From: Nitrospira sp.
GTDB lineage: Bacteria; Nitrospirota; Nitrospiria; Nitrospirales; Nitrospiraceae
Length of the DNA stretch: 64,000 nucleotides
Assembly: GCA_036984305.1 (NCBI GenBank)
Contig: BQWY01000001.1
Span: 2,873,501 to 2,937,500 of the forward strand
Direction of reading: 5' to 3'
Part shown: positions 1 to 64,000 of the stretch, one piece after another
How the letters are laid out: each line of letters opens with the position of its first letter
Position numbering within the stretch: the stretch's first letter is position 1
Position numbers and translations under genes: made by a program
The notes under the pieces: model-generated
Told to the model about the DNA's origin: nothing
Database searches by the model: none
The model's input: the letters and a program-made list of their open reading frames with translations, nothing else

Positions 1-733
1 ACGATTCGAGAACTGCCGCACGTTCGGCCTGCGTGCCAATCAATACGAATCCAATGGACGCTCTTCTGCTCAGTTTCGCCATGGTCTGCCCGAACGAAGC
101 TGGGCGCCACGCCTTGATGGCCTCGCTAGCACCGATTTGGACAGCCACCCAGCCGTCCGCGGGACGATTGCCCCCAAGACATCCATCCACCCAGCGGCGG
201 GCATTCTCGGTTACCCTGAGCGACAGCGGTGCATGGGGGCCTGGGCCACTACCGCCAAGGGCGTAGAGGTCCACAAGGTTAAACCGATTGAAACGTCGAT
301 AGTGATGCAAATCGGTGAAATAGGACAACCATGGATCGCGGATGGAGGTGGAGCCATCCGGCGCGCTCACGACACCACGGATATCCGGGACCTGTAGATA
401 CTTAGCCAGCAATCCGCTCCGTCGCGTAAAGGTCAAGTTGATGAGGCGGTCGTACCCAGCCTTCGTCAGCGGAGTCGCCCACCGCTTCACGGCCCTGTAC
501 AATTCCACGACATCGCGGCTCATTGCACGGCAATCGTTGACTAAACGATCGAAATCATATGGATGGACGGTGCGGATACCAGGCAGGAGTCTTGCCGTAC
601 TTTCGAACTGCCGATCGACGACAACATCGATCTCGACGTCGGGCCATTCATATCGGAGACGCGCCAGGAGAGTCCCCATTTGAATCAGATCGCCCATGCG
701 GGTCACATTGAGGATGAGGACCTGCCGTCTCAT
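1..733 (-). CDS. Glycosyltransferase family 9 (heptosyltransferase-like), 3' part cut by window edge
   Basis: The ATG overlaps the stop codon of the upstream CgeB-like gene as ATGA, so the two are translationally coupled. About 244 codons are visible before the window ends. The N-terminus MRRQVLILNVTRMGDLIQMG is the typical GT9 opening (beta strand followed by R-x-GDL/GDI), and a second Rossmann half begins near residue 205 with a VAVQIGAS strand followed later by a GFVLIGTQAE strand. GT9 enzymes transfer heptose-like sugars from nucleotide donors during lipopolysaccharide or glycan assembly in the cytoplasm. It is the last visible member of the glycosylation cluster. The acceptor is unknown, and the C-terminal GxDTGxxH region lies outside the window. 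Confidence 0.8.
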   Translation of the reverse strand, partial: MRRQVLILNVTRMGDLIQMGTLLARLRYEWPDVEIDVVVDRQFESTARLLPGIRTVHPYDFDRLVNDCRAMSRDVVELYRAVKRWATPLTKAGYDRLINLTFTRRSGLLAKYLQVPDIRGVVSAPDGSTSIRDPWLSYFTDLHHYRRFNRFNLVDLYALGGSGPGPHAPLSLRVTENARRWVDGCLGGNRPADGWVAVQIGASEAIKAWRPASFGQTMAKLSRRASIGFVLIGTQAERAAVLES

Positions 734-2547
734 GCCACGTCCCGTGTTTCGATTCGATATTCGTCCATCATCAGAATCAGCAACTCGGCCTGTGTCAATT
801 GCGCGGTCGGCCCTTTTCGCCGAATCTCGGCAGCTACATCCTTCAACTCAACTCGATCTTTGGATTGGGAAGCGCGGAGCAACGGAGTAAGTTCTGGGCA
901 GTCCCCCGCCCGCTTCACCAACTGTTCTGCTTCCCGCGCACCACGGAGGAGCGCCCCGACTCGGTCAGGCTGGCTGAGCCCGATTTCGCTCAGCATCTGT
1001 CTGACCCGATGGACGTAGGTGTGATCAGCGAGCACCCTGGAGCGTGCAGCTTGAATCATTGCCGTCCGATCATGCACGTTTTCTAACCATCGGCGGATGG
1101 CCGCGGGCAATTCTGCCGGCGCCGCGACGGTTGCGACCTCGTGCGGCCGAAACAACTCTGGCAACAGCGCGCGCGCATCCACCAGTTGGAACGCTCCGCA
1201 GGCAGCCAACTCGAACGTTCGTGGATTCACAAAATCACCGTCTGGGTCGAAGCCGCGGCCGGTATACGAATGCACATTCAAATTGATCGTGCTCGCGAGG
1301 AATACCTTGAGGCAGGTGTCGGTATCGATCCGCGCCCCGTTGCGCTGCACGACCTGTCGGAGCGCATCTGCGCCGTCCCATTCGTTGCCCCATAACTTGA
1401 ACGACCATCGATCAGACAGTAACTCCGGCAGAAGTTCGCGACGATTGGCATAGCCCGCTCCGACGAATGAGACGTCGGATCCGAATTCAGTCTGTTCGGC
1501 AACGGTGAGTGGCACAGGACGATGCACCGTTGGGTCCGCTGCCATTGGCAGGTACGAAACCTGCCGGCCCCCCGCGGCTTTGAGGGCATTGATACAGGCT
1601 CCCCGCTGAATCACAAACCAGTAGTCGTACCCTCCCGCCACCTGTTGCCAATACGTCAGATGGCGATAGTTTTCCACGAACCACATCGCGGTCACAAAAT
1701 GCTTCTTTCTGAGTTGCTGCAAGGCGCCCAGAGAGAGTGGCGCCTGCGCCAGCGCCAAGACCACATCGGGTGGGTTTTCGGCAATCCGGGCCATCGAAAG
1801 CTGCCCCAACAGCTCCCCAAAGCTGCCCTGAAGAATTTGGGTATGACGTCTCGACTGAAGCCGACCCATTGCCTCATAGCTCGAGTGATGAGGAGAATGA
1901 TCCACCCAGGTCACTTGATGGCCGAGTGACTTGAGCGCCGAGACCACATAGCCAGCTATGGGTAACGAACCACCGTAAATCGGCCCGATCACCGCCACAT
2001 GGAGACGGCCTCCGGCCTTTTCCGCCAGCTGCTCACGCAGATGTGTCTCCACTGTCTGATAGTAGTCGACGTGCACACTCATCGCCGGCACATAGGAGAG
2101 TATCCGCAGAGGCTCACCAAGGCCAACTAACTCTCGTGATACGAGGTCCGGATCACCGGTGATCCAAAGGATGCCGGAGACCCAGGAGTCCCAGTCACGC
2201 GCCTCGCACGCGACCCGCAATTCCCCTAGATCCGGCACGACCACGACAATTTTGCGGGAGGGTGATGCGGTCCTCCGTAACGCTTCCACGTGGTACAGCA
2301 ACCCCACGCCGAACACGACAGCGACTTCTCCTTCGTTCCAAGAGGCCTGCTGCGCGGTTGCCCACTGGCGGGTCTCACTGATGGGATCATAGGCGCTGTG
2401 CACCCAACGCTCTCCTGCTTTTGCCGTCGGATGACCGGATCGAGCTGCCATCACGGCGAGACCGCCAGAGTTCGCCTCTCGCAGCAGGCGCGCGATGCGC
2501 TTTTGCTGCGGTCCAAGATGCCGCACATTTGTCTCCAGTCGACTCAT
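730..2547 (-). CDS. CgeB-like (DUF3880-type) glycosyltransferase, 605 aa
   Basis: I place the start at the ATG that overlaps the previous gene's stop as ATGA; the frame stays open for 35 more codons upstream but these lie inside the neighbour. The middle part has a GT-B fold pattern: HVAVIGPIYGGSLPIAGYVV opens an N-terminal Rossmann half, followed by a strand predicting a person-like search VVLALAQAPLSLGALQQL. The C-terminal half carries SDVSFVGAGYANRRELLPEL and RTFELAACGAFQLVD, characteristic of the CgeB family C-terminal glycosyltransferase domain. The family is found in spore-coat and surface-glycan clusters. Donor and acceptor are unknown. Its place among GT9 enzymes and methyltransferases supports a role in surface or flagellin glycan assembly. 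Confidence 0.75.
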   Translation of the reverse strand: MSRLETNVRHLGPQQKRIARLLREANSGGLAVMAARSGHPTAKAGERWVHSAYDPISETRQWATAQQASWNEGEVAVVFGVGLLYHVEALRRTASPSRKIVVVVPDLGELRVACEARDWDSWVSGILWITGDPDLVSRELVGLGEPLRILSYVPAMSVHVDYYQTVETHLREQLAEKAGGRLHVAVIGPIYGGSLPIAGYVVSALKSLGHQVTWVDHSPHHSSYEAMGRLQSRRHTQILQGSFGELLGQLSMARIAENPPDVVLALAQAPLSLGALQQLRKKHFVTAMWFVENYRHLTYWQQVAGGYDYWFVIQRGACINALKAAGGRQVSYLPMAADPTVHRPVPLTVAEQTEFGSDVSFVGAGYANRRELLPELLSDRWSFKLWGNEWDGADALRQVVQRNGARIDTDTCLKVFLASTINLNVHSYTGRGFDPDGDFVNPRTFELAACGAFQLVDARALLPELFRPHEVATVAAPAELPAAIRRWLENVHDRTAMIQAARSRVLADHTYVHRVRQMLSEIGLSQPDRVGALLRGAREAEQLVKRAGDCPELTPLLRASQSKDRVELKDVAAEIRRKGPTAQLTQAELLILMMDEYRIETRDVA

Positions 2548-3809
2548 CGTTGTATGTCGGTTGGCTCGAGATGCAGCCTCGTCCATACGTCCTTTCGTTG
2601 TAAAGAAATCGAGGATCCGTTTTCGTCTGCAGCGGTGTAATAGGTGCCCCAATCATCGAAATGACTCCGCAGAAGAGACCACCCCTCAAGCCCTATTTCG
2701 CAGGTCCCGCTAAGTAGTAGGGCGACACTCTCCCGAATCGGCCATGCCTGTTGCGTGCACGGCCTGAGCTGATAGTCTCGCCGATGGGGAGCAGGTCCGC
2801 CGGTCACGCTCTGCCATTGCCATACCATGTGACCTGATCCGTATGGACCGGTTTCATGTGCGCGGGCTCGGGCCACGTACCACCCCATGGCACGTGCGCC
2901 AACGGCCGCCCCGAGGTGCAGGGGCCCGGTGTCGGCCCCCAAGACCCAGGCGCATCGCTGCAAACATATCGCCAGTTGCCGAAGGGACAAGCGACCTGTG
3001 GCATCCCAGACACGGCCGAGTTGTAGCCCAGTGAGGTCATCCTGGATGGCACGCGCCACTTCACGTTCCATGCCTGTACCAATCAGCAGAATCTGCCCCG
3101 TAGCCATGGACTGCAGAAACTCCACAATCCATTCCTTCCACACGGACCCGGGAATCACGCGTTCCCGATCGCCAGCCCCGAGGACCACCGCGACCCACAT
3201 CCCATCCCGCTCGCCGACGGCCGCGAGATCATGGGGCAGTTCGGTGTGCAACACCGTAAGCTGCGGCGGATTAGCCGGTGGGCGGACTCCACACAGTCCG
3301 CAGAAGGCGTCGGCGAGGTGCACGCGGTTCTCTCCCCGCTCGACTGCGATCGTGCGAAGGTACGTGGCCCAGGGTGGAAGCGTGGAAGTCAATACGCCAT
3401 CAAGGCCAGGACCCTGCACGCAAGCCGCGCACAAATGCGCCGCCGTGATGGCGCGTGCGTGTTGATTGAGGTTGTACGCCACATCGTATCGATGAGGCAC
3501 CAAGTCCCCCATGTAGCGTCCCGCTTCCTCCTGGACGGCCGACGCGTCAGTCTCCCAGCGACATCCCCAGTTGCGCCAGCGAAGTCCATCCCATCCCAAC
3601 ACGTGTCCGACCCCCGGGAACGTCTCCGCGATCGGCGCCAACGCCGAGGCACACAATACATCGATTTGCGCTCCGGGATTCGCCGCACGAATTCCGCAAT
3701 AGGCCGGCAGTGACTGCACGACGTCGCCTAGTCGTGCCAGTTGAATGAGGAGCCTGCGTTCAGGTGCAGCTCCGCCACCCAAGGTCCGCACCAACGGTGT
3801 ACACGTCAT
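2544..3809 (-). CDS. Glycosyltransferase family 9 protein, 421 aa
   Basis: The start is supported by a GAGGAAAG ribosome site a few bases upstream; the first 50 bases overlap the end of the giant glycosyltransferase gene. Residues 19-38 (RRLLIQLARLGDVVQSLPAY) form the GT9 N-terminal Rossmann motif. The sugar-nucleotide half begins near residue 205 (MWVAVVLGAGDRERV), and the C-terminal part has WVLGADTGPLHLGAAVGA, the conserved GxDTGxxHLAxA signature of heptosyltransferases. A tail of roughly 90 residues after that region is longer than usual and is not recognised. Likely a cytoplasmic enzyme transferring a heptose or similar sugar; its substrate cannot be told from sequence. Confidence 0.8.
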   Translation of the reverse strand: MTCTPLVRTLGGGAAPERRLLIQLARLGDVVQSLPAYCGIRAANPGAQIDVLCASALAPIAETFPGVGHVLGWDGLRWRNWGCRWETDASAVQEEAGRYMGDLVPHRYDVAYNLNQHARAITAAHLCAACVQGPGLDGVLTSTLPPWATYLRTIAVERGENRVHLADAFCGLCGVRPPANPPQLTVLHTELPHDLAAVGERDGMWVAVVLGAGDRERVIPGSVWKEWIVEFLQSMATGQILLIGTGMEREVARAIQDDLTGLQLGRVWDATGRLSLRQLAICLQRCAWVLGADTGPLHLGAAVGARAMGWYVARARAHETGPYGSGHMVWQWQSVTGGPAPHRRDYQLRPCTQQAWPIRESVALLLSGTCEIGLEGWSLLRSHFDDWGTYYTAADENGSSISLQRKDVWTRLHLEPTDIQR

Positions 3810-6800
3810 CTTTCCTCACCGCCTTGGCTAACTCCGGGAGTCCATTAAATCCTGGATTAAAGATCTGGATCGTATCGTGCTCCTGCTGTGCCGCATCGAA
3901 CCGCCCCAGTCTCACCAGTACGCTCGCATAGGCGAAGCGAGAGGAAAGATCAGCCGGATTGCGGGCGACATATCGCGCGAGCCTGTCCGCAAGCGCTGGC
4001 CAACGCTGAAGGGTAGTGCCGGAACGGATCACCCAATGGATCACTTCTTGGTCGTCTGGATACTCCTCGCCGAGACGGATACTGAGGTCCCACGCGGCTT
4101 CCGATCGCCCCTGTCCCATGAATGCCATGCACAATCCCAACTGAGCCTTCCGTGCTTCCGCACCATGCTTCCATGCACGCTCGAACGCCCGTGCAGCCGC
4201 ATCAAACCGTTGCCGCTGCATCTCCAACACCCCGCGCAAGAACCAAGCTTGGGCATGCGTGGGAGCATGGGTCAACGCCGCTTCGAGATGGGCGGCTGCT
4301 GCATCGAATCGTCCCGATTCTAGATCGTATTGCGCGAGCACCGTTCGAGCAGGAGCGTCCTCACCCAGGGCGAGGATTCGTTCCCAAAAGGATATGGCTC
4401 GGTCAGGGATGCCAACCAACTTGCAGAGAGTCGCCGCCCACTGCAACGTCACGACATCATTCGGCCACGCCTCAGGGCGGTTCAATTCTCGCCGCAATCC
4501 ATTGAGATCCTGCCGGCCTGCACATCGTTGGGCGCTTGCCACGACCTGCCATTGAGCCCGGATCGCCGGGTCATCCAGGGCCTCGAGGCGCGTTCGAGGA
4601 CGACCTCCTTCTTCATAGACCACCGCGGCGTATCCATCCTCGACGTAATAGATATCCTCATCCGGCAACCACCACTGGTGTCCCCAGCACGCTCGCAACC
4701 GCTCGATGTTCTCCGCATCTCGAGACCGGCGACCGACCGATTGACCTTCCAGATGGTACAGCACGCTTGCTGGCTGATAGACGATGCGCCCGCCCTTTTC
4801 TCTGATCTTCAAGCACAAATCGACATCCTCGAATCCATTCTGGTATCCCTCGTCGAAGCCACCAACCTCATCGAATCGCTCTCGCCGGACGAGCATGCAC
4901 GCGGCCGTCACGGCTTGAAATTCCCGTCTCCGATTCGCAGGCGGATGGTCCCCTGGCGAACGCATGTGGATATGATACGGGGCGTGACAAAATTTGGAGA
5001 AAACGACGCCGGCATGCTGAATCGTCCCGTCCGGGAACAATAACTTGCTGCCCACAACGGCCACTTCAGGATGCGCTTCCACCTCGGCGACCATCGCGCT
5101 GAGCCAACCAGCCAGCGGAACCGTATCATTGTTCAGAAACACGAGATGTTTGCCCTTTGCGGCTGCCACACCCTGATTGCAGGCCTTGGCAAAACCAAGA
5201 TTCTGTTCGTTTCGGATCACGCGCACATCGCCCCCCACCGTGGCGAGGAATCGTTGGGTCTCATCGCTCGAACCGTTATCCACGACGATCAACTCCCATT
5301 TCACGTCGGTGGTCGCAGTCGCGAGCGCCGTGACACATTGGCTCGTCAATTCACACCGATTCCAAACCGGCACGATCACCGAACACACGATCTCACCGCG
5401 CTCCTCGTCGCACCTCCCTCCAATTGAGGATGGCCGCGGCCCACCGGACGTATACATCGATCGAAGCCGGTGCTCCTCCGGTTGGGCGAGTTCCGGCCGA
5501 TTGGAAAGTCCGTCTGCGGATAACCAGTACAGCCCCGTCACGAAAGGGAGATGCAGGAGGCGATGCCGCGCTCCAAGCCGGAGCCAAAATTCCTGGTCGC
5601 CCAATGCCACGTAACTTTCGTCGAAGTAACCGATTTCGTCGTGAACAGCACGGCGCCACATTGGATGAGGCCCCACGAGACATCTCTGGCATAAATCCGA
5701 GTACGAGTACTCGGGCCATCGCCACGTTCCGGCCCGGGTATGTCGCTGAAAGCTTTCGTGCGCATTCCGCGTAATGTGGGTATCGCCGTACACGAGCATC
5801 ACGTCAGGATGTGCATCGAGCGCCTGGGCCATCGTCGCATAGGCTTCCGGGTTCAACCGATCATTCGTGCTGAACGGTGTCACGTACGTACCACGCGCGA
5901 GGCGCAAGGCCATATTCCAGGCTGCATAGACGCCGATCCGCTTCGGAGTGCGCACGAAGGTGATGTTGCCGTACTTTTGTTGGAACGCTTCGATAACGAC
6001 TCGCTCCTGTTGCGGGGATGCCGCATCGACCACGATTATTTCCAGTTGGCGTGCAATCGTTTGTCGCTGTACATCCTCCAGACATTCCCAAATATGCTCC
6101 TGTGCGTTGTAGGAGGAGACGATCACGGAAATCCGCGGCGCCGTCGACTCTCCGGTCGTCGTGGCCGTCGGTCGCCCCTGCTGACGCATCCCGGTCAGAG
6201 ATTGGACTGGATGGGACTGCCTCGACATCTCTGCGCGAGATTTCCCCATGCACACCACGCCGATCCCCGCGCCCGGGTAGAAATGTTCACGCGGTTGTTC
6301 TCGGAAAAAGTTGTAGGGTCGACCGGTTCTCTCGGCGAAGACAGCCAGCGCGGATGATGCATGGGCATTGTCGCTGAGAACGATCGCGGTCTTCGCGAGC
6401 TTCGGCTCGACACACGCGTATTCACGAGCCTCGTACTCCGGCTCGTGGGCACTGTCCGAAATAAAGAGGTCAATCGGTCCCTCCAGTTGATTCAACATCT
6501 CAATGGAATCTCCATAGAGAACAGAACCCGCGCGGGAATACGGGGGTTTGAACAGATATCCGGCCCTGTGATCGATGTCCGTCGCATACAAGCGTCCTTC
6601 GAAACCCTCTGCCTGATTTCGCATGAGAGCGGTAGCCAGGACACAGGTGCCCAATCCCTTATCGACACCAGTCTCGACGACCACACGAGGTTTTGTCGCG
6701 CGTACGAGCGCGTACCAACCCAAGCGTCGACCGTACCGCGGCACTGGGTCGGACGTCGCATGAAACGGGCCATCGACGGTCTGTGCCCGTACGTGGGCGC

Positions 6801-8382
6801 GGAGTTGTTCATCCCCCTCCAGTTCATGGATGTATTCCCGCACCTGACCAGGCGTGGCATCCGCCACGGCCGCGACAAACCACACCAATTGCTCCTTGTT
6901 GAGGTCCGTCAGGTCGTACGTAAAGTTCGTTGTTTCATTCGATGCCAACATCCATTCAAGCAAGTGTTCGACGGCAGGGCATACATAATGGTTGGCAAGA
7001 GCCAATCGCCCCGGCAGGTGAGCAATTTCGGCCAGAGAGCGGCTTCGAATGCGTTCATTGACTCGGCGGACATCAGGATGCTCCGGCAGCGAGGCCATCC
7101 ATGCGCGTATTGTCGCCCCGAGAGCGCCAGGCTCGCCTCCCTGCCTTGCCAGCAGGCTCTCGAGCCGCCGACATTCTCGCACGACCATCGCCACGGTGGA
7201 GAGTCGAGCGGCCAGTTCGTCCGCTGGTTTCCTCGCAACGGAGGTGGTGTTCGTTGTGGCGGCTCCATCAGCCGCACGCGGGGCAGTCGTACCACCTACG
7301 ACCTGGGACCCCGAAACGACCGCATCGGGCACACCGGTGCGCGTGGGCTGTACCTGTGAGGAACAAAACGCATCCCATTCAGGATCGAGCTGCAAAACGG
7401 TTTGCGGAACCCCCTGCCGCAGAATCTCTGACGCGAAGCGATGCCGAACCATCATCGTATGCCGCTCGGTGACCGACTCTTCGGAATGGAACCCGGCGGA
7501 GAATGAAGAGTCGACTTCTCGGATAAGCGCGATGGCTCGCTCGATTGCATAAAGATACGGCAGGAACAAGAGAGTCAGGGCACGCTGGGGAAGCAGATAG
7601 TGCGGATGCTTCGTGGGTAGCGCGACATCGTGATTGATCATCGTAAAGGAATGGAAATGGTAGAAGATGACCGGCATGCCATCAACGTGGGGCCGCCCTC
7701 TCCGGTCTGCCGATATCTCATATTGGTCGTGATTCCACGGACCGACGCCTCCACCCACGTGCTGGAGCACGACCACGTCCTCGAATCGGCTTGGCCAATC
7801 GTTCAGATACATCTGGTCGCCCATCTTGCCGTCCTCGTAGCGCGCATGGCACCACTCGAGACACCGTGCACGCCACCACTCGAGTGCCGCACGCCCCGTC
7901 GCGTTCCGTCGAAAGCTCAGCCAGCCGACATTGTACAGACCGTTATGGGTAGCGAGGTGCCGTTGGGCGGGAGAGAATCGATGCTCATGAATGAGAATGG
8001 CGCGGCCGCCGAGTTCATCGAAAATCGGCTGAGAGTTGCCATAGAAATACAGGTCCGCGTCCAGATACGTGAGTAGCTCAATCGCGGGGTTACGCTCCAA
8101 GATCCTCAAGACCACAGTGGGCGTTAGCGTCCAATAGTATTCCGTGAGTGAACGATTCGATTTTGCCGTTCGAAGGGCTTCGTCGTCCCGTTCCAACTCG
8201 TGAACAGGGACGGTCACGACATCCGGCAACGCCAGTCGCTTCAGGAGCGTTCGCGTGATCTCATCAAGACACACTACATGCAGGGTGAATCCTTCAACTT
8301 CATGTCGACGCAAAGATTCGACGAGCGCCAGGCCCTTGGCCAAGTAGTTCCGGTCGAAATACGTGCAGTAATGTCGCGCCAT
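3760..8382 (-). CDS. Giant multidomain glycosylation protein: GT + methyltransferase + two GT2 + TPR, 1540 aa
   Basis: One uninterrupted frame with a good AAGGAG site 8 bases before the ATG. Residues 1-290 look like a GT-A nucleotide-diphospho-sugar transferase with the metal-binding pair D108-x-D110 (TYLDADLYFY). A proline/alanine-rich linker follows. Residues about 545-700 resemble a class I SAM methyltransferase of the CmcI/Methyltransf_24 type (VVVETGVDKGLGT, then LYATDID and IDLFISDSAHE). Residues about 750-960 are a first GT2 domain (ISVIVSSYNAQEH, EIIVVDAAS) with TND in place of the usual DxD. Residues about 997-1260 are a second GT2 domain (VIVPVWN, ELIVVDNGSSDET, FLNNDT). The last 230 residues are TPR-like helical repeats. 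Such a protein could build and methylate several sugars in one assembly. Domain limits are approximate. Confidence 0.85.
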   Translation of the reverse strand: MARHYCTYFDRNYLAKGLALVESLRRHEVEGFTLHVVCLDEITRTLLKRLALPDVVTVPVHELERDDEALRTAKSNRSLTEYYWTLTPTVVLRILERNPAIELLTYLDADLYFYGNSQPIFDELGGRAILIHEHRFSPAQRHLATHNGLYNVGWLSFRRNATGRAALEWWRARCLEWCHARYEDGKMGDQMYLNDWPSRFEDVVVLQHVGGGVGPWNHDQYEISADRRGRPHVDGMPVIFYHFHSFTMINHDVALPTKHPHYLLPQRALTLLFLPYLYAIERAIALIREVDSSFSAGFHSEESVTERHTMMVRHRFASEILRQGVPQTVLQLDPEWDAFCSSQVQPTRTGVPDAVVSGSQVVGGTTAPRAADGAATTNTTSVARKPADELAARLSTVAMVVRECRRLESLLARQGGEPGALGATIRAWMASLPEHPDVRRVNERIRSRSLAEIAHLPGRLALANHYVCPAVEHLLEWMLASNETTNFTYDLTDLNKEQLVWFVAAVADATPGQVREYIHELEGDEQLRAHVRAQTVDGPFHATSDPVPRYGRRLGWYALVRATKPRVVVETGVDKGLGTCVLATALMRNQAEGFEGRLYATDIDHRAGYLFKPPYSRAGSVLYGDSIEMLNQLEGPIDLFISDSAHEPEYEAREYACVEPKLAKTAIVLSDNAHASSALAVFAERTGRPYNFFREQPREHFYPGAGIGVVCMGKSRAEMSRQSHPVQSLTGMRQQGRPTATTTGESTAPRISVIVSSYNAQEHIWECLEDVQRQTIARQLEIIVVDAASPQQERVVIEAFQQKYGNITFVRTPKRIGVYAAWNMALRLARGTYVTPFSTNDRLNPEAYATMAQALDAHPDVMLVYGDTHITRNAHESFQRHTRAGTWRWPEYSYSDLCQRCLVGPHPMWRRAVHDEIGYFDESYVALGDQEFWLRLGARHRLLHLPFVTGLYWLSADGLSNRPELAQPEEHRLRSMYTSGGPRPSSIGGRCDEERGEIVCSVIVPVWNRCELTSQCVTALATATTDVKWELIVVDNGSSDETQRFLATVGGDVRVIRNEQNLGFAKACNQGVAAAKGKHLVFLNNDTVPLAGWLSAMVAEVEAHPEVAVVGSKLLFPDGTIQHAGVVFSKFCHAPYHIHMRSPGDHPPANRRREFQAVTAACMLVRRERFDEVGGFDEGYQNGFEDVDLCLKIREKGGRIVYQPASVLYHLEGQSVGRRSRDAENIERLRACWGHQWWLPDEDIYYVEDGYAAVVYEEGGRPRTRLEALDDPAIRAQWQVVASAQRCAGRQDLNGLRRELNRPEAWPNDVVTLQWAATLCKLVGIPDRAISFWERILALGEDAPARTVLAQYDLESGRFDAAAAHLEAALTHAPTHAQAWFLRGVLEMQRQRFDAAARAFERAWKHGAEARKAQLGLCMAFMGQGRSEAAWDLSIRLGEEYPDDQEVIHWVIRSGTTLQRWPALADRLARYVARNPADLSSRFAYASVLVRLGRFDAAQQEHDTIQIFNPGFNGLPELAKAVRKDDVYTVGADLGWRSCT

Positions 8383-8397
8383 GCCTTCGTCTCCTTC

Positions 8398-9546
8398 CTA
8401 CACGAGTCGCACAGGGGCATCCGCCGAACTCGCCAGGTTGCACCACTGTGTCAGCGCCGCACAGACGTCGGCCACCTCGCGGTCGCTCAGGCCGGGATGA
8501 CAGGGCAACGTCACAAGGTTGCGGTACAGCCGCTCGGTTCGGTAGAGCCGATCGTGTCCTCTGAGGCGACCTAGATAGGCCGGCTGCTGATGTACCGCCA
8601 GCGGGTAGTGCCGCCCGGTTTCGATTCTTTCTCGAGCCATGAATGTCTCAAAGGCCTCCCGATCCGAACACTCGACGACAAACAGATGCATGGCCGAAAG
8701 AGTGCCGGGGATCAGCCTCGGCACCGCCACCGAATCCCCTCGGAGCGCATTCCGGTAGGAGGCCGCCATGGCATGTCGTCGTCGATTCGCCTCATCCAAG
8801 TGAGGGAGCAACACGCGAAGGCAGGCCGCCTGCAATTCGTCGAGCCTCGAATTCACCCCGGTTCGGTGACTCACGTAGCGTGTTTCCCATCCGTACTGCC
8901 GGATCGCCCGCGCGGCCTTTGCGACATCGTCCCGATCCGTCACGATGGCACCGGCATCGCCGAACGCGCCGAGGTTTTTGGTCGGATAGAAACTGAACGC
9001 CGCCGCATCGCCAAATGTCCCGACCTTACGACCACCGATTTCCGCCCCGTGGGCTTGAGCACAATCCTCAACCACCCAGAGACCGTGGCGTTCCGCAAAC
9101 GAGTGGATTTCGCGCATCGCCGCCGGTTGTCCGTACATATGCACCGGTACAATGGCCGTCACACCTGCCGAATACGCCGCCTCCAGCCGCTCGGGGTCCA
9201 AACATCGAGAGCGCGAATCGATGTCCACCAACACCGGCACCGCCCCGATCTGCTCGATCGCGGCGACTGTGGCTACAGCCGTATGCGAGACTGTCAACAC
9301 TTCGTCTCCCGCCTGCACACCGACCGCCCGCAAGGCAATGGCCAGGGCATCGGTCCCGCTGCCGACCCCGACACACGAACGCGCGCCGAGATATGCCGCC
9401 CACTCGCGCTCGAATGCATGCACTTCTTCGTCGAGGATGTACCTTCCCCGATCGAGCACGCGCGCAATCGCCGCATCTAATGCCGGACGGTGAGCGCGCA
9501 CAGCAACCCCCGGTGCCATCAAGGAGATCGTCTCAGGCCGCATCAT
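8398..9546 (-). CDS. DegT/DnrJ/EryC1-family sugar aminotransferase
   Basis: A PLP enzyme that transfers an amino group from glutamate to a keto-sugar nucleotide. Visible family marks are SGTDALAIAL near the N-terminus, the substrate loop VHMYGQPAAM, the PLP-anchoring EDCAQAHGA, and the Schiff-base lysine in SFYPTKNLGAFGDAG (about residue 190). The HMYGQPA loop resembles 3-aminotransferases such as FdtB/DesV. The frame stays open upstream for 62 codons, but these overlap the SDR gene and lack family similarity, so I chose the MM pair, which leaves a short overlap with the SDR gene; the resulting length of about 380 residues is normal. With the SDR next door it probably makes an amino-sugar donor for the glycosyltransferases. 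Confidence 0.85.
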   Translation of the reverse strand: MMRPETISLMAPGVAVRAHRPALDAAIARVLDRGRYILDEEVHAFEREWAAYLGARSCVGVGSGTDALAIALRAVGVQAGDEVLTVSHTAVATVAAIEQIGAVPVLVDIDSRSRCLDPERLEAAYSAGVTAIVPVHMYGQPAAMREIHSFAERHGLWVVEDCAQAHGAEIGGRKVGTFGDAAAFSFYPTKNLGAFGDAGAIVTDRDDVAKAARAIRQYGWETRYVSHRTGVNSRLDELQAACLRVLLPHLDEANRRRHAMAASYRNALRGDSVAVPRLIPGTLSAMHLFVVECSDREAFETFMARERIETGRHYPLAVHQQPAYLGRLRGHDRLYRTERLYRNLVTLPCHPGLSDREVADVCAALTQWCNLASSADAPVRLV

Positions 9547-10558
9547 GCTGCCAGTAATGCATGGAGTGCTGAGCATAAAAGGTGACCGTGCGGTGCAGGC
9601 CCTCGCGTAACGACACGCGCGGTGACCACCGCAACTGCGACCGAATATGCGTAAAGTCACCGTGATAGTCGCCAATATCGATCGACTTGCGGTCGTCAGG
9701 AAATGGAACAAGGGTGTATGAACCTTTTCCATACAGCTCGATCAACAACTCGGCCGTGTCTTTCAACGTGACACACTCGGAGCTTCCAAGATTGAAGACG
9801 CAGCCGTCGGCCCGATCCTCCGTCGCGGCCATCAGCAGCGCATCGACGACATCATCCACGTAATTGAAATCACGAATTTGGTGACCGTCCCCATAAATCA
9901 AAATGGGAAGGCCATCGATGAGGCGGCGGATCCATATGCCCAAGAATGTCTGACGTGCATCCTTCACCCGCATCCTAGGGCCGTAGGTATTCGTGAGACG
10001 AAGCGCCACGGTACGAATGCCGTATACTTGGTGATAAAGCAGGTGATACATCTCCCCCGCCATTTTGTTGATGCCATTGACATCGACCGGTCGAATCGGG
10101 TGACGCTCATCGACCGGTAAGCGCTCAGGCCTGCCATAGATTTGCCTGGTGCTTGCAAAGACCAGTTTCACCAGGGGGTTGTACCGTCGGCAGGCTTCCA
10201 GAATGGACAATTGGGCCGCGGCATTGATCTCCAAGTCAGACCGCGGATGTTCCATGGAGTCCAGATGACTCGTCTGACCGGCCAGATTGAAGAGGACGTC
10301 CTGTCCTTGCACGAGGTAACGCAGTGCGTGTTCGTCTCGTACATCGGCGATATTGATCCGAAGTCGGTGCCGAAAACCCTCCACGTTGTGCAGATTGCCC
10401 CCGTATTCCGGAATCATACTGTCGAGCAGAGTGACGTCGGACCCGAGCCATACGAGCCGTTCGGCCAAGTTTGAGCCGATGAAGCCCAGCCCGCCGGTGA
10501 TCAGCACCTTACGGTCGCGCAGCCGACTAAAATTCATCGGAGCGTTTTCTGAAGACAT
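9533..10558 (-). CDS. NAD-dependent epimerase/dehydratase (extended SDR), 341 aa
   Basis: An extended short-chain dehydrogenase acting on a nucleotide sugar. The NAD-binding Rossmann motif TGGLGFIGSNL is at residues 21-31, the family motif FASTRQIYG near 135-142, and LTNTYGPRMR near 200. The start has a GAGGTG ribosome site 4 bases upstream. An oddity is that the usual catalytic YxxxK reads N161-G-I-N-K165, so the proton-transferring tyrosine is replaced by asparagine while the lysine remains. That leaves the reaction uncertain: epimerase, dehydratase or a specialised enzyme. It overlaps both neighbours by short stretches, as expected for a coupled operon, and lies beside the aminotransferase. 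Confidence 0.82.
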   Translation of the reverse strand: MSSENAPMNFSRLRDRKVLITGGLGFIGSNLAERLVWLGSDVTLLDSMIPEYGGNLHNVEGFRHRLRINIADVRDEHALRYLVQGQDVLFNLAGQTSHLDSMEHPRSDLEINAAAQLSILEACRRYNPLVKLVFASTRQIYGRPERLPVDERHPIRPVDVNGINKMAGEMYHLLYHQVYGIRTVALRLTNTYGPRMRVKDARQTFLGIWIRRLIDGLPILIYGDGHQIRDFNYVDDVVDALLMAATEDRADGCVFNLGSSECVTLKDTAELLIELYGKGSYTLVPFPDDRKSIDIGDYHGDFTHIRSQLRWSPRVSLREGLHRTVTFYAQHSMHYWQHDAA

Positions 10559-13358
10559 AGGTCACCTCGAACTCATCTGCATCCGGGTGGCGTTCGAATT
10601 CGATCGCCTCTCGAAGCTGAAGACCGCCCGTCTGAGCGAGGTCCAGTAACTCAGACTCCTGGAAGCGGAGTTCTTGGGTTTCCACTCCGTAGGCAAACTT
10701 GCGAAAGTATTGCGTTGACTGAGAGCGGCAGACCGGCGTCCGATGGAGAACCACCACGTCTGACGACACTCGGCTGGCCTCACGGATGTGCACCGGATAG
10801 TCCAGCACGTGCAGGAGGACACAGGACGACACGACGATGGGAAAGGACCCATCGTCAAAAGGCAGCCCTGCCCCATTCGCGACACCAAACGTGGCACGGG
10901 GATAACAGTCACGCGCCATTGCCACCATGGCGGCCGAGAGGTCGACTCCCGTATATGTCAGCCGTACGTTCAGTAGGTATTCGAGCACCTCATAGTAGTA
11001 GCCGCTTGCGCAGCCGACCTCGAGCACGGGAACCTCGGCGCGGACATAGGGACGCAGGGCCTGGGCCATCACTTGAAATATCGTCGGCACACGGCCGGTC
11101 CACATCAGCCTCAACTCCTCGTCGACCAGCGCGCGCTGCCGCGCCGGGATATCCGGCGACTCCCAGGCCACCGCGAGTTGTGGTGGAATCTCGGCGAGAC
11201 TCACGGCCCGCTTTCCATACGATACGCGACTAGGATCGACCGCTTGGCGCCCCCCCGAATGCCGTCTGACGCGAAGGTGACGCTCCAACCATTCAGCCGT
11301 CTGCTCCATGCGCAACCTATACGTATGATGCGTCAAGGTTCGCTGTTGGCCTCGCCGCGCGATCGCCGCCGCCTCCTCGGGATGGCTTAAGCAATATGAA
11401 ACGAGATCCACACATTCCTCGATGGATCGATAGGCCAACACTTCGGTCCCAATCTCGAACAGATCGTTCAGGTTGTCCTTATAGTCGGTGATCAGGAGCG
11501 CCCCGCATCCGGTGGCTTCGAACAGCCGCATGTTGTTCGCTGCGTTCTTCGCGACGTCGATGTGATGATTGACGGTTACCAACGACCGGCGCAGCACCCC
11601 GAACATCTCCATTCCCCAGCACTCACCATGAAGCCGCTTCGCGTCGACGCCGCCCTGCGTGAGCGCCTGCGTGCCATATCCCCAGCATTCGAGCGGAAGG
11701 TGTGTGGCCAATGCGGCCACGAACTGTTGTCGGTCTCGGTGCGCCGGAGACAGTCCGCCGACAAAGCTCACACGGTGCTCGCGCACGGGTTCGCCAAGTC
11801 GACCGAGTATCCGTGGCTCGAACGCCAACGGCTGGTAATAGGCGGTGTGTCCATCGCGTCGGAACGCATCGACGAAATGCGGGAAGGACGACACAAGAAT
11901 ATCCAATCGGCTCAAATCGGCCTGTTCTGGAATCGGGGAAGCGATTTGCCCGACGATCAAAGATGCGTAGGGACGAATCTGATCCAGAAATTCTGGAGTG
12001 GCGAGATTGAGATCGTGAAGATACAGCACATCGGGAGAGAGTGCCCGGACTTGCTCAATGGCGATGGCCAGGCCACGGATATCGGCTGCCGTCCGCCGAT
12101 TGCGCGACCATGCCGCTTGCAAGGGGGCACAATTGACGATCAGGTCATGCGCGCGCCAACCCGCGGCCTTGAGCCCTTCCGAATAAAAATCACTGTCACC
12201 GAACCCGGCTCCGATCAGCGAGTGGTGTTGCTCCTCATAGGTCGCCTTGGCCAGTTCTGGATGTCGCTGATAGTGGGCGGATAAAAACCCTGTGTAGTAC
12301 GTATTAATAAACACACAGACCCGTCCATTGGACGCCTGAGCAGGGACCATAACCTGGGCCGCGGCCGGGATCGCGCTTGTCATGGTACGAGGCCGAACCA
12401 GTTTGTCGGCCGGTCTCCCCAAGTCGATCTCTGCCGGCTGGGCTATTCCTGGGAGTCGAAACGTAGTGGTTCCCAGCAATGCCGCCAGATAGGCGTGGGC
12501 AGAGGGACTGTGGGAGGCGGCTCGCCCCGGTGCCCGGCCGATCAACAGCCCCTTGCCGATCCACAGAATCCCTTCGACGTCCAGGTATCCCAACCGGCCC
12601 CACCAGTCGGCAATGATCAATTCACCGTCCCGTAGCGCATCGTCGAGATACACACGAGCCCCTGGGGCCAAGTGCTCGCCAACCAACGGGAGCGTTCCTA
12701 CTCGCCCACCATGATCTGCCGCTGGTCCATCGATAACCACCCACTCGGGACAACGGCCGCCGAGGAAGCGGGGGAGGATGTCAGATCCCAGGGCATAACA
12801 TCTTGTTTGCATGCGATCGATCGTCTGATCCGTCAGCGGGGCATGCAACAGGCGAACAACCGAGGATAATCCGGCAGCCTCCAACTGTTGTTCCGTCTGC
12901 AACAGAAACTCGGCCGACTGTTCAATGCTAAACACCATTGGGGCAGGCGTCGAACCCCAGCATTTCCGAAGTGCCCAAGCCAACGCGACGGTGCTGCTGC
13001 CACACCCGAACTCCAATACGATGCGCGGACGGTCCCGCAAGACATCCAGGACGAGGCGATTGATCGCAGCCGAAGACAGCGCCCATTCCCCCAATCGATG
13101 CGGGCGCAATAACTCAGCCAGTTCCGGGTCGGAAACCCCTTCCGTGCGAGATTGCCCAATGTTCAGTTGTAACGCCGCGAGCGGATCGGGCTGAGCCGAA
13201 GCGGACCCGATTCGGTGCCGAAGATCAAAGCACGAAAACAGAGGCATAGGTACCTCGCCGAACAATTCGTTGGCCGAGCGGATCAGGTCGGCCATCCCAG
13301 GCGAGACACCCTCGATTTCGGCACTTGGACAAGTTGTCGTTGTTTTGGCGGTCATCAT
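10527..13358 (-). CDS. Methyltransferase / CgeB-like glycosyltransferase / methyltransferase fusion, about 943 aa
   Basis: Three modules share one frame. Counting from the chosen start, residues about 60-300 look like a class I methyltransferase (IVLEFGCGSSTVALAW, then EWVVIDGP). Residues about 350-700 are a CgeB-type glycosyltransferase (VCVFINTYYTGFLSAHY, then NMRLFEATGCGALLITDY, the family's C-terminal signature). Residues about 740-943 are a Methyltransf_11-type domain (VLEVGCASGYYYEVLEYL, GVDLSAAMVAMARD, LPFDDGSF). I chose the ATG-ATG pair after GGGGCAG; an open extension of 40 codons upstream has no ribosome site. It is the promoter-proximal gene of the glycosylation operon. Probable job: adding and methylating sugars on one glycan; the substrate is unknown. 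Confidence 0.82.
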   Translation of the reverse strand: MMTAKTTTTCPSAEIEGVSPGMADLIRSANELFGEVPMPLFSCFDLRHRIGSASAQPDPLAALQLNIGQSRTEGVSDPELAELLRPHRLGEWALSSAAINRLVLDVLRDRPRIVLEFGCGSSTVALAWALRKCWGSTPAPMVFSIEQSAEFLLQTEQQLEAAGLSSVVRLLHAPLTDQTIDRMQTRCYALGSDILPRFLGGRCPEWVVIDGPAADHGGRVGTLPLVGEHLAPGARVYLDDALRDGELIIADWWGRLGYLDVEGILWIGKGLLIGRAPGRAASHSPSAHAYLAALLGTTTFRLPGIAQPAEIDLGRPADKLVRPRTMTSAIPAAAQVMVPAQASNGRVCVFINTYYTGFLSAHYQRHPELAKATYEEQHHSLIGAGFGDSDFYSEGLKAAGWRAHDLIVNCAPLQAAWSRNRRTAADIRGLAIAIEQVRALSPDVLYLHDLNLATPEFLDQIRPYASLIVGQIASPIPEQADLSRLDILVSSFPHFVDAFRRDGHTAYYQPLAFEPRILGRLGEPVREHRVSFVGGLSPAHRDRQQFVAALATHLPLECWGYGTQALTQGGVDAKRLHGECWGMEMFGVLRRSLVTVNHHIDVAKNAANNMRLFEATGCGALLITDYKDNLNDLFEIGTEVLAYRSIEECVDLVSYCLSHPEEAAAIARRGQQRTLTHHTYRLRMEQTAEWLERHLRVRRHSGGRQAVDPSRVSYGKRAVSLAEIPPQLAVAWESPDIPARQRALVDEELRLMWTGRVPTIFQVMAQALRPYVRAEVPVLEVGCASGYYYEVLEYLLNVRLTYTGVDLSAAMVAMARDCYPRATFGVANGAGLPFDDGSFPIVVSSCVLLHVLDYPVHIREASRVSSDVVVLHRTPVCRSQSTQYFRKFAYGVETQELRFQESELLDLAQTGGLQLREAIEFERHPDADEFEVTYVFRKRSDEF

Positions 13359-13480
13359 CTCGCTGCCCCACTTGTCGACGTGCGCTGAGTGACCTTCGTC
13401 GCATTGCTGGACGCGCGTTCCACTCATGCGTGGAACGCGGACTTCACCCGCGACCGTCAGGCCAGCCCCATCAGCCATTG

Positions 13481-13496
13481 AGCAAAGTCCGGACCA
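13481..13496 (-). promoter_or_regulatory. Possible sigma-54 promoter of the glycosylation operon
   Basis: On the minus strand the bases read TGGTCCGGACTTTGCT, keeping the near-invariant GG (-24) and GC (-12) with correct spacing and a full TTGCT, but with two changes in the -24 box. It lies about 120 bases before the first glycosylation gene, inside the 282-base gap 13359-13640, in which I see nothing else. If real, glycosylation would be switched on with the flagellum. Weak evidence. Confidence 0.3.
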
Positions 13497-13640
13497 TGCT
13501 GGCTAAATGCAACATATGGAAAACGTGGGGAATGTCGGCGGGCCTGCGTCACGAACGGCCCGAATGAGGAATAACTTGCCGCATTGGCCCGGCAGAAATG
13601 TATTTGTTTCAGGTCACGACGAGGGACCAATGAGCAGCCG

Positions 13641-15062
13641 TTAGGCGGCCATGCTGGCGGTGGTTCGCATCGGCGAGCCATCGAGCACATCATTGGGGAC
13701 GATGCCGGCGGTGGAGGGGTGCAGAACTTCGGTAATTCGTCTGACGGTTTTCCCTGATTGTAGGGACAGATCCAACGGCTGGGGCTTCATTGCGACTCCG
13801 CTCTGTGACTCGCGAACGATAAGGATCAGCGGGTTCAGCGTTTGTGTGGGATTCACCTTGGCCACGACGCCGATTTCTCCCGTGCTTAGTTTGACGCATG
13901 ACCCAACGGGATAGATCCCCATACACCGAATAAAGCGCTCCACGCAGGCAGCGTCTAACTGTGTTCGTCGCGCCATATCGTACAAAGTCTGTAGCGCTTG
14001 ATGCGGAGAAACGGCCTTACGGTAGGGACGATCGCTCGTTAACGCGTCGTACACGTCCACCACGCCCGCGATCAGCCCAAATTCGGACAACTCTGGGCGC
14101 TTGTGACCGTGAGGATAGCCGGAACCATCCATACGTTCATGGTGTTCGAGTACAGGCAAAATGACCTCGCCGGAGAGCTTCATCATGTCGGTCAGAAACT
14201 CCACACCCCGCATGACGTGTTGCTTCAGGATTTCCGTTTCTTCGTCTGCGAGTCGTCCCGGCTTGTGCAGCAGCTCAGCCGAGACTTGGGTTTTCCCAAT
14301 GTCGTGCAAGAGAACCCCGAGGCCCAAGGTTTGCAACGCCTCGCGGTTCATTCGAAGATGGCTGCCCAGCGCCATAGCCAACACGCACGTATTGACCGAA
14401 TGATAGTAGGTGTATTCATCAATGCTTTTGAGCCGTGAAAGGCTGGCAAGGGCCACCGGGTTTCGCAGTATGCTGTCCGCCAGGTACCCGACCATGCGAT
14501 TCACCACTTCCATCTCGAAGGCTCGACCCATCTTCGCCTGTTCCAGCGCATGCTTCACCGCGGTTCTGGCCTGATCGTATGCCTGTTGGGCTACCTGCAG
14601 TTCTTCCTCGAATGGCGTAGCGGGAAGTTCCGACGGAGAGGATGCGGCCTCATCGCTTGCGTGCTTGCTGGGCGAAAATGCATCGCTCGTGCGCGACGAG
14701 CTGCAGCGAGCCCCAGCAGTCCGCGTACCGTCTGAGACGACTTCGGGCCGGTCCCGTTGCCCCACCTGCCCTGCCGCTTGAGCGTCCTCCGCTTCGGCCT
14801 CGGTCGGTGCCTCAAGTGGTCTCGGCGCCGGTGGCGATGATGAGACCGACACCACGGTTTGGCTGTCGGTCGGTTCGGACACCTCGATTTCGACCAGCTT
14901 GACGCCGCACGCCTTGAGTGTGACGATTTCGGATTCGCTCGTAATCGTCATCCGGTGTGATAAAAACGGCGTCGCGTACCACGGTCGATCGACGCCCGTC
15001 ACGAGCATTCCGACGGCTAATTCGGAGATGGGAATCTTCGTCTTGTTGACTGACTTACTCAT
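13641..15062 (-). CDS. HD-GYP domain protein, probable c-di-GMP phosphodiesterase, 473 aa
   Basis: The N-terminal 70 residues match the DUF3391-type domain often found before HD-GYP. A polar, low-complexity linker covers about 70-150. The HD-GYP domain follows: LLHDIGK near residues 249-255 supplies the metal-binding HD pair, and HHERMDGSGYP near 306-316 is the full HHExxDGxGYP signature, with DVYDALTSDRPYR later. These are the residues of active HD-GYP phosphodiesterases, which break down cyclic di-GMP and so favour motility. It has no receiver or membrane segment. It lies 45 bases after fliW and probably shares the FliA-type promoter in front of csrA, which would make it a late flagellar gene. 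Confidence 0.88.
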   Translation of the reverse strand: MSKSVNKTKIPISELAVGMLVTGVDRPWYATPFLSHRMTITSESEIVTLKACGVKLVEIEVSEPTDSQTVVSVSSSPPAPRPLEAPTEAEAEDAQAAGQVGQRDRPEVVSDGTRTAGARCSSSRTSDAFSPSKHASDEAASSPSELPATPFEEELQVAQQAYDQARTAVKHALEQAKMGRAFEMEVVNRMVGYLADSILRNPVALASLSRLKSIDEYTYYHSVNTCVLAMALGSHLRMNREALQTLGLGVLLHDIGKTQVSAELLHKPGRLADEETEILKQHVMRGVEFLTDMMKLSGEVILPVLEHHERMDGSGYPHGHKRPELSEFGLIAGVVDVYDALTSDRPYRKAVSPHQALQTLYDMARRTQLDAACVERFIRCMGIYPVGSCVKLSTGEIGVVAKVNPTQTLNPLILIVRESQSGVAMKPQPLDLSLQSGKTVRRITEVLHPSTAGIVPNDVLDGSPMRTTASMAA

Positions 15063-15107
15063 TGTAAATCACTGGGCGGTTCGTCTCGTGCGATGAAGTG
15101 TCTCCAA

Positions 15108-15578
15108 TCAGAGCGCCACGCCCGTGGACACCGGCTCAACTGAGGGTGCCGGGGTAAAGGCCGGATACCGGGTCGGCAGATCCTCGGCAAGCGCCACCTG
15201 CTTTCCCTTCCGGGTACGGAGGTTGACGATGACCGGTCCGCGCAGATTCGCGGTAGTATCCCCAACATCCGCCGAGCGGACCGTGAGAATGACAAAAACC
15301 GCGTACTCGTCTCCGTCTCGACATTCCAAATCCAGCGCGTCGTCCTCCGTGAGGGTGATCCGATAGTCGCAGGACAAATCGACAGGATCCATAATGGCGA
15401 ACGCAAGATCGGGTTCATCCATTGACTGCAACCATTTGAAGGGTGCCGGACGGAAATGATCAAGGATCACGAAGCGCGTGGACCCACCAAAGCCGATCAG
15501 GCCCGCGGGCAGCGTGATCATGGCATCCTCTGCGACCGTCAACGGACCAAAACGGCTAGTGTGGATCGTGATCGTCAT
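15108..15578 (-). CDS. fliW: Flagellar assembly factor FliW
   Basis: Family features visible are the N-terminal strand SRFGPLTVAEDAMITLPAGLIGF, shortened here by naming only its GLIGF end as the clearest mark, FVILDH followed by the FKWLQSMDEPDLAF region, and the C-terminal NLRGPVIVNLRTRKGKQV block. At 156 residues the length is normal. FliW binds CsrA and lifts its repression of flagellin mRNA; secreted or accumulating flagellin titrates FliW in turn. The ATG lies inside the 3' end of csrA (23-base overlap), so the partners are co-translated. The last 25 residues are proline-rich and variable. Confidence 0.93.
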   Translation of the reverse strand: MTITIHTSRFGPLTVAEDAMITLPAGLIGFGGSTRFVILDHFRPAPFKWLQSMDEPDLAFAIMDPVDLSCDYRITLTEDDALDLECRDGDEYAVFVILTVRSADVGDTTANLRGPVIVNLRTRKGKQVALAEDLPTRYPAFTPAPSVEPVSTGVAL

Positions 15579-15873
15579 GAGTCGATGACTTCGAGATCAT
15601 CCGGAGCGGCATCCCGCCGGCTACCTGCAAGTGAATCGTGCGAGGTCGCTTTGGAGCCGATAGAGGGCCCGCGGGAATTACGGGCACTGGCATGGCAGCG
15701 GCAAGGCGATTTTGCTCGAGAATCCGACTATAGACCTCGTCACGGTGCACCTCGATGGCGCGTGGGGCCTCTACACCGAGGCGAACCGATCCTCCCTTCA
15801 CCTGAAGCACAACGACGCGAATGTCCGTGCCGATAGTGATTGCTTCACCGCGCTTTCGTGTCAAAGCCAGCAT
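15556..15873 (-). CDS. csrA: Translational regulator CsrA with C-terminal extension, 105 aa
   Basis: The protein starts MLALTRKRGEAITIG and continues with RVVVLQVKGGSVRLGVEAPR and VHRDEVY, the complete CsrA fold and RNA-binding edge strands (first about 55 residues). I chose this ATG because AAGGA lies 8 bases upstream and CsrA proteins begin here; an ATG three codons earlier has no usable ribosome site. CsrA binds ANGGA sites in mRNA leaders, classically repressing flagellin translation. The family is usually 60-75 residues; here about 40 extra residues rich in proline, arginine and histidine follow. A FliA-type promoter lies just upstream, and fliW overlaps the end. Confidence 0.95.
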   Translation of the reverse strand: MLALTRKRGEAITIGTDIRVVVLQVKGGSVRLGVEAPRAIEVHRDEVYSRILEQNRLAAAMPVPVIPAGPLSAPKRPRTIHLQVAGGMPLRMISKSSTHDDHDPH

Positions 15874-15907
15874 GCCCGCCATCCTTGGCCCAGCGACTCT
15901 GAATCAC

Positions 15908-15934
15908 TTATCGGTAGTACTGCCCGCGAACTTG
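15908..15934 (-). promoter_or_regulatory. FliA (sigma-28) promoter of csrA-fliW-HD-GYP
   Basis: On the minus strand CAAG, then 15 bases, then ACCGATAA, one base from the classical sigma-28 -10 box GCCGATAA. The -35 box is preceded by T (TCAAG). The same arrangement with the same spacing stands before cheY at 38821-38847. The predicted transcript start is about 30 bases before the csrA ATG, leaving room for its ribosome site. It lies in the 71-base gap after flgL. Confidence 0.65.
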
Positions 15935-15944
15935 AGGAGCTGGA

Positions 15945-16835
15945 TTATTGAAGGAAATTCAGTAACGAGGTTTCAAAGACACGACTTAATGTTGCTTGGG
16001 TAGCCTGGAGCGCTACCTGCTGCTTGCTCAATTCCGTGATGGCCTGCGCCAGGTCGGCGTCCTCGTTTTCCGAGATCGTCTGGGTCAGCAACGTATTTGC
16101 CTGATCAAGCCAGTCTTGTGTCGTCTCAAGGCGATTGACTAGTCCTCCGACCTGTCCCTGCACGTTGGTCACTTGGGTCAAACTTTGATCGAGGCTGCCG
16201 ATACCTGCCTCGATCCCTGCTCCGCTGTTCGACTCCAGGGCGACCAGAAGGTCTCGAATCCCGTCGAAAATGTTCACCGTAGGCCCTGAGAACACTTGCG
16301 ATCCCGGAATGAGCACCTGAATGGTCAACCCCTCCCCGACCGCAATCGATTGCGTCTCGGCGTTGCCCACGTAAGTGATGTTATCACCACCTCCCAAAAC
16401 ATAGGGTGGGGTATCGGTCTTTGTCCCGCCGAAGATCGCTTGACCGTTGACCTCGCTATTGGCGAGTTGAACGAGATGCTGTTGCAACTGGCGAACCTCT
16501 TGGGCAATGGCCTGCCGGTTTTCCGGATTGACCGTGTCACTCCGCGCCTGAACGGCCAGTTCCTTGATACGAGCAAGGACGGACGAAGTCTGTGTGAGCG
16601 TACTATCAGCCAATTGGAGACGCTGCGTACCGAACTGAATGTTTCGCGTCCATTGGTCTGTACGGGACAACTCCGATCGTTCTTGCAGCACCTGCCCGTA
16701 GACGACCGGGTCATCCGAGGGTTGCGAAACTCGCTTTTGAGTGGCGACTTGTTGCTGAGCGCTGAGAATCGAACTCCTGGTCCGGGCAAGATTTCCCGTG
16801 AGCAAACCAAGTATCTGGCTGTCCGCAACGCGCAT
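15945..16835 (-). CDS. flgL: Flagellar hook-associated protein 3, FlgL
   Basis: At 296 residues it has the flagellin-like terminal coiled regions: the N-terminus MRVADSQILGLLTGNLARTR and the SQPSDDPVVYGQVLQ motif, and a C-terminus rich in heptad leucines ending TSLLNFLQ. FlgL forms the outer of the two junction rings between hook and filament and is secreted by the flagellar export apparatus with FlgN as chaperone. It is the last gene of the flgF-to-flgL run and follows flgK after 32 bases. The central domain (EVNGQAIFGGTKTDTPPYV) is compact, as in FlgL proteins of moderate length. Confidence 0.93.
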   Translation of the reverse strand: MRVADSQILGLLTGNLARTRSSILSAQQQVATQKRVSQPSDDPVVYGQVLQERSELSRTDQWTRNIQFGTQRLQLADSTLTQTSSVLARIKELAVQARSDTVNPENRQAIAQEVRQLQQHLVQLANSEVNGQAIFGGTKTDTPPYVLGGGDNITYVGNAETQSIAVGEGLTIQVLIPGSQVFSGPTVNIFDGIRDLLVALESNSGAGIEAGIGSLDQSLTQVTNVQGQVGGLVNRLETTQDWLDQANTLLTQTISENEDADLAQAITELSKQQVALQATQATLSRVFETSLLNFLQ

Positions 16836-16867
16836 GACGGTCCTCGTGTTCCTTGATGCAGCCCTAG

Positions 16868-18259
16868 CTAACGTTTCAAGCTCAATAGGGTTTGCAACAT
16901 CTCATCGGCCGTTACGATCACCTTCGAGGCCGCCTGATATGCTCGTTGTTGCTGAATCATGTTGACGAGTTCTTCGTCCAACGAAACTCCGGAGACCTCC
17001 GCACGACGGGCCTGCAGCTGCTCATCCACAAGTTCCTGCGCCTGCAGGTCTTGGTCGGCGGATTTCGATTGCGCTCCAACCCCGCTCACAAGTTGGCTGA
17101 AATACCCGTTGAACGTCTTACTCCCCAACGCGGCTATCGAGGTGGTCTGGAGCGTGGCCATGGCCAGCGTATTGGCGTTGTTTCCAGGCACACCTGCAGC
17201 GGTGGAGGATGCGGCGATTTGTTGCCCGTCCGTCACGGCCACCGCGATATCCCGAGCCGCCGTCCCGGTCGGAGTAAACAAGTTGACGTTCGTCGAACCG
17301 TCAAGTCCGAATCCGGCTCGATTGACCGTATTGACCTCGGTGACTAGCGTCGAGGCCAGCGTGTCCAGGGAGGCCAGCGAATTCGGGATTGTCCGATCGC
17401 GCACGTCGAGTAGCCCCTTCAGACGGCCGCTGTCGATGACTGATGTCAGATCGGTCACCGGACCGGTACCCGAGTCGTAGCGCACGTCGACGACGCCACC
17501 ATTGGTGACATTCGGCACACCCACGAGCTGAAACGTCTGTCCCCCGGTGACGAGCACCTGGCCATTCCCGGCAAAGACGGACAACTGGCCAGTCTGGTCC
17601 TCGATCGTCGCCACGTTGAGCAGGTTGGCGAGATCACCAATCAACCGTCCACGTTGATCCCGCAGATCGTTGGCGTGTTGCCCTCCTGCCTCCGCAATGG
17701 TGATTTCCTGATTCAATCCCGCGATCTTCGTGGTGAGGCCATTGATGTCGTCGATACTCTGCCGCACTTCGGCGTCGACCTGGACGCGCTGACGATCCAA
17801 CTCGACAGCAGTCTGGTTCAAGCGGGTGGTCAGCGAGGTCGCCTTTGACAGGAGCACGGTGCGCGCGGTCGGATCGGCTGGATTGGTGCTCACATCCTGG
17901 ACGGCCTGAAAGAACTCGTTGAGCCCGGTCGCGATGCCAACTTCCGACGAGGGAGACAAGGTACCTTCGACTTGAAGTAGGCCGCTTCGCGAGGCGGTGA
18001 ATTCGCCCAACTGCTGACGCGAGCTCAAAAGCGACCGCTCCACGAACTGATCGACCTGACGACGTATTTCCGTCACCTCGACGCCGGTGCCGACTTGGCC
18101 GGGGCGCCCATCGACGGGTCGCTGCTCGGCCAACACGGCCTGCTGCCGGGAGTAGCCTGGTGTATGGACGTTGGCGATATTATGGCTGGTGACACCCAAG
18201 GCTTTTTGTGCGGCGAAGAGACCGCTGGTCCCGATATCGAAGATGCTGGTCAGGCTCAT
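16868..18259 (-). CDS. flgK: Flagellar hook-associated protein 1, FlgK
   Basis: The N-terminus (SIFDIGTSGLFAAQKALGV, then the SHNIANVHTPGYSRQ motif) is the conserved axial-protein D0 region, and the C-terminus has SLDEELVNMIQQQRAYQAAS with the terminal MLQTLLSLKR helix. The length of 463 residues lies in the normal FlgK range. It forms the first junction ring on the hook tip and is exported through the channel, with FlgN as its chaperone. It follows flgN by 3 bases, and flgL comes next, the usual flgN-flgK-flgL order. Confidence 0.95.
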   Translation of the reverse strand: MSLTSIFDIGTSGLFAAQKALGVTSHNIANVHTPGYSRQQAVLAEQRPVDGRPGQVGTGVEVTEIRRQVDQFVERSLLSSRQQLGEFTASRSGLLQVEGTLSPSSEVGIATGLNEFFQAVQDVSTNPADPTARTVLLSKATSLTTRLNQTAVELDRQRVQVDAEVRQSIDDINGLTTKIAGLNQEITIAEAGGQHANDLRDQRGRLIGDLANLLNVATIEDQTGQLSVFAGNGQVLVTGGQTFQLVGVPNVTNGGVVDVRYDSGTGPVTDLTSVIDSGRLKGLLDVRDRTIPNSLASLDTLASTLVTEVNTVNRAGFGLDGSTNVNLFTPTGTAARDIAVAVTDGQQIAASSTAAGVPGNNANTLAMATLQTTSIAALGSKTFNGYFSQLVSGVGAQSKSADQDLQAQELVDEQLQARRAEVSGVSLDEELVNMIQQQRAYQAASKVIVTADEMLQTLLSLKR

Positions 18260-18262
18260 GGA

Positions 18263-18772
18263 TCACCCCCGTTGCGCAAGCACCCGCCCGCTTGGCCGAA
18301 CGCTCCTTTTGGTTCCCGTGCCCGAATACAGCGTCTCCTGCCCGGCCGCCGGACATGCCGACGCCAACGTCTGTTGAATGAAGTCCACCAACTTTGTCAT
18401 CGCCAATCGGTTCACCACCATCAGTTGCCGTACGGCATCGACTAATCGATCCATCTCGCGTTGCTGGCCCGACAACGTGGCGCTCATGTCACGCCCCACG
18501 CGCTCGACGACCGCGGCAAGCGTGAGCGAGCGGTCTGGTATCCCCCACTGGTGAGCAAGATCGGCCAGAATGGTCTGACGACGGGTTTCCAGAACCTGAA
18601 GCAGTTCCAGGGTCTGCATTCGCCGCTGATTCACCGACTCGAACGAAGGCATGGCCAATTGGCGCAGCGCCGTTCGTTCCTCCGCAGCAACCCGGGCCAA
18701 TTGGTGGAGTTGAGCGATCTCTTGGTGCAGAACATCGACCAACTGCTGAAGAGGCGTGGACACGGAATCCAT
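18263..18772 (-). CDS. flgN: FlgN-type flagellar export chaperone
   Basis: A 169-residue, almost wholly helical protein with heptads such as LVDVLHQEIAQLHQLARVAAEER and a C-terminal part with LMVVNRLAMTKLVDFIQQTL, the hydrophobic segment typical for FlgN binding to the C-termini of FlgK and FlgL. The start has GGGAGC about 9 bases upstream. Sequence conservation in this family is low, so the call relies on helical pattern, size and position: directly before flgK and after flgM. In some bacteria FlgN also affects translation of flgM. Confidence 0.82.
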   Translation of the reverse strand: MDSVSTPLQQLVDVLHQEIAQLHQLARVAAEERTALRQLAMPSFESVNQRRMQTLELLQVLETRRQTILADLAHQWGIPDRSLTLAAVVERVGRDMSATLSGQQREMDRLVDAVRQLMVVNRLAMTKLVDFIQQTLASACPAAGQETLYSGTGTKRSVRPSGRVLAQRG

Positions 18773-18810
18773 GGTTGATCGCTCCCTACACGAGCCTGAG
18801 ACAGAAACCG

Positions 18811-19116
18811 CTATAACACGCTCTCGATGAGCGTGTGCCGCAGCAGTTTGTCGGCTACCGTCCTTCCCGTTACCGTGTAGGTGCCGTTGTCGACGGCTTC
18901 TTTGAGTCGTGCGACTTTTTCGCTCCGCGCACCGTCATCGGCTTGTGCCAGCTCACGCCCTCGTTGGAGTTCTTTGGCGGCATCCGAAATCTCCACTCGG
19001 TCGCCACTGGGTGTCTGCGGGTTCACCGTGTGTCGCTGTGGCGAGCGGTCCGGTGCCTGTACACCTAACAGCAGCTTGCCAAGGTCATCGATGCGCCCAT
19101 GCCTAGAAATTTCCAT
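18811..19116 (-). CDS. flgM: Anti-sigma-28 factor FlgM
   Basis: I chose the ATG preceded by GGGAGGA at 8 bases, giving 101 residues starting MEISRHGRIDDLGKLLLG. The C-terminal half carries the sigma-binding helices (KVARLKEAVDNGTYTVTGRTVADKLL), matching the FlgM signature with VxxLxxxIxxGxYxVdxxxIAxKll. The middle has DRVEISDAAKEL, also common in FlgM. It holds FliA inactive until the hook-basal body is complete and it is exported. It overlaps the 3' end of flgJ by 14 bases. Its target sigma factor is encoded at 24429-25202. Confidence 0.92.
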   Translation of the reverse strand: MEISRHGRIDDLGKLLLGVQAPDRSPQRHTVNPQTPSGDRVEISDAAKELQRGRELAQADDGARSEKVARLKEAVDNGTYTVTGRTVADKLLRHTLIESVL

Positions 19117-19561
19117 CGAGGATTCCTCCCGTACCGGCGGCACGGCCGTCAGCCAACGGCGCCCCTAGACCTTCACTGATCCTCCCACTTGTCGTATCGG
19201 TCGCCGCTCCTCGAGACTTGAGTCCCTCTCCGGATGCCACACCCGAGGGGATTGAGCCGAAACTGGACTCTAAACTGTGGGCTAACCCCACCCCCCCAGA
19301 TTTTGCCGCCAGTCGGCCGATCTCCGCGTCATAAAAGGAATAAAATGCCTTCGCGGCCTTGCTATCGAACGGGCCATCAGGGACGGTTTCCCGCATCACC
19401 CCCATTATATAGCCGATGAAGTAGGCCTCGAACTGTTGGGCCGCCTCACTGAGACTCACGGGTGTGGCCCGCCCCTGGGTCTCGGGACGCAGGGCACTGG
19501 GGACGAATGACGACGAAACCTCCGGCAAGGCGACCGACGGCAATCCTCTGAACTCATCCAT
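19103..19561 (-). CDS. flgJ: FlgJ-type rod-binding protein without muramidase domain
   Basis: The conserved rod-binding core is visible at residues about 38-95: EAAQQFEAYFIGYIMGVMRET, FDSKAAKAFYSFYDAEIGR and GVGLAHSLE, matching the N-terminal half of enterobacterial FlgJ. At 152 residues it lacks the peptidoglycan hydrolase half, as in many bacteria where another enzyme opens the wall. The C-terminal 45 residues are glycine/serine-rich. It acts in the periplasm as rod cap or scaffold. It sits between flgI and flgM. Confidence 0.87.
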   Translation of the reverse strand: MDEFRGLPSVALPEVSSSFVPSALRPETQGRATPVSLSEAAQQFEAYFIGYIMGVMRETVPDGPFDSKAAKAFYSFYDAEIGRLAAKSGGVGLAHSLESSFGSIPSGVASGEGLKSRGAATDTTSGRISEGLGAPLADGRAAGTGGILDGNF

Positions 19562-19582
19562 AGGTGGTTGCCTCTCCCTCCG

Positions 19583-20716
19583 TCAAATGATCTCGAGGCT
19601 CGCCTGAAGTGCCCCCGATGAGCGGAGCGCGGATAGAATGGCGACAAGATCCCGTGGCGTGACCCCCACTGCGTTCAGCGCTTGAACGACATCTCCGAGT
19701 GTCACGGTTTGATCGATGACGACTAGTCTGGATTCCTGTTCTTTGACGTCGGTTTGCACATCCGGCGTTACGGTCGTCTGCCCACCGGTCGACCCAATAA
19801 TGGGAGCGGTCGGCTGCGAGACGTTCAACGTGTTCTTGACGGCAATGGTGAGATTGCCATGTGAAATGGCGCATGTCGAAATACGCACGCTTTCACCGAG
19901 CACAACGGTCCCGGTTCGCTCGTTGACCACGACCTTGGCCGGCAGATCCGCCTTCACGTCCAAACTTTCGATCGCCGCGATGTAGGGCGTGACCCGTCCG
20001 CGATAATCAGCTGGGACCGCAACCTTCACTACCCCGCCGTTGGTCGGTATGGCGAGGTCCGAGCCAAAGACGGCATTGATCGCATCGGCGGTACGCATGG
20101 CAGTCGTGAAGTCCACCTGCCGCAGCATGATGTTAACAGAGTCCCAGCTGTCGATGTCGACGACAACCTCTTTTTCGATAATGGCGCCGCTGGGTACCGT
20201 CCCGACCGCCTGGTGGTTCTTGATGACGGTATTCCCGCCAGGTCCACCGCTGCCGCCAATGAATCCCCCGATTGAAATTGGACCCTGCGCCACCGCAAAG
20301 ACTTGCTGGTTGGGGGCCTTGAGGGGCGTGAGCAGCAGCGTGCCGCCTTGAAGACTCTTCGCGTTGGCCATCGAAGAGACCAGCGCGTCAATCTCCATTC
20401 CGGGCTTGGCAAATGGTGGCAGCTTGGCCGTCACCATTACCGAGGCAATATTGCGGGTCAGCAGCTGAATCGGGTTGATGACCAGATTGATGCCCATCTT
20501 GTTTAGCATGGACATCATGGCTTGGATTGTGAACTGGCCGCCGATGACCTGGTCCCCAGTCCGGTCCAGTCCGACGACCAGGCCGTAGCCGATGAGCTGG
20601 TTTTCGCGCACACCCTCGATTGAGCCGAGGTCCTTGATTCGGACGGCGTGGGCAGTCCGTACCGACAGCGTCACGAGAAGTGCGACCAGCACCATGATCA
20701 CCAGCACCACTCCCAT
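19583..20716 (-). CDS. flgI: Flagellar P-ring protein FlgI
   Basis: I chose the ATG preceded by AGGAGG at 4-6 bases, giving 377 residues, the family's usual size. A signal peptide is clear: MGVVLVIMVLVALLVTLSVR, then TAHA and mature VRIKDLGSIEGVRENQLIG. Family blocks follow (GYGLVVGLDRTGDQ; NMASVMVTAKLP-like TRNIASVMVTAKLPPFA; GTVVLGESVRIS) and the C-terminus TPRDLVAILSALRSSGALQA. It assembles the ring around the rod in the peptidoglycan layer. The same frame is open for 74 more codons upstream, which I read as non-coding. Confidence 0.95.
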   Translation of the reverse strand: MGVVLVIMVLVALLVTLSVRTAHAVRIKDLGSIEGVRENQLIGYGLVVGLDRTGDQVIGGQFTIQAMMSMLNKMGINLVINPIQLLTRNIASVMVTAKLPPFAKPGMEIDALVSSMANAKSLQGGTLLLTPLKAPNQQVFAVAQGPISIGGFIGGSGGPGGNTVIKNHQAVGTVPSGAIIEKEVVVDIDSWDSVNIMLRQVDFTTAMRTADAINAVFGSDLAIPTNGGVVKVAVPADYRGRVTPYIAAIESLDVKADLPAKVVVNERTGTVVLGESVRISTCAISHGNLTIAVKNTLNVSQPTAPIIGSTGGQTTVTPDVQTDVKEQESRLVVIDQTVTLGDVVQALNAVGVTPRDLVAILSALRSSGALQASLEII

Positions 20717-20956
20717 CCACCCTCCTGCGGAAACTCGAAGAGTCGGTGCTGGCTCGATGCGAGGTCGCTTCGCGGAATCCACGGGCGTGCTCCGGAGCGG
20801 GCGAGGACGAATGGGTCTCACCCTGGTGGCCGAAAGCCATTGCAGCCATCCATACGGCTTCTCGTCCGCCTCCCGCACCACTTTACTGGCCACGAGCAAC
20901 CGCATCGGCGTTTCGGTCCAGAGCCACGGTCGACTCACGTGCGTGTGCCTCCCTTG

Positions 20957-21688
20957 TTAGAACGGATAAATCCAATCGAGAATCCGTGTGAACCATCCGG
21001 GTCTTTGAACGTCGTCGACGACGCCAAGGCCGGAATATTCGATCTTGGCGTCGGCAATGGCGCTCGAGAGAATCTGATTTTTCGTATCGACATCGACGCG
21101 CCGGACGACTCCGCTGAGCGTCATCAGCTGCTTCTCGCTGTTCACGGTGACTTCGCGGTGCCCTTCGATCCGGAGATCGCCGTTGGGCAACACCTGCGCG
21201 ACGACCGCCGCCAGAGTCCCCGTCAGGGTGTCAGCCCGGCTCGTGGCCCCTTTCCCCCCAAATTTGTTCTTCGTCTGGGCGTCGATTCCGAGCCCTTGAC
21301 GGGCGCTGGGACTCAGACTGATACCCGGAATACCGAGAAACCCGCGGCCGCTTCCACCCAAGCTGTTATCGATGGTCGATTCCCGCTCGGCCGACGTATC
21401 GGCGGACTTGGAACCCTTGTGGTTCTCGACGATTTGGACGACCACGATGTCTCCGACGCGCATCGCACGCAAATCTTCATACAAATACGCCCGGCCATTG
21501 TCCTCTTGCCACAGGGACCCGGCCGTCTGGGGCGGCGGGAGGGGCGTGGGGGAGACCTTATTGGCGGAAACGGGTGATTTCGTGGTCCCGCAGGCGGTGA
21601 CTAGTGCGACGCACAATCCCCAGCACGCGACGGACTGGGGCCCCGGCCAGACCACGGAGCCGGCATTGCATCGTTCCCGCTGTGTCAC
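20957..21688 (-). CDS. flgH: Flagellar L-ring lipoprotein FlgH
   Basis: A GTG start preceded by AAGGA at 7 bases fits best, giving about 243 residues. The signal sequence ends in the lipobox LVTAC, with the lipidated cysteine near residue 33. The mature part has SLWQEDNGRAYLYEDLRAMR, the GDIVVVQIVEN block, and the C-terminal LPNGDLRIEGHREVTVNSEK and SGVVRRVDVDTKNQI blocks conserved in FlgH. It forms the outer-membrane ring, direct evidence for a Gram-negative envelope. About 240 bases separate it from flgI, in which I find no gene. Confidence 0.95.
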   Translation of the reverse strand: MTQRERCNAGSVVWPGPQSVACWGLCVALVTACGTTKSPVSANKVSPTPLPPPQTAGSLWQEDNGRAYLYEDLRAMRVGDIVVVQIVENHKGSKSADTSAERESTIDNSLGGSGRGFLGIPGISLSPSARQGLGIDAQTKNKFGGKGATSRADTLTGTLAAVVAQVLPNGDLRIEGHREVTVNSEKQLMTLSGVVRRVDVDTKNQILSSAIADAKIEYSGLGVVDDVQRPGWFTRILDWIYPF

Positions 21689-21729
21689 GCAAGCGTCCTT
21701 CAATCGTTTGCGACATCGGTCGCACGAGT

Positions 21730-22536
21730 CTAGAAATCGACTTCGACGAGTCCGGGCCCGATCACCTTGGCCCGTATGTCTTTCCCCGAATCCGCATTCG
21801 TCACCGTCACAAAAGAACCGACTTGTCCCGCGCCCTTTGTAGTCCCCACGGCACGAATCGAGAGGCCGCCTCGTCGCGCCTCGATCGCGACGCGATCACC
21901 TTTCCGTACGGCGTAGGGCTTCACGAGCGACACGATCCGGATCGGCTGTTGCGGATACAGAATTCGCCCGGGGCTCTTGCCGACCGCCTCTCCCGCCTCC
22001 GTCACGTACTGATGGGGAACCCGACTGATCCTGATGCGCGAGGTGGCGAGGTCTTCGGGCTGGATGACTTCCTCCGGCTTGAGAAGGCGCATCGGCACGA
22101 CGGCCTCGGCAAACAGGTTCACGTCGATCACGACATCCAGTCCCTCGGCCGGCCGACCGTTGACGCTCGGCACCACATGCACGCGCCGTCGACCGGATTG
22201 ATCCAAACTCGCGCCGGGGATGACCTCCAGGTTCAGCCGCCCCTCAGGAAGAATCGTCGGCTCGGTCGGGTCCAACACGTCGACTTCCACCTCGCTGACG
22301 CGGCCGGCGAGCCGCTCCTCCAGGTACGCGGTCACAGCCTGCCGCAAGCGGGCCGGAGTGAGTCGCTGCACGCTGCGCGTCGGCGTCGGTACCTTCGCGA
22401 TGTGGGTGGGCCACGCCCCGCTCTCGGCCCCAGTCGGAGACGCCGGCACTGTCACGCCGAGCACACTCACCAGCACAAGGCCGCACACCGCACCCTGTCC
22501 TCGCCAACTGATTGGATGATCGTTGCGCCTACTCAT
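21730..22536 (-). CDS. flgA: P-ring assembly chaperone FlgA
   Basis: A signal peptide (GLVLVSVLGVTVPASPTGA) precedes a periplasmic protein of about 240 residues. The C-terminal half is a SAF-type domain: VPMRLLKPEEVIQPEDLATS, then GKSPGRILYPQQPIR, VRKGDRVAIEARRGGLSIRA and a final KDIRAKVIGPGLVEV, all typical of FlgA. FlgA helps FlgI assemble into the P ring. It follows flgG by 5 bases and lies before flgH and flgI. Confidence 0.92.
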   Translation of the reverse strand: MSRRNDHPISWRGQGAVCGLVLVSVLGVTVPASPTGAESGAWPTHIAKVPTPTRSVQRLTPARLRQAVTAYLEERLAGRVSEVEVDVLDPTEPTILPEGRLNLEVIPGASLDQSGRRRVHVVPSVNGRPAEGLDVVIDVNLFAEAVVPMRLLKPEEVIQPEDLATSRIRISRVPHQYVTEAGEAVGKSPGRILYPQQPIRIVSLVKPYAVRKGDRVAIEARRGGLSIRAVGTTKGAGQVGSFVTVTNADSGKDIRAKVIGPGLVEVDF

Positions 22537-22541
22537 GTGGA

Positions 22542-23333
22542 TTAACGCCTCAGGTTGTTGGCGATGGCCATCATTTCGTCCGATGCTTGAATCGTCTTGG
22601 AATTGATCTCATAACTCCGTTGGGCGATGATCATGTTGACCATCTCCTCCGCCAGGTTCACGTTGGAACTCTCGAGATATCCTTGCTGGATCAGCCCGAA
22701 GCCGGTCGAAAATCCGGGCACGCCCTGAATCGCGGGTCCACTGGCAAAGCTGTCGAGAAACAAATTATTGCCCATCGCCACGAGGCCTGCTGGATTGTCG
22801 AATCGGATGAGCTGAATTTGTCCGACTTGTGACGCTTGTGTGACGCCGGGCAGCATCACGGACACGGTGCCATCCTGGCCGACATCCACCTTCAATGCGC
22901 CCGAGGGAATGGTAATGACTGGATTGAGCAGATCACCATCACCCGTGACCAGGTTGCCAACATTATCTCGCTTGAACGAGCCATTGCGCGTGTACATGGT
23001 CGTGCCGTCTGGCCGTGAGACCTGAAAGAATCCAGGGCCGTCGATGGCAATATCGAATTCGTTACCCGTCTGACGCATATTTCCCTGCGCCCATTCCTTG
23101 GCGACCGTGGTTGGACGCACACCCGCGCCGACTTGAACTCCGGTGGGAAACACGCCGACGCTGGAGGCGCTCGTGCCGGGCAAGCGCTGGATCTGGTACA
23201 ACAAATCGGCAAACTCCGCGCGGCTCCGTTTGAAGGCATTCGTGTTGACGTTGGCCAGATTGTGCGCGATCGTGTCCACATTTAGCTGTTGGGCCGTCAT
23301 GCCCGTGGCGGCCGTCCACATCGCACGAATCAT
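22542..23333 (-). CDS. flgG: Distal rod protein FlgG
   Basis: At 263 residues it matches FlgG: MIRAMWTAATGMTAQQLNVD followed by IAHNLANVNTNAFKRSRAEF, the insertion GVFPTGVQVGAGVRP that is diagnostic for FlgG, and the C-terminus SSNVNLAEEMVNMIIAQRSYEINSK, of which the SNVNLAEEMVNMI part is the axial-protein motif. It builds the distal rod in the periplasm. It follows flgF after 98 bases; a weak sigma-54-like element lies in that gap. Confidence 0.96.
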   Translation of the reverse strand: MIRAMWTAATGMTAQQLNVDTIAHNLANVNTNAFKRSRAEFADLLYQIQRLPGTSASSVGVFPTGVQVGAGVRPTTVAKEWAQGNMRQTGNEFDIAIDGPGFFQVSRPDGTTMYTRNGSFKRDNVGNLVTGDGDLLNPVITIPSGALKVDVGQDGTVSVMLPGVTQASQVGQIQLIRFDNPAGLVAMGNNLFLDSFASGPAIQGVPGFSTGFGLIQQGYLESSNVNLAEEMVNMIIAQRSYEINSKTIQASDEMMAIANNLRR

Positions 23334-23365
23334 AGTGTCCTCATTCCGTTACAGGAGAATGTTGA

Positions 23366-23381
23366 GACAAGGCCCTTGCCA
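23366..23381 (-). promoter_or_regulatory. Weak sigma-54-like element before flgG
   Basis: On the minus strand TGGCAAGGGCCTTGTC: the -24 box is nearly perfect and spacing correct, but the -12 GC reads GT, which usually weakens RNA polymerase binding. It lies 33 bases before the flgG start. It could be a secondary promoter or chance, since flgF has a perfect promoter just upstream. Confidence 0.25.
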
Positions 23382-23431
23382 ACTCTACCGTTCGCATGCG
23401 CCGCGCATCATACTCACCGCACGATCGTCAC

Positions 23432-24202
23432 CTACGCTTGAACCCGTCCTAGGTCGTTGACGGCCATTTCCGCCATCCGATCAAACGATTGGATGACCTT
23501 TTGGGCCGACTCATACGTCCGCATCGCCTGAATCATTTTCACCATTTCGCTCAACGGATTCACGTTCGACTCCTCGATCGCTCCGGCAAGCACGGTTGGG
23601 GCTATCGCGACTTTCCCCTGGCCCCCAGAAAAGAGACCGTCACCCGCTTTGGCGGGCATACCCGTCGAAGGAAATTCGATGATCTTGAATTTCCCGACGG
23701 TCTGTCCGTTGACGATCAGTCCGCCACGGTTGTCCACCTTGAGTTCACCGGGAGGGACCTTCAACTCGCCAGCGGTCCCCATGACGGGATAGCCCATCTC
23801 GTTCACAAGCACCCGCTTGCCGTCCAGGTGAAACACCCCGTCACGGGTGTAGCGAGTCCCGTCCGGTGTCTTGATTTCGAAGAATCCCGGTCCCTCGATG
23901 GCAAAATCGTAGGGGTTACCGGTGGGCCGCAAGCGGCCCGCGTCGAAGGACGTTTTCATTCCACTCGGAGCCACGAACACACGTTCGGCCACCTGCGAAT
24001 CCGCCGTCCACATCTGAGCGGCGAGGCTCACCACGCCCGCAGTGGGTATCACGCGCATATGGTTCGTCAATTGAGACTTGAACAAGACATCGTCTTGCTT
24101 GAAACCGGTCGTATTGACGTTCGCAATGTTATGAGCCACACCCTGGATGAAGCGATCTTCCATGATGGCGCCCGACAGTATGGGATACACTCCTCGATTC
24201 AT
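23432..24202 (-). CDS. flgF: Proximal rod protein FlgF
   Basis: The ATG at MNRGVYPILSGAIMEDRF has GGAG about 8 bases upstream and is about 60 bases behind the sigma-54 promoter, giving 256 residues; a longer open frame upstream would run across the promoter. Conserved parts are VAHNIANVNTTGFKQ, ATREYDFAIEGPGFFE-like PYDFAIEGPGFFEIKTPDG and the C-terminus ESNVNPLSEMVKMIQAMRTYE. Together with FlgG, FlgB and FlgC it forms the rod. It is the first gene of the flgF-to-flgL operon. Confidence 0.93.
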   Translation of the reverse strand: MNRGVYPILSGAIMEDRFIQGVAHNIANVNTTGFKQDDVLFKSQLTNHMRVIPTAGVVSLAAQMWTADSQVAERVFVAPSGMKTSFDAGRLRPTGNPYDFAIEGPGFFEIKTPDGTRYTRDGVFHLDGKRVLVNEMGYPVMGTAGELKVPPGELKVDNRGGLIVNGQTVGKFKIIEFPSTGMPAKAGDGLFSGGQGKVAIAPTVLAGAIEESNVNPLSEMVKMIQAMRTYESAQKVIQSFDRMAEMAVNDLGRVQA

Positions 24203-24260
24203 CGAATCTCCATCGGCTGTCCCGCCGCTCGGCGGTCTACGATCAACAACAGATGAGCAT

Positions 24261-24276
24261 AGCAACCGGTATGCCA
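24261..24276 (-). promoter_or_regulatory. Sigma-54 promoter of the flgF operon
   Basis: The minus strand reads TGGCATACCGGTTGCT, which matches the consensus TGGCAYR-N4-TTGCW at every defined position. The expected transcript start is about 47 bases before the flgF ATG. The 226-base gap between fliA and flgF also holds GGAAAATTCTGCC at about 24379-24391, resembling the dyad elements upstream of the flgB promoter. Confidence 0.88.
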
Positions 24277-24428
24277 ATACCGACGGGAGACGGCCTGGCC
24301 GAACTGCCCATGAATCACGGGATCCGACGCTACCGACACGTTGCGATCCGACCGTCCCCGGAACGATCTTGCCGATATGGAAAATTCTGCCGCATAAATG
24401 CTCCGGCAACCCTGTGGTAAAAGTCCGC

Positions 24429-25202
24429 TCATTGGTCGATCATGTGCAGCCGCGCCTTCAGGCGGAGAATCGTCTTGGCGTGGATCTGGCACACGCGCGA
24501 TTCGGTGATACCCAACACGGTACCAATTTCCTTCATGGTCAGTTCTTCGACGTAATACAGCGTCAGCACGAGCCGCTCTTTTTCGGGCAACCTGTCGATG
24601 GCTTCCTCGAGTGCGGCGCGAATGCGCTGGGTGAGCACCATGGCGAGCGGGTCGGGATGCTGTGTATCCACGAGCATGCGAACGATCTTGTCTCCGTCTG
24701 AGTCATGGACTCCAATATCCTCCAAGCTCATCACGATTGCACCTTGTGCCGCCGACATGAAGTCACCCAATTGGTCGACTGACATGTCCAAGGCTGCCGC
24801 CAACTCTTCGTCCGTGGGGGGTCGCCCCAGACGGCGCATCAAGCTCGACTCCGTGCGTTGGAGAAGCCCGACCCGTTCGTGGACCGAGCGAGGCACCCAA
24901 TCCATGGAGCGAATTTCATCGAGCATCGCTCCCCGAATGCGAAACTCCGCATAAGTCTTAAAATTCGCTTCGCGCCGAGAATCGTACTTGGTCATGGCGT
25001 CCATCAAGCCCATGATGCCCACCGACGTCAGGTCTTCGACGTCGAGATAGGCCGGCAAACGGAACGCCAGACGATGGGCCATGGCACGGACCATGGGAGC
25101 AAACTCGCGTATCAATCGCTCACGGTCGGCATCCATCGTGCTTTCGGAGGCTTCAGGGGATCCCGCGTGTCGTGCGACTCCCGCGATGCTGTGTGGTTTC
25201 AT
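24429..25202 (-). CDS. fliA: Flagellar sigma factor FliA (sigma-28)
   Basis: At 257 residues it shows region 2 (LPAYLDVEDLTSVGIMGLMD, then the NFKTYAEFRIRGAMLDEIR block with RSMDWVPRSV), region 3 (LGRPPTDEELAAAL) and region 4 with the helix-turn-helix TMKEIGTVLGITESRVCQIH. The RIRGAMLDELR-SLDWVPR match is diagnostic for FliA. It directs RNA polymerase to late flagellar promoters; candidates with TCAAG-N15-CCGATAA occur in this window before csrA and cheY. Its inhibitor FlgM is encoded at 18811-19116. It ends the fliL-to-fliA run. Confidence 0.96.
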   Translation of the reverse strand: MKPHSIAGVARHAGSPEASESTMDADRERLIREFAPMVRAMAHRLAFRLPAYLDVEDLTSVGIMGLMDAMTKYDSRREANFKTYAEFRIRGAMLDEIRSMDWVPRSVHERVGLLQRTESSLMRRLGRPPTDEELAAALDMSVDQLGDFMSAAQGAIVMSLEDIGVHDSDGDKIVRMLVDTQHPDPLAMVLTQRIRAALEEAIDRLPEKERLVLTLYYVEELTMKEIGTVLGITESRVCQIHAKTILRLKARLHMIDQ

Positions 25203-25220
25203 AGCGTCTCGTTCACCTGG

Positions 25221-26081
25221 TCACGGACGATGCAGAAATCTCCGCCATAGGAATTGCACGCCCCCCTTGGGGCGAACGCCCTGCTCCCACCCAAGGATGC
25301 CTTTGGCCAACCGTTGAAACGCCTCGCTCGACGGAGCATGCGGAAACGCGGTGACCACGGCATGCTGACGCGCCACGGCCATCCCGAGGTAGCTGTCGAC
25401 GGGTACCATCCCCACGTAGTCGATCGACACGTTTAAGAACCGCTCAGCCACGAGGACCAGGCGACGATAGACGTCCCTCGCTTCTCGAGCATGCCGTGCC
25501 ATGTTGACTAACAGTCGGAAATTCGTCTCGCGGTATCGCGAGGAGAGTACTTTGATGACCGCATAGGCGTCAGCCAGCGAGGTTGGCTCTGGGGACACCA
25601 CGACCATGATTTCCTCCGCGCCGCTGGCGAAAAAGAGGACGTTCGCGGAGATCCCGGCACCCGTGTCGATCAGCAGCACATCGATGGCTCGTGACACTCG
25701 CTCGAGTTCCGCCTGGAGCATCACGACCTGTTCCGTCGTCAACGCCGTGAGATCCGCGTCACCGGATCCTGCGGGCAAAATCTGGATACCCCGAGGCCCC
25801 TGTAGCATCACGTCGCGCAGCCGCTTCGATCCGGTCAACACGTCGGTCATGGTGTGTACGGGCACCATGCCCAGCAACACGTCGAGGTTGCCTAAACCCA
25901 AATCAGCGTCCAACACGAGCACCCGTTGGCCCTCGGCTGCAAGCGATACGGCAAGGTTGAGCACCACGTTGGTCTTTCCCACCCCACCCTTGCCGCTGGT
26001 CACGGCAATGACCCGGGGCGCGCGGACTGAATCGGCACCACGGGTTGGGACAGATGGTGACAGACTTACGGACGATTCCAT
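25221..26081 (-). CDS. flhG: Flagellar number regulator FlhG (FleN), MinD-like ATPase
   Basis: A deviant Walker A (TSGKGGVGKTNVVLNLAVSL), the switch region LDADLGLGNLDVLLG, and LLIDTGAGISANVLFF identify a MinD/FlhG ATPase of 286 residues. It binds ATP, dimerises on the membrane and controls the number of polar flagella by opposing FlhF; in FleQ-type systems it also restrains the master activator. The start overlaps the end of flhF by 16 bases, the classical flhF-flhG pair. The N-terminal residues 1-22 lack the DQAxxLR motif that activates FlhF GTPase in some FlhG proteins; I do not see it clearly. Confidence 0.93.
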   Translation of the reverse strand: MESSVSLSPSVPTRGADSVRAPRVIAVTSGKGGVGKTNVVLNLAVSLAAEGQRVLVLDADLGLGNLDVLLGMVPVHTMTDVLTGSKRLRDVMLQGPRGIQILPAGSGDADLTALTTEQVVMLQAELERVSRAIDVLLIDTGAGISANVLFFASGAEEIMVVVSPEPTSLADAYAVIKVLSSRYRETNFRLLVNMARHAREARDVYRRLVLVAERFLNVSIDYVGMVPVDSYLGMAVARQHAVVTAFPHAPSSEAFQRLAKGILGWEQGVRPKGGVQFLWRRFLHRP

Positions 26082-27364
26082 TCGATTCCTCCTTCAGGCA
26101 TCGCGGCCGCCATCCGCGAGAGCCGGGTCGGGCGGCGGGCCGACAGACGGCGATAGTCATCCGGCTTGGCGACAATCTCCTCTCCAATTTCGCCGACACC
26201 GCAAATCAGCCTGGCGAGACGGTCGGGCGTCGCCACCTCGATCGCTCCGCGCGCGTCCTGACTGGCGGTCACATAGGACACGGGGAGCGCGCTTCGAAGC
26301 GCGATATCCAAGATCCTGCCATGGCGATTCGTTTCGTCCAATTTCGAAAAAAGCAGGCGGTGTACGGGGACACCCGCCACGGAGTGCATGAAGTCCTCGA
26401 AGTCCTGGCGCAGCGTCTGGGCCGGAAGAACCAGATGGACCTCCACGAAGCTGTCCTGTGAAAACCATGCCTGCCACTGCTGGACGGCACGGCCATCGCG
26501 CACGTTCCGCCCCGGCGTATCGATCAGAATGATGTCGTCCTCTCCATGACTGCTCACCAAGGCCGCGAGTTCCCGAGGGGTCCGAACAATGTCCAAACGC
26601 GCGCCGAGTTCGACCGCCGTGATCTGCAATGAATCCACGACGGGCGTCCGTTCCGGTTCCAATTTGGCTACGGTCACACGCGCGTCTGCGCTCTGTACGT
26701 ACTGGGCTGTGAGCTTTGAGACCGCCAAGGTCTTACCGGATCCGGTCGGACCGATGACCGCCACGCACCTGGCACGTCCCCGGCCCGCCGCTTGCGGGAC
26801 TCGCATCCGAAGTCGTTTCGTGACGACGTCCTGGAGCGCGGTTCGTAGGCTCGCATCGGACTGCGAGCGACGGACCGCGCCTTGTGTCATGACGTCCGCC
26901 ATCAATCGGCACGCGGTGCCGGGCTCGCATCCCCGAGCCTCCAATTCGGCACGCAGGCGAGCCGGTCCGTCGCCGCCTAAACGGGCATGATCGGAAACCT
27001 CGTCGTCCGCGTCCAAACCATCGTCTTCGCTGCGGACATCTATGTGGTGCTTGGCGTGGTGCTCCTGCAATGTCGTGGCGAGGACCCGATCGAACACGCT
27101 TTCGATGGCGGCGCGGTGGCCATGTTGAGGAAGTGTCGGGTCCGCCGTTCTGGTGGCATTGTCTGGAGTTCGACGATCGCCTGCACCTCGTGGACGGTCC
27201 ACCGCCGCCTGCACACGCACAGTGGGCCGGCCAAATGGGTGGAGCAGCGTCCGGCCGGTGCGGGTATGGGTCGTGTCGAGAATAATGGCATCAGCCCCCA
27301 TCTCGGCCTTGATAGCGGCAAAGGCCTCCTGCAGCGTCTCCGCCTGGTAGGTTTTCATTCGCAT
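26066..27364 (-). CDS. flhF: Polar flagellum GTPase FlhF
   Basis: An SRP-type GTPase of 432 residues. The N-terminal MKTYQAETLQEAFAAIKAEM with GADAIILDT is the standard FlhF opening, followed by a basic, variable B domain. The NG domain begins near residue 155; the P-loop reads IGPTGSGKTLAVSKLTAQY and the G3 box IILIDTPGRN, with proline in place of the usual alanine in DTAGR. Later LLFSKLDETNRHG contains the TKxD-like SKLD specificity motif. FlhF recruits the first basal body proteins to the pole. It lies between flhA and flhG. Confidence 0.94.
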   Translation of the reverse strand: MRMKTYQAETLQEAFAAIKAEMGADAIILDTTHTRTGRTLLHPFGRPTVRVQAAVDRPRGAGDRRTPDNATRTADPTLPQHGHRAAIESVFDRVLATTLQEHHAKHHIDVRSEDDGLDADDEVSDHARLGGDGPARLRAELEARGCEPGTACRLMADVMTQGAVRRSQSDASLRTALQDVVTKRLRMRVPQAAGRGRARCVAVIGPTGSGKTLAVSKLTAQYVQSADARVTVAKLEPERTPVVDSLQITAVELGARLDIVRTPRELAALVSSHGEDDIILIDTPGRNVRDGRAVQQWQAWFSQDSFVEVHLVLPAQTLRQDFEDFMHSVAGVPVHRLLFSKLDETNRHGRILDIALRSALPVSYVTASQDARGAIEVATPDRLARLICGVGEIGEEIVAKPDDYRRLSARRPTRLSRMAAAMPEGGIEWNRP

Positions 27365-27460
27365 AATTCGTCGACTCTTACCTCAACCTACCGGGTACAC
27401 AGTAGTGACTTCCTTCGCTATTCCTCACGTGCCACTCCTCACTTCTCACCCATCCGACGG

Positions 27461-29557
27461 TTAGACGCCTTCCTCCGAGAATCGGATCGTCTCCATCGCC
27501 ACGATCTTGGCCATACTGTCAATCTCGTTCAGAGCGAGAACGGGTACGGATTGCAAGACTCGCGCGGTCAGACGCCGGAGGTGCCGGCGTAACGCCGGAG
27601 AACAGAGCACGACCGGTTGCTGCCCGCGCGCGGCGACTCGCTCCGCCGCCTGTTTGAGGCCTGTCAACAACCGATGTGAGGTGGATGGCTCCAGCGACCA
27701 GTATCCGGCCTGTCCCGAACTCATCTGCTCCACCAGCGCCCGATCCAATCGAGGATCCAGATTGATCACGGAGAGCGCGCCGTCGGAGGCCACATACAAA
27801 TGCGTAATGACCCGGGCGAGAGCTTGACGGACCACTTCAGTCAGTTGCTCCGGATCCTTCGTCGCGCCGGCATAGTCGGCCACGACCTCAAGGATGGTCC
27901 GAAGATCTCGAATGGGTACACCCTCTTGCAACAAGTTGCACAGGATTCTCACCAGCGAACCCAACGGCACGAGAGCGGGCACGACATCTTCGATGACCTT
28001 CGGATGCGACTTGGCCAATTCATCGAGGAGGGCCTGTACCTCCTGCCGCCCTAACAATTCGTGAGCGTAGCGTTTGATGATCTCCGAGAGATGCGTCGCG
28101 ATGGCGGAGCCGGGATCGACCACGGTGTAGCCGGCCATCTGCGCCTGTTCGCGCGCCGCCTCTTGAATCCACAATGCCGGGAGTCCAAAGGCCGGCTCCT
28201 TCGTGGGAATCCCTTTCACGACGCCTTTCTGCGCTGTCCCGGGATCAATCGCCAGCAAGTGACCCGGCAGCAATTCGCTACGGACCAATTCGATGCCTTT
28301 CAAGAGCACGGCATATTCATTCGGTCGCAACTGCAAATTGTCGCGAAGGTGGATGGGCGGGACCAAGAACCCTAATTCACCGGCGATCTGCCGCCGAACC
28401 CCTTTGATGCGCTCGAGCAATGGCCCTCCTTCCCGACCCTCGACCAACCCGATGAGACCGTAGCCAACCTGAACTTCCATCAGGTCGACGGGCACGACTT
28501 TGGGGGACGCGTCTTCCGCTTTGGGCGCAGGAGGCGGCGGGACCAGTTTCTCTTCCAGCTCAGCCTGCTCGCGTTGCCTCATATCGTAGGCGACCCAACC
28601 CGCGATCGATCCCAGCGTCAGAAAGGCGACATGCGGCAACCCCGGGATGAAGCCCAGCGCCAACAATATAGCGGCGGCCGCTCCCAACGCCTTTGACGAG
28701 ATCATGACTTGCCGGGCAATCTCCTGCCCGAGGTTCGTCTCCGTCGCGGCCCTCGTCACCACGATACCGGCCGCCGTGGACACGATCAGAGCAGGGACCT
28801 GCGCGACGAGGCCCTCGCCGATCGTCAGCAGCGTGTAGTTGGCTGCCGCGGACGCGACGTCCATGTGCTGCTGCAACACGCCGATGGTCAACCCACCGAC
28901 GATGTTCACAAGAATAATGATGACGGCGGCAATGGCATCTCCCCGCACGAACTTGCTCGCACCGTCCATCGATCCGTAGAAGTCGGCCTCATCGGCGATT
29001 TCTTTTCTGCGTCGTCGGGCCTCGGTCTCGTTGATGAGGCCGGCGTTCAAGTCGGCATCGATACTCATTTGCTTGCCCGGCATGGCGTCCAACGTGAACC
29101 GCGCGGCCACTTCCGCTACCCGGCCCGCGCCCTTCGTCACGACCACGAAGTTGATCACCACCAAGATGACGAACACCACCAGTCCGACGGTATAGTTCCC
29201 ACCGACGACGAAGCTCCCGAAGGACTGGATGACTTCACCCGCCGCCGCTGGCCCCTCGTTACCGTGGAGCAAGATCAAGCGCGTCGAAGCAATGTTGAGG
29301 GACAGGCGAAAGAGCGTCACCATCAGAAGAACGGAAGGAAACACGGAAAATTCGAGCGGCTTCCTGACTTGCATGCCGACTAGAAGGACGATAATCGACA
29401 GGGCAATGTTGAACGCCAGCAGCAAGTCCAGCATCACACGCGGCAGCGGCAGAAGCATGATCATCAGGATGACCACGACTCCAACCGACATCAACACGTC
29501 GCTATGGCGTAGCCAGTCCCACCGGAGATTCGAGGGCGTGTCGGATACGCTATTCAC
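27461..29557 (-). CDS. flhA: Flagellar export gate protein FlhA
   Basis: A 698-residue protein with a GTG start behind GGAGGAGC. The first 310 residues hold about eight membrane helices (from VLMSVGVVVILMIMLLPLPR on), with the FHIPEP-type conserved loop region VARFTLDAMPGKQMSIDADL and NAGLINETEARRRR. The cytoplasmic part from about residue 340 contains VGYGLIGLVEGREGG and the ring-forming domains. FlhA forms the nonameric ring that receives substrates from FliI/FliH and chaperones and uses the proton gradient. The 96-base gap before flhF contains short GTGAG-rich repeats but no gene. Confidence 0.96.
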   Translation of the reverse strand: MNSVSDTPSNLRWDWLRHSDVLMSVGVVVILMIMLLPLPRVMLDLLLAFNIALSIIVLLVGMQVRKPLEFSVFPSVLLMVTLFRLSLNIASTRLILLHGNEGPAAAGEVIQSFGSFVVGGNYTVGLVVFVILVVINFVVVTKGAGRVAEVAARFTLDAMPGKQMSIDADLNAGLINETEARRRRKEIADEADFYGSMDGASKFVRGDAIAAVIIILVNIVGGLTIGVLQQHMDVASAAANYTLLTIGEGLVAQVPALIVSTAAGIVVTRAATETNLGQEIARQVMISSKALGAAAAILLALGFIPGLPHVAFLTLGSIAGWVAYDMRQREQAELEEKLVPPPPAPKAEDASPKVVPVDLMEVQVGYGLIGLVEGREGGPLLERIKGVRRQIAGELGFLVPPIHLRDNLQLRPNEYAVLLKGIELVRSELLPGHLLAIDPGTAQKGVVKGIPTKEPAFGLPALWIQEAAREQAQMAGYTVVDPGSAIATHLSEIIKRYAHELLGRQEVQALLDELAKSHPKVIEDVVPALVPLGSLVRILCNLLQEGVPIRDLRTILEVVADYAGATKDPEQLTEVVRQALARVITHLYVASDGALSVINLDPRLDRALVEQMSSGQAGYWSLEPSTSHRLLTGLKQAAERVAARGQQPVVLCSPALRRHLRRLTARVLQSVPVLALNEIDSMAKIVAMETIRFSEEGV

Positions 29558-29580
29558 GGTCGGAGCTCCTCCTCATCGCG

Positions 29581-30663
29581 CTACCCCCGTCCGACCGTTC
29601 GGTTTTTAGCGCGATACACGAGCGCCAGAATCTCCGCCACGGCCCGATACAGGTCGAGCGGGATCTCCTTGCCGATATCCACCAATTTGTACAAACTCCG
29701 CGCCACCGGAGGCCGCTCGATCACCATGACGCCGTGCTCGCGGGCGATTTCTTTAATCCGCTCTGCGATGAAACCCGCACCTTTGGCGACCACGACCGGG
29801 GCCGCCATCATTTCCTCATACCGCAGAGCCACGGCAATGTGCGTGGGATTGGTAACGACGACGGTCGCCTTCGGTACGGCGGCCATCATCCGCTTGCGAG
29901 CCGCGTCGCGTTGCAACGTGCGAATCCTCGATCGGATTTGCGGGTCGCCTTCAGCCTCGCGCGTTTCTTCCTTCAGTTCCTGCTTCGACATGCGCAGGCC
30001 TCGTTGCCATTCGAAACGCTGGTAGCCGTAATCCAAGACGGCCAGCCCCACCAGCAACAGTCCACTCCAGAGGGTCACAGTGAGCATCAACGACCCGGTC
30101 GTGCCGAGGATGCCCGCCACGTCCAACTGCACCCATTCGGTAAGGTGGCGAACATCGGCGCGCGCTGCGACAAACGCGGTGACGGCGATCAGCGAGACCT
30201 TCAGAAACGCCTTCACCAATTCGACAACCGAGCGCCACGTCACCAGGCGCTTGAAGCCGCTGAGAGGGCTTAGCCGCGTGAGATCAAGAGTGAGACCTTC
30301 CGAACGCCAGTTGAACCCCGTTTGAAGCAAGCTGAGCCCGGTCGCCGTCACGGCCACGCAGACCATGAGAGGCAATACGAGCATGAGCGAATCCGTACCC
30401 AACTTGAAAAACACCCGTTGGAGCGCTTCTGGCGACCATATCACCCCTCCGGCGGCACGGCCCGCCATCCCCAGCCACTCGCGCATAATCATGACGACAC
30501 GCGTGATCGCCAGATCCGACATGCTGTACAGGAGTATCAGCGCCACCATCAGCGTGCCGGCCATGGTCAGATCACGGCTCATCGGAACCTGGCCCTTTCG
30601 TCTCGCCTGATCCAGTCGTCTCGCACTCGGTTGTTCTGTTCTCGATTCTTGATCGTCACTCAT
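29581..30663 (-). CDS. flhB: Export switch protein FlhB
   Basis: The ATG at MSDDQESRTEQPSARRLDQA gives 360 residues; a TTG two codons earlier is possible. Four membrane helices occupy about 35-215. The conserved autocleavage site reads VVVTNPTHIAVALRY, with NPTH intact, so the protein can cut itself and switch export from rod/hook to filament substrates. EAEGDPQIRSRIR and GAGFIAERIKEIAREHGV are further family blocks. It interacts with FliK, encoded at 37178-38605. Confidence 0.96.
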   Translation of the reverse strand: MSDDQESRTEQPSARRLDQARRKGQVPMSRDLTMAGTLMVALILLYSMSDLAITRVVMIMREWLGMAGRAAGGVIWSPEALQRVFFKLGTDSLMLVLPLMVCVAVTATGLSLLQTGFNWRSEGLTLDLTRLSPLSGFKRLVTWRSVVELVKAFLKVSLIAVTAFVAARADVRHLTEWVQLDVAGILGTTGSLMLTVTLWSGLLLVGLAVLDYGYQRFEWQRGLRMSKQELKEETREAEGDPQIRSRIRTLQRDAARKRMMAAVPKATVVVTNPTHIAVALRYEEMMAAPVVVAKGAGFIAERIKEIAREHGVMVIERPPVARSLYKLVDIGKEIPLDLYRAVAEILALVYRAKNRTVGRG

Positions 30664-31438
30664 GTGCAAGATCCCGCATCACGCCGTCGAGTGCCCGCAC
30701 GAGCGATTCGAACTCTGCTGCGTAGACCCCCGCCATCGAGGGCAATGCCAACCCTAACGCCAACAAGCCCAACCCGATCGTCAACGGAAAACTGAGTACG
30801 AACATGTTCAACTGGCTGACGGTTCGCCCCATGAGGCCCATGGCCAATTGCACCGTGAGCGTGACGATCACCACAGGGGCGGCCAACTTGACCGCCACGA
30901 CGAACATGTTGCCGAAGAGCTTGACAACATCCTCCAGCAGGCTCGTGCCCAGCGTCGCGCCGAAGACGGGTATGATCCGGAAGCTCTCTCCCACGGCATG
31001 CACCAACGTCACGTGCAGATTCAACGCCAGAAACAACAGCGCCACAATCGTGGTTTGGAATTGGGCGACCAGCGGTAGCTGGCGCCCGCTGGCCGGATCG
31101 AACAACTGGGCCACTCCGAACCCCATTTGGTTGCCCATCATCTCCCCGGCGACTTCGAATCCGGCGAACAGACTCTGCACGACCAATCCAAGCACCACGC
31201 CGATGAGTGCTTCCGCGAGCAATCCGAGGGCCAGCGCCGCCGGCTCTCGCGGCACCGCCACGGCCGGGATGAACGGCATCACCGTCACCGCCGTCGCGAC
31301 CGCCAATGCCAGCTTGACCCGGGCAGGCACCGTCCGTGCCCCGAGGAACGGAAAGACGACAAGAATCGCCCCCACGCGGGCCAAGGCGACCGCAAAGACC
31401 TCGAACTGCGGCAGGGCCAGATGGATGGCATGGATCAT
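30656..31438 (-). CDS. fliR: Flagellar export protein FliR
   Basis: A hydrophobic protein of about 260 residues with six membrane segments. Typical marks are the N-terminal FEVFAVALARVGAILVVFPF, VRIGLALALA-like VPARVKLALAVATAVT, and EVAGEMMGNQMGFGVAQLFDP. A GTG three codons earlier is also possible. FliR joins FliP and FliQ in the export gate core. The end overlaps the flhB start by 8 bases. Confidence 0.95.
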   Translation of the reverse strand: MIHAIHLALPQFEVFAVALARVGAILVVFPFLGARTVPARVKLALAVATAVTVMPFIPAVAVPREPAALALGLLAEALIGVVLGLVVQSLFAGFEVAGEMMGNQMGFGVAQLFDPASGRQLPLVAQFQTTIVALLFLALNLHVTLVHAVGESFRIIPVFGATLGTSLLEDVVKLFGNMFVVAVKLAAPVVIVTLTVQLAMGLMGRTVSQLNMFVLSFPLTIGLGLLALGLALPSMAGVYAAEFESLVRALDGVMRDLAHE

Positions 31439-31450
31439 CGGTGGCACCGA

Positions 31451-31720
31451 TCAGCGCGCGTAATCCGGGATGCTCGTCAGAAGCGTCGTCATGAATCCGG
31501 TCAAGAGGCCCAACATCCAGGGGAAAAACAGCATTGTGGCAAGGAACAGCCCCAAGAGTTTCGGCACGAACGACAACGTCGCTTCGTTGATCTGCGTCAA
31601 GGCTTGGAACAGACTGACCATCAAACCGATCACCATGCTCATACCCAGCATCGGCGCGGATACCAACAGAATGATCTCAATGGCCCGCCGACCGAGTTCA
31701 ACGACCGTATCTGGCGTCAT
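31451..31720 (-). CDS. fliQ: Flagellar export protein FliQ
   Basis: An 89-residue protein with two membrane helices (about 13-38 and 52-78). It begins MTPDTVVELGRRAIEIILLV and has LGMSMVIGLMVSLFQALTQI and NEATLSFVPKLLGLF, the conserved FliQ core. Four copies surround FliP/FliR in the export gate. It is set apart from fliP by 206 bases holding a palindromic repeat, unusual in an otherwise compact operon. Confidence 0.95.
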   Translation of the reverse strand: MTPDTVVELGRRAIEIILLVSAPMLGMSMVIGLMVSLFQALTQINEATLSFVPKLLGLFLATMLFFPWMLGLLTGFMTTLLTSIPDYAR

Positions 31721-31800
31721 GCCTCAGAACTCCTCTCATACGACTGCTCGTTTCTCGCTCTCGGTCCCGGGTGCTTGTTACTGAGTGCCGGCGTTGTCGG

Positions 31801-31923
31801 TTCGCGAGTGTTCAAAATGGTCTTCCGGCAAGGCCACAGCGAGCGAATGCCGAGGCGTACTCTTTTTCGTACGTCGAGGCGTTGAGCGATGCGAGAACGC
31901 TGCTGGAAGCCATTTTCAACACC
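31801..31923. repeat. Intergenic imperfect palindrome between fliP and fliQ
   Basis: The outer arms GTGTTCAAAATGG with TCTTCCGGCA (31808-31830) and its near complement GCTGGAAGC with CATTTTCAACACC (31902-31923) enclose about 70 bases. Inside, CGTAC and GTACG flank a TCTTTTTC loop, and two GAGGCG boxes flank this. The whole folds as one long hairpin. It looks like a REP/MITE-type intergenic element of a kind I associate with Nitrospira genomes (memory, unverified). No transposase gene is nearby. Confidence 0.6.
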
Positions 31924-31926
31924 CGT

Positions 31927-32685
31927 CTACTGGAAGCTGCGGACCATCGACCCAACGACCAGATACCACCCGTCTGCCAGAACGAAGAGAATCAACTTGA
32001 ATGGCAACGAGATCATGACGGGGGGCAACAGCATCATTCCCATGGACATCAGCACGCTGGCGACGACCATGTCGATAATTAGGAACGGGATGTAGATCAA
32101 AAACCCGATCTGGAAGGAGACGCGGAGTTCGCTCAACATGAACGAGGCCACAATCACGTGCATGGGCAAGTCGTCCATCGTGTCGACCTTTGGGATCCTG
32201 GCCAGTTCGACGAATAGTGAGACGTCCTTTTCGCGCACTTGTTTGAGCATGAATCCTCGAATCGGTGCGGACGCCTTGGTCCAGGCATCCTCGTATCCGA
32301 TCCGTTCGTCGAGAAGCGGTTGCAACGCGTCGCGGTAGACGGCTTGGCCGACGGGGGCCATCACGAACATGGTCAAGAACAGTGCGAGGGTGATCAAAAC
32401 TTGATTAGGCGGCACCTGCTGAGTGCCAAGCGCCTGGCGAAGAAAGGACAGGACGATGACGATTCTCGTAAACGACGTCACCATAATGAACAAGGCCGGA
32501 ACAAACGACAAAACCGTGAGCAGCGCGACGATTTGCAGCACCGCCGCCACGGGCCCCTGTCCTTCGCGGCCAAGATCGATGGTAATGGACGGTCCACTGG
32601 CGGCCGCCGGATCCCCGAACGCCAGGACGAACCACGTCGCCCAACCCAATACCCATGGCACATAGCTCCACACGATCTTAGTCAT
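31927..32685 (-). CDS. fliP: Flagellar export protein FliP
   Basis: About 252 residues with a cleavable signal peptide (MTKIVWSYVPWVLGWATWFV, then LAFGDPAAA), followed by membrane helices with VALLTVLSFVPALFIMVTSF, TRIVIVLSFLRQALG and QQVPPNQVLITLALFLTMFV, all diagnostic for FliP. The C-terminus ends in the usual helix pair VLMSMGMMLLPPVMISLPFK. A GTG five codons earlier is possible. FliP forms the pentameric core of the export gate. It overlaps fliO by a few bases; fliQ is separated by the repeat. Confidence 0.95.
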   Translation of the reverse strand: MTKIVWSYVPWVLGWATWFVLAFGDPAAASGPSITIDLGREGQGPVAAVLQIVALLTVLSFVPALFIMVTSFTRIVIVLSFLRQALGTQQVPPNQVLITLALFLTMFVMAPVGQAVYRDALQPLLDERIGYEDAWTKASAPIRGFMLKQVREKDVSLFVELARIPKVDTMDDLPMHVIVASFMLSELRVSFQIGFLIYIPFLIIDMVVASVLMSMGMMLLPPVMISLPFKLILFVLADGWYLVVGSMVRSFQ

Positions 32686-33034
32686 GTGCGACGTCGACAC
32701 AACGAGGGACGGGCATGAATGTGGTCGAGCCGCGGGTCGCGCCCTGTTTATGGGTATTCCCGGGGAAACCCTCGGGATGAGACACGCGCCCGAGACTGAC
32801 TACTTCATTGGCTCCTGTGCCGACGACCAACCATTCGTCGCCAATGGACACAAGGGAGACCGCCTTTCGGGGACCGAGCGAGGCGGTTGCGACGATGCGG
32901 ATGAGAGGGGTCTGCCCGACGCCGAACAGGGGCGACGTACCAAATCGGCGGAACGCCCAGGCAAGGGCCACCATCAGTCCGAGGACGACCGCAAGAGCGG
33001 CCAGCGTACGAAGTATGCTGTCGTAGAATTCCAC
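32678..33034 (-). CDS. fliO: Flagellar biosynthesis protein FliO
   Basis: A GTG start with AAGGATC upstream gives 118 residues. One membrane helix (TLAALAVVLGLMVALAWAFR) is followed by a small cytoplasmic domain with IRIVATASLGPRKAVSLVSI and DEWLVVGTGANEVVSL, the conserved FliO core. FliO helps FliP oligomerise before the export gate forms. The last 30 residues are variable. It lies in the usual fliN-fliO-fliP order. Confidence 0.9.
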   Translation of the reverse strand: MEFYDSILRTLAALAVVLGLMVALAWAFRRFGTSPLFGVGQTPLIRIVATASLGPRKAVSLVSIGDEWLVVGTGANEVVSLGRVSHPEGFPGNTHKQGATRGSTTFMPVPRCVDVAHD

Positions 33035-33062
33035 CCCGAAGATCCTTTCGACACTCGTCGTG

Positions 33063-33428
33063 CTATCGTAGTTTCTGAATGCGCTCGGCGGGACTGATCA
33101 CGTCCGTGAGCCGGATGCCGAACTTTTCGTTCACGACCACCACTTCACCTCGCGCGACCAGGCGCTGATTGACCAAGACCTCAAGCGGTTCGCCTGCCAT
33201 CTTCTCAAGCTCAATGACGGATCCCTGTCCCAGTTGGAGCAATTCACGAATCTGCATGCGGGTGCTCCCAAGCTGAACCGAGACTTCCATGGGGATGTCC
33301 AGCAGCACATCGAGGTTGCGCGTATTGACCGACCCGTCGCTCGAGTCCGGGGTCGCGGCCGAACTGGCGGCCGTCGCAGTCACTCCGGCCGATTCCAACT
33401 GTGGTTGAGCGTCATCCGTCCCGTCCAT
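33063..33428 (-). CDS. fliN: Flagellar motor switch protein FliN
   Basis: A 121-residue protein with AAGGAG before the ATG. The C-terminal 80 residues are the SpoA (surface presentation) domain: LDVLLDIPMEVSVQLGSTRM, then LLQLGQGSVIELEKMAGEPL and VNQRLVARGEVVVVNEKFGI with RLTDVISP. FliN forms the bottom of the C ring, binds FliH and helps CheY-P binding. It follows fliM after 9 bases. Confidence 0.96.
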   Translation of the reverse strand: MDGTDDAQPQLESAGVTATAASSAATPDSSDGSVNTRNLDVLLDIPMEVSVQLGSTRMQIRELLQLGQGSVIELEKMAGEPLEVLVNQRLVARGEVVVVNEKFGIRLTDVISPAERIQKLR

Positions 33429-33437
33429 CGGATCTCC

Positions 33438-34424
33438 TTACCGCTGTGCCCGCGCCGCCAGGCGCGCAACGCGTAATGCGTGACTCCCCCGCACGATACC
33501 GGCGCTCCCCAGCAGCTTGGGAATGCCTTCCACGAATCCCGTCATCAGTTCGCCGGGACTTTGCTCGAGTACCACGACATCCCCCACGTTGAACGCAAGA
33601 ATGTCCCGTAGCGGGACGTTGGCGGACCCAAGTTCGACGGTGACGCCGACGCGGCAGCCCAACAACTCCTCTCGAAAGCGCACGCCCCAGCCGTTGTCGT
33701 TCTCGAGCTGGTCGGCGAAAAATCCCGCGTTGAGTTTGTCCTTGATGGGTTCGAGCATCGCGTACGGATACATGATGTGGATCTTCTGTGCGCCGGTTCC
33801 CAGATCGACGTTCAGGACGACCGACACGACGATCTCCGGCACCGACACCACCATAGCAAACTGAGGATTACTCTCGGACCGGACGTATTGCACCTTCGCG
33901 GGAATAATGGCGCGCCAAGCCTTTTCCAGATCGGCGATCATCCGCTCCACGATCTGCTTGACGACCCGCACCTGGACGGGTGTGAAATCTCTTCCCTCCG
34001 GTTTGACATGTGTCTGATTAGTCCCGCCGAAATAGTGGTCGACGATGTTGTAGACCAGGGAGGAATCCATGATGATCAACCCGTGTCCTCGAAGCGGCTT
34101 GAGCTGAAAGAGGCTGAGCGAGGACGGCACGGGGATCTTCTTGAGCAGCGCGCCGAACTTAATGATGTCAGTGGATACCGGAGCAAATTCCACGGGCTTA
34201 CGGAGAAAGTTCGCCCACGAGACACCCTGGAGCCGGCAGAATCGATCGCTGATCATCTCGAAGGTCGGCATCCTCCCGCGCAGGATCCGCTCCTGGGAAG
34301 TCAGGTCGTAGGCTTTCGTCCCACCAGGCGGTTCCTCGGCAGCAACCTCGGTTTCAACGTCGCCGCTGTCCATACCCCGCATGAGGGCATCGACTTCATC
34401 CTGAGATAAGACATTTTCGGCCAT
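33438..34424 (-). CDS. fliM: Flagellar motor switch protein FliM
   Basis: The chosen ATG gives 328 residues starting MAENVLSQDEVDALMRGMDS, whose LSQDEVDALM is the N-terminal CheY-P binding peptide; AGAGGGGA lies 8 bases upstream. The middle CheC-like domain includes YDLTSQERILRGRMPTFEMI, and SSLVYNIVDHYFGG. The C-terminal SpoA domain has VTVELGSANVPLRDILAFNV and GDVVVLEQSP. FliM passes the signal of the CheY proteins encoded at 38967 and 41184 to the rotor. Confidence 0.96.
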   Translation of the reverse strand: MAENVLSQDEVDALMRGMDSGDVETEVAAEEPPGGTKAYDLTSQERILRGRMPTFEMISDRFCRLQGVSWANFLRKPVEFAPVSTDIIKFGALLKKIPVPSSLSLFQLKPLRGHGLIIMDSSLVYNIVDHYFGGTNQTHVKPEGRDFTPVQVRVVKQIVERMIADLEKAWRAIIPAKVQYVRSESNPQFAMVVSVPEIVVSVVLNVDLGTGAQKIHIMYPYAMLEPIKDKLNAGFFADQLENDNGWGVRFREELLGCRVGVTVELGSANVPLRDILAFNVGDVVVLEQSPGELMTGFVEGIPKLLGSAGIVRGSHALRVARLAARAQR

Positions 34425-34501
34425 CGAACGATCCCCTCTCTCTCCCGACACTCACGAACGGCCTTCGGCGCAGAACGCCGCCACGAACCCGGCGAAACCC
34501 G

Positions 34502-35050
34502 CTACTGCACAATGAACTCGGTGAAGTACGCTCCGCGCACGCCGCCCTTGGGCAACAGACTGTTGGTTTTGAGAATCAGATCCTCGCGGAGTTGCAGTTT
34601 GCCCTGTGCCGTGCGGATGGATGCCGAATCCTTACTCGAGAGAAGAATCAAGACGGCATCGCGCACCTGCGGCATCCGGGCGGTGAGCGTTTCGACCGTC
34701 TCGGGCCGATCAAGTTCGAGTTTGACGTTCACTTTTAGATAGTGCACGTCGTCGGGGTCGGCGAGGTTGACGACAAACGGGTCGAGATCGAAGATCGGCC
34801 CTGGAGCGCCGTTCGCGCTCGCTCCGCCTTTCTCGCTGTGTCCAGCCGCCTCCTTTGGCGCATCGTGCGACGAATCCGCCGCTACGTCGCCCGATTCCGG
34901 CTTATCATGTCCTTTCGTGAGGCTCATGAATGCGATGGCCCCTCCGATGCCCAGAAGCAGTACGCCGACCACGATGACGACGACCAGCTTGATCGGCAGG
35001 ACCCCCGCCGGGGCCACCACCTTCTTGTCTTCTTCTTTCTCATCAGCCAT
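34502..35050 (-). CDS. fliL: Flagellar basal body protein FliL
   Basis: The ATG at MADEKEEDKKVVAPAGVLPI has AGAGGA upstream and gives 182 residues. One membrane helix (VVVIVVGVLLLGIGGAIAF) is followed by a charged linker and the periplasmic FliL domain: PIFDLDPFVVNLAD, HYLKVNVKLELDRPE and RDAVLILLSSKDSASIRTAQ. FliL surrounds stator units and supports torque. It is the first gene of the operon, 40 bases behind a perfect sigma-54 promoter. Confidence 0.94.
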   Translation of the reverse strand: MADEKEEDKKVVAPAGVLPIKLVVVIVVGVLLLGIGGAIAFMSLTKGHDKPESGDVAADSSHDAPKEAAGHSEKGGASANGAPGPIFDLDPFVVNLADPDDVHYLKVNVKLELDRPETVETLTARMPQVRDAVLILLSSKDSASIRTAQGKLQLREDLILKTNSLLPKGGVRGAYFTEFIVQ

Positions 35051-35089
35051 GGGGATCCTCTTCGCAAATGTGTGTCCGACGGGACGCTG

Positions 35090-35105
35090 TGCAATGGATA
35101 TGCCA
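35090..35105 (-). promoter_or_regulatory. Sigma-54 promoter of the fliL operon
   Basis: The minus strand reads TGGCATATCCATTGCA, a full match to TGGCAYR-N4-TTGCW. The expected start of transcription is about 28 bases before the fliL ATG. The element lies inside a palindrome (GCAATGG, 5 bases, CCATTGC at 35091-35109), so the plus strand also shows GG and GC at sigma-54 spacing, though with a poor -24 box and no gene behind it. Confidence 0.88.
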
Positions 35106-35229
35106 TTGCTCTGATACAGCGCGGGGCGCACATGGACGCGCCAACCGTACGCCATCGTCACCGCCTGGCCCATGCCGCGGCGTCAGCCCGTCAGAAACAA
35201 GGCTCCCGGCGAGCCAGACCCTTGACGGC

Positions 35230-35243
35230 GTCAGATTTCTGAC
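35230..35243. promoter_or_regulatory. Palindrome, possible activator site for the fliL promoter
   Basis: GTCAGATTTCTGAC is a perfect 14-base dyad. It is about 125 bases upstream of the fliL -24 box, a normal distance for a sigma-54 activator. Its CAGA/TCTG core resembles the two dyads upstream of the flgB promoter. A lone GTCAGA half-site is at 35190-35195. Confidence 0.4.
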
Positions 35244-35320
35244 AGGTCGTCTCGCACCGTTGATAGTCGAATCGGCGCCGAAGATGGGTCGATTGGGTGG
35301 TCGGAATAGCGAGGGGCCGC

Positions 35321-35350
35321 GCGTCCCAGGCTCTGTGCGGCCTGGGACGC
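35321..35350 (-). terminator. Hairpin downstream of flgE
   Basis: GCGTCCCAGGC and GCCTGGGACGC form a perfect 11-base stem with an 8-base loop, starting 30 bases after the flgE stop. No run of U follows on the minus strand, so it would be a Rho-assisted terminator or an mRNA-stabilising structure rather than a classic intrinsic terminator. Confidence 0.55.
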
Positions 35351-35380
35351 CCGACCCTCGATCTGCGCGGGGGTGCGTGA

Positions 35381-36607
35381 CTAGCGCTTCAGATTGACCA
35401 GTTCTTGAAGCATTTCATCACTGGTCGTGATGGCTCTCGAATTTGCCTGGAACGCTCGTTGGGTGATGATCATGTGCACGAATTCCTCGCCCAGATCAAC
35501 GTTGGACTGCTCGATCGCTCCCGAGATAATGCGCCCCAATCCATTGCTTGCTGGAGCGCCCTGGATCGCCGTGCCGGATTCGGCCGTTTGCGAAAAGACA
35601 TTATCGCCCTGGCGCGCTAGGCCTTGCGGATTCGGGAATCGGCTCAGAACCACTTGCGCCAGGAGCTGTGTGCGCCCGTTCGTATACTGCGCCGTCACTT
35701 GTCCCTGCGAATCGATCGCGAACTGGGCGAGCGTCCCTGAAGTAAATCCATTCTGCGCCTGGTCCAGCAGCGCCGATTGCGCCGCATACTGCGTCACGCC
35801 GGTAAAGTCGACGGCGACGGCTTGGGGCGTCGTGGCGCCTCCGGCGATGGCCAATGAAAAATTCTGTGCGCCGCCGGAGGTCAAGGCGCCCGACGAATTG
35901 AACACGAGATTGGTCGCGGCCGCCGCCGCTCCGGTATCCAACCGCTGATACACGTTCCAGGTGTTCGCCACGCCGCTCTTCACAAAGAAGAATTGAAGAT
36001 TGTGCGTGTTGCCCAACGAATCGAAGACGGTCGTGCTGGACGAAAAATTGTATGTCGTCGGATCGGTCGCGTTGAACGCGCCCGCCGGCGCCGTGGACGC
36101 GGCATTCAAGTTGGCCGTGATGTTCACCGTCGACGTCCCGCTGGGCGCAATGTTCGTATTGGTCAATGTGATATTGCCGATGGTCCCCGTCAGGACCCCT
36201 GCGGCGTTGGCCTGATAACCTTGGACAAGATAGTTGTTGGAATCGACGATCCGTCCCTGGCTATCGAGCTTGAACTGCCCGTTACGGGAATAGAACTCCG
36301 TCCCGACCGGATCCGTCAGCAGGAAAAACCCGGTGCCATCGATGGCCATGTCCAACACTTGGCCGGTGGTCGTGAGCGATCCTTGTGTGAATACACCTTG
36401 CACATCGGCGAGATACACGCCCAACCCGGCTTGGTCGGTGCCGGAGGCCCCCGCCAGGCTCGTGGAGATCAGATCCGCAAACGCCGGACGGCTTCCCTTG
36501 AAACCCGCAGTCCCAACGTTCGCAATGTTGTTCCCAATGATGCCCATCGCATTGCCGTAGGCGCTCAACCCGCTGACGGCCGTGAACATCGACGTCAAGA
36601 TACCCAT
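35381..36607 (-). CDS. flgE: Flagellar hook protein FlgE
   Basis: A 408-residue protein with GAGGAGG before the ATG. The N-terminus MGILTSMFTAVSGLSAYGNA and GIIGNNIANVGTAGFKGSRP is the axial-protein D0 region. The central region has DGTGFFLLTDP and the threonine/alanine-rich outer domain, and the C-terminus ends VDLGEEFVHMIITQRAFQAN with the final MLQELVNLKR helix. It polymerises into the hook, with FlgD as cap and FliK as ruler. It follows flgD after 154 bases of short repeats. Confidence 0.96.
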   Translation of the reverse strand: MGILTSMFTAVSGLSAYGNAMGIIGNNIANVGTAGFKGSRPAFADLISTSLAGASGTDQAGLGVYLADVQGVFTQGSLTTTGQVLDMAIDGTGFFLLTDPVGTEFYSRNGQFKLDSQGRIVDSNNYLVQGYQANAAGVLTGTIGNITLTNTNIAPSGTSTVNITANLNAASTAPAGAFNATDPTTYNFSSSTTVFDSLGNTHNLQFFFVKSGVANTWNVYQRLDTGAAAAATNLVFNSSGALTSGGAQNFSLAIAGGATTPQAVAVDFTGVTQYAAQSALLDQAQNGFTSGTLAQFAIDSQGQVTAQYTNGRTQLLAQVVLSRFPNPQGLARQGDNVFSQTAESGTAIQGAPASNGLGRIISGAIEQSNVDLGEEFVHMIITQRAFQANSRAITTSDEMLQELVNLKR

Positions 36608-36626
36608 GTGTGCGTCCTCCTCGTGT

Positions 36627-36760
36627 TGCTCAGTGCTGCGTCCTCAGTTCTGAGTGCTGAATGCTGAATAGCTGTCCATCGTCATTCGCAATTCGTCATT
36701 CGTAGAAACCACATGCTGATTCCCGCTTGACGAGTGACGTGTGACGTTTCACGTTCACCC
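36627..36760. repeat. Patch of short intergenic repeats between flgD and flgE
   Basis: Three kinds of short direct or inverted repeats stand side by side: AGTGCTG/ATGCTGAAT copies with a TCAGTTCTGAGT dyad (36631-36671), two ATTCGTCATTCG-like copies (36680-36703), and TGACG/CACG units (GACGAGTGACGTGTGACGTT and CACGTTCAC, 36729-36757). They resemble degenerate intergenic repeats I associate with Nitrospira (unverified). No promoter is clear here, so flgE is probably read through from flgD. Confidence 0.5.
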
Positions 36761-36761
36761 C

Positions 36762-37085
36762 TTACGCTGCAGGCGTTGCGGACGAACCCTGAGCCTCCTG
36801 CAGCGAGACCATGCGCTCGAGCAAGGACACCACCTTGGTCAACTGCTCCACCTGGCTGAATTGAGCCGTTTGCGCGATCATTTCGGCATTGTCGGTCGGC
36901 TTGAGCGGATCCTGGTTTTCCAATTGCGCGACCAGCAACTTGAGGAATTCATCCTTTCCAAGTTGCGCGTGATCGGCGACGGCGGATGCCACTCCCTCCG
37001 TCGCCCCGCCAATGGACGGAACGCCTTCCCCTCTGGAATTGCTGAGTGCCTGCTGCACCGTGGTCTGGTCAGTTGAGATGTCCAT
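36762..37085 (-). CDS. flgD: Hook cap protein FlgD, short form, 107 aa
   Basis: The ATG with AAGGAGG about 9 bases upstream gives [20 protein letters not shown]. The conserved FlgD core follows: [20 protein letters not shown] with [20 protein letters not shown]. After this only a helix and about 20 residues remain, so the C-terminal FlnI/Tudor-type domains of the 220-residue enterobacterial protein are absent. Short FlgD proteins exist in other groups. It caps the growing hook. A longer frame upstream crosses the gap to fliK and has no family similarity. Confidence 0.9.
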
Positions 37086-37177
37086 AAAGAAAGCCTCCTT
37101 CGCACCCGCGATCCATCTGCTTTGGAACGTAGGCTTGCTCAAACAACCCACTCTGCCTCTTACGACAGATCTGCGAC

Positions 37178-38605
37178 CTAGATCACAAGATTCAACCGAT
37201 ACCGGCTGTTTGACAATCCGCTGGGCACCGCTGATATTTCGGATTCCACCCGCGTTCTTTCTTGTCCTGCACCCGACCTTCCCAAAGCCTGCGAATTCCA
37301 CTCCTGCGAAGAGCGCCGATCGTGATGCGGGCCGGAGTCCACGAGGAACTGTCCAACCTCGAGCCCGTGTTGCTCGAGCGAGGCCTCCAACCGACCCTGA
37401 TTGCGTGTAAGGAAATCCTGCACCTCGGTCTGGCTCGTCACGACGCGCGCATAGACGGTCTGATGCACGACCGAGACGTGGACTTGCAGTGGCTCTCCAT
37501 CCGCCTGCGCGAGGTCGAGTCGCACCGACAAGGAACCCGTCTCGAATGGCCGTCCAGGCCCGTCGATCATTGAGCTCGGCTGATTGGGCAGCGGAGAGGC
37601 ATCCGCACGGCGCAAGTGCGTCGTGAAAGAAGCATCGTGACTAGCTCCCACCCGTGCGTCCGATCCAGCGTTGGCCAGTTCGGTGCCTGTCGATTGTGAC
37701 AAATGCTCGTTTCCCGATTGGGCCGCGTCGTCACCCGAATTGCTCCCGTTTGTCGTGACCGGATCCAGCGTCTGCACGTCCCCGGAGGTCACCTCCTGCC
37801 CATTATTCTCCAGTTGAAACTTGCTCATCTGTCCATCGTCGCCTCCGAAGGAGCCGAACTCGACACCCTCACCGAAGGCAGGTCTCAGTAGTCCGGCCGT
37901 GGTCGCTGGGACCTGCGCAACCTCAACGCCTGACAACGTCACAGGAGTCGGCTTCGCCGGCTCGGCAGTCTCGACGCCCGACAGATCTGGCGGCTCCTGC
38001 ACCGAACGATCGTCGGACTCCGCCGGACGGATCCTGCCCTGTCCATCGTCGGTCGACAGAACGGGAACATCCGACGCGGTCGGTCGTCGGGACTCAATGG
38101 CTTCAACCTGCCGCAAGAGGGGTTGTCCTGGCTCGGATGTGACGGCGTTGTCCGTCTCGATGGACTGCTGGGTGCGATCGGTCTCCGTCAGAGCGAGGGG
38201 CACCCCCGAATCGACATTCGTGTCGGCGCAATCGGTACATACGTCGGCCGGCACGAGCGGCCCAAGATCCGTCTCTGCACCATTCGTCGAACTCGTCAAT
38301 TGTGAGCAGGTATCGATGGGAGTAGATGGCTGTACGAGCGTCACCGCTGCAGAGACCCGAATCAATGATGAGTCCGTGGAAGTGGAAGATGTGTCGTCGA
38401 GAAGCGAGGCGTCGGGTTGCTCAGTGTCGTCTTGGGCCGCTGTCTGGCCCTCGTCCTTCGGGGAGGAGACACCTCCACGATGTTCGGCCTCCCGGAGTTC
38501 GCTTCGAAATGTGGAGGTCCCTGTCCGCACCGGGCACGAGTCGCAACCCGCGGCAGTCGGTTTGGGATCGATAGCTGTTGGAACACTCACGATCGGAGCG
38601 GTCAT
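37178..38605 (-). CDS. fliK: Hook-length control protein FliK
   Basis: A 475-residue protein whose first 330 residues are low-complexity, acidic and rich in Thr, Ser, Asp and Val, as in the ruler part of FliK. The conserved C-terminal Flg_hook domain lies at about 360-440: [40 protein letters not shown] and [20 protein letters not shown]. FliK is secreted during hook growth and triggers FlhB to switch substrates. It is placed before flgD and flgE, the common order. The start has only a weak ribosome site, so it may begin slightly downstream. Confidence 0.88.
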
Positions 38606-38650
38606 ATCATGCCGACTCAGTTCAATGCGCTGTGATGCGCATCGCCCTAT

Positions 38651-38666
38651 CTCAATTCCGATGCCA
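38651..38666 (-). promoter_or_regulatory. Probable sigma-54 promoter of fliK-flgD-flgE
   Basis: The minus strand reads TGGCATCGGAATTGAG: a good -24 box with correct spacing but GA in place of the -12 GC. Its distance to the fliK start (46 bases) is like that of the stronger promoters before flgF, fliL and flgB. Confidence 0.42.
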
Positions 38667-38820
38667 CGGTCCTCATCCAGTTAAAACGTGAAGAATCCAC
38701 TAGTTACCCGGGGAGGGTCATCGTCACCTCGATCAAGACGGAAAAATTCACCTGAGGTCGGGAAAAAACTTCCCCGTATTTTCTCTGCAGGGGTTCGACG
38801 TGTGAAACGCGCGTGTGGAT

Positions 38821-38847
38821 CAAGTCTTCTCCGCAACCGGCCGATAA
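38821..38847 (+). promoter_or_regulatory. FliA (sigma-28) promoter of the chemotaxis operon
   Basis: CAAG, 15 bases, then GCCGATAA, a perfect sigma-28 -10 box. A T precedes CAAG. The architecture equals that before csrA. The predicted leader to the cheY ATG is about 110 bases. Confidence 0.65.
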
Positions 38848-38910
38848 TGGAGCCACGAAACCGATCGTCGCCGCGACAGAGACAAGGGCGCAGCGATCCT
38901 CACCTACGTA

Positions 38911-38926
38911 CGGCAGGAGTTTTGCT
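38911..38926 (+). promoter_or_regulatory. Sigma-54-like element before cheY
   Basis: CGGCAGGAGTTTTGCT keeps GG and GC at sigma-54 spacing with a full TTGCT; two changes lie in the -24 box. The start would be about 29 bases before cheY. With the FliA promoter 70 bases upstream, the operon may have two promoters of different class. Confidence 0.42.
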
Positions 38927-38966
38927 AGGGCCTGATCGAATGCTCTGAGAAGAGGAGGAGTGTGGT

Positions 38967-39347
38967 ATGCCGGCAGATCCCAACATGAAGATTTTGATCG
39001 TGGACGACATGTCCACGATGCGACGGATCACCAAAAATTTTCTTAAGCAGCTCGGGTTCAACAATCTGGAAGAGGCAGAGAACGGCCAGGATGCATTAAC
39101 CAAGCTGCGTGCCGAGGCCTACGGCTTCGTCGTGTCGGATTGGAACATGCCCGTCATGACCGGGATCGAGATGCTGCGCGCGATTCGTGCGGACGAAAAG
39201 CTCAAGCCCCTGCCGGTCTTGATGGTGACCGCCGAAGCCCAAAAAGAGAACATCGTCGAGGCAGCACAGGCCGGTGTCAATAACTACATCGTCAAGCCGT
39301 TCACGGCGGAGACGCTTCAGGAGAAGATCAACAAGATCTTCAAGTAG
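38967..39347 (+). CDS. cheY: Chemotaxis response regulator CheY
   Basis: A stand-alone receiver of 126 residues with AGGAGG before the ATG. The acidic pair D13-D14, the phosphorylated D58 ([12 protein letters not shown]), T88 and K110 (YIVKPF) are all present, and the sequence is close to enterobacterial CheY ([40 protein letters not shown]). It takes phosphate from CheA and binds FliM/FliN. It is the first gene of the operon and is followed by cheZ, the enterobacterial pairing. Confidence 0.96.
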
Positions 39348-39402
39348 GCAACGAGGGAACGTGTCAGGACCGGCTCAGCACATTGATCCCGGGGAGGCGA
39401 CG

Positions 39403-39993
39403 GTGAACGATCAGAACCGAAAGCTGTACGAAGAACTTGGCACGCTGGCCCGATACATCGAAAACACGATGCATGGGTTTCAAACCGCGCAACAACCTCT
39501 GGAAGCTGCCTCTCAACAGCTCCCTCAGGCCACGGAGCATCTGACAGACCTTCGCCGCATGAGCGAGGAAGCCACCCACAAGGTGATGACACAAACGGAA
39601 GCCATTCAAGACAACAACGCCAAAGTGCTCGGGACCCTGAAGAACGTCCTCGCTCGATTTGAACAGGCCGGGCTTACCGGTCCTCTTGTAGAGGATCTGC
39701 AGACGATACAACGGCTCGTCATCGACGATGAGGCGCGACTCATCGAAATTTTTACGGCGCTGTCCTTTCAGGATCTCTTGGCACAGCGCATCAACAAGCT
39801 GGCCACGGTCCTCACGGACGTGGAGCACAAGCTGCTGGAATTGCTGGTTATATTTGGATCCGCACACAATGGCGCCGCAAAGGTGGATGAGGGCAAGACG
39901 GGCGAAATGCTCAAGTGGCTGGAGGCCTCGAAGACGACGGCGCTGAAACAGGACCTGGTGGACGACGTGTTGAATCAGCTCGGTTTTGGCTGA
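39403..39993 (+). CDS. cheZ: CheY-P phosphatase CheZ
   Basis: I chose the GTG with GGGGAGG about 5 bases upstream, giving 196 residues; a GTG 14 codons earlier is possible. The protein is a long helical hairpin. The catalytic signature DxxxQ appears as FQDLLAQ (D124, Q128), matching D143/Q147 of enterobacterial CheZ. The C-terminus KQDLVDDVLNQLGFG closely matches the CheZ peptide that binds CheY-P. It removes phosphate from CheY-P. CheZ outside Proteobacteria is not universal, so its clear form here is notable. Confidence 0.92.
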   Translation: MNDQNRKLYEELGTLARYIENTMHGFQTAQQPLEAASQQLPQATEHLTDLRRMSEEATHKVMTQTEAIQDNNAKVLGTLKNVLARFEQAGLTGPLVEDLQTIQRLVIDDEARLIEIFTALSFQDLLAQRINKLATVLTDVEHKLLELLVIFGSAHNGAAKVDEGKTGEMLKWLEASKTTALKQDLVDDVLNQLGFG

Positions 39994-40047
39994 CTACCTG
40001 ATCCAGGCATTAAAGAAATTTCCGCTCACGACCGAACAGGAATCCGA

Positions 40048-40353
40048 ATGGAACACGACAAGGCACAGTCGACGACGTTCTCCGACATGTCCGCTCAATC
40101 GAGCAGCGGCTGGACACCGCAAGGCCCGCTGACGATCGCCGAGGCCGGCACGGCACGAGAGGAATTATTGCGACGCGTTGGGGCAAAAACGCCCTTCACA
40201 ATCGATTTAAGCCGCGTGGAGAAACTCGACAGCGCAGGGCTGCAAGTGCTTGTCTCCGCTGTGCAGACGGGCCTCTGCTCAATTTCGCAGATTCCCGACG
40301 CCGTCAAGCAGAAACTCGATCAGGCAGGCTGTCTGTCCCTGTTGGCGCGATAG
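40048..40353 (+). CDS. Small STAS-domain protein
   Basis: A 101-residue protein. After about 20 polar residues comes a STAS-like core: PQGPLTIAEAGTAREELLRR, FTIDLSRVEKLDSAGLQVLV. The serine in LDSAGLQ is at the position phosphorylated in anti-sigma factor antagonists. The fourth strand region is shorter than usual (ISQIPDAVKQKLDQAGCLSL). STAS proteins of this size occur in chemotaxis operons, where their role is not well defined. No partner kinase of the anti-sigma type is encoded in the window. It lies between the two phosphatase-like genes. Confidence 0.75.
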   Translation: MEHDKAQSTTFSDMSAQSSSGWTPQGPLTIAEAGTAREELLRRVGAKTPFTIDLSRVEKLDSAGLQVLVSAVQTGLCSISQIPDAVKQKLDQAGCLSLLAR

Positions 40354-40428
40354 CCATTCGCGCGAAGGACGACCTCGGTACGGTCCAATGGGGCGACGGC
40401 CTGAATTTCTCGCATGCAAGGGGATGCA

Positions 40429-41142
40429 GTGAGCTTCGGACTTGTCTGGGTGCTGTGTATCGGGATGGGGGTGGGGATAGGAGTTGGCCTTGGTTACCGG
40501 CTGTGGGGCTCCGGCCCCCGAACGACGCCACCGAGTCACACTCTCGCGGGGCATCCCACGCAGCGGGAAAAGGCTTGGGAGCATCTCGCAGCGGATGCGG
40601 TTCCCCTCATTCCGATTCTGACAAGGCAGTTGGAGGATGTCATGGCACAAACCGAAGCGGCGGCCTTGAAGATCAATGAACGCATCCTGGCCATGGCGTC
40701 GCGCGCCGAACACCAGGCGGGACGCATGGGCGCCACCCTGGCTTCCCTACGTTCCATGCCCGGCTTGGACCATTGCTCGCTGGAGGAACTGCGCCAGACC
40801 ACCGACTCGGTGACCGCCTCGGCGAGGGACTTGGCGTTGGATGTCGCCCAGATCGTCATGGCGCTCCAGTACCAGGACATCACCAAACAACAGCTGCAGC
40901 ACGTCGTTCAACCCCTGGAACATCTGAAGGCTACCTTGCAGGCGTTGGTGCGCGGCGAAGGGGCCATGGACGAACGAGCACAGGGGCTGCTCGAAGCCCT
41001 CCACCAGAGCTATACGATGGAAAGCGAGCGGGCGATCATGGCCCATGCCCTGATGGGCACCGCACCGATTGCACGGTCATCCGGACCTGCCGTCGGCACG
41101 AATGCCGAACGGGAGGACGCGGGAGACGTCACCTTATTCTGA
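40429..41142 (+). CDS. Membrane-anchored CheZ-like protein ending in DVTLF
   Basis: A GTG start with AAGGGG upstream gives 237 residues; an ATG five codons earlier lacks a ribosome site. Residues 3-24 form one membrane helix (VWVLCIGMGVGIGVGLGYRL), and the rest is cytoplasmic and helical, with two long helices around 60-110 and 117-175. Near the end of the second is VMALQYQDITKQQLQHVV, in which D150-I-T-K-Q154 follows the CheZ DxxxQ signature, with the same YQ/FQ preceding it. The protein ends AGDVTLF; CheD of this operon ends TDVTLF. I infer a membrane-bound CheY-P phosphatase or an array-associated accessory protein. Database hits may label such proteins as chemotaxis proteins without a function. 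Confidence 0.7.
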   Translation: MSFGLVWVLCIGMGVGIGVGLGYRLWGSGPRTTPPSHTLAGHPTQREKAWEHLAADAVPLIPILTRQLEDVMAQTEAAALKINERILAMASRAEHQAGRMGATLASLRSMPGLDHCSLEELRQTTDSVTASARDLALDVAQIVMALQYQDITKQQLQHVVQPLEHLKATLQALVRGEGAMDERAQGLLEALHQSYTMESERAIMAHALMGTAPIARSSGPAVGTNAEREDAGDVTLF

Positions 41143-41183
41143 ATATCTCGACACGAAACGATGCATTGAGGAGGCACTCCGCG

Positions 41184-41555
41184 ATGGGACAAACCGTGCT
41201 GGTCGTCGATGATTCACCAACCATGCGTCAGATGGTCGCGTTCACGCTCACGAGCGCGGGGTTCCAGGTTGTCGAAGCCGGCGACGGCAAGGACGCCCTG
41301 GCAAAGCTGAGCACGAGCCTCCAACCGGCGCTGGTGGTAACCGACCTCAACATGCCGGTCATGGACGGCCTGACCCTCATCAAAGAACTCCGCAAGCTGC
41401 CCCAGCTGAAATTCGTGCCGATTCTCATGTTGACCACTGAATCGTCGACCGACAAAAAGGCGGAAGGACGCTCCGCCGGCGCCACCGGATGGATCGTCAA
41501 ACCTTTCAATCCCGACCAGTTCATGAAGGTCGTTAAAAAGGTGTTGCCAGAATGA
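41184..41555 (+). CDS. Second CheY-type response regulator
   Basis: A 123-residue receiver domain with GAGGAGG before the ATG. The acidic pair is D9-D10, the phosphorylation site D54 (VVTDLNMPVMDG), followed by T84-T85 and K106 (WIVKPF). It is of the type usually encoded directly before cheA and differs clearly from CheY at 38967 (for example LMLTTESSTDKKAEGRSAGA). It may serve as phosphate sink for CheA or as a second output. Its end overlaps the cheA start by ATGA-type coupling. Confidence 0.93.
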   Translation: MGQTVLVVDDSPTMRQMVAFTLTSAGFQVVEAGDGKDALAKLSTSLQPALVVTDLNMPVMDGLTLIKELRKLPQLKFVPILMLTTESSTDKKAEGRSAGATGWIVKPFNPDQFMKVVKKVLPE

Positions 41556-43768
41556 GCAGCGATCTCTCCCAATTCAACGACGCGTTCTTCGAAGAAGCCT
41601 CCGAGCACATGACGAGCATTGAAGACGGGTTGCTGCAGCTCGAGCAGCGTCCCTCCGATTTGGAACTGCTCGCCACGATCTTTCGCTCCGCCCATTCCAT
41701 CAAGGGAGTGGCCGGCATGCTGGGGTTCACCGGCGTGGCCCAGTTTACCCATAAGATGGAGACCTTACTCGATCAACTGCGCAACGGGAAGCTGGCGGTC
41801 ACCCCCCCAGTCGCGGATCTCTTGTTGCGATGTACGGATGTCTTGAAGGCTCTGATTGGAGAGGCCAAAGGGGGTGAGAAGCCCGACGCTGCACAGGTAG
41901 GTCATCTTGAACAACAACTGGCCGACTGCGCCGCGGGTAAGGTACTCACCGCAAACCAGGCTCCATCGGCTCCTGCCCCTGTCGTTCAGGTTTCGGCAAC
42001 AACCGGGCCGACCGCGCTCGACGCCCCGCCCCACCCGATGCAATTCACGATCGGCTGGACTCCGCCGGGCAACATCTTCCAACTCGGGCTCGACCCCATG
42101 CAGGTCATCAAGGACCTTCGCAATCTCGGAGCGGTTTCTCACCTGAAGGTGGACGCCGGTAAGCTCCCGGCCTTGGACACGATGGATCCGGAGCAATGTT
42201 ACCTCGCATGGTCCTTGGTCCTCGATACCATCAAGCCGCAGGAAGTGGTCGAAGCGGTGTTCGAATTCGTCAAGGACGACAGCATCTTGAGCGTGCTCGA
42301 CACGACGCCCGATCCTCCCGTCGCCGCTCCTTCGGCAGCGGTCGCGGCGCCGTCCCCCTCACACGTTAGACGCACCGCCGACGACGAAGGTGACGTGAAG
42401 CCATTGGGCGCGATCCTCGTTGAGACCGGCGCGGTCTCGCAGGAGGAGCTGAACAACGCGCTCGCTCAACAGAAGAAAGTCGGGGAAATCCTCGTCGAGC
42501 AACACGTGATCACGCCTCAACAGGTCGCCCAGGCACTTGAAACACAGAAGCACGCAGAGGCCACGGCTCAGGCCAAGAAAAGCGATACGGCGACGATCCG
42601 CGTGGACACGGCCAAAATCGACCGGCTGATCAATCTTGTGGGCGAGCTCGTCATCACCCAATCGATGCTGACGGACCTGGGCAAGAACTTTTCCCCGGTG
42701 AAGGTTCCCCTCTTGCTGGAACACATGGCGCAACTTGAGCGCAACACGCGAGAGATTCAGGAGCGTGTCATGGGTATCCGGATGCTGCAGATCGGCACCG
42801 CGTTCCAGCGCTTTCCTCGACTGGTCCGTGACTTGGCTCAAAAGAGCGGGAAGAAACTGCAACTGGTGACCGGCGGCGAGGAAACCGAACTGGACAAGGG
42901 CGTCATTGAAAGCATCGGCGATCCGTTGACCCATCTCATCCGCAACTCCGCCGATCATGGTCTGGAGCCACCGTCGGAGCGCACGGCCGCTGGGAAGCAT
43001 GAGATCGGCACGATCAGACTGAATGCCTATCACGAAGGCGGCAGCATCTGTATTACCGTCGAGGACGATGGCCGTGGCCTTAATCGAGACAGAATTCTCG
43101 CGAAGGCCTTGAAGCAAGGCGTCATCCAGGAAGGCGAGAAGCTCTCCGACGACCAGATTTGGCAACTCATCTTTCAACCGGGCTTTTCCACCGCCGAGAA
43201 AGTCACGGATGTGTCGGGCCGCGGCGTGGGCATGGACGTGGTCAAGCGGAACATCGAAGCACTCGGGGGAACGGTCGGGATCAAGACCACGACCGGCAAG
43301 GGCACCATCTTTACCCTCAAGCTGCCCCTGACGCTCGCCATCATCGACGGCATGACGGTGCGAGTGGGCAATGAGCTGTACATCATCCCTCTCGTGTCCA
43401 TCGTCGAATCGATCCAGCCGAAAACCGATACGGTTCGCACCATCGCCGACCAAGCGGAGCTGATCAACGTACGGGGGGCGTACCACCCGATCTTGCGGCT
43501 CCATCAGGCCTTCAATATCGATCCCGAACATACCGATCTCTTGGAAAGCATCCTGGTGATCGTTGAAACCGAGGGGGAGCGAGTGGCCGTGATGGTGGAC
43601 GAATTGGTCGGCCAGCAACAGGTCGTGATTAAGAGCCTGGAGAAAAACTTTCGCAAAGTTCCAGGAGTCGCCGGTGCCACGATTCTCGGTGACGGCACCG
43701 TGGGCTTCATCCTGGATATCCGCGGGATGTTGGATCTTACCCGAAGAAGCGAATTGAAGGTCGCGTAG
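41552..43768 (+). CDS. cheA: Chemotaxis histidine kinase CheA with inserted MshEN-like motifs, 738 aa
   Basis: The Hpt domain (1-105) carries H48 in FRSAHSIKGVAGMLGF. A CheY/CheB-binding-type domain follows at about 165-250 (PPGNIFQLGLDPMQVIKDLR; ECYLAW). Residues about 284-333 hold two 24-residue repeats of the pattern LGxILVExxxxxxxxLxxALxxQ, like motifs of MshEN domains. Dimerisation begins near 355 (VDTAKIDRLINLVGELVITQ). The ATPase has HLIRNSADHGLE (N box), VEDDGRGLNRD (G1) and GRGVGMDVV (G2). The CheW-like domain occupies about 600-735. It phosphorylates CheY proteins and CheB. Confidence 0.95.
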   Translation: MSSDLSQFNDAFFEEASEHMTSIEDGLLQLEQRPSDLELLATIFRSAHSIKGVAGMLGFTGVAQFTHKMETLLDQLRNGKLAVTPPVADLLLRCTDVLKALIGEAKGGEKPDAAQVGHLEQQLADCAAGKVLTANQAPSAPAPVVQVSATTGPTALDAPPHPMQFTIGWTPPGNIFQLGLDPMQVIKDLRNLGAVSHLKVDAGKLPALDTMDPEQCYLAWSLVLDTIKPQEVVEAVFEFVKDDSILSVLDTTPDPPVAAPSAAVAAPSPSHVRRTADDEGDVKPLGAILVETGAVSQEELNNALAQQKKVGEILVEQHVITPQQVAQALETQKHAEATAQAKKSDTATIRVDTAKIDRLINLVGELVITQSMLTDLGKNFSPVKVPLLLEHMAQLERNTREIQERVMGIRMLQIGTAFQRFPRLVRDLAQKSGKKLQLVTGGEETELDKGVIESIGDPLTHLIRNSADHGLEPPSERTAAGKHEIGTIRLNAYHEGGSICITVEDDGRGLNRDRILAKALKQGVIQEGEKLSDDQIWQLIFQPGFSTAEKVTDVSGRGVGMDVVKRNIEALGGTVGIKTTTGKGTIFTLKLPLTLAIIDGMTVRVGNELYIIPLVSIVESIQPKTDTVRTIADQAELINVRGAYHPILRLHQAFNIDPEHTDLLESILVIVETEGERVAVMVDELVGQQQVVIKSLEKNFRKVPGVAGATILGDGTVGFILDIRGMLDLTRRSELKVA

Positions 43769-43799
43769 GCGACAGAGACGCGAGGAACAAGGAGGACGT

Positions 43800-44297
43800 A
43801 TGGCCGCTCTGGAAGCCAGCTCGAAAGAACTCGATCAAGAAATGGGAATTGCCACGGACGGCAATCAATATCTGACCTTCACGCTCGGCGACGAATTGTA
43901 CGGCGTGGATATCCTCAAGGTCCAGGAAATCAAAGGGTACACCGCCGTGACGCGGATCCCCAATACCCCGACCTACATCAAGGGCGTGCTGAATCTCAGG
44001 GGCACCATTGTACCGATTGTCGACCTGCGGTGCCGATTCAACATGGAGGAGACCAAGTACACGATGTTCACGGTCATCGTGGTGGTCGTGGTTCGAGAAA
44101 AAGTCGTGGGCCTGATCGTGGATTCGGTCTCCGACGTGCTGAACATCGCCAAACAGGACATACAGGATCCACCCGAGTTCGGACACAAGATCGATACGAG
44201 CTTTCTCAATGGGATCGGCAAAGCGGGCGACAAGCTGGTCGCGGTGCTGAATATCGAGCGACTCTTCGATGAGACGACGCTTCCGGGATCCGTATAA
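43800..44297 (+). CDS. cheW: Chemotaxis coupling protein CheW
   Basis: A 165-residue protein with AAGGAGG before the ATG. The CheW fold runs from about residue 20: QYLTFTLGDELYGVDILKVQ, then TRIPNTPTYIKGVLNLRGTI and VPIVDLRCRF. It ends with the region VSDVLNIAKQDIQDPPEFGH and KLVAVLNIERLF. The N-terminal 18 residues are a charged extension. It links CheA to the receptor encoded next. A short gap of 92 bases with a weak sigma-54-like element (44332-44347) lies before the receptor gene. Confidence 0.96.
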   Translation: MAALEASSKELDQEMGIATDGNQYLTFTLGDELYGVDILKVQEIKGYTAVTRIPNTPTYIKGVLNLRGTIVPIVDLRCRFNMEETKYTMFTVIVVVVVREKVVGLIVDSVSDVLNIAKQDIQDPPEFGHKIDTSFLNGIGKAGDKLVAVLNIERLFDETTLPGSV

Positions 44298-44389
44298 CGA
44301 GATGGTGCATGGTGGTCGAGCGGACTGGGAACGGCAACAAGAGTGCATGGGCGAACTAAGAACAATCGTGCGTACTAGGAGGAACAGCC

Positions 44390-47110
44390 ATGAGTAAGGC
44401 GTGGGCCAATTTCAATCTGACGACAAAGATTCTCAGCGTGACCATTCTCACCATCCTGGGTGTGATGGGAGCACTTGCCCTCTGGCTGAGCGGGCAGATG
44501 CGGAACGACATGATGGAACTGGTCCGTGTTCGCAGCATCGTGATCCAACGCCAAATCGAAGTGGCTCGGGCGTACATTGCCAGCCAGTTCGTCGCAAAAA
44601 TCAAGAACGCAGGCGAAGGGAAGATCAAGATCGCCCAAGAACATAGCGCCCCCGACACCGTACCGCTGCCGGCCACGGCCACTCGTGAAATGGCTGAAAC
44701 GCTTGCAAAGGAAGGGATCTTCAACGCGCGGGTCATCAGCGAAGCTCCACTGAATCCCGCGAACAAACCGGAGCCGGGGTTTGAAGAGGAAGCGATCAAG
44801 GCACTGGCTGCGGGCGAAACGGAGCGGATCACGGTTGAACCGATCAACGGCGTGATGACCTTTCGCCGGATGACCCCGGACATCATTCAGAACCAGGCCT
44901 GCATCAGCTGTCACACCGACAAGAAGATGGGCGAGATGGTCGGTGCCGTGTCGGTTCAAGTTCCATTGACGCTGCCGTTGGCGCGGCTCGATCGGAACAT
45001 CAACATGCTGTACACGGCGGCTGCCGCCGCGGCCCTTATCCTGGGGTCGTTGCTATTCATCGTCGTTCGTAGACAAGTCATCAAGCCGGTCCAACATCTT
45101 CACGATGTCGTCACCCAATTGGCGAACGGCGACTACGGTGCGCGCTTGAACGTCACCGCTCAGGACGAGATTGGTCAAACCGGTCGAGCCTTCAATTCCA
45201 TGGCCCAGCAGCTTGCCAAATCAATGGAAGAACAGAAACAAGCGGTAGCCGAACAGCAAAAGGCGTCACAGCTTGCCCAAGCCCAAGCGGCGGAAGTTAA
45301 GGGCGTCACGAACGCGATCGGGAAATCTCAAGCTGTCATCGAATTCAACATGGACGGAACCATTCTCGGCGCCAATGACAACTTCCTTTCGGGCCTCGGC
45401 TATACCATGGCCGAGCTCAAGGGCCAACACCATCGGATGTTCTGCGAGCCTGCTTACACGAACAGCCCGGAGTATGCCGCGTTCTGGCAAAAACTCAACC
45501 GCGGCGAATTCGATTCCGGTGTCTACAAACGGCTGAGCAAGGGCGGCAAGGAAATCTGGCTCCAAGCCTCTTATAACCCCATCGTCGATGTTGCGGGGAA
45601 AATCTACAAGGTCATGCAGTTCTCGACTGACGTGACCGCGGAGAAAAACCGCAATGCGGAGTTCGAGGGGAAACTCGCCGCCATCAACAAGGCCCAAGCC
45701 GCCATCGAATTCAACCTGGAGGGGACGGTCCTCAGCGCGAACGACAATTTCTCGAGCGTCATGGGCTACACCCTGGCCGAAATCAAGGGCCAGAATCATC
45801 GTATGTTCTGCGAACCGGCCTATACAAACACTCCCGAGTACAGCGCGTTCTGGGCCAAGCTGAATCGGGGTGAGTTCGACGCAGGGGTTTACAAGCGGAT
45901 CGGCAAGGGCGGCAGGGAGATTTGGATCCAGGCCTCCTACAATCCTATTCTGAACGCCAACGGTAAGGTCTACAAGGTCGTCAAGTATGCCAGCGACGTC
46001 ACGGCACAGAAAAAAGCCCAGGCGGAAATGGAACAGCTCGTCGCCGAAGCTCAGTCCGTCCTGGGGCGTCTAGCCGAGAACGATTTGACGCAATCGATGG
46101 CGGGCACCTACCAGGGTGAGCTGGACAAGATCAAGGCCAGCATCAACGGGGTGGTCCACAATCTCACCCAAACGATCACCTTGGTTCGGAACGCCGTGGA
46201 GAGTGTCACCACCGGAGCCGAGGAGATCACGAAGGGCAATGAGGATCTCTCGCAGCGCACCAGCCAGCAGGCCAGTGCGTTGGAGGAGACCAGTGCGTCC
46301 ATGGAGGAAATGACCTCCACGGTCAAACAGAACGCCGACAATGCCAAGCAGGCCAATCAGTTGGCGATCGCTGCCCGCGACATCGCCGACAAGGGCGGCT
46401 CCATTACCTCCCGCGCCGTCAGCGCCATGGAGGAAATCAACAAGAGCAGCAAGAAGATCGCCGACATCATCACGGTGATCGACGAGATCGCCTTCCAGAC
46501 CAACCTCTTGGCCCTCAACGCCGCAGTGGAGGCCGCGCGCGCGGGCGAGCATGGTCGAGGCTTCGCGGTCGTGGCCACCGAGGTCCGCAACCTCGCCCAG
46601 CGTTCCGCCACGGCCGCCAAGGAGATCAAAGGGCTGATCAACGAGTCCATCCAACGAGTCAGCGACGGGTCCGAACTGGTGAACCAGTCGGGCAAGACGC
46701 TGGACGAGATCGTCAACTCTGTGAAGCGGGTGACCGACATCATCGCAGAGATCGCCGCGGCCTCTCAGGAGCAGGCCCAGGGAGTCGATCAGGTGAATAA
46801 GGCCATCATGCAGATGGACGAGACGACACAGCAGAACGCAGCTCTGGTTGAGGAGACCACCAGCGCCAGCCATTCGATGAAGGAACAGGCCAAAGAGCTC
46901 ATGCAGCAGGTGAGCACCTTCAAGGTTGCAGGCAGCGATGCCCCCCGTGCCACCGCGCGTCAGGCGGTCCCTCTGGCTCCGACGACGGCCAAGCCGCCGG
47001 TAAAGAACCAAGCCAAGCCGGCCTCGAAGCCGGTGGTCGAACCCACCGGCGTGGGCAGCGGCAACGGCCACGACCGGCGTCGCAAGGACGACGACTTCGA
47101 GGAGTTTTAG
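44390..47110 (+). CDS. Chemoreceptor with c-type heme site, tandem PAS domains and CheR-binding tail, 906 aa
   Basis: AGGAGG lies before the ATG. Membrane helix 1 (about 12-33) and helix 2 (about 206-228) bracket a periplasmic domain of the DUF3365/Tll0287 type with C171-I-S-C174-H175, a covalent heme-binding motif. A HAMP domain follows (about 229-283), then two PAS domains (about 306-425 and 428-547) that are nearly repeats of each other, a linker with a second HAMP-like piece, and the methyl-accepting signalling hairpin with IAFQTNLLALNAAVEAARAG. The C-terminus DDFEEF fits the CheR/CheB-tethering pentapeptide x-[aromatic]-x-x-[aromatic]. Likely senses redox state, oxygen or a gas. Confidence 0.93.
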   Translation: MSKAWANFNLTTKILSVTILTILGVMGALALWLSGQMRNDMMELVRVRSIVIQRQIEVARAYIASQFVAKIKNAGEGKIKIAQEHSAPDTVPLPATATREMAETLAKEGIFNARVISEAPLNPANKPEPGFEEEAIKALAAGETERITVEPINGVMTFRRMTPDIIQNQACISCHTDKKMGEMVGAVSVQVPLTLPLARLDRNINMLYTAAAAAALILGSLLFIVVRRQVIKPVQHLHDVVTQLANGDYGARLNVTAQDEIGQTGRAFNSMAQQLAKSMEEQKQAVAEQQKASQLAQAQAAEVKGVTNAIGKSQAVIEFNMDGTILGANDNFLSGLGYTMAELKGQHHRMFCEPAYTNSPEYAAFWQKLNRGEFDSGVYKRLSKGGKEIWLQASYNPIVDVAGKIYKVMQFSTDVTAEKNRNAEFEGKLAAINKAQAAIEFNLEGTVLSANDNFSSVMGYTLAEIKGQNHRMFCEPAYTNTPEYSAFWAKLNRGEFDAGVYKRIGKGGREIWIQASYNPILNANGKVYKVVKYASDVTAQKKAQAEMEQLVAEAQSVLGRLAENDLTQSMAGTYQGELDKIKASINGVVHNLTQTITLVRNAVESVTTGAEEITKGNEDLSQRTSQQASALEETSASMEEMTSTVKQNADNAKQANQLAIAARDIADKGGSITSRAVSAMEEINKSSKKIADIITVIDEIAFQTNLLALNAAVEAARAGEHGRGFAVVATEVRNLAQRSATAAKEIKGLINESIQRVSDGSELVNQSGKTLDEIVNSVKRVTDIIAEIAAASQEQAQGVDQVNKAIMQMDETTQQNAALVEETTSASHSMKEQAKELMQQVSTFKVAGSDAPRATARQAVPLAPTTAKPPVKNQAKPASKPVVEPTGVGSGNGHDRRRKDDDFEEF

Positions 47111-47131
47111 AAGGTGGATTAGGAACATCTC

Positions 47132-47160
47132 GCGAGGCGCCCATTCGTGCGGCGCCTCGC
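47132..47160 (+). terminator. Hairpin after the chemoreceptor gene
   Basis: GCGAGGCGCC and GGCGCCTCGC form a perfect 10-base stem with a 9-base loop, 22 bases after the stop. No U run follows, so it may be a partial terminator or a processing/stability structure that lowers expression of cheR, cheD and cheB. Confidence 0.5.
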
Positions 47161-47169
47161 CTCCTCCAC

Positions 47170-47376
47170 ATGCTGCTGGCCGCCATGACGATCGTACTCG
47201 GGGCCTACAACCTTCATCTAGGACAGCGGAAGATTGACAGCATCGGCATTGGAGCGATGTCGTCGCGACCATTGACGCATCGACGGGTCGGCTGGCTCAC
47301 GCGCTGGAGCTTCACCGCCACGATGGCCATAGCCTATGGGGCGTACCTTAGGTTGTATGCGTGGTATCCGGGGTGA
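47170..47376 (+). CDS. Possible small membrane protein, 68 aa
   Basis: The frame begins MLLAAMTIVLGAYNLHLGQR and ends with a second hydrophobic stretch (ATMAIAYGAYLRLYAWYPG). It fits in the 284-base gap between the receptor gene and cheR, with the stop 18 bases before cheR. No ribosome site precedes the ATG (the bases there are pyrimidine-rich), and I know no family for it. It may be chance. Confidence 0.25.
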   Translation: MLLAAMTIVLGAYNLHLGQRKIDSIGIGAMSSRPLTHRRVGWLTRWSFTATMAIAYGAYLRLYAWYPG

Positions 47377-47394
47377 TCCCAGCGACGAGGACCC

Positions 47395-48213
47395 ATGGAA
47401 TACGATATCACCGACCAGGAATACGAGAACTTCCGCGCCCTCATCTACGCACAAAGTGGAATCTCACTCGGAGACAAAAAGAAGTCTCTGGTGGTGTCTC
47501 GACTCTCGAAGCGTTTGCGGGATTTAGGACTGAATACCTTTCAGGACTATTTTGAGCTCGTCTCGCTGGATCCAGACGGCGGCGAGTTCACTCAGATGCT
47601 CGACTTGATTTCCACCAATAAGACGGATTTCTTCCGGGAGCCCAAGCACTTCGATTTTCTCCGCGAACAGCTTTTGCCGGAACAGCGTGCCACGCGAAGC
47701 ATCCGCATCTGGTCCTCCGCGTGTTCCACCGGCGAGGAGCCCTATACGATCGCCATGACCCTGTACGACGGCGTAGATGCCCCGAGTCGATGGAACTTTC
47801 AAATACTCGCCTCGGATCTCTCCACCCGTGTCTTGGCCAAGGCGGCTTCCGGCATCTATGACGAGGATCGCGTACGTGGGCTCGATCCTGCTCTCGTCCA
47901 GCGACACTTCCTGCGTGGGCGCGGCGCACAAGCCGGCATGCTGAAGGTCAAACCACACCTGACGGAGATCATCAGGTTTCGGCGCCAGAATCTGATGGAC
48001 TCGCGCTTCCCCATCAAACAGCCGTTGGATTTGATCTTCTGCAGGAATGTGATGATCTATTTCGACCGGCCCACCCAGGAGGCACTGGTCGCCAGGTTCT
48101 ATCGGTACTTGCGGCCCGGGGGGTATTTGTTTATCGGGCACTCCGAAAGTCTGCAATGGTTACATCATTCCTTTCTCTCGATCGCACCCACGATTTATCG
48201 AAAGGCCGACTGA
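47395..48213 (+). CDS. cheR: Chemoreceptor methyltransferase CheR
   Basis: A 272-residue protein. The N-terminal helical domain (1-75; FRALIYAQSGISLGDKKKSL) is followed by the SAM-binding domain: NKTDFFREPKHFDFL, IRIWSSACSTGEEPYTIAMT, the LASDLSTRVLAKA strand and LDLIFCRNVMIYFD, then GGYLFIGHSESL. It methylates glutamates of the receptor, using its DFEEF tail as tether if its beta-subdomain permits. It lies 3 bases before cheD. Confidence 0.96.
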   Translation: MEYDITDQEYENFRALIYAQSGISLGDKKKSLVVSRLSKRLRDLGLNTFQDYFELVSLDPDGGEFTQMLDLISTNKTDFFREPKHFDFLREQLLPEQRATRSIRIWSSACSTGEEPYTIAMTLYDGVDAPSRWNFQILASDLSTRVLAKAASGIYDEDRVRGLDPALVQRHFLRGRGAQAGMLKVKPHLTEIIRFRRQNLMDSRFPIKQPLDLIFCRNVMIYFDRPTQEALVARFYRYLRPGGYLFIGHSESLQWLHHSFLSIAPTIYRKAD

Positions 48214-48216
48214 CGC

Positions 48217-48825
48217 ATGCCCGACATCGACTTGAATCAATTCGCTCACGTCCGCCGTATGCGGGATCCTCGTTTTACGGAGGAAGTCGCAGCCATCCTC
48301 CCCGGTGAATTTTTCGTGACGCGCGAGCCGATGGTGATTTACACGGTGCTCGGTTCCTGCGTATCGGCTTGCATTCGGGACCCGATCGCCGGCATAGGGG
48401 GGATGAATCACTTCATGCTGCCCGCGCCTAAAGGCGGGGGAGGCACCGATTCCTGGGGAGAATCCACACGCTACGGATCCTTCGCAATGGAACGGCTGAT
48501 CAACGAGATCCTTAAACTTGGAGGCATGAAGCATCGACTGGAAATCAAGTTGTTCGGAGGCGGGAAGATTTATGACGGATCCATCGACGTCGGCGTCAAC
48601 AATGCTCGCTGGGTGCTCCAGTTCATGAAACAAGAAGGATACATCCCGGCTAAGACGGACCTTGGCGACGTGTTCCCCCGCAAGGTCTACTATTTCGCCC
48701 AGTCAGGGCGAGTCTTGATGAAGAAAATTACCAAGGTCAAGAACGACACGATCTTTGCTCGGGAGGCGGAGTACCAGAAGCAATTGCAGGTCGAAACGGA
48801 CGCCACCGATGTCACACTGTTTTAA
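48217..48825 (+). CDS. cheD: Chemoreceptor glutamine deamidase CheD
   Basis: A 202-residue protein with the catalytic C48 in VLGSCVSACIRDP and H65 in GGMNHFMLP. Further family blocks are RYGSFAMERLINEILKLGG, EIKLFGGGKI and DVFPRKVYYFAQSGRVLMKK. CheD deamidates receptor glutamines, and in CheC-containing species binds CheC; no CheC is present here, while CheZ is. The C-terminal tail of about 25 residues ends TDVTLF, the same final residues as the membrane CheZ-like protein at 40429-41142. Confidence 0.95.
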   Translation: MPDIDLNQFAHVRRMRDPRFTEEVAAILPGEFFVTREPMVIYTVLGSCVSACIRDPIAGIGGMNHFMLPAPKGGGGTDSWGESTRYGSFAMERLINEILKLGGMKHRLEIKLFGGGKIYDGSIDVGVNNARWVLQFMKQEGYIPAKTDLGDVFPRKVYYFAQSGRVLMKKITKVKNDTIFAREAEYQKQLQVETDATDVTLF

Positions 48826-48928
48826 CCAGTAGGCCTGGACGTGGTGCCAGTCGAATAGCCCGACACATGTGCCGGACTACAGCCGCGCATCACGTTGGGT
48901 GGAGATGCACTCGATGTAAGGAGAAGCC

Positions 48929-49978
48929 ATGGTGAAGATTCGCACGCTGATCGTGGATGACTCCGCCTTGATCCGCCAACTCATGACCGAACTCCTGTCC
49001 CGGGATCCGGCGATTGAAGTCATCGGCACTGCACAAGACCCCTTTGTCGCGCGAGAAAAGATCAAAACTTTGAATCCCGACGTGATCACCTTGGACGTCG
49101 AGATGCCTCGCATGGACGGCTTGACCTTTTTGGAGAAGCTCATGGCCGGACGTCCGATGCCGGTGATCATGGTCAGTTCGCTGACTGAGGCGGGGTGCGA
49201 GACAACGCTACGCGCGCTTGAATTGGGAGCCGTCGATTTCGTCACGAAACCGAAGATCGACGTGCGCCAAGGCCTTGAAGGCCTTGCCCAGGACCTTGCC
49301 AATAAAGTCAAGGCCGCTTCACTGGCCAACGTGCGTGCGCGCGCGTCTCGCGGAGCATCCGGTCAGCCCAGGCTGGCATCTATGTCCTCGGCCATGATCA
49401 AGACCACGGATACCATCATTGCCATAGGCTCGTCGACCGGCGGGACGGAAGCATTGAAAGAGATTCTCGAGGTGTTACCCCCGAATACTCCGCCGATTAT
49501 CATGACCCAACACATGCCGGAAAGGTTTACCAAGACCTTCGCCGATCGACTCAATCAGCTCTGCCGTATTTCCGTGAAAGAAGCGGAAGACGGCGATAGC
49601 GTGCTGCCTGGCCATGCACTCTTGGCACCCGGGAATTATCATATGACGTTAATCCGGAGTGGAGCACGGTACAGCGTACGTGTGAACCAGGATCCGCCGG
49701 TCAATCGTCATCGTCCGTCCGTCGACGTCATGTTTGATTCCGTCTCCCGTATCGCCGGCGCCAACAGCGTCGGCGTCATCCTCACCGGGATGGGCAACGA
49801 CGGGGCGAAAGGCATGCTCGCAATGAAGCAGGCCGGTGCCCATACGCTCGCCCAGGATGAAGCCTCCTGCGTAGTGTTCGGGATGCCGAAGGAAGCCATC
49901 AAATTGGGAGCGGCCGACAAAATCCTTCCCCTGAGCGATATCCCGGCCGCCATTCTCGGCTACGTGAGTCGCAGCTGA
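48929..49978 (+). CDS. cheB: Chemotaxis methylesterase CheB
   Basis: A 349-residue protein with AAGGAG before the ATG. The receiver domain (1-120) has D56 ([13 protein letters not shown]) as phosphorylation site. The linker (about 130-165) is rich in Ala, Ser and Arg. The esterase domain contains the catalytic triad blocks [13 protein letters not shown] (Ser), MTQHMPERF (His) and [12 protein letters not shown] (Asp). It removes methyl groups from the receptor and may also deamidate. The 103-base gap before it shows no promoter. Confidence 0.96.
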
Positions 49979-50160
49979 CGACTCGAGGCGGGCACTACCC
50001 TCGAAGGCGCCCCGACACATTCCCGCAATTTGCTTCGCCGCCTCCATCCCTCCCGGTACAATGGGCACTCAGTTGTACCCCCGGTCTGTGTTCTGGGGCG
50101 GGCTTTTCGACCTCCCCTCCCTCACCAATCCGCGACCGGTATCGCAAAGGGATCATTCTT

Positions 50161-51072
50161 ATGGCTGTTCTGCTCTCGGTGGCCTCCGGCAAGGGCGGTG
50201 TCGGGAAAAGCGTCGTCTCCACCAATCTGGCGCTGCTCCTGGCGAAAGCCGGCCGGCGAGTAGTGTTGGCCGATCTGGACATCGGCGGGGCAGATGCTCA
50301 CATCCTACTCGGCCAACTCAACCCACCAGCCACCCTGTCTGACTTTCTCAACAGAACCGTTGCCCGTCTCGATCAGATCGCGATTCCGATTGTGTTCCAC
50401 CCGAACCTCAGGCTGATTGCGGGAACTGGCGACACTCTGGCCACCGCGAACATGCCTTACGCGAAAAAGAAGCGGCTCATCAGGCACTTTCGGGAACTGG
50501 ACGCCGACGTCATCGTCGTGGATATCGGTGCCGGCACGAATTATCATGCGTTGGATTTCTTTCTCATGGCCGACCGACATCTTGCGGTGGCAACCCCGGA
50601 ACCGACCTCCGTGCTGGACTTGTACCGATTCATCAAACTCGCCGCCGTGCGGAGGGTCCTGGCCGCTTTTCTCGCGAGAAGCCCGATGGCGGAAGCTCTC
50701 TCCAATCGCGACTTCTCAAGTGTTGACGAAGTCATGGAGGTCGTCGGGACAGCCGACCACGCCGGCCGCGAGGACGCCGCGATCGCTTTGCAAGCGTTTC
50801 GCCCCGGCCTCATCGTCAATCGGACGACGACCCGCACCAGCGTCAACATTCATCACTTGCGTAAACTCTTGCATCAGTATGTCGGAGGTGACCTCGAACT
50901 ACTCGGCGAGATTCCGGACGATCCGTCGATGAGCCAGGCCGTCCGCAGATTCCTTCCCGTGGTCGAAGCCAACCCATCCTGTCCAGCCTCTCGAGGCCTC
51001 GAGCTGATCGCGACCCGAATCGTTCGTGTACTTGAAGAGGTCGCGGCACGCCCAGTCGTTCTCGGGTGTTAG
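50161..51072 (+). CDS. MinD/ParA-family ATPase at the end of the chemotaxis operon
   Basis: A 303-residue P-loop ATPase with the deviant Walker A ASGKGGVGKSVVSTNLALLL, the switch VLADLDIGGADAHILLG, and VIVVDIGAGTNYHALDFFLM. The middle (about 160-200, FIKLAAVRRVLAAFLARSPM) carries an insertion not seen in FlhG at 25221-26081, and the C-terminus has no clear membrane-targeting helix. Candidates are a second FlhG-like regulator or a ParC-like protein that places chemotaxis arrays at the pole; the position favours the latter. A dyad GGTACAA-11-TTGTACC lies at 50055-50079 in the 182-base gap before it. Confidence 0.8.
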   Translation: MAVLLSVASGKGGVGKSVVSTNLALLLAKAGRRVVLADLDIGGADAHILLGQLNPPATLSDFLNRTVARLDQIAIPIVFHPNLRLIAGTGDTLATANMPYAKKKRLIRHFRELDADVIVVDIGAGTNYHALDFFLMADRHLAVATPEPTSVLDLYRFIKLAAVRRVLAAFLARSPMAEALSNRDFSSVDEVMEVVGTADHAGREDAAIALQAFRPGLIVNRTTTRTSVNIHHLRKLLHQYVGGDLELLGEIPDDPSMSQAVRRFLPVVEANPSCPASRGLELIATRIVRVLEEVAARPVVLGC

Positions 51073-51131
51073 ACCTCGAGGAACCTCAGGATCAGCGATT
51101 CTACTCGCATGGATTGAACCCTGACCTGCCG

Positions 51132-51842
51132 CTATTTCTTACTGGACGGCTTGGTGGGGTTCTTCGAGGAGGGACCGAACAATTGTACGGTGAGTGTCGC
51201 GGCTTTGTCGGCCCGCACCTGCGCCAGGATGGCGCCGGCAGTCTTACTCCTGAGCGAGCGCAGGACCTTGACCGCCATATGAGAGGGCATCTTTTCAATT
51301 CGAAGCGCCGCTTCCTCCGGTGGCATGGCCTCGTAAATCTTCGTGACCGTTTCCAAAGGCGTCGACTGCTCGCCTGGGGCGGACGCTTGTTGGTTTTTGG
51401 CCTTCCCGCCTTGTGCCCGTGCCGAGGCTTGCGCCTGCTCCTGTTTCGCGTCGAATGCTTTCACGGTCGCTTCATACCGGTCGAGCAATTCTTCCAGGTC
51501 TCGCTTGACTTCCCTGAGCCGGTCCTGCTGGAGGCGTAGCGCGTCTTCCCGTTGGTCGAGATAGCGCTTTCGTTGATCCAACAGGTTGAGGATTTCCTTG
51601 GGCACATCGAGTGCCGGACCGAGCGGCATGGCTGCGTTCGATACGGGAAGCGGTGAGGCATCCGCGTGGCGTTCCTGAGCCTTACCCTCCGTGTCAGTCC
51701 GCTGGGAAGCCAAGGCATCGGTCTTGCCGCTCGCATACAACTCAGGGTCAAGACCTCCCTGGAGAATCAGAACGGACACCAGGCCGGCCGTGCTCATCCA
51801 GGTCGCGACACCCGGCCAGCCACTCGGTGCGCGCGTCATCAC
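51132..51842 (-). CDS. motE: MotE-like flagellar protein with MgtE_N-type domain
   Basis: A 236-residue protein: one N-terminal membrane helix (ATWMSTAGLVSVLILQGGL), a low-complexity linker, a long coiled coil (about 82-135; LLDQRKRYLDQREDALRLQQ), and a C-terminal MgtE_N-like domain (ETVTKIYEAMPPEEAALRIE; KMPSHMAVKVLRSLRSKTAG). This layout matches MotE-type proteins encoded after fliJ, which are periplasmic chaperone-like partners of stator proteins in some bacteria. Its ATG overlaps the fliJ stop as ATGA. No motA or motB is in the window. Confidence 0.8.
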   Translation of the reverse strand: MMTRAPSGWPGVATWMSTAGLVSVLILQGGLDPELYASGKTDALASQRTDTEGKAQERHADASPLPVSNAAMPLGPALDVPKEILNLLDQRKRYLDQREDALRLQQDRLREVKRDLEELLDRYEATVKAFDAKQEQAQASARAQGGKAKNQQASAPGEQSTPLETVTKIYEAMPPEEAALRIEKMPSHMAVKVLRSLRSKTAGAILAQVRADKAATLTVQLFGPSSKNPTKPSSKK

Positions 51843-52297
51843 CGGTTCCCCTCATCGAAGCCGTCCTTGCGGAGGGTCAGCGCCCATCGACCATTGGCAA
51901 AATCGTCCATTTCGCGCTGCTCGCGTCGCCATTGCCGAAGCTGCATGTGGCGTGCCCGACGCTGCACCAGAATCTCCATTTGTTTGCGCTCTCGAATCGC
52001 CAGCACCAGTTCGGCCTGCTTGGCGTCACGGGTGCCCTGCGCCCGAGCCAGCAGATCCTCGGCGTATGCCTGCTCCTGCGTCGCGGCTTCCCATGCATGG
52101 TACTGCCACGTCGTGTCGGATGCGGCCAATCCGGATTTCGAGCCGTTCGTGTAGCGAACGGCGGCGGTGTTCGCGCGCCGTCGACCTTCGTCATGCCGCG
52201 CGACGGCCGCCTGCAAACGGTAATCGAGCTCCGCCAATTCCAAGCGGACGAGATCTTCCACTTGTGCCCGATAGCGACAGAGGACCTCCAGCCTCAT
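51839..52297 (-). CDS. fliJ: FliJ-type export chaperone
   Basis: A 152-residue, almost fully coiled-coil protein: VLCRYRAQVEDLVRLELAEL, RLQAAVARHDEGRRR, and later LVLAIRERKQMEILVQRRAR, ending in a charged stretch. Low conservation is normal for FliJ; size, heptads and place after fliI support the call. FliJ acts as a central stalk of the FliI hexamer and escorts chaperones. Both ends overlap neighbours by ATGA. Confidence 0.85.
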   Translation of the reverse strand: MRLEVLCRYRAQVEDLVRLELAELDYRLQAAVARHDEGRRRANTAAVRYTNGSKSGLAASDTTWQYHAWEAATQEQAYAEDLLARAQGTRDAKQAELVLAIRERKQMEILVQRRARHMQLRQWRREQREMDDFANGRWALTLRKDGFDEGNR

Positions 52298-53601
52298 CGC
52301 GCTCCCTCCACCAACTTGAGGAGCGCTTCGATCGAGGCCGGAAAGCTGGCCCGTTCTTCTTTCTCCTGCTTGAGAAAGGCATGAATGTTATCGATCGCGT
52401 TCACGGCGCGGTCCAACTTTGGATTGATTCCAGGATGATACGCCCCCACGGTGATGAGATCTTCGGCCCGTTGATACGTAGCGAGCATTTCGATGACCGA
52501 TCGTGCCGCGACGTCGTGGGCGGGGGCAATGACGCTTCGCATCACACGGCTCGTGCTTTGCAGCACGTCGATGGCCGGATAGTGGTTGCGGGCCGCCAAG
52601 TCGCGGGACAGCACGATGTGTCCGTCCAGGATCGACCGTGCCGAATCCGCGATCGGATCGGCGAGATCGTCGCCTTCGACCAAAATCGTATAAATGCCGG
52701 TCAGCGTGCCTGCCCCGGCGCACGTCCCCACCCGTTCGAGCAGCCTCGGAAGTAGCGCGAACACCGACGGAGGATACCCCTTGGTGGTCGGCGGCTCGCC
52801 GATGGCCAGTCCGACCTCCCGCTGTCCCTGCGCGAAGCGCGTCAACGAATCCATCAGGAGGAGGACCTGCCGATTCTGGTCCCGAAAGTATTCGGCAATC
52901 GCCGTCGCTAAAAAGGCCCCCCGCAATCGAACGAGCGGAGGTTGATCGGACGTGGCCACGACCACCACCGTGCGCTGCAGACTGTCCGGGCGAAGATCCC
53001 GTTCCAAGAATTCCTTGACCTCGCGACCCCGTTCGCCGATCAGGGCGATGACACTGACATCGGTGACCGTGTTGCGGCTCAACATGCCGAGCAGGATACT
53101 TTTCCCAACGCCGGCTCCGGCGAAGATGCCGATCTTTTGCCCGACCCCACAGGTCAAGAGGGCGTTGATAACTCGAATCCCAACGTCCAACGGGTTCGAA
53201 ATGCGAGTTCGCTCCAACGGATTGAGCGGCGCCTGATAGAGCGGATAGGACGCGTCCGCCTCGATTGGTCCCTTGTCATCCAACGGTCGCCCGAGCCCAT
53301 CGATCACCCGCCCGAGCAGTTTCGGCCCAACCGGAGCGCAGGCGGGACGCCCCTTCATCGTCAGACGGCTTCCGGGCCCGACACCCCGCATATCGCCGAG
53401 CGGCATGAGGACGATCCGTTCCCCGCGAAATCCTACGACCTCCGCCATGAGCGGAGTGCTGCCGTCCTCCCGCGAGACCTCGCACAATTCTCCAATCGAT
53501 GTGGCCGGACCGTACCCTTCCAATACGATACCCGCCGCCTGGGCGATACGGCCGTGCACGGCGACCGGATCGAGCTGCTCCAACCACTCGAGATGCTTCA
53601 T
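52294..53601 (-). CDS. fliI: Flagellum-specific ATPase FliI
   Basis: A 435-residue ATPase related to F1-beta. Walker A reads GIFAGAGVGKSILLGMLSRN, Walker B QVLLLMDSLTRFAQGQREV, with IGERGREVKEFLERDL, PPTTKGYPPSVFALLPRLLE and the DPIADSARSILDGHIVLSRD block, all characteristic of FliI. It energises unloading of export substrates and is held by FliH. Its ATG overlaps the stop of the receiver-FliH gene. Confidence 0.97.
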   Translation of the reverse strand: MKHLEWLEQLDPVAVHGRIAQAAGIVLEGYGPATSIGELCEVSREDGSTPLMAEVVGFRGERIVLMPLGDMRGVGPGSRLTMKGRPACAPVGPKLLGRVIDGLGRPLDDKGPIEADASYPLYQAPLNPLERTRISNPLDVGIRVINALLTCGVGQKIGIFAGAGVGKSILLGMLSRNTVTDVSVIALIGERGREVKEFLERDLRPDSLQRTVVVVATSDQPPLVRLRGAFLATAIAEYFRDQNRQVLLLMDSLTRFAQGQREVGLAIGEPPTTKGYPPSVFALLPRLLERVGTCAGAGTLTGIYTILVEGDDLADPIADSARSILDGHIVLSRDLAARNHYPAIDVLQSTSRVMRSVIAPAHDVAARSVIEMLATYQRAEDLITVGAYHPGINPKLDRAVNAIDNIHAFLKQEKEERASFPASIEALLKLVEGAR

Positions 53602-54686
53602 CGGAGAGGCCTTTGTCTGAATCCTTCAGCGATGCGCGCCAGTTGGTCATCCAGTGAGGCGTCGACCAGATGCGTCGGTGTCTGCACGCGGCATCCACCC
53701 CGAGCGACAATGGGATCGCCCTCGATCTTGATGGAAGCCGGCCCCTCGAGTTCCTCGGCGAGTTGAGCCGATGCCTCCTCGACAAGCGGGAGGTCGGAGG
53801 GATGCACCAAAATTCGGACTGCCTTGCTCTCGCGAATGCGCGAGACGGCTTCTTTGACCTGCTCCACGACGAGACTCCGTTTGTCCTCCGCACAGGCATG
53901 CACGACCTTACGGGCGATCTCGAAGGCCAGCGTCACGACCTCGGCCTCAATGCGGTCCGGCAGCTCCGCACAAGCCCGGGCCAGCTGCCTGGCCGTAGTC
54001 GCGACGAGCGCCTCCTGTTGCTGGATCTGATTCATCCGTTCTTTCGCCCGGCGCTCGCCGTCGGCCAGGCCCCTTAGATAGTCCGGGGATTTTCCGCGAT
54101 CCGCTTCCCGCGTATAGTTCGGTTCTCCTACCTCCCCCTGCCCGATATGCGAGAGTTGGAACGGACTCATCCGTACGCCTCGCATCACCGCCTGTTTGAG
54201 TACCCGATTCTCCCGTCGCAGATGTTGGACTTCGAGCACTCGTCGAATGGCGAGCACCACGTCGTTCGGCTGAAACGGCTTCGTAAGCATGTCCGAGGCC
54301 CCGGTCTTCATCGCTTTGACGGCCAATTCAATCGTTCCGTGCCCGGTGATGACGATCCCGACGATACGCGGATCGTACCGTGTCGCCTGCTCGAGCACGT
54401 TGAGACCGTCCATGTCGGGCAATTGATAATCCGTCACCAATACGTGGACAGGTTCGTCGGCCACCGCCGCCAACCCCTCCTGTCCTGTCCCCACGGCGCG
54501 GGTACGGAACCCCTGCCGCACGAGCACGGTCGAGAGGAGTTCACGGATGGCGGCGTCGTCCTCGACGATCAGCACGTGAGGCGCCTCAACGTGATGCCAC
54601 TGAACGGGGTCGCTCGGTCGCATGACCGCGTCTTGCCACGGCCGGGCATCCTCCCCGTGTCGTTTGTCCGCCGCTCCGGTCGCCAT
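53598..54686 (-). CDS. fliH: CheY-like receiver fused to FliH, 362 aa
   Basis: One continuous frame starts 2 bases after the fliG stop and overlaps the fliI start. Residues 36-152 form a complete receiver: E42-D43-D44, phosphorylation site D86 (VLVTDYQLPDMDG), T114 and K136 (LTKPFQP). A short coiled coil (VLEVQHLRRENRVLK, 150-164) leads into about 40 linker residues. Residues 205-362 match FliH: an acidic/glutamine helix (ERRAKERMNQIQQQEALVAT), IEAEVVTLAFEIARKVV, IRILVHPSDL-like VRILVHPSDLP, and the end GGCRVQTPTHLVDASLDDQL. FliH binds FliI and FliN. Usual FliH proteins lack a receiver, so phosphorylation could tune export here. Confidence 0.92.
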   Translation of the reverse strand: MATGAADKRHGEDARPWQDAVMRPSDPVQWHHVEAPHVLIVEDDAAIRELLSTVLVRQGFRTRAVGTGQEGLAAVADEPVHVLVTDYQLPDMDGLNVLEQATRYDPRIVGIVITGHGTIELAVKAMKTGASDMLTKPFQPNDVVLAIRRVLEVQHLRRENRVLKQAVMRGVRMSPFQLSHIGQGEVGEPNYTREADRGKSPDYLRGLADGERRAKERMNQIQQQEALVATTARQLARACAELPDRIEAEVVTLAFEIARKVVHACAEDKRSLVVEQVKEAVSRIRESKAVRILVHPSDLPLVEEASAQLAEELEGPASIKIEGDPIVARGGCRVQTPTHLVDASLDDQLARIAEGFRQRPLR

Positions 54687-54688
54687 GA

Positions 54689-55684
54689 TCAGACCATGGC
54701 CTCCGCCCCGGCGCCGCCGATGACGATTTTGCCTTCCTCTTCCAATTTCCTGACGATCTTCAGAATGCTTTGTTGAGCTCGCTCGATGTCGGCCAACTTG
54801 GCCGGGCCGCGTGATTCCATATCTTCCTTGAGCGATTCGGCCGCACGACTCGACATGTTCCTGAAAATCTTTTCCTTGACGTTCGGACTGGCCGAGCGAA
54901 GCGCCAGCGTCAGTTCTTCCTTGTTCACTTCTTTCATGACTTCCTGAATGCCTCGATCGTCGATCTTGATCAGATCGTCGAAGACGAACATGAGCGACCG
55001 GATCGTATCCGCCAACGCGGCGTCGCGCTCCGCGAGCTTTTCCATGATGGCGGTCTCGTTGGCCTTTCCGAGCCGGGTGATGATTTCGGCGGTCACCTTG
55101 GTGCCTCCCAGTGCCATCGAACTCGGCCGGTTCCTCGATTGCAGCGCTTCTTCGAGAGCCTCACTGAGCGCTCGGATCGTGTCGGGCTCGACCTCGTCCA
55201 TCGTGGCGAGTCGAATGATCACGTCGTCTCGCAGCTTTTCCGGCAGCCCCACCAAGACCTGGCTGGATTGTTCCGCGTCCAGATGCGCCAACACGACGGC
55301 GATGGTCTGAGGATGCTCGATGCGTAACAGTTGGGTCACCGCCTTGGCGTCCATCCACTTGAGGGACTCGATACCTGGATAACTTTCGGAGATCAAAGAG
55401 GCCATGACTTGATTCGCTTTACTCTTCCCGAGGGCCTTGTCGAGGACCGATTGCACGTACTTCAAGCCTTCGACGCCGATACCCGAGTTACTGGCGCTCC
55501 GCTTGAAGTCTTGCATGACTTCGGTCTCATCCTCTTTTGAGATCGTGCTGAGCTCGGCCATCGTGGCGCCGATCTTTCGAATATCCCCTGGCGGGAGATG
55601 CTTCATGACCAACGCGGCCGCGTCTTCGCCCATGGCAAGAAGCAAGATGGCCGCTTTTTGTTCTCCGGTTAGCTTTGAAGCCAT
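54689..55684 (-). CDS. fliG: Flagellar motor switch protein FliG
   Basis: A 331-residue protein. N-terminal: LTGEQKAAILLLAMGEDAAA, LVMKHLPPGDIRKIGATMAEL. Middle: EHPQTIAVVLAHLDAEQSSQ with VLVGLPEKLRDDVIIRLAT. C-terminal: MFVFDDLIKIDDRGIQEVMK and LTLALRSASPNVKEKIFRNM with SSRAAESLKEDM, the charged face touching MotA. FliG joins FliF to the C ring. 114 bases separate it from fliF, without promoter signals that I recognise. Confidence 0.97.
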   Translation of the reverse strand: MASKLTGEQKAAILLLAMGEDAAALVMKHLPPGDIRKIGATMAELSTISKEDETEVMQDFKRSASNSGIGVEGLKYVQSVLDKALGKSKANQVMASLISESYPGIESLKWMDAKAVTQLLRIEHPQTIAVVLAHLDAEQSSQVLVGLPEKLRDDVIIRLATMDEVEPDTIRALSEALEEALQSRNRPSSMALGGTKVTAEIITRLGKANETAIMEKLAERDAALADTIRSLMFVFDDLIKIDDRGIQEVMKEVNKEELTLALRSASPNVKEKIFRNMSSRAAESLKEDMESRGPAKLADIERAQQSILKIVRKLEEEGKIVIGGAGAEAMV

Positions 55685-55798
55685 ACGCGATGATGGATGG
55701 TGCGGTTCAGGCTGCGATTGCCAGTAGTCTGCGGAGGAGCCGCGAGTCGTCTGTCTACGATCGAGACGTGCTCAGGGGCAGACCCGTACCCTTTACCC

Positions 55799-57400
55799 CT
55801 ATGCCTGGTTGTTGAGCCACTGCTTGACGACAATGGCGGTCGACTCGGGATTATTTTTAGCCATATCCAGAATCTGCGACCGCGAGGACGTTCCGCCCCC
55901 GATATCTACCTGCCCCGCTCCGCCGGCCACCGCCGGTTGCCCTTGAGCCCCGATCCCCATGACCGCCCCGCCCGGTGCCGGGTGAGGCAAGGCGCCCGGC
56001 TCGGCCGGAGCCGTGAGCACAGCGATAAGCGGACGAATGACAAAGAAGAGAATGAGCAGGAACAGAATGCCGCCGACACCGTATCGGATATATTGCGCGT
56101 ACGATGGAGGTGCCGCCGCGGCTTCCGTACCGGCGGGGTCGTCTTCCGGTCCAAAACCGAATTGCGCATTGACCACTTGTACCTCGTCGCCCCGGTCCGC
56201 CGAAAAGCCCATCGCTTTCTTGACGATCTCTTCGATCTGTTTGATCTCCTCCTGAGTTCTGGGCACGTACTTTTTCGCGGCCTCCCCCTCGGCTGGGGCT
56301 CCCCCGGCTACGGCCCCTTCGTACTTGCCATCCACGAGCACAGCCGCCGACAGGCGTTTGATGGTCCCGATCGGTTCGACGATCTTCGACACCGTGCGAC
56401 TGATTTCGTAGTTCACCGTCTCGTTCTTATTTTGGCTCGTATTCGAGCTGGTCTGCACCGGCTCGGCTTCCTTGCCTGGCGGCACATTGGAGGCCACTCC
56501 CGGGACGCCGCCCGAGACTCCGTTGGAGCCCGAGGCTTTTTCCTGACCACGTTGCTCGCTCCGCACCACTTGTCCGTTCGGATCGTAGCGCTCCTCCGTC
56601 GTTTCGACCTGACGGAAATCCAAGACGCTCGAGACGCGTACCACGGCCTTGTCGACGCCGACGATCCGCTCCAACATGGTCTGAATGCGACCCTCGATGT
56701 CCTTCTCAAGCGATCGCTGATACTCCAACTGAGAATCTGACAAACGGGCAGTTTCGTCCGGTGCCCCGCCGCCGGACAACAAGCGTCCATGGCCGTCCAC
56801 CACCGTGACGTCGTGCGCTTGCAGTCCCTCCACACTGGAGGCCACCAATCGCACGATGCCCTGCACTTGAATTTTGCTCAACGTCTGACCGGCTTTCAGC
56901 GCGAGCACGACGGATGCCCGGGCTCGATCTTGTTCCGAGCTGAAGAGACGGCGTTCCGGCAGAGACAAATGCACGCGAGCCCGCTCGACTTCCGGCAGTT
57001 GCGCAATCGTTCTCGCCAATTCACCTTGCAGCGCTCGCCGATAATTGACCTTTTGGACGAAGTCCGACACCCCCAAACTTGTCCGATCGAAGATCTCGAA
57101 TCCAAGGCCGCCGCCATGCGGAAGCCCCTGGCCTGCCAGTTGCAGTCGCAGGTCGTGGATTTGACCACTGGGAACCAGCACGGTACTGCCCCCGGACGAC
57201 AGCTCGTATGGGACTTTCATCGTCTTCAAACGGTCGACGATGGCGCTCGCGTCGTCGGCCGATAGATTCGTGAACAGCGCCTGCATATCCGGCTGTTGAG
57301 TCCACAAGGCCACCGCGGCCAAGCCCGCAACCGCCGCAGCCAAACCCACAAGCACGGCGAAACGTTGGGTCAGTGGTAAGGTGCTGAATTTGCTAACCAT
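55799..57400 (-). CDS. fliF: Flagellar MS-ring protein FliF
   Basis: A 533-residue protein with a first membrane helix (about 14-34; AVLVGLAAAVAGLAAVALWT) and a second near 430-450 (YGVGGILFLLILFFVIRPL). Between lie the YscJ-type ring domain (LFTNLSADDASAIVDRLKTM; VPYELSSGGSTVLVPSGQIH; LPEVERARVHLSLPERRLF) and the FliF C-terminal domain (NYEISRTVSKIVEPIGTIKR; SAAVLVDGKY). The C-terminus MAKNNPESTAIVVKQWLNNQ binds FliG. It is the base on which the motor is built. Confidence 0.96.
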   Translation of the reverse strand: MVSKFSTLPLTQRFAVLVGLAAAVAGLAAVALWTQQPDMQALFTNLSADDASAIVDRLKTMKVPYELSSGGSTVLVPSGQIHDLRLQLAGQGLPHGGGLGFEIFDRTSLGVSDFVQKVNYRRALQGELARTIAQLPEVERARVHLSLPERRLFSSEQDRARASVVLALKAGQTLSKIQVQGIVRLVASSVEGLQAHDVTVVDGHGRLLSGGGAPDETARLSDSQLEYQRSLEKDIEGRIQTMLERIVGVDKAVVRVSSVLDFRQVETTEERYDPNGQVVRSEQRGQEKASGSNGVSGGVPGVASNVPPGKEAEPVQTSSNTSQNKNETVNYEISRTVSKIVEPIGTIKRLSAAVLVDGKYEGAVAGGAPAEGEAAKKYVPRTQEEIKQIEEIVKKAMGFSADRGDEVQVVNAQFGFGPEDDPAGTEAAAAPPSYAQYIRYGVGGILFLLILFFVIRPLIAVLTAPAEPGALPHPAPGGAVMGIGAQGQPAVAGGAGQVDIGGGTSSRSQILDMAKNNPESTAIVVKQWLNNQA

Positions 57401-57497
57401 AAATCCTACGCGTCCCGTTCATGCCGACGGCTCCCACGGCACGACCGCTCGTCTAACCGCTTGGATATGCGCTTCGCTTGCCGACGGCGTCTCCCCA

Positions 57498-57800
57498 TCA
57501 GATTTGCATCCGTTGGATTTCCTCATACGCCGTGACGAGCTTGTTCCGAACCTGCATCATCAGTTGGAACGACACATCCGCTTTTTGGAGAGCGATCATC
57601 GCCTGATGAATGTTTTCCGTCCGTCCGGTCACAAGGGCGTCGACCGCCTGATTAGCCTCGAGTTGCGCGTCGTTGACCTGCGCGAGCGCATCTTTCAAGG
57701 AGTTGGTAAATGGCGGGCCGGCTTCGGCGGAGGTACCCGTCCGGGCGACGGCCTCCCCACCTCCGGTCGAGCCAAACGTCTTGAGTGTGACGGGATCCAT
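57498..57800 (-). CDS. fliE: Rod-MS ring junction protein FliE
   Basis: A 100-residue protein with the FliE core FTNSLKDALAQVNDAQLEAN, AVDALVTGRTENIHQAMIAL, QKADVSFQLMMQVRNKLVTA and YEEIQRMQI at the end. FliE is the first rod component and links the MS ring to FlgB. It follows flgC by 19 bases, the universal flgB-flgC-fliE order; 97 bases separate it from fliF. Confidence 0.96.
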   Translation of the reverse strand: MDPVTLKTFGSTGGGEAVARTGTSAEAGPPFTNSLKDALAQVNDAQLEANQAVDALVTGRTENIHQAMIALQKADVSFQLMMQVRNKLVTAYEEIQRMQI

Positions 57801-57819
57801 GGTTACGCCTCCACGTACG

Positions 57820-58269
57820 TTATCGTCCGATCTCCAGAGCCCGGCTCCACATCGCGCGTGTCGCGTTCACGGCCTGTACGTTCGCCTCGTAGGCTCGGGA
57901 CGCCCCGATCATGTTGACCATTTCTTCCATAACGTTGACGTTCGGCAGTCGAACGTAGCCCTTGGCGTCGGCATCCGGATGCTTCGGGTCGTAAATGGCC
58001 GGACCCGGCTTGCGATCTTCCACGACGCGGGCCACGCGCACCCCCTGCGGTTCCTCCGCTCGGTTCGCGGCCGACACTTGCCGGAGCATACGCCCAAATT
58101 TGGGATGGACCGGAGCCGCTTGAAAGACGACGTCCCGGCGACGGTACGGGCCGCCATCCGCGGTGCGGGTGGACTGGGCATTGGCCAGATTGCTGGCTAT
58201 GACGTTGAGGCGTCGGCGTTGCGCATCCAACGCGGTGACGGACGGTGCAAGGCTTTCTGAAATATCCAT
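57820..58269 (-). CDS. flgC: Proximal rod protein FlgC
   Basis: A 149-residue protein with AAAGGAG before the ATG. It shows ALDAQRRRLNVIASNLANAQ with STRTADGGPYRRRDVVFQA, the FlgC pattern, RVARVVEDRKPGPAIYDPKH and PDADAKGYVRLPNVNVMEEM ending with MVNMIGASRAYEANVQAVNA. It forms part of the proximal rod. It follows flgB after 30 bases. Confidence 0.97.
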   Translation of the reverse strand: MDISESLAPSVTALDAQRRRLNVIASNLANAQSTRTADGGPYRRRDVVFQAAPVHPKFGRMLRQVSAANRAEEPQGVRVARVVEDRKPGPAIYDPKHPDADAKGYVRLPNVNVMEEMVNMIGASRAYEANVQAVNATRAMWSRALEIGR

Positions 58270-58299
58270 AACGTGACTCCTTTCCCTGGCGTGAACCGC

Positions 58300-58707
58300 T
58301 TACCGTCCTTCACGAATAGCGGCAAGCAATTGTTTCAGTCGCGCAGCCACAATGGTCGCCGCGGTGTTGTAATGCATGGCATTATCGGACAGTTTGGCCA
58401 TTTCGAATTCAAGATTGACGGTGTTGGCATCCAGCGGAACGTCCGGTGCCGGCGTGTCGCTGACCTTTCCCGATACGCGGGCCAAGGTATCCCCTGCGAG
58501 TCCGAGATGGCGCGCATGCGTGGAGATCAGCGTGACACCGGGGCGTCCACGGTGCGCCGACGCAAGGGCGTCCTGAAAGTGCATGTCCTTCGCTCGAAAA
58601 TGGGGTGTTTCTTCGTTGGCGATATTGGAGGCAATCACTTGATGCCGCGCGCCGCGCAAGTCCATCGTACGCTCGAGCAACCGCATGGTTCGATCGAAGA
58701 TGGTCAT
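58300..58707 (-). CDS. flgB: Proximal rod protein FlgB
   Basis: The ATG at MTIFDRTMRLLERTMDLRGA has AAGGAG 7 bases upstream and gives 135 residues, the usual size. RHQVIASNIANEETPHFRAK and NTVNLEFEMAKLSDNAMHYN are the conserved FlgB blocks. It is the first gene of the basal body operon, about 27 bases from the start site predicted by the sigma-54 promoter. A longer open frame upstream crosses that promoter and is rejected. Confidence 0.96.
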   Translation of the reverse strand: MTIFDRTMRLLERTMDLRGARHQVIASNIANEETPHFRAKDMHFQDALASAHRGRPGVTLISTHARHLGLAGDTLARVSGKVSDTPAPDVPLDANTVNLEFEMAKLSDNAMHYNTAATIVAARLKQLLAAIREGR

Positions 58708-58745
58708 GGACCGCTCCTTCCACGAGTTAGTTATTCTCCTCACCA

Positions 58746-58761
58746 AGCAAAGCGCGTTCCG
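58746..58761 (-). promoter_or_regulatory. Sigma-54 promoter of the flgB operon
   Basis: The minus strand reads CGGAACGCGCTTTGCT: GG and GC at exact spacing, full TTGCT, two mismatches in the -24 box. The distance to the ATG and the paired dyads 85-115 bases upstream support it. Confidence 0.7.
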
Positions 58762-58844
58762 TCGCGACCCTCTCACCTGGGCGGTCTAACCTCGCTGGAG
58801 GCCGACCGGGCTGATCCGAGGTATCCACTCGCCGTTGCCCCGAT

Positions 58845-58877
58845 GGCACAATGTGCCGGGGGCGGGCAGAATCTGCC
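58845..58877. promoter_or_regulatory. Paired 13-base dyads, probable activator (enhancer) sites of the flgB promoter
   Basis: GGCACAATGTGCC (58845-58857) and GGCAGAATCTGCC (58865-58877) are two inverted repeats of the same design, 20 bases apart. They differ at two positions, one in each arm, so each copy keeps its symmetry. They lie 84-116 bases upstream of the -24 box, where activators of sigma-54 promoters bind. Alternatively they are two small hairpins after the fleR stop. Confidence 0.5.
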
Positions 58878-58882
58878 GGGTG

Positions 58883-60319
58883 CTACTCCATCGCAAGGAG
58901 CGATCCTGCATTTCCTTGGCGATACTCCCGCAACTTATTGCGGAGCGTCCTCACGCTGATTCCCAGTTCCTTGGCAGCCTTGGTGCGATTTTGTGCAACG
59001 CGCGCGAGCGTCTTCACGATCAAGTCACGCTCCATTTCCCAAAGTGAGCCGCTCGAAGCCGCCGTTTCTGTAGAAGAGGGCACCTCGGCTGGGAGGAAGT
59101 CTTGGCTCCTGTTCCGCAGTCCGGCTATCTCGTCGGGGAAATGTTCCGGCTCGATCATTCGGCCGGCCGAAACCAGCACGGCGCGCTCCACGGCGTTTTC
59201 GAGTTCTCGCACGTTACCCTTCCAGGTTCTCGCTTCCAGATGTGCGACGGCGGACTCCGAGAGCGTCGGCGCCGTGACCCCATTGCGAACTGCGGCGGAT
59301 TGAGCGAAGTGCCGAGCCAGCAAGGCGATGTCCGACCGGCGAGCGCGAAGCGGGGGAACCGTGATGGGAAACACGTTGAGGCGGTAGTACAGGTCCTCCC
59401 GAAATCTGCCGGCTTCGACTTCACGATGCAGAGGCTTGTTGGTCGTGGCAATCACCCGGATGTTGACGGACACCGGACCGCTTCCCCCGATGCGATCGAC
59501 CTCACGCTCCTGCAAGACGCGCAGTAATTTGGCCTGAAGCGGCAGGTTCATCTCGCTAATCTCGTCGAGGAGCAGGGTCCCCTGGTGGGCCATTTCGAAT
59601 TTGCCGAGTTTGCGCATCAGCGCGCCGGTGAACGCCCCTCGCTCATGCCCAAAGAGTTCGCTTTCCAGCAAGCCTTCCGGAAGGGCCGCGCAGTTGACGG
59701 CAATGAAGGGTCGATGCGCCCTTGGACTGCACCCGTGAATGAATCGGGCGAGGAGTTCCTTCCCCGTTCCGCTTTCGCCATCGATCAGGATCGTTGCCTG
59801 TGATCCCGCCACTCCCTCGACCAGATCCAAGAGACGGCGCATGCCGGGATCTTGCGTGAGAATGGGTCGCACCAAGGTCGAACGAAGCTCGCTCTGGTTA
59901 GGGAATTCCAGGACCGGCTCGCTGAGGCCCGCGACGACATGGTCCAGCGCGTCGGCTGCAAACGGCTTCAGGAGAAAATCACTGGCGCCCAACTTGATCG
60001 CCTCGACGGCCGTCTCGACGGACCCAAAGGCGGTCATCACCACGACGTGCGTGCCAGGGGTGCGCTTCTTGATCTCTCGCACCAAGGAAATACCGCCCAG
60101 CTTTGGCATTTTCATATCGGTCAAGACGAGCCAGGGTCGCGTTTCAGCGATGCGGTCGAGCGCCTCGCGCCCATCGGTCGCCTGTGTGACCAAGTAGCCC
60201 TTACGCCGCAACGACTCACTCAAAGCGGTCCGCATCGCCGGCTCATCGTCCACCACCAGCACCGTACGTCCTGCCGATGTTGTTGTCGCGTCATCCTGTC
60301 GTCCGGCCAACATCGTCAT
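58883..60319 (-). CDS. fleR: Sigma-54-dependent flagellar response regulator (FleR/FlrC type)
   Basis: A 478-residue NtrC-family activator. The receiver (18-135) has D68 ([13 protein letters not shown]) and K118-type KPF. The AAA+ domain contains Walker [17 protein letters not shown], the sigma-54 contact loop GAFTGA in [17 protein letters not shown], Walker [14 protein letters not shown] and the [15 protein letters not shown] block. The C-terminal Fis-type helix-turn-helix is [20 protein letters not shown]. It should activate the sigma-54 promoters before flgB, flgF, fliL and others. It overlaps the kinase gene by ATGA. Confidence 0.93.
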
Positions 60320-61578
60320 ACTTCCTCCTTCATCGGTCCCCGAAACCAGGCCGGCCCTTTGGCACGGGCGCGCACCCGAAGAGGATTTGTTTCCTGTGGA
60401 ATGGCGACCGTGACCGTCGTTCCTGTGCCTACCTGGCTCTCAATCTCGACGCGCCCATCGTGTCCCTCGACAAGCGCATGCACGATCGCAAGCCCCAGTC
60501 CCGTCCCTTCGTCCCGTGTCGTAAAAAACGGATCGAAGACCCGCGACAAATGCTCGGGGTCGATCCCACGACCCGTGTCGGCCACCGAGAGCCGGGCGAC
60601 CGGCGATTCATGCGCGCTGCGCAGTTGATCCTCGACCGTTACGGTAAGCCGCCCCTCCTCTTCCATGGCGTCGACTGCATTGAGAATCAGATTGACCAGG
60701 ACTTGTCGGATCTGCTGACCGTCACACCACATGTTGGGCGGAGCATGGTCGAGATTCACCTGCACGTCGACTTTTCGTCCAGCCAGCGCATGCGCAGCGA
60801 GAGCAAGGGAGTCCCGAACCAACCCCGCCGTGGCGTTCCAGGCACGTTGCGGATTCGAAGGACGCGTGTACGTCAGCAGGTTCGACAGCAAACGGTCCAT
60901 GGCCTTCACGGCCATCGAGATGTGCTCCGCATATCCGTGCAGGACGGCGTCGTGAGCTAAATCTTGTCGCAGCATCGATGCGAACAGTTCCACACTACCG
61001 AGCGGATTGCGCACCTCGTGCGCGATCCGCCCGACCATCTCGCCCATCGAAGCCAGGCGGTCGCGCCGATGGAGCCGCTCTTCCAGCCGATGAACCTCCG
61101 TGATGTCTTGGACCAAGACGACCGTCCCGAGCGTGTGCGTGCCGTCGCTGCGCGGGGTGCAGCGCGAAATCGATACCAGGGCGCCAGTTTTGGTCGCGAG
61201 CGGATATCCGTCCACGTGCAGACTGTGGGCCAGCAGAAACTCCTCCAGTGGGATGCCAAGAATCGAGTCCGTGTCGACCCCCAAGAGAGAAGCCGCCGCG
61301 GGATTGCACCGTTCGATGCATTGATCCTGATCGGTGACGATGACGCCGGTGGTGAGGGACTCAAGGATGGTGTCGAGGGCGCCACGCATTGATTCCGTCT
61401 GTTCCAGCGTGACACGCAGGGCTTCATTCCGGTCGGCTAGCTCGACGTCGAGTTGCTCCACGCGGCCCTTCAGCGCGCGATACGAGGATTCTAATGCCGT
61501 CGTCGCTTCACCGAACGTGCGAAACGCCTCTTGCAGCAAGTCTGCCGCGGCGAGGTCCGTGGCTGGCAAATTCGTCAT
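60316..61578 (-). CDS. fleS: Cytoplasmic PAS sensor histidine kinase (FleS/FlrB type)
   Basis: A 420-residue kinase without membrane helices. A coiled coil (about 25-65) precedes a PAS domain (about 68-170; ESLTTGVIVTDQDQCIERCN). The HisKA domain has H187 in GEMVGRIAHEVRNPLGSVEL. The ATPase shows LVNLILNAVDAMEEEG (N box), VADTGRGIDPEHLSRVFDPF (G1/F) and GTGLGLAIVHALVEGH (G2). It phosphorylates the regulator encoded next, with which it overlaps. What the PAS domain senses is unknown; in relatives the cue is assembly of the basal body. Confidence 0.92.
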   Translation of the reverse strand: MTNLPATDLAAADLLQEAFRTFGEATTALESSYRALKGRVEQLDVELADRNEALRVTLEQTESMRGALDTILESLTTGVIVTDQDQCIERCNPAAASLLGVDTDSILGIPLEEFLLAHSLHVDGYPLATKTGALVSISRCTPRSDGTHTLGTVVLVQDITEVHRLEERLHRRDRLASMGEMVGRIAHEVRNPLGSVELFASMLRQDLAHDAVLHGYAEHISMAVKAMDRLLSNLLTYTRPSNPQRAWNATAGLVRDSLALAAHALAGRKVDVQVNLDHAPPNMWCDGQQIRQVLVNLILNAVDAMEEEGRLTVTVEDQLRSAHESPVARLSVADTGRGIDPEHLSRVFDPFFTTRDEGTGLGLAIVHALVEGHDGRVEIESQVGTGTTVTVAIPQETNPLRVRARAKGPAWFRGPMKEEV

Positions 61579-63764
61579 GATCGCTTGTCCTTTCCTGCTT
61601 GACGCGCCACCTCGATCCCACGTTTCAGCACCTTCGCGGCGCGTGCCAGCACGTCGTCACTCCCGTCCGACTGCACTTTTCCCAACATCAATGCGGCTTC
61701 AGGCCAGCGTTGCTGCAGCCACCACGCGCGGGCCATGTGGAGACGGGCCACCGAGGCCTCGCATGATCCCGGCTCGACGCGTACCACTTCCGCCCATTGT
61801 GCGATGGCCGCTTGGACGCTCCCGTTGCTGTCCCACAGACGCGCTTCCCGCAGGCGCGCTTGGACATAGGGAAGGACGCCGGCCTGTTCGGCTTGCCGAA
61901 CCGTATGAACGGCATCGCCATATCGCTCCAGGACGGCCTGAGCGCCAGCCAACCGAAGAAGCATTGACCCGTAACCGGGATCCTCCGAGGCCCGAGGACC
62001 GGCCCACTTGAACCAACGCCGCGCGGCCTTTTCGACCGCCGCCGCATCCCCGACATGTGCCCAGCTCTCGGAAAGAAACTTCAAGGCTTCCCCTTTCATC
62101 TCACCCAAGGGGAACTCCAGGAGGTACCGGTCGAAGACATTGCGGGCGGCCAGGCCGTCCCGCTGGTCTAGATACGCGCGACCAAGACCGAGCAGCGCGT
62201 GCTGCCTCCATTCGGCCTCGCGCGCCATACGCAGGACCTGCTGGTAGAGTGCGATGGATGGCTCGGCAAATCCGAGGCGCCGATGGGACTCGGCCAAATG
62301 AAGAATGAGGTCGAGGTGCTCACTTTCCCAATCCGGGCAGGGGCCGAATCGATGGAAGACTTCTACGACGTGATAGTCGTCGGCCTCACGAATGGCCTCC
62401 ACCAATTTAGGGCGAAGAATTTCCGCCAGGCGGCGGCGTGCCCGCATCGGCCAGTCGTCGCCGACTACCCGCCCTTCCCGTTGACAGACGGCCTGCAACG
62501 TCCTCTGGGCCTGCTTCGACTGGTCCGCCTCGAGATCGAGTTCGGCCAACCGAACCAAGGCCTCGCTGGCCACCATCTTATCGGGATGAGCTGCACTGAT
62601 CGATTCGAGGATCTCACGCTGACCCTCCGGGGACAGCGGCGCCCGAAGCCCTGTCGCGAACTGGTCGGCCACATCGAGCGCCAAGGGGTGTCGGGGCTGA
62701 CGATCGGCCAACTCTTTGCCCAATTCAGCCAGGCGCAATCGAGCGACCTGGGCCTCCTCGGCTGTAGCGTATTGCTCGATCGTGAGGCCGTAAATCAGTT
62801 CGGCCTGGGTGAGGAGCCCGGCCTTCTTCAGACTGTCACCAAGTTGCACCAGCGTAGGCGGAGCCTCGCGATGACGCGGGTAGAGGTTATGAAACGTCAG
62901 GAGCAGGCCCCGGGCCACGTCCTCATGGCCTTGCCGGCGCTCGACCTCCGCCACATGCAGCAAGGCCTCCGGGCTTCCTCGCAATCTCTCCGGCCAGTGC
63001 TCCTGGAGCTGGCGGTATAAATCGGCGGCCTCGCTCAGCCGTTGCAGCCCGTAATATCCCTCGGCCAGACCGAACATCACCCAACTTCTCGTCTGCTCGT
63101 CGATTGCTTGGTAACGGAGCCCTTTCAACGTTTCCACAGCCTGACGCGCACGACCTGAATGGAGCTGCATCAGGCCAAGACCTAAAAATGCGCGGGCCTT
63201 GTCCGACGGTTCGGCCGCATCTTTCGCCGCCCTCTCATAGGCCGCCTGGGCCTCCACCTGCCAGCCTTGCTCAGCGTACAGATCTCCGACTCGCCATGCC
63301 GCCCGTGAGGCGTTGAGCGAATCTGGAAACTCGCGAATCAGCGTCTGATAGATCGCGATGGCGTCGAACCGAAACTGGGTCCCGACCTGTTGTGTGTAGA
63401 CCGCCTCCGCTCGATAGGCTCTCGCGATGGGGACCACACCAAATTTCGTGCCCTGTTGCTCGATTCGTTCAAGGGCCGATATCGCCGCGTCGAATTGCCC
63501 GGTGCGCAACTGTGCTTTCGCGGAATCCAAGCTCGCCGCTTCGGCGGTCGTCAGATTGGGCTCGACCCGGGGCCCTGGATCGGGCAAGCTCGAGTCATTC
63601 TTCGCTGTCGGGATCACGCCAGACGACATGGGGGGCAACGATGCGCCGACGCTCGCAGTCTTGTCTCCGAACTCCGCGGCTGACTCATTGGCCCGTCCGG
63701 GAGAGCACAGCAGCGCCACGTCAAGCATCGACGCCGCCAACCAGAATGCGATCGGCCTCGTCAT
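61575..63764 (-). CDS. Periplasmic TPR protein at the head of the FleSR operon, about 729 aa
   Basis: I chose the ATG at MTRPIAFWLAASMLDVALLC, which gives a signal peptide (cleavage probably after GRA); an ATG 21 codons earlier and a TTG 25 codons earlier are possible. The mature protein is almost wholly helical TPR/Sel1-like repeats, for example AKAQLRTGQFDAAISALERI, AAYERAAKDAAEPSDKARAF, and LRLAGAQAVLERYGDAVHTV. It ends overlapping fleS by ATGA, so it is co-translated with the kinase and regulator. It could sense or scaffold the basal body in the periplasm. No specific family is recognised. Confidence 0.75.
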   Translation of the reverse strand: MTRPIAFWLAASMLDVALLCSPGRANESAAEFGDKTASVGASLPPMSSGVIPTAKNDSSLPDPGPRVEPNLTTAEAASLDSAKAQLRTGQFDAAISALERIEQQGTKFGVVPIARAYRAEAVYTQQVGTQFRFDAIAIYQTLIREFPDSLNASRAAWRVGDLYAEQGWQVEAQAAYERAAKDAAEPSDKARAFLGLGLMQLHSGRARQAVETLKGLRYQAIDEQTRSWVMFGLAEGYYGLQRLSEAADLYRQLQEHWPERLRGSPEALLHVAEVERRQGHEDVARGLLLTFHNLYPRHREAPPTLVQLGDSLKKAGLLTQAELIYGLTIEQYATAEEAQVARLRLAELGKELADRQPRHPLALDVADQFATGLRAPLSPEGQREILESISAAHPDKMVASEALVRLAELDLEADQSKQAQRTLQAVCQREGRVVGDDWPMRARRRLAEILRPKLVEAIREADDYHVVEVFHRFGPCPDWESEHLDLILHLAESHRRLGFAEPSIALYQQVLRMAREAEWRQHALLGLGRAYLDQRDGLAARNVFDRYLLEFPLGEMKGEALKFLSESWAHVGDAAAVEKAARRWFKWAGPRASEDPGYGSMLLRLAGAQAVLERYGDAVHTVRQAEQAGVLPYVQARLREARLWDSNGSVQAAIAQWAEVVRVEPGSCEASVARLHMARAWWLQQRWPEAALMLGKVQSDGSDDVLARAAKVLKRGIEVARQAGKDKRS

Positions 63765-63860
63765 CCAAGAGACACCCGCGCAGGGTGGCCGCTGAAAATC
63801 CTCTTTTGCTGTCGTTGGTCCCGCCATGGTGATGCCCAATCGGAGGTCAGCTTCCTAGGC

Positions 63861-63876
63861 AGCAACTTCCATGCCT
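63861..63876 (-). promoter_or_regulatory. Sigma-54 promoter of the TPR-fleS-fleR operon
   Basis: The minus strand reads AGGCATGGAAGTTGCT, one mismatch from TGGCAYR-N4-TTGCW. Upstream, TCAAGAATCTGAC (63939-63951) resembles the dyads before flgB. The operon would thus need an upstream activator (FleQ-type, not in the window) or activate itself. Confidence 0.7.
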
Positions 63877-64000
63877 CGGCAGACACGGTGAAGATAGCGG
63901 CAATTCTGGCCACGGTGGCCTGCGTCGCGGGCTCACGTTCAAGAATCTGACAGGAGGGGTGTCAACGTGGAGGACAAACGGGACCGAACGGTCAAATGAT

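Follow-up and report, generated by a model that had tools for sequence, protein, structure and literature searches.

Why should a chemotaxis kinase carry a motif best known from receptors of cyclic di-GMP (c-di-GMP)? CheA itself is usually described as lacking an input domain and as relying on chemoreceptors. The cheA gene considered here encodes a protein of 738 amino acids (positions 41552..43768, forward strand) and lies in a 64,000-nucleotide stretch of a Nitrospira sp. genome, referred to as the window; among named records, the closest to this CheA come from Nitrospira. A preliminary description of this DNA had placed two adjacent 24-residue units of MshEN type between the regulator-binding region and the dimerisation domain of the kinase, and had proposed that CheA may read c-di-GMP. 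That MshEN-type motifs occur fused to a CheA kinase is in itself already known, since Wang et al. (2016; PMC5013675, section 12) name such MshEN-CheA fusions; their main text only lists them, and neither a shortened spacer nor a tested CheA was found there. Berry et al. (2023; PMC10782961), surveying the domains that CheA can have beyond its four core ones, list P2, CheY-like and CheC/CheX only, and the MshEN module is not among them. A literature search that covered few subscription journals found no experiment on an MshEN-CheA or on a c-di-GMP-binding CheA. The question is what such a module does in CheA, and whether it could hold c-di-GMP in the known manner.

A compact MshEN variant between P2 and P3

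The four core domains of a CheA kinase, namely Hpt, H-kinase_dim, HATPase_c and CheW, all exceed the Pfam gathering cut-offs in this protein, which also matches the NCBIfam entry PRK10547 (CheA). All features of the gene are given here on the forward strand. The P1/Hpt domain (residues 10-98, 41579..41845; PF01627, 64 bits) is followed by a P2-like region (residues about 161-245, 42032..42286), which has no P2 match in the Pfam scan and is recognisable as a conserved block between variable linkers among 33 Nitrospiraceae CheAs. Motif 1, PLGAILVETGAVSQEELNNALAQQ, occupies residues 284-307 (42401..42472), the single residue K308 forms the spacer (42473..42475), and motif 2, KVGEILVEQHVITPQQVAQALETQ, occupies residues 309-332 (42476..42547). 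A short linker (residues 333-346, 42548..42589), 53% identical and with some gaps among the Nitrospiraceae sequences, leads to the P3 dimerisation domain (residues 347-408, 42590..42775; H-kinase_dim PF02895, 69.8 bits), after which come the P4 HATPase_c domain (residues 459-594, 42926..43333; PF02518, 66.7 bits) and the P5 CheW-like domain (residues 600-728, 43349..43735; PF01584, 102 bits). Both the two adjacent units and their position, behind the P2-like stretch and ahead of H-kinase_dim, thus agree with what had been described.

The gene belongs to a chemotaxis block with CheZ, STAS, CheW, MCP, CheD and CheB. Two CheZ-like genes stand upstream (39274-39993 and 40414-41142, both forward), the second with a weak PF04344 match (29.8 bits, cut-off 30.7), and a gene for a STAS protein (40048-40353) lies between them. 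In the MCP adjoining cheA (44390-47110, forward), a HAMP domain and two nearly identical PAS repeats accompany an N-terminal Tll0287-like domain that bears the haem-type motif CxxCH (CISCH); the protein is possibly a haem- or redox-sensing receptor.

The kinship of the two units to MshEN, which the preliminary description had left to an HMM comparison, is well founded. The curated profile NF053729 ("c-di-GMP_motif, MshE-related") matches CheA residues 284-332 at 50.3 bits (cut-off 38, E=1.5e-13) and the excised segment alone at 57.1 bits; all 51 of the 51 related CheA modules match it at E <= 0.01. In the whole genome, the CheA module is the sole place above the NF053729 cut-off. One further match falls below it. 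At locus L002 (G000:C1:1477256-1477402), a PilB/GspE-type ATPase that contains a GAF domain carries a degenerate MshEN motif of canonical spacing, which scores 28 bits and so stays under the cut-off. Searches against solved structures point the same way, both with the single sequence (PilF 2e-15, MshE 4e-4) and with a profile of the 51 CheA modules (5HTL, MshE with c-di-GMP, E=5e-10; Thermus thermophilus PilF, 7e-25). Aligned by hhalign with 22 canonical PilB-type modules, the CheA modules give a probability of 98.7% and a single gap of four residues, located exactly at the spacer. Residues 284-332 are a real, conserved and compact variant of MshEN. Membership of DUF4388 (PATAN) was considered and rejected, as only a fragment of the profile is covered (about positions 46-91 of 122), with 18.6 bits in the full-length CheA, under the cut-off of 25, and 25.5-25.7 bits once the segment is excised; further weak Pfam matches, one of them to the fumarase C-terminus, were put down to chance or to general helical-hairpin likeness.

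The canonical module consists of two 24-residue motifs and a five-residue spacer, 24+5+24=53 residues (Wang et al. 2016, PMC5013675), and not of motifs about 23 residues apart, as had been assumed. The CheA module has 24+1+24=49 residues and so departs from that definition, and the deviation that matters, read from the sequence, is the spacer of one residue instead of five, a four-residue deletion exactly at that point. Compared with MshEN_N (V. cholerae MshE 1-62, 5HTL; NF053729), the LG, LV, G, L, L and Q positions and most contact residues are held in common, whereas the CheA module has the short spacer, P and K at the motif starts, H at the Gly10 position of motif 2 and no MshEN_C subdomain. 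Relative to the consensus, motif 1 has P for R at position 1 and A for a hydrophobic L/V/I at position 11. The canonical contacts with the ligand are made in both motifs by Arg1, Leu2, Gly3, Leu17, Leu21 and Gln24, of which motif 1 lacks just Arg1; motif 2 has K1, V2, H10 and V17 in place of R, L, G and L, and keeps G3, L6, L21 and Q24. The replacement of the leading Arg was correctly noted at the outset. It was discarded as an argument against binding, since proven binders also lack Arg1 (PMC11731258): in T. thermophilus PilF, GSPII-B has Lys/Leu at position 1 and nevertheless binds c-di-GMP at 6 nM, and GSPII-C, also a binder, has Pro there in one motif. These PilF domains resemble the CheA module in that at least one motif is without Arg1; unlike it, they have a canonical two-motif domain, an MshEN_C-type subdomain and a solved bundle.

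Conservation, spread and spacing

Across the 33 Nitrospiraceae CheAs, the module aligns without gaps at 75% mean pairwise identity, against 27% for the linker upstream and 53% for the linker downstream; for comparison, the P2-like region reaches 57%, P1 76% and P3 88%. A stretch conserved to this degree between drifting linkers is therefore a selected, folded part of the protein rather than filler. Among the most conserved positions of the module are those that hold c-di-GMP in MshEN, namely Gly3, Gln24 and the hydrophobic residues 2, 17 and 21. In 68 unique compact CheA modules (spacing 25, counted from motif start to motif start), Gly3 is present in both motifs of all 68, and Gln24 in 63/68 for motif 1 and 68/68 for motif 2. 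Position 1 varies among P, K, R and other residues in motif 1 and among R, K and P in motif 2, and just 29 of the 68 still have Gly10 in motif 2, H, K or Q taking its place in the clade of this CheA.

With a profile made of the module and the start of P3, the arrangement was detected in 129 of 296 Nitrospirota genomes (about 44% of those sampled), in 55 of 349 Pseudomonadota genomes (16% of those sampled; the phylum of a Marinomonas locus) and in 14 of 199 Acidobacteriota genomes (the phylum to which an Acidobacteriota locus belongs). Across CheAs, the motif starts lie 22, 25, 26, 27, 28, 29, 30, 31, 32, 36 or 42 residues apart; most have 25, 22 marks a Pseudomonadota group, and the canonical 29 is confined to L065 and L178, which form a small group. 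A maximum-likelihood tree was built from the CheA core with the module excluded and has some long branches and unsure deep joins; on it, the spacing changed at least 12 times (15 changes are needed, and 12 is the minimum for the number of labels). In the spacing-22 modules, Gln24 of motif 1 is absent in 22/22, while Gln24 of motif 2 and the remainder of the module are kept. These Pseudomonadota CheAs (L110, L113-L127, L129-L135) miss the end of motif 1, including the Gln, and the module always adjoins P3; in all spacing classes read, the dimerisation helices are no more than about 15-30 residues away. Genomes of the Nitrospira family also contain a second, shorter class of CheA with a module spacing of 32 or 28 (L166, L168-L172, L082, L176), so that differently spaced CheA modules are possible within one genome. 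The variable spacing and the loss of Gln24, with the hairpins still recognisable, imply that what CheA conserves is the hairpin and not a two-hairpin clamp of fixed geometry.

Predicted fold of the compact module

The preliminary description had named a structure prediction of a plain helical linker without the MshEN fold as a finding that would speak against it. AlphaFold2, applied to the compact CheA module with a 51-row alignment and run without ligand and without a dimer, returned four helices with a mean pLDDT of 76.6 and a pTM of 0.40, the final helix extending through residue 345. The best structural match of this model is 5HTL, at TM 0.39, rmsd 10.5 A and probability 0.33; a VIA-align comparison gave no MshEN chain at Z>=2, an absence that proves nothing by itself. 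A canonical PilB module of the same length, modelled as a control from a shallower alignment of 22 rows, reached pLDDT 84.3 and pTM 0.66 and matched 5HTL at rmsd 1.3 A, TM 0.78, probability 1.00 and Z 10.1. The outcome is thus divided: helices are predicted, and homology and conservation speak against a plain linker, but the MshEN bundle is not predicted for the CheA module.

Judging from the rmsd, the single hairpins probably agree with 5HTL and their packing does not. In the models, helix 2 covers residues 18-27 (10 residues) in CheA and 18-31 (14 residues) in the control, so that its last turn appears to be lost with the short spacer, which would leave Gln24 outside the helix. The model is of moderate confidence and constitutes evidence, short of proof, against the canonical clamp.

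Ligand clamp or docking element

Taken together, these observations suggest that the module is mainly a structural or docking element of the P2-P3 linker and not a canonical c-di-GMP receptor, a reading to which we give about even chances of being right. CheA carries two MshEN-type hairpins, predicted to be helical, as an accessory module about 15 residues from the P3 dimerisation helices, in which a spacer four residues short would cost helix 2 its final turn. Such hairpins could most likely not fold together, within one chain, into the four-helix clamp by which MshE and PilF grip a single c-di-GMP, and the module might instead shape the reach of P1/P2 to the kinase core or offer a binding surface. 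The analysis shows the homology, position, conservation and spacing of the module and its predicted helices; the loss of the clamp is suggested by a model of modest confidence together with its control, and the docking or linker role is what we infer. In favour of this reading as a whole stand the homology, the conserved island at close to the identity of P1, the shorter spacer and predicted helix 2, the contrast in TM between compact and control models, the repeated changes of spacing and the consistent loss of one Gln24 in the Pseudomonadota group. Against this reading stand the low pTM, which makes the hairpin packing uncertain, and the high conservation of the c-di-GMP-holding residues, for which a mere linker would have no need; moreover, the curated NF053729 labels the stretch as c-di-GMP-binding, and enzymes of c-di-GMP turnover are ample in the genome. 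A plain helical linker with chance resemblance, as which a model with helices but no confident tertiary fold might be read, is hardly credible: E-values of 1e-13 to 1e-25, conservation between variable linkers and recurrence in three phyla rule out chance.

A working receptor in essentially the MshEN mode, in which the ligand would close the hairpins despite the short spacer and change the kinase output, is unlikely, although much about the module is compatible with it. It scores above the NF053729 cut-off, retains Gly3 throughout and Gln24 almost throughout in the compact class, and has P or K where proven binders have them too; an isolated MshEN_N of 62 residues is enough for binding at 0.35 uM. 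The genome encodes about 6 GGDEF proteins, 8 HD-GYP-type proteins and 34 PilZ matches, and c-di-GMP signalling therefore exists in this organism. One HD-GYP-type protein (HD_5 with DUF3391; 13641..15062, reverse strand; PF13487 99.5 bits, PF11871 90 bits), a possible c-di-GMP phosphodiesterase, is indeed found in the flagellar gene block of the window; the regulon that it had been proposed to share with cheA is a putative one. The bundle, predicted for the control, was not predicted for CheA; motif 2 has exchanged Gly10 for H, K or Q in this clade, and the spacing is not conserved. Gly3 and the two Gln matter for binding, and the little-changed relatives PilF GSPII-A and XpsE do not bind. Holding c-di-GMP between two CheA chains, hairpin 1 of one chain pairing with hairpin 2 of the other beside P3 since so short a spacer would not let a chain double back on itself, would reconcile the retained half-site residues with an unpredicted one-chain clamp and would suit a module about 15-30 residues from the dimerisation helices; we infer this geometry rather than observe it, the spacing-22 modules lack one Gln, and the arrangement is improbable. 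Equally in need of caution is a reading in which the module docks another protein that binds c-di-GMP, for instance a PilZ protein, through which CheA would read c-di-GMP indirectly. The PilZ matches in the genome would allow it, and in X. citri PilB an MshEN-like N-domain that has lost the ligand residues forms complexes with PilZ; those contacts, however, lie on the surface of the ND1 (MshEN_C) subdomain, which is absent from CheA (PMC8389850), and we regard this route as distinctly improbable.

Of the original proposal that CheA may read c-di-GMP, the MshEN kinship and most contact positions stand, while the model at this spacing shows no one-chain clamp, and neither the spacing nor one of the Gln residues is constant across CheAs. 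Sensing by the known binding mode is accordingly quite doubtful, and direct binding in any geometry, within one chain or between chains, is a minority prospect, if a substantial one. Should c-di-GMP not be bound, the case would serve as a warning that NF053729, by naming such proteins c-di-GMP-binding, over-annotates compact variants; the profile may already do so for CheA, which it names a binder even with a spacer shortened by four residues. Should it be bound, chemotaxis and the motile-sessile switch would be joined in one protein, and if it were held between two chains, the module would represent a direct, previously undescribed c-di-GMP input to the chemotaxis kinase of Nitrospirota and many Pseudomonadota.
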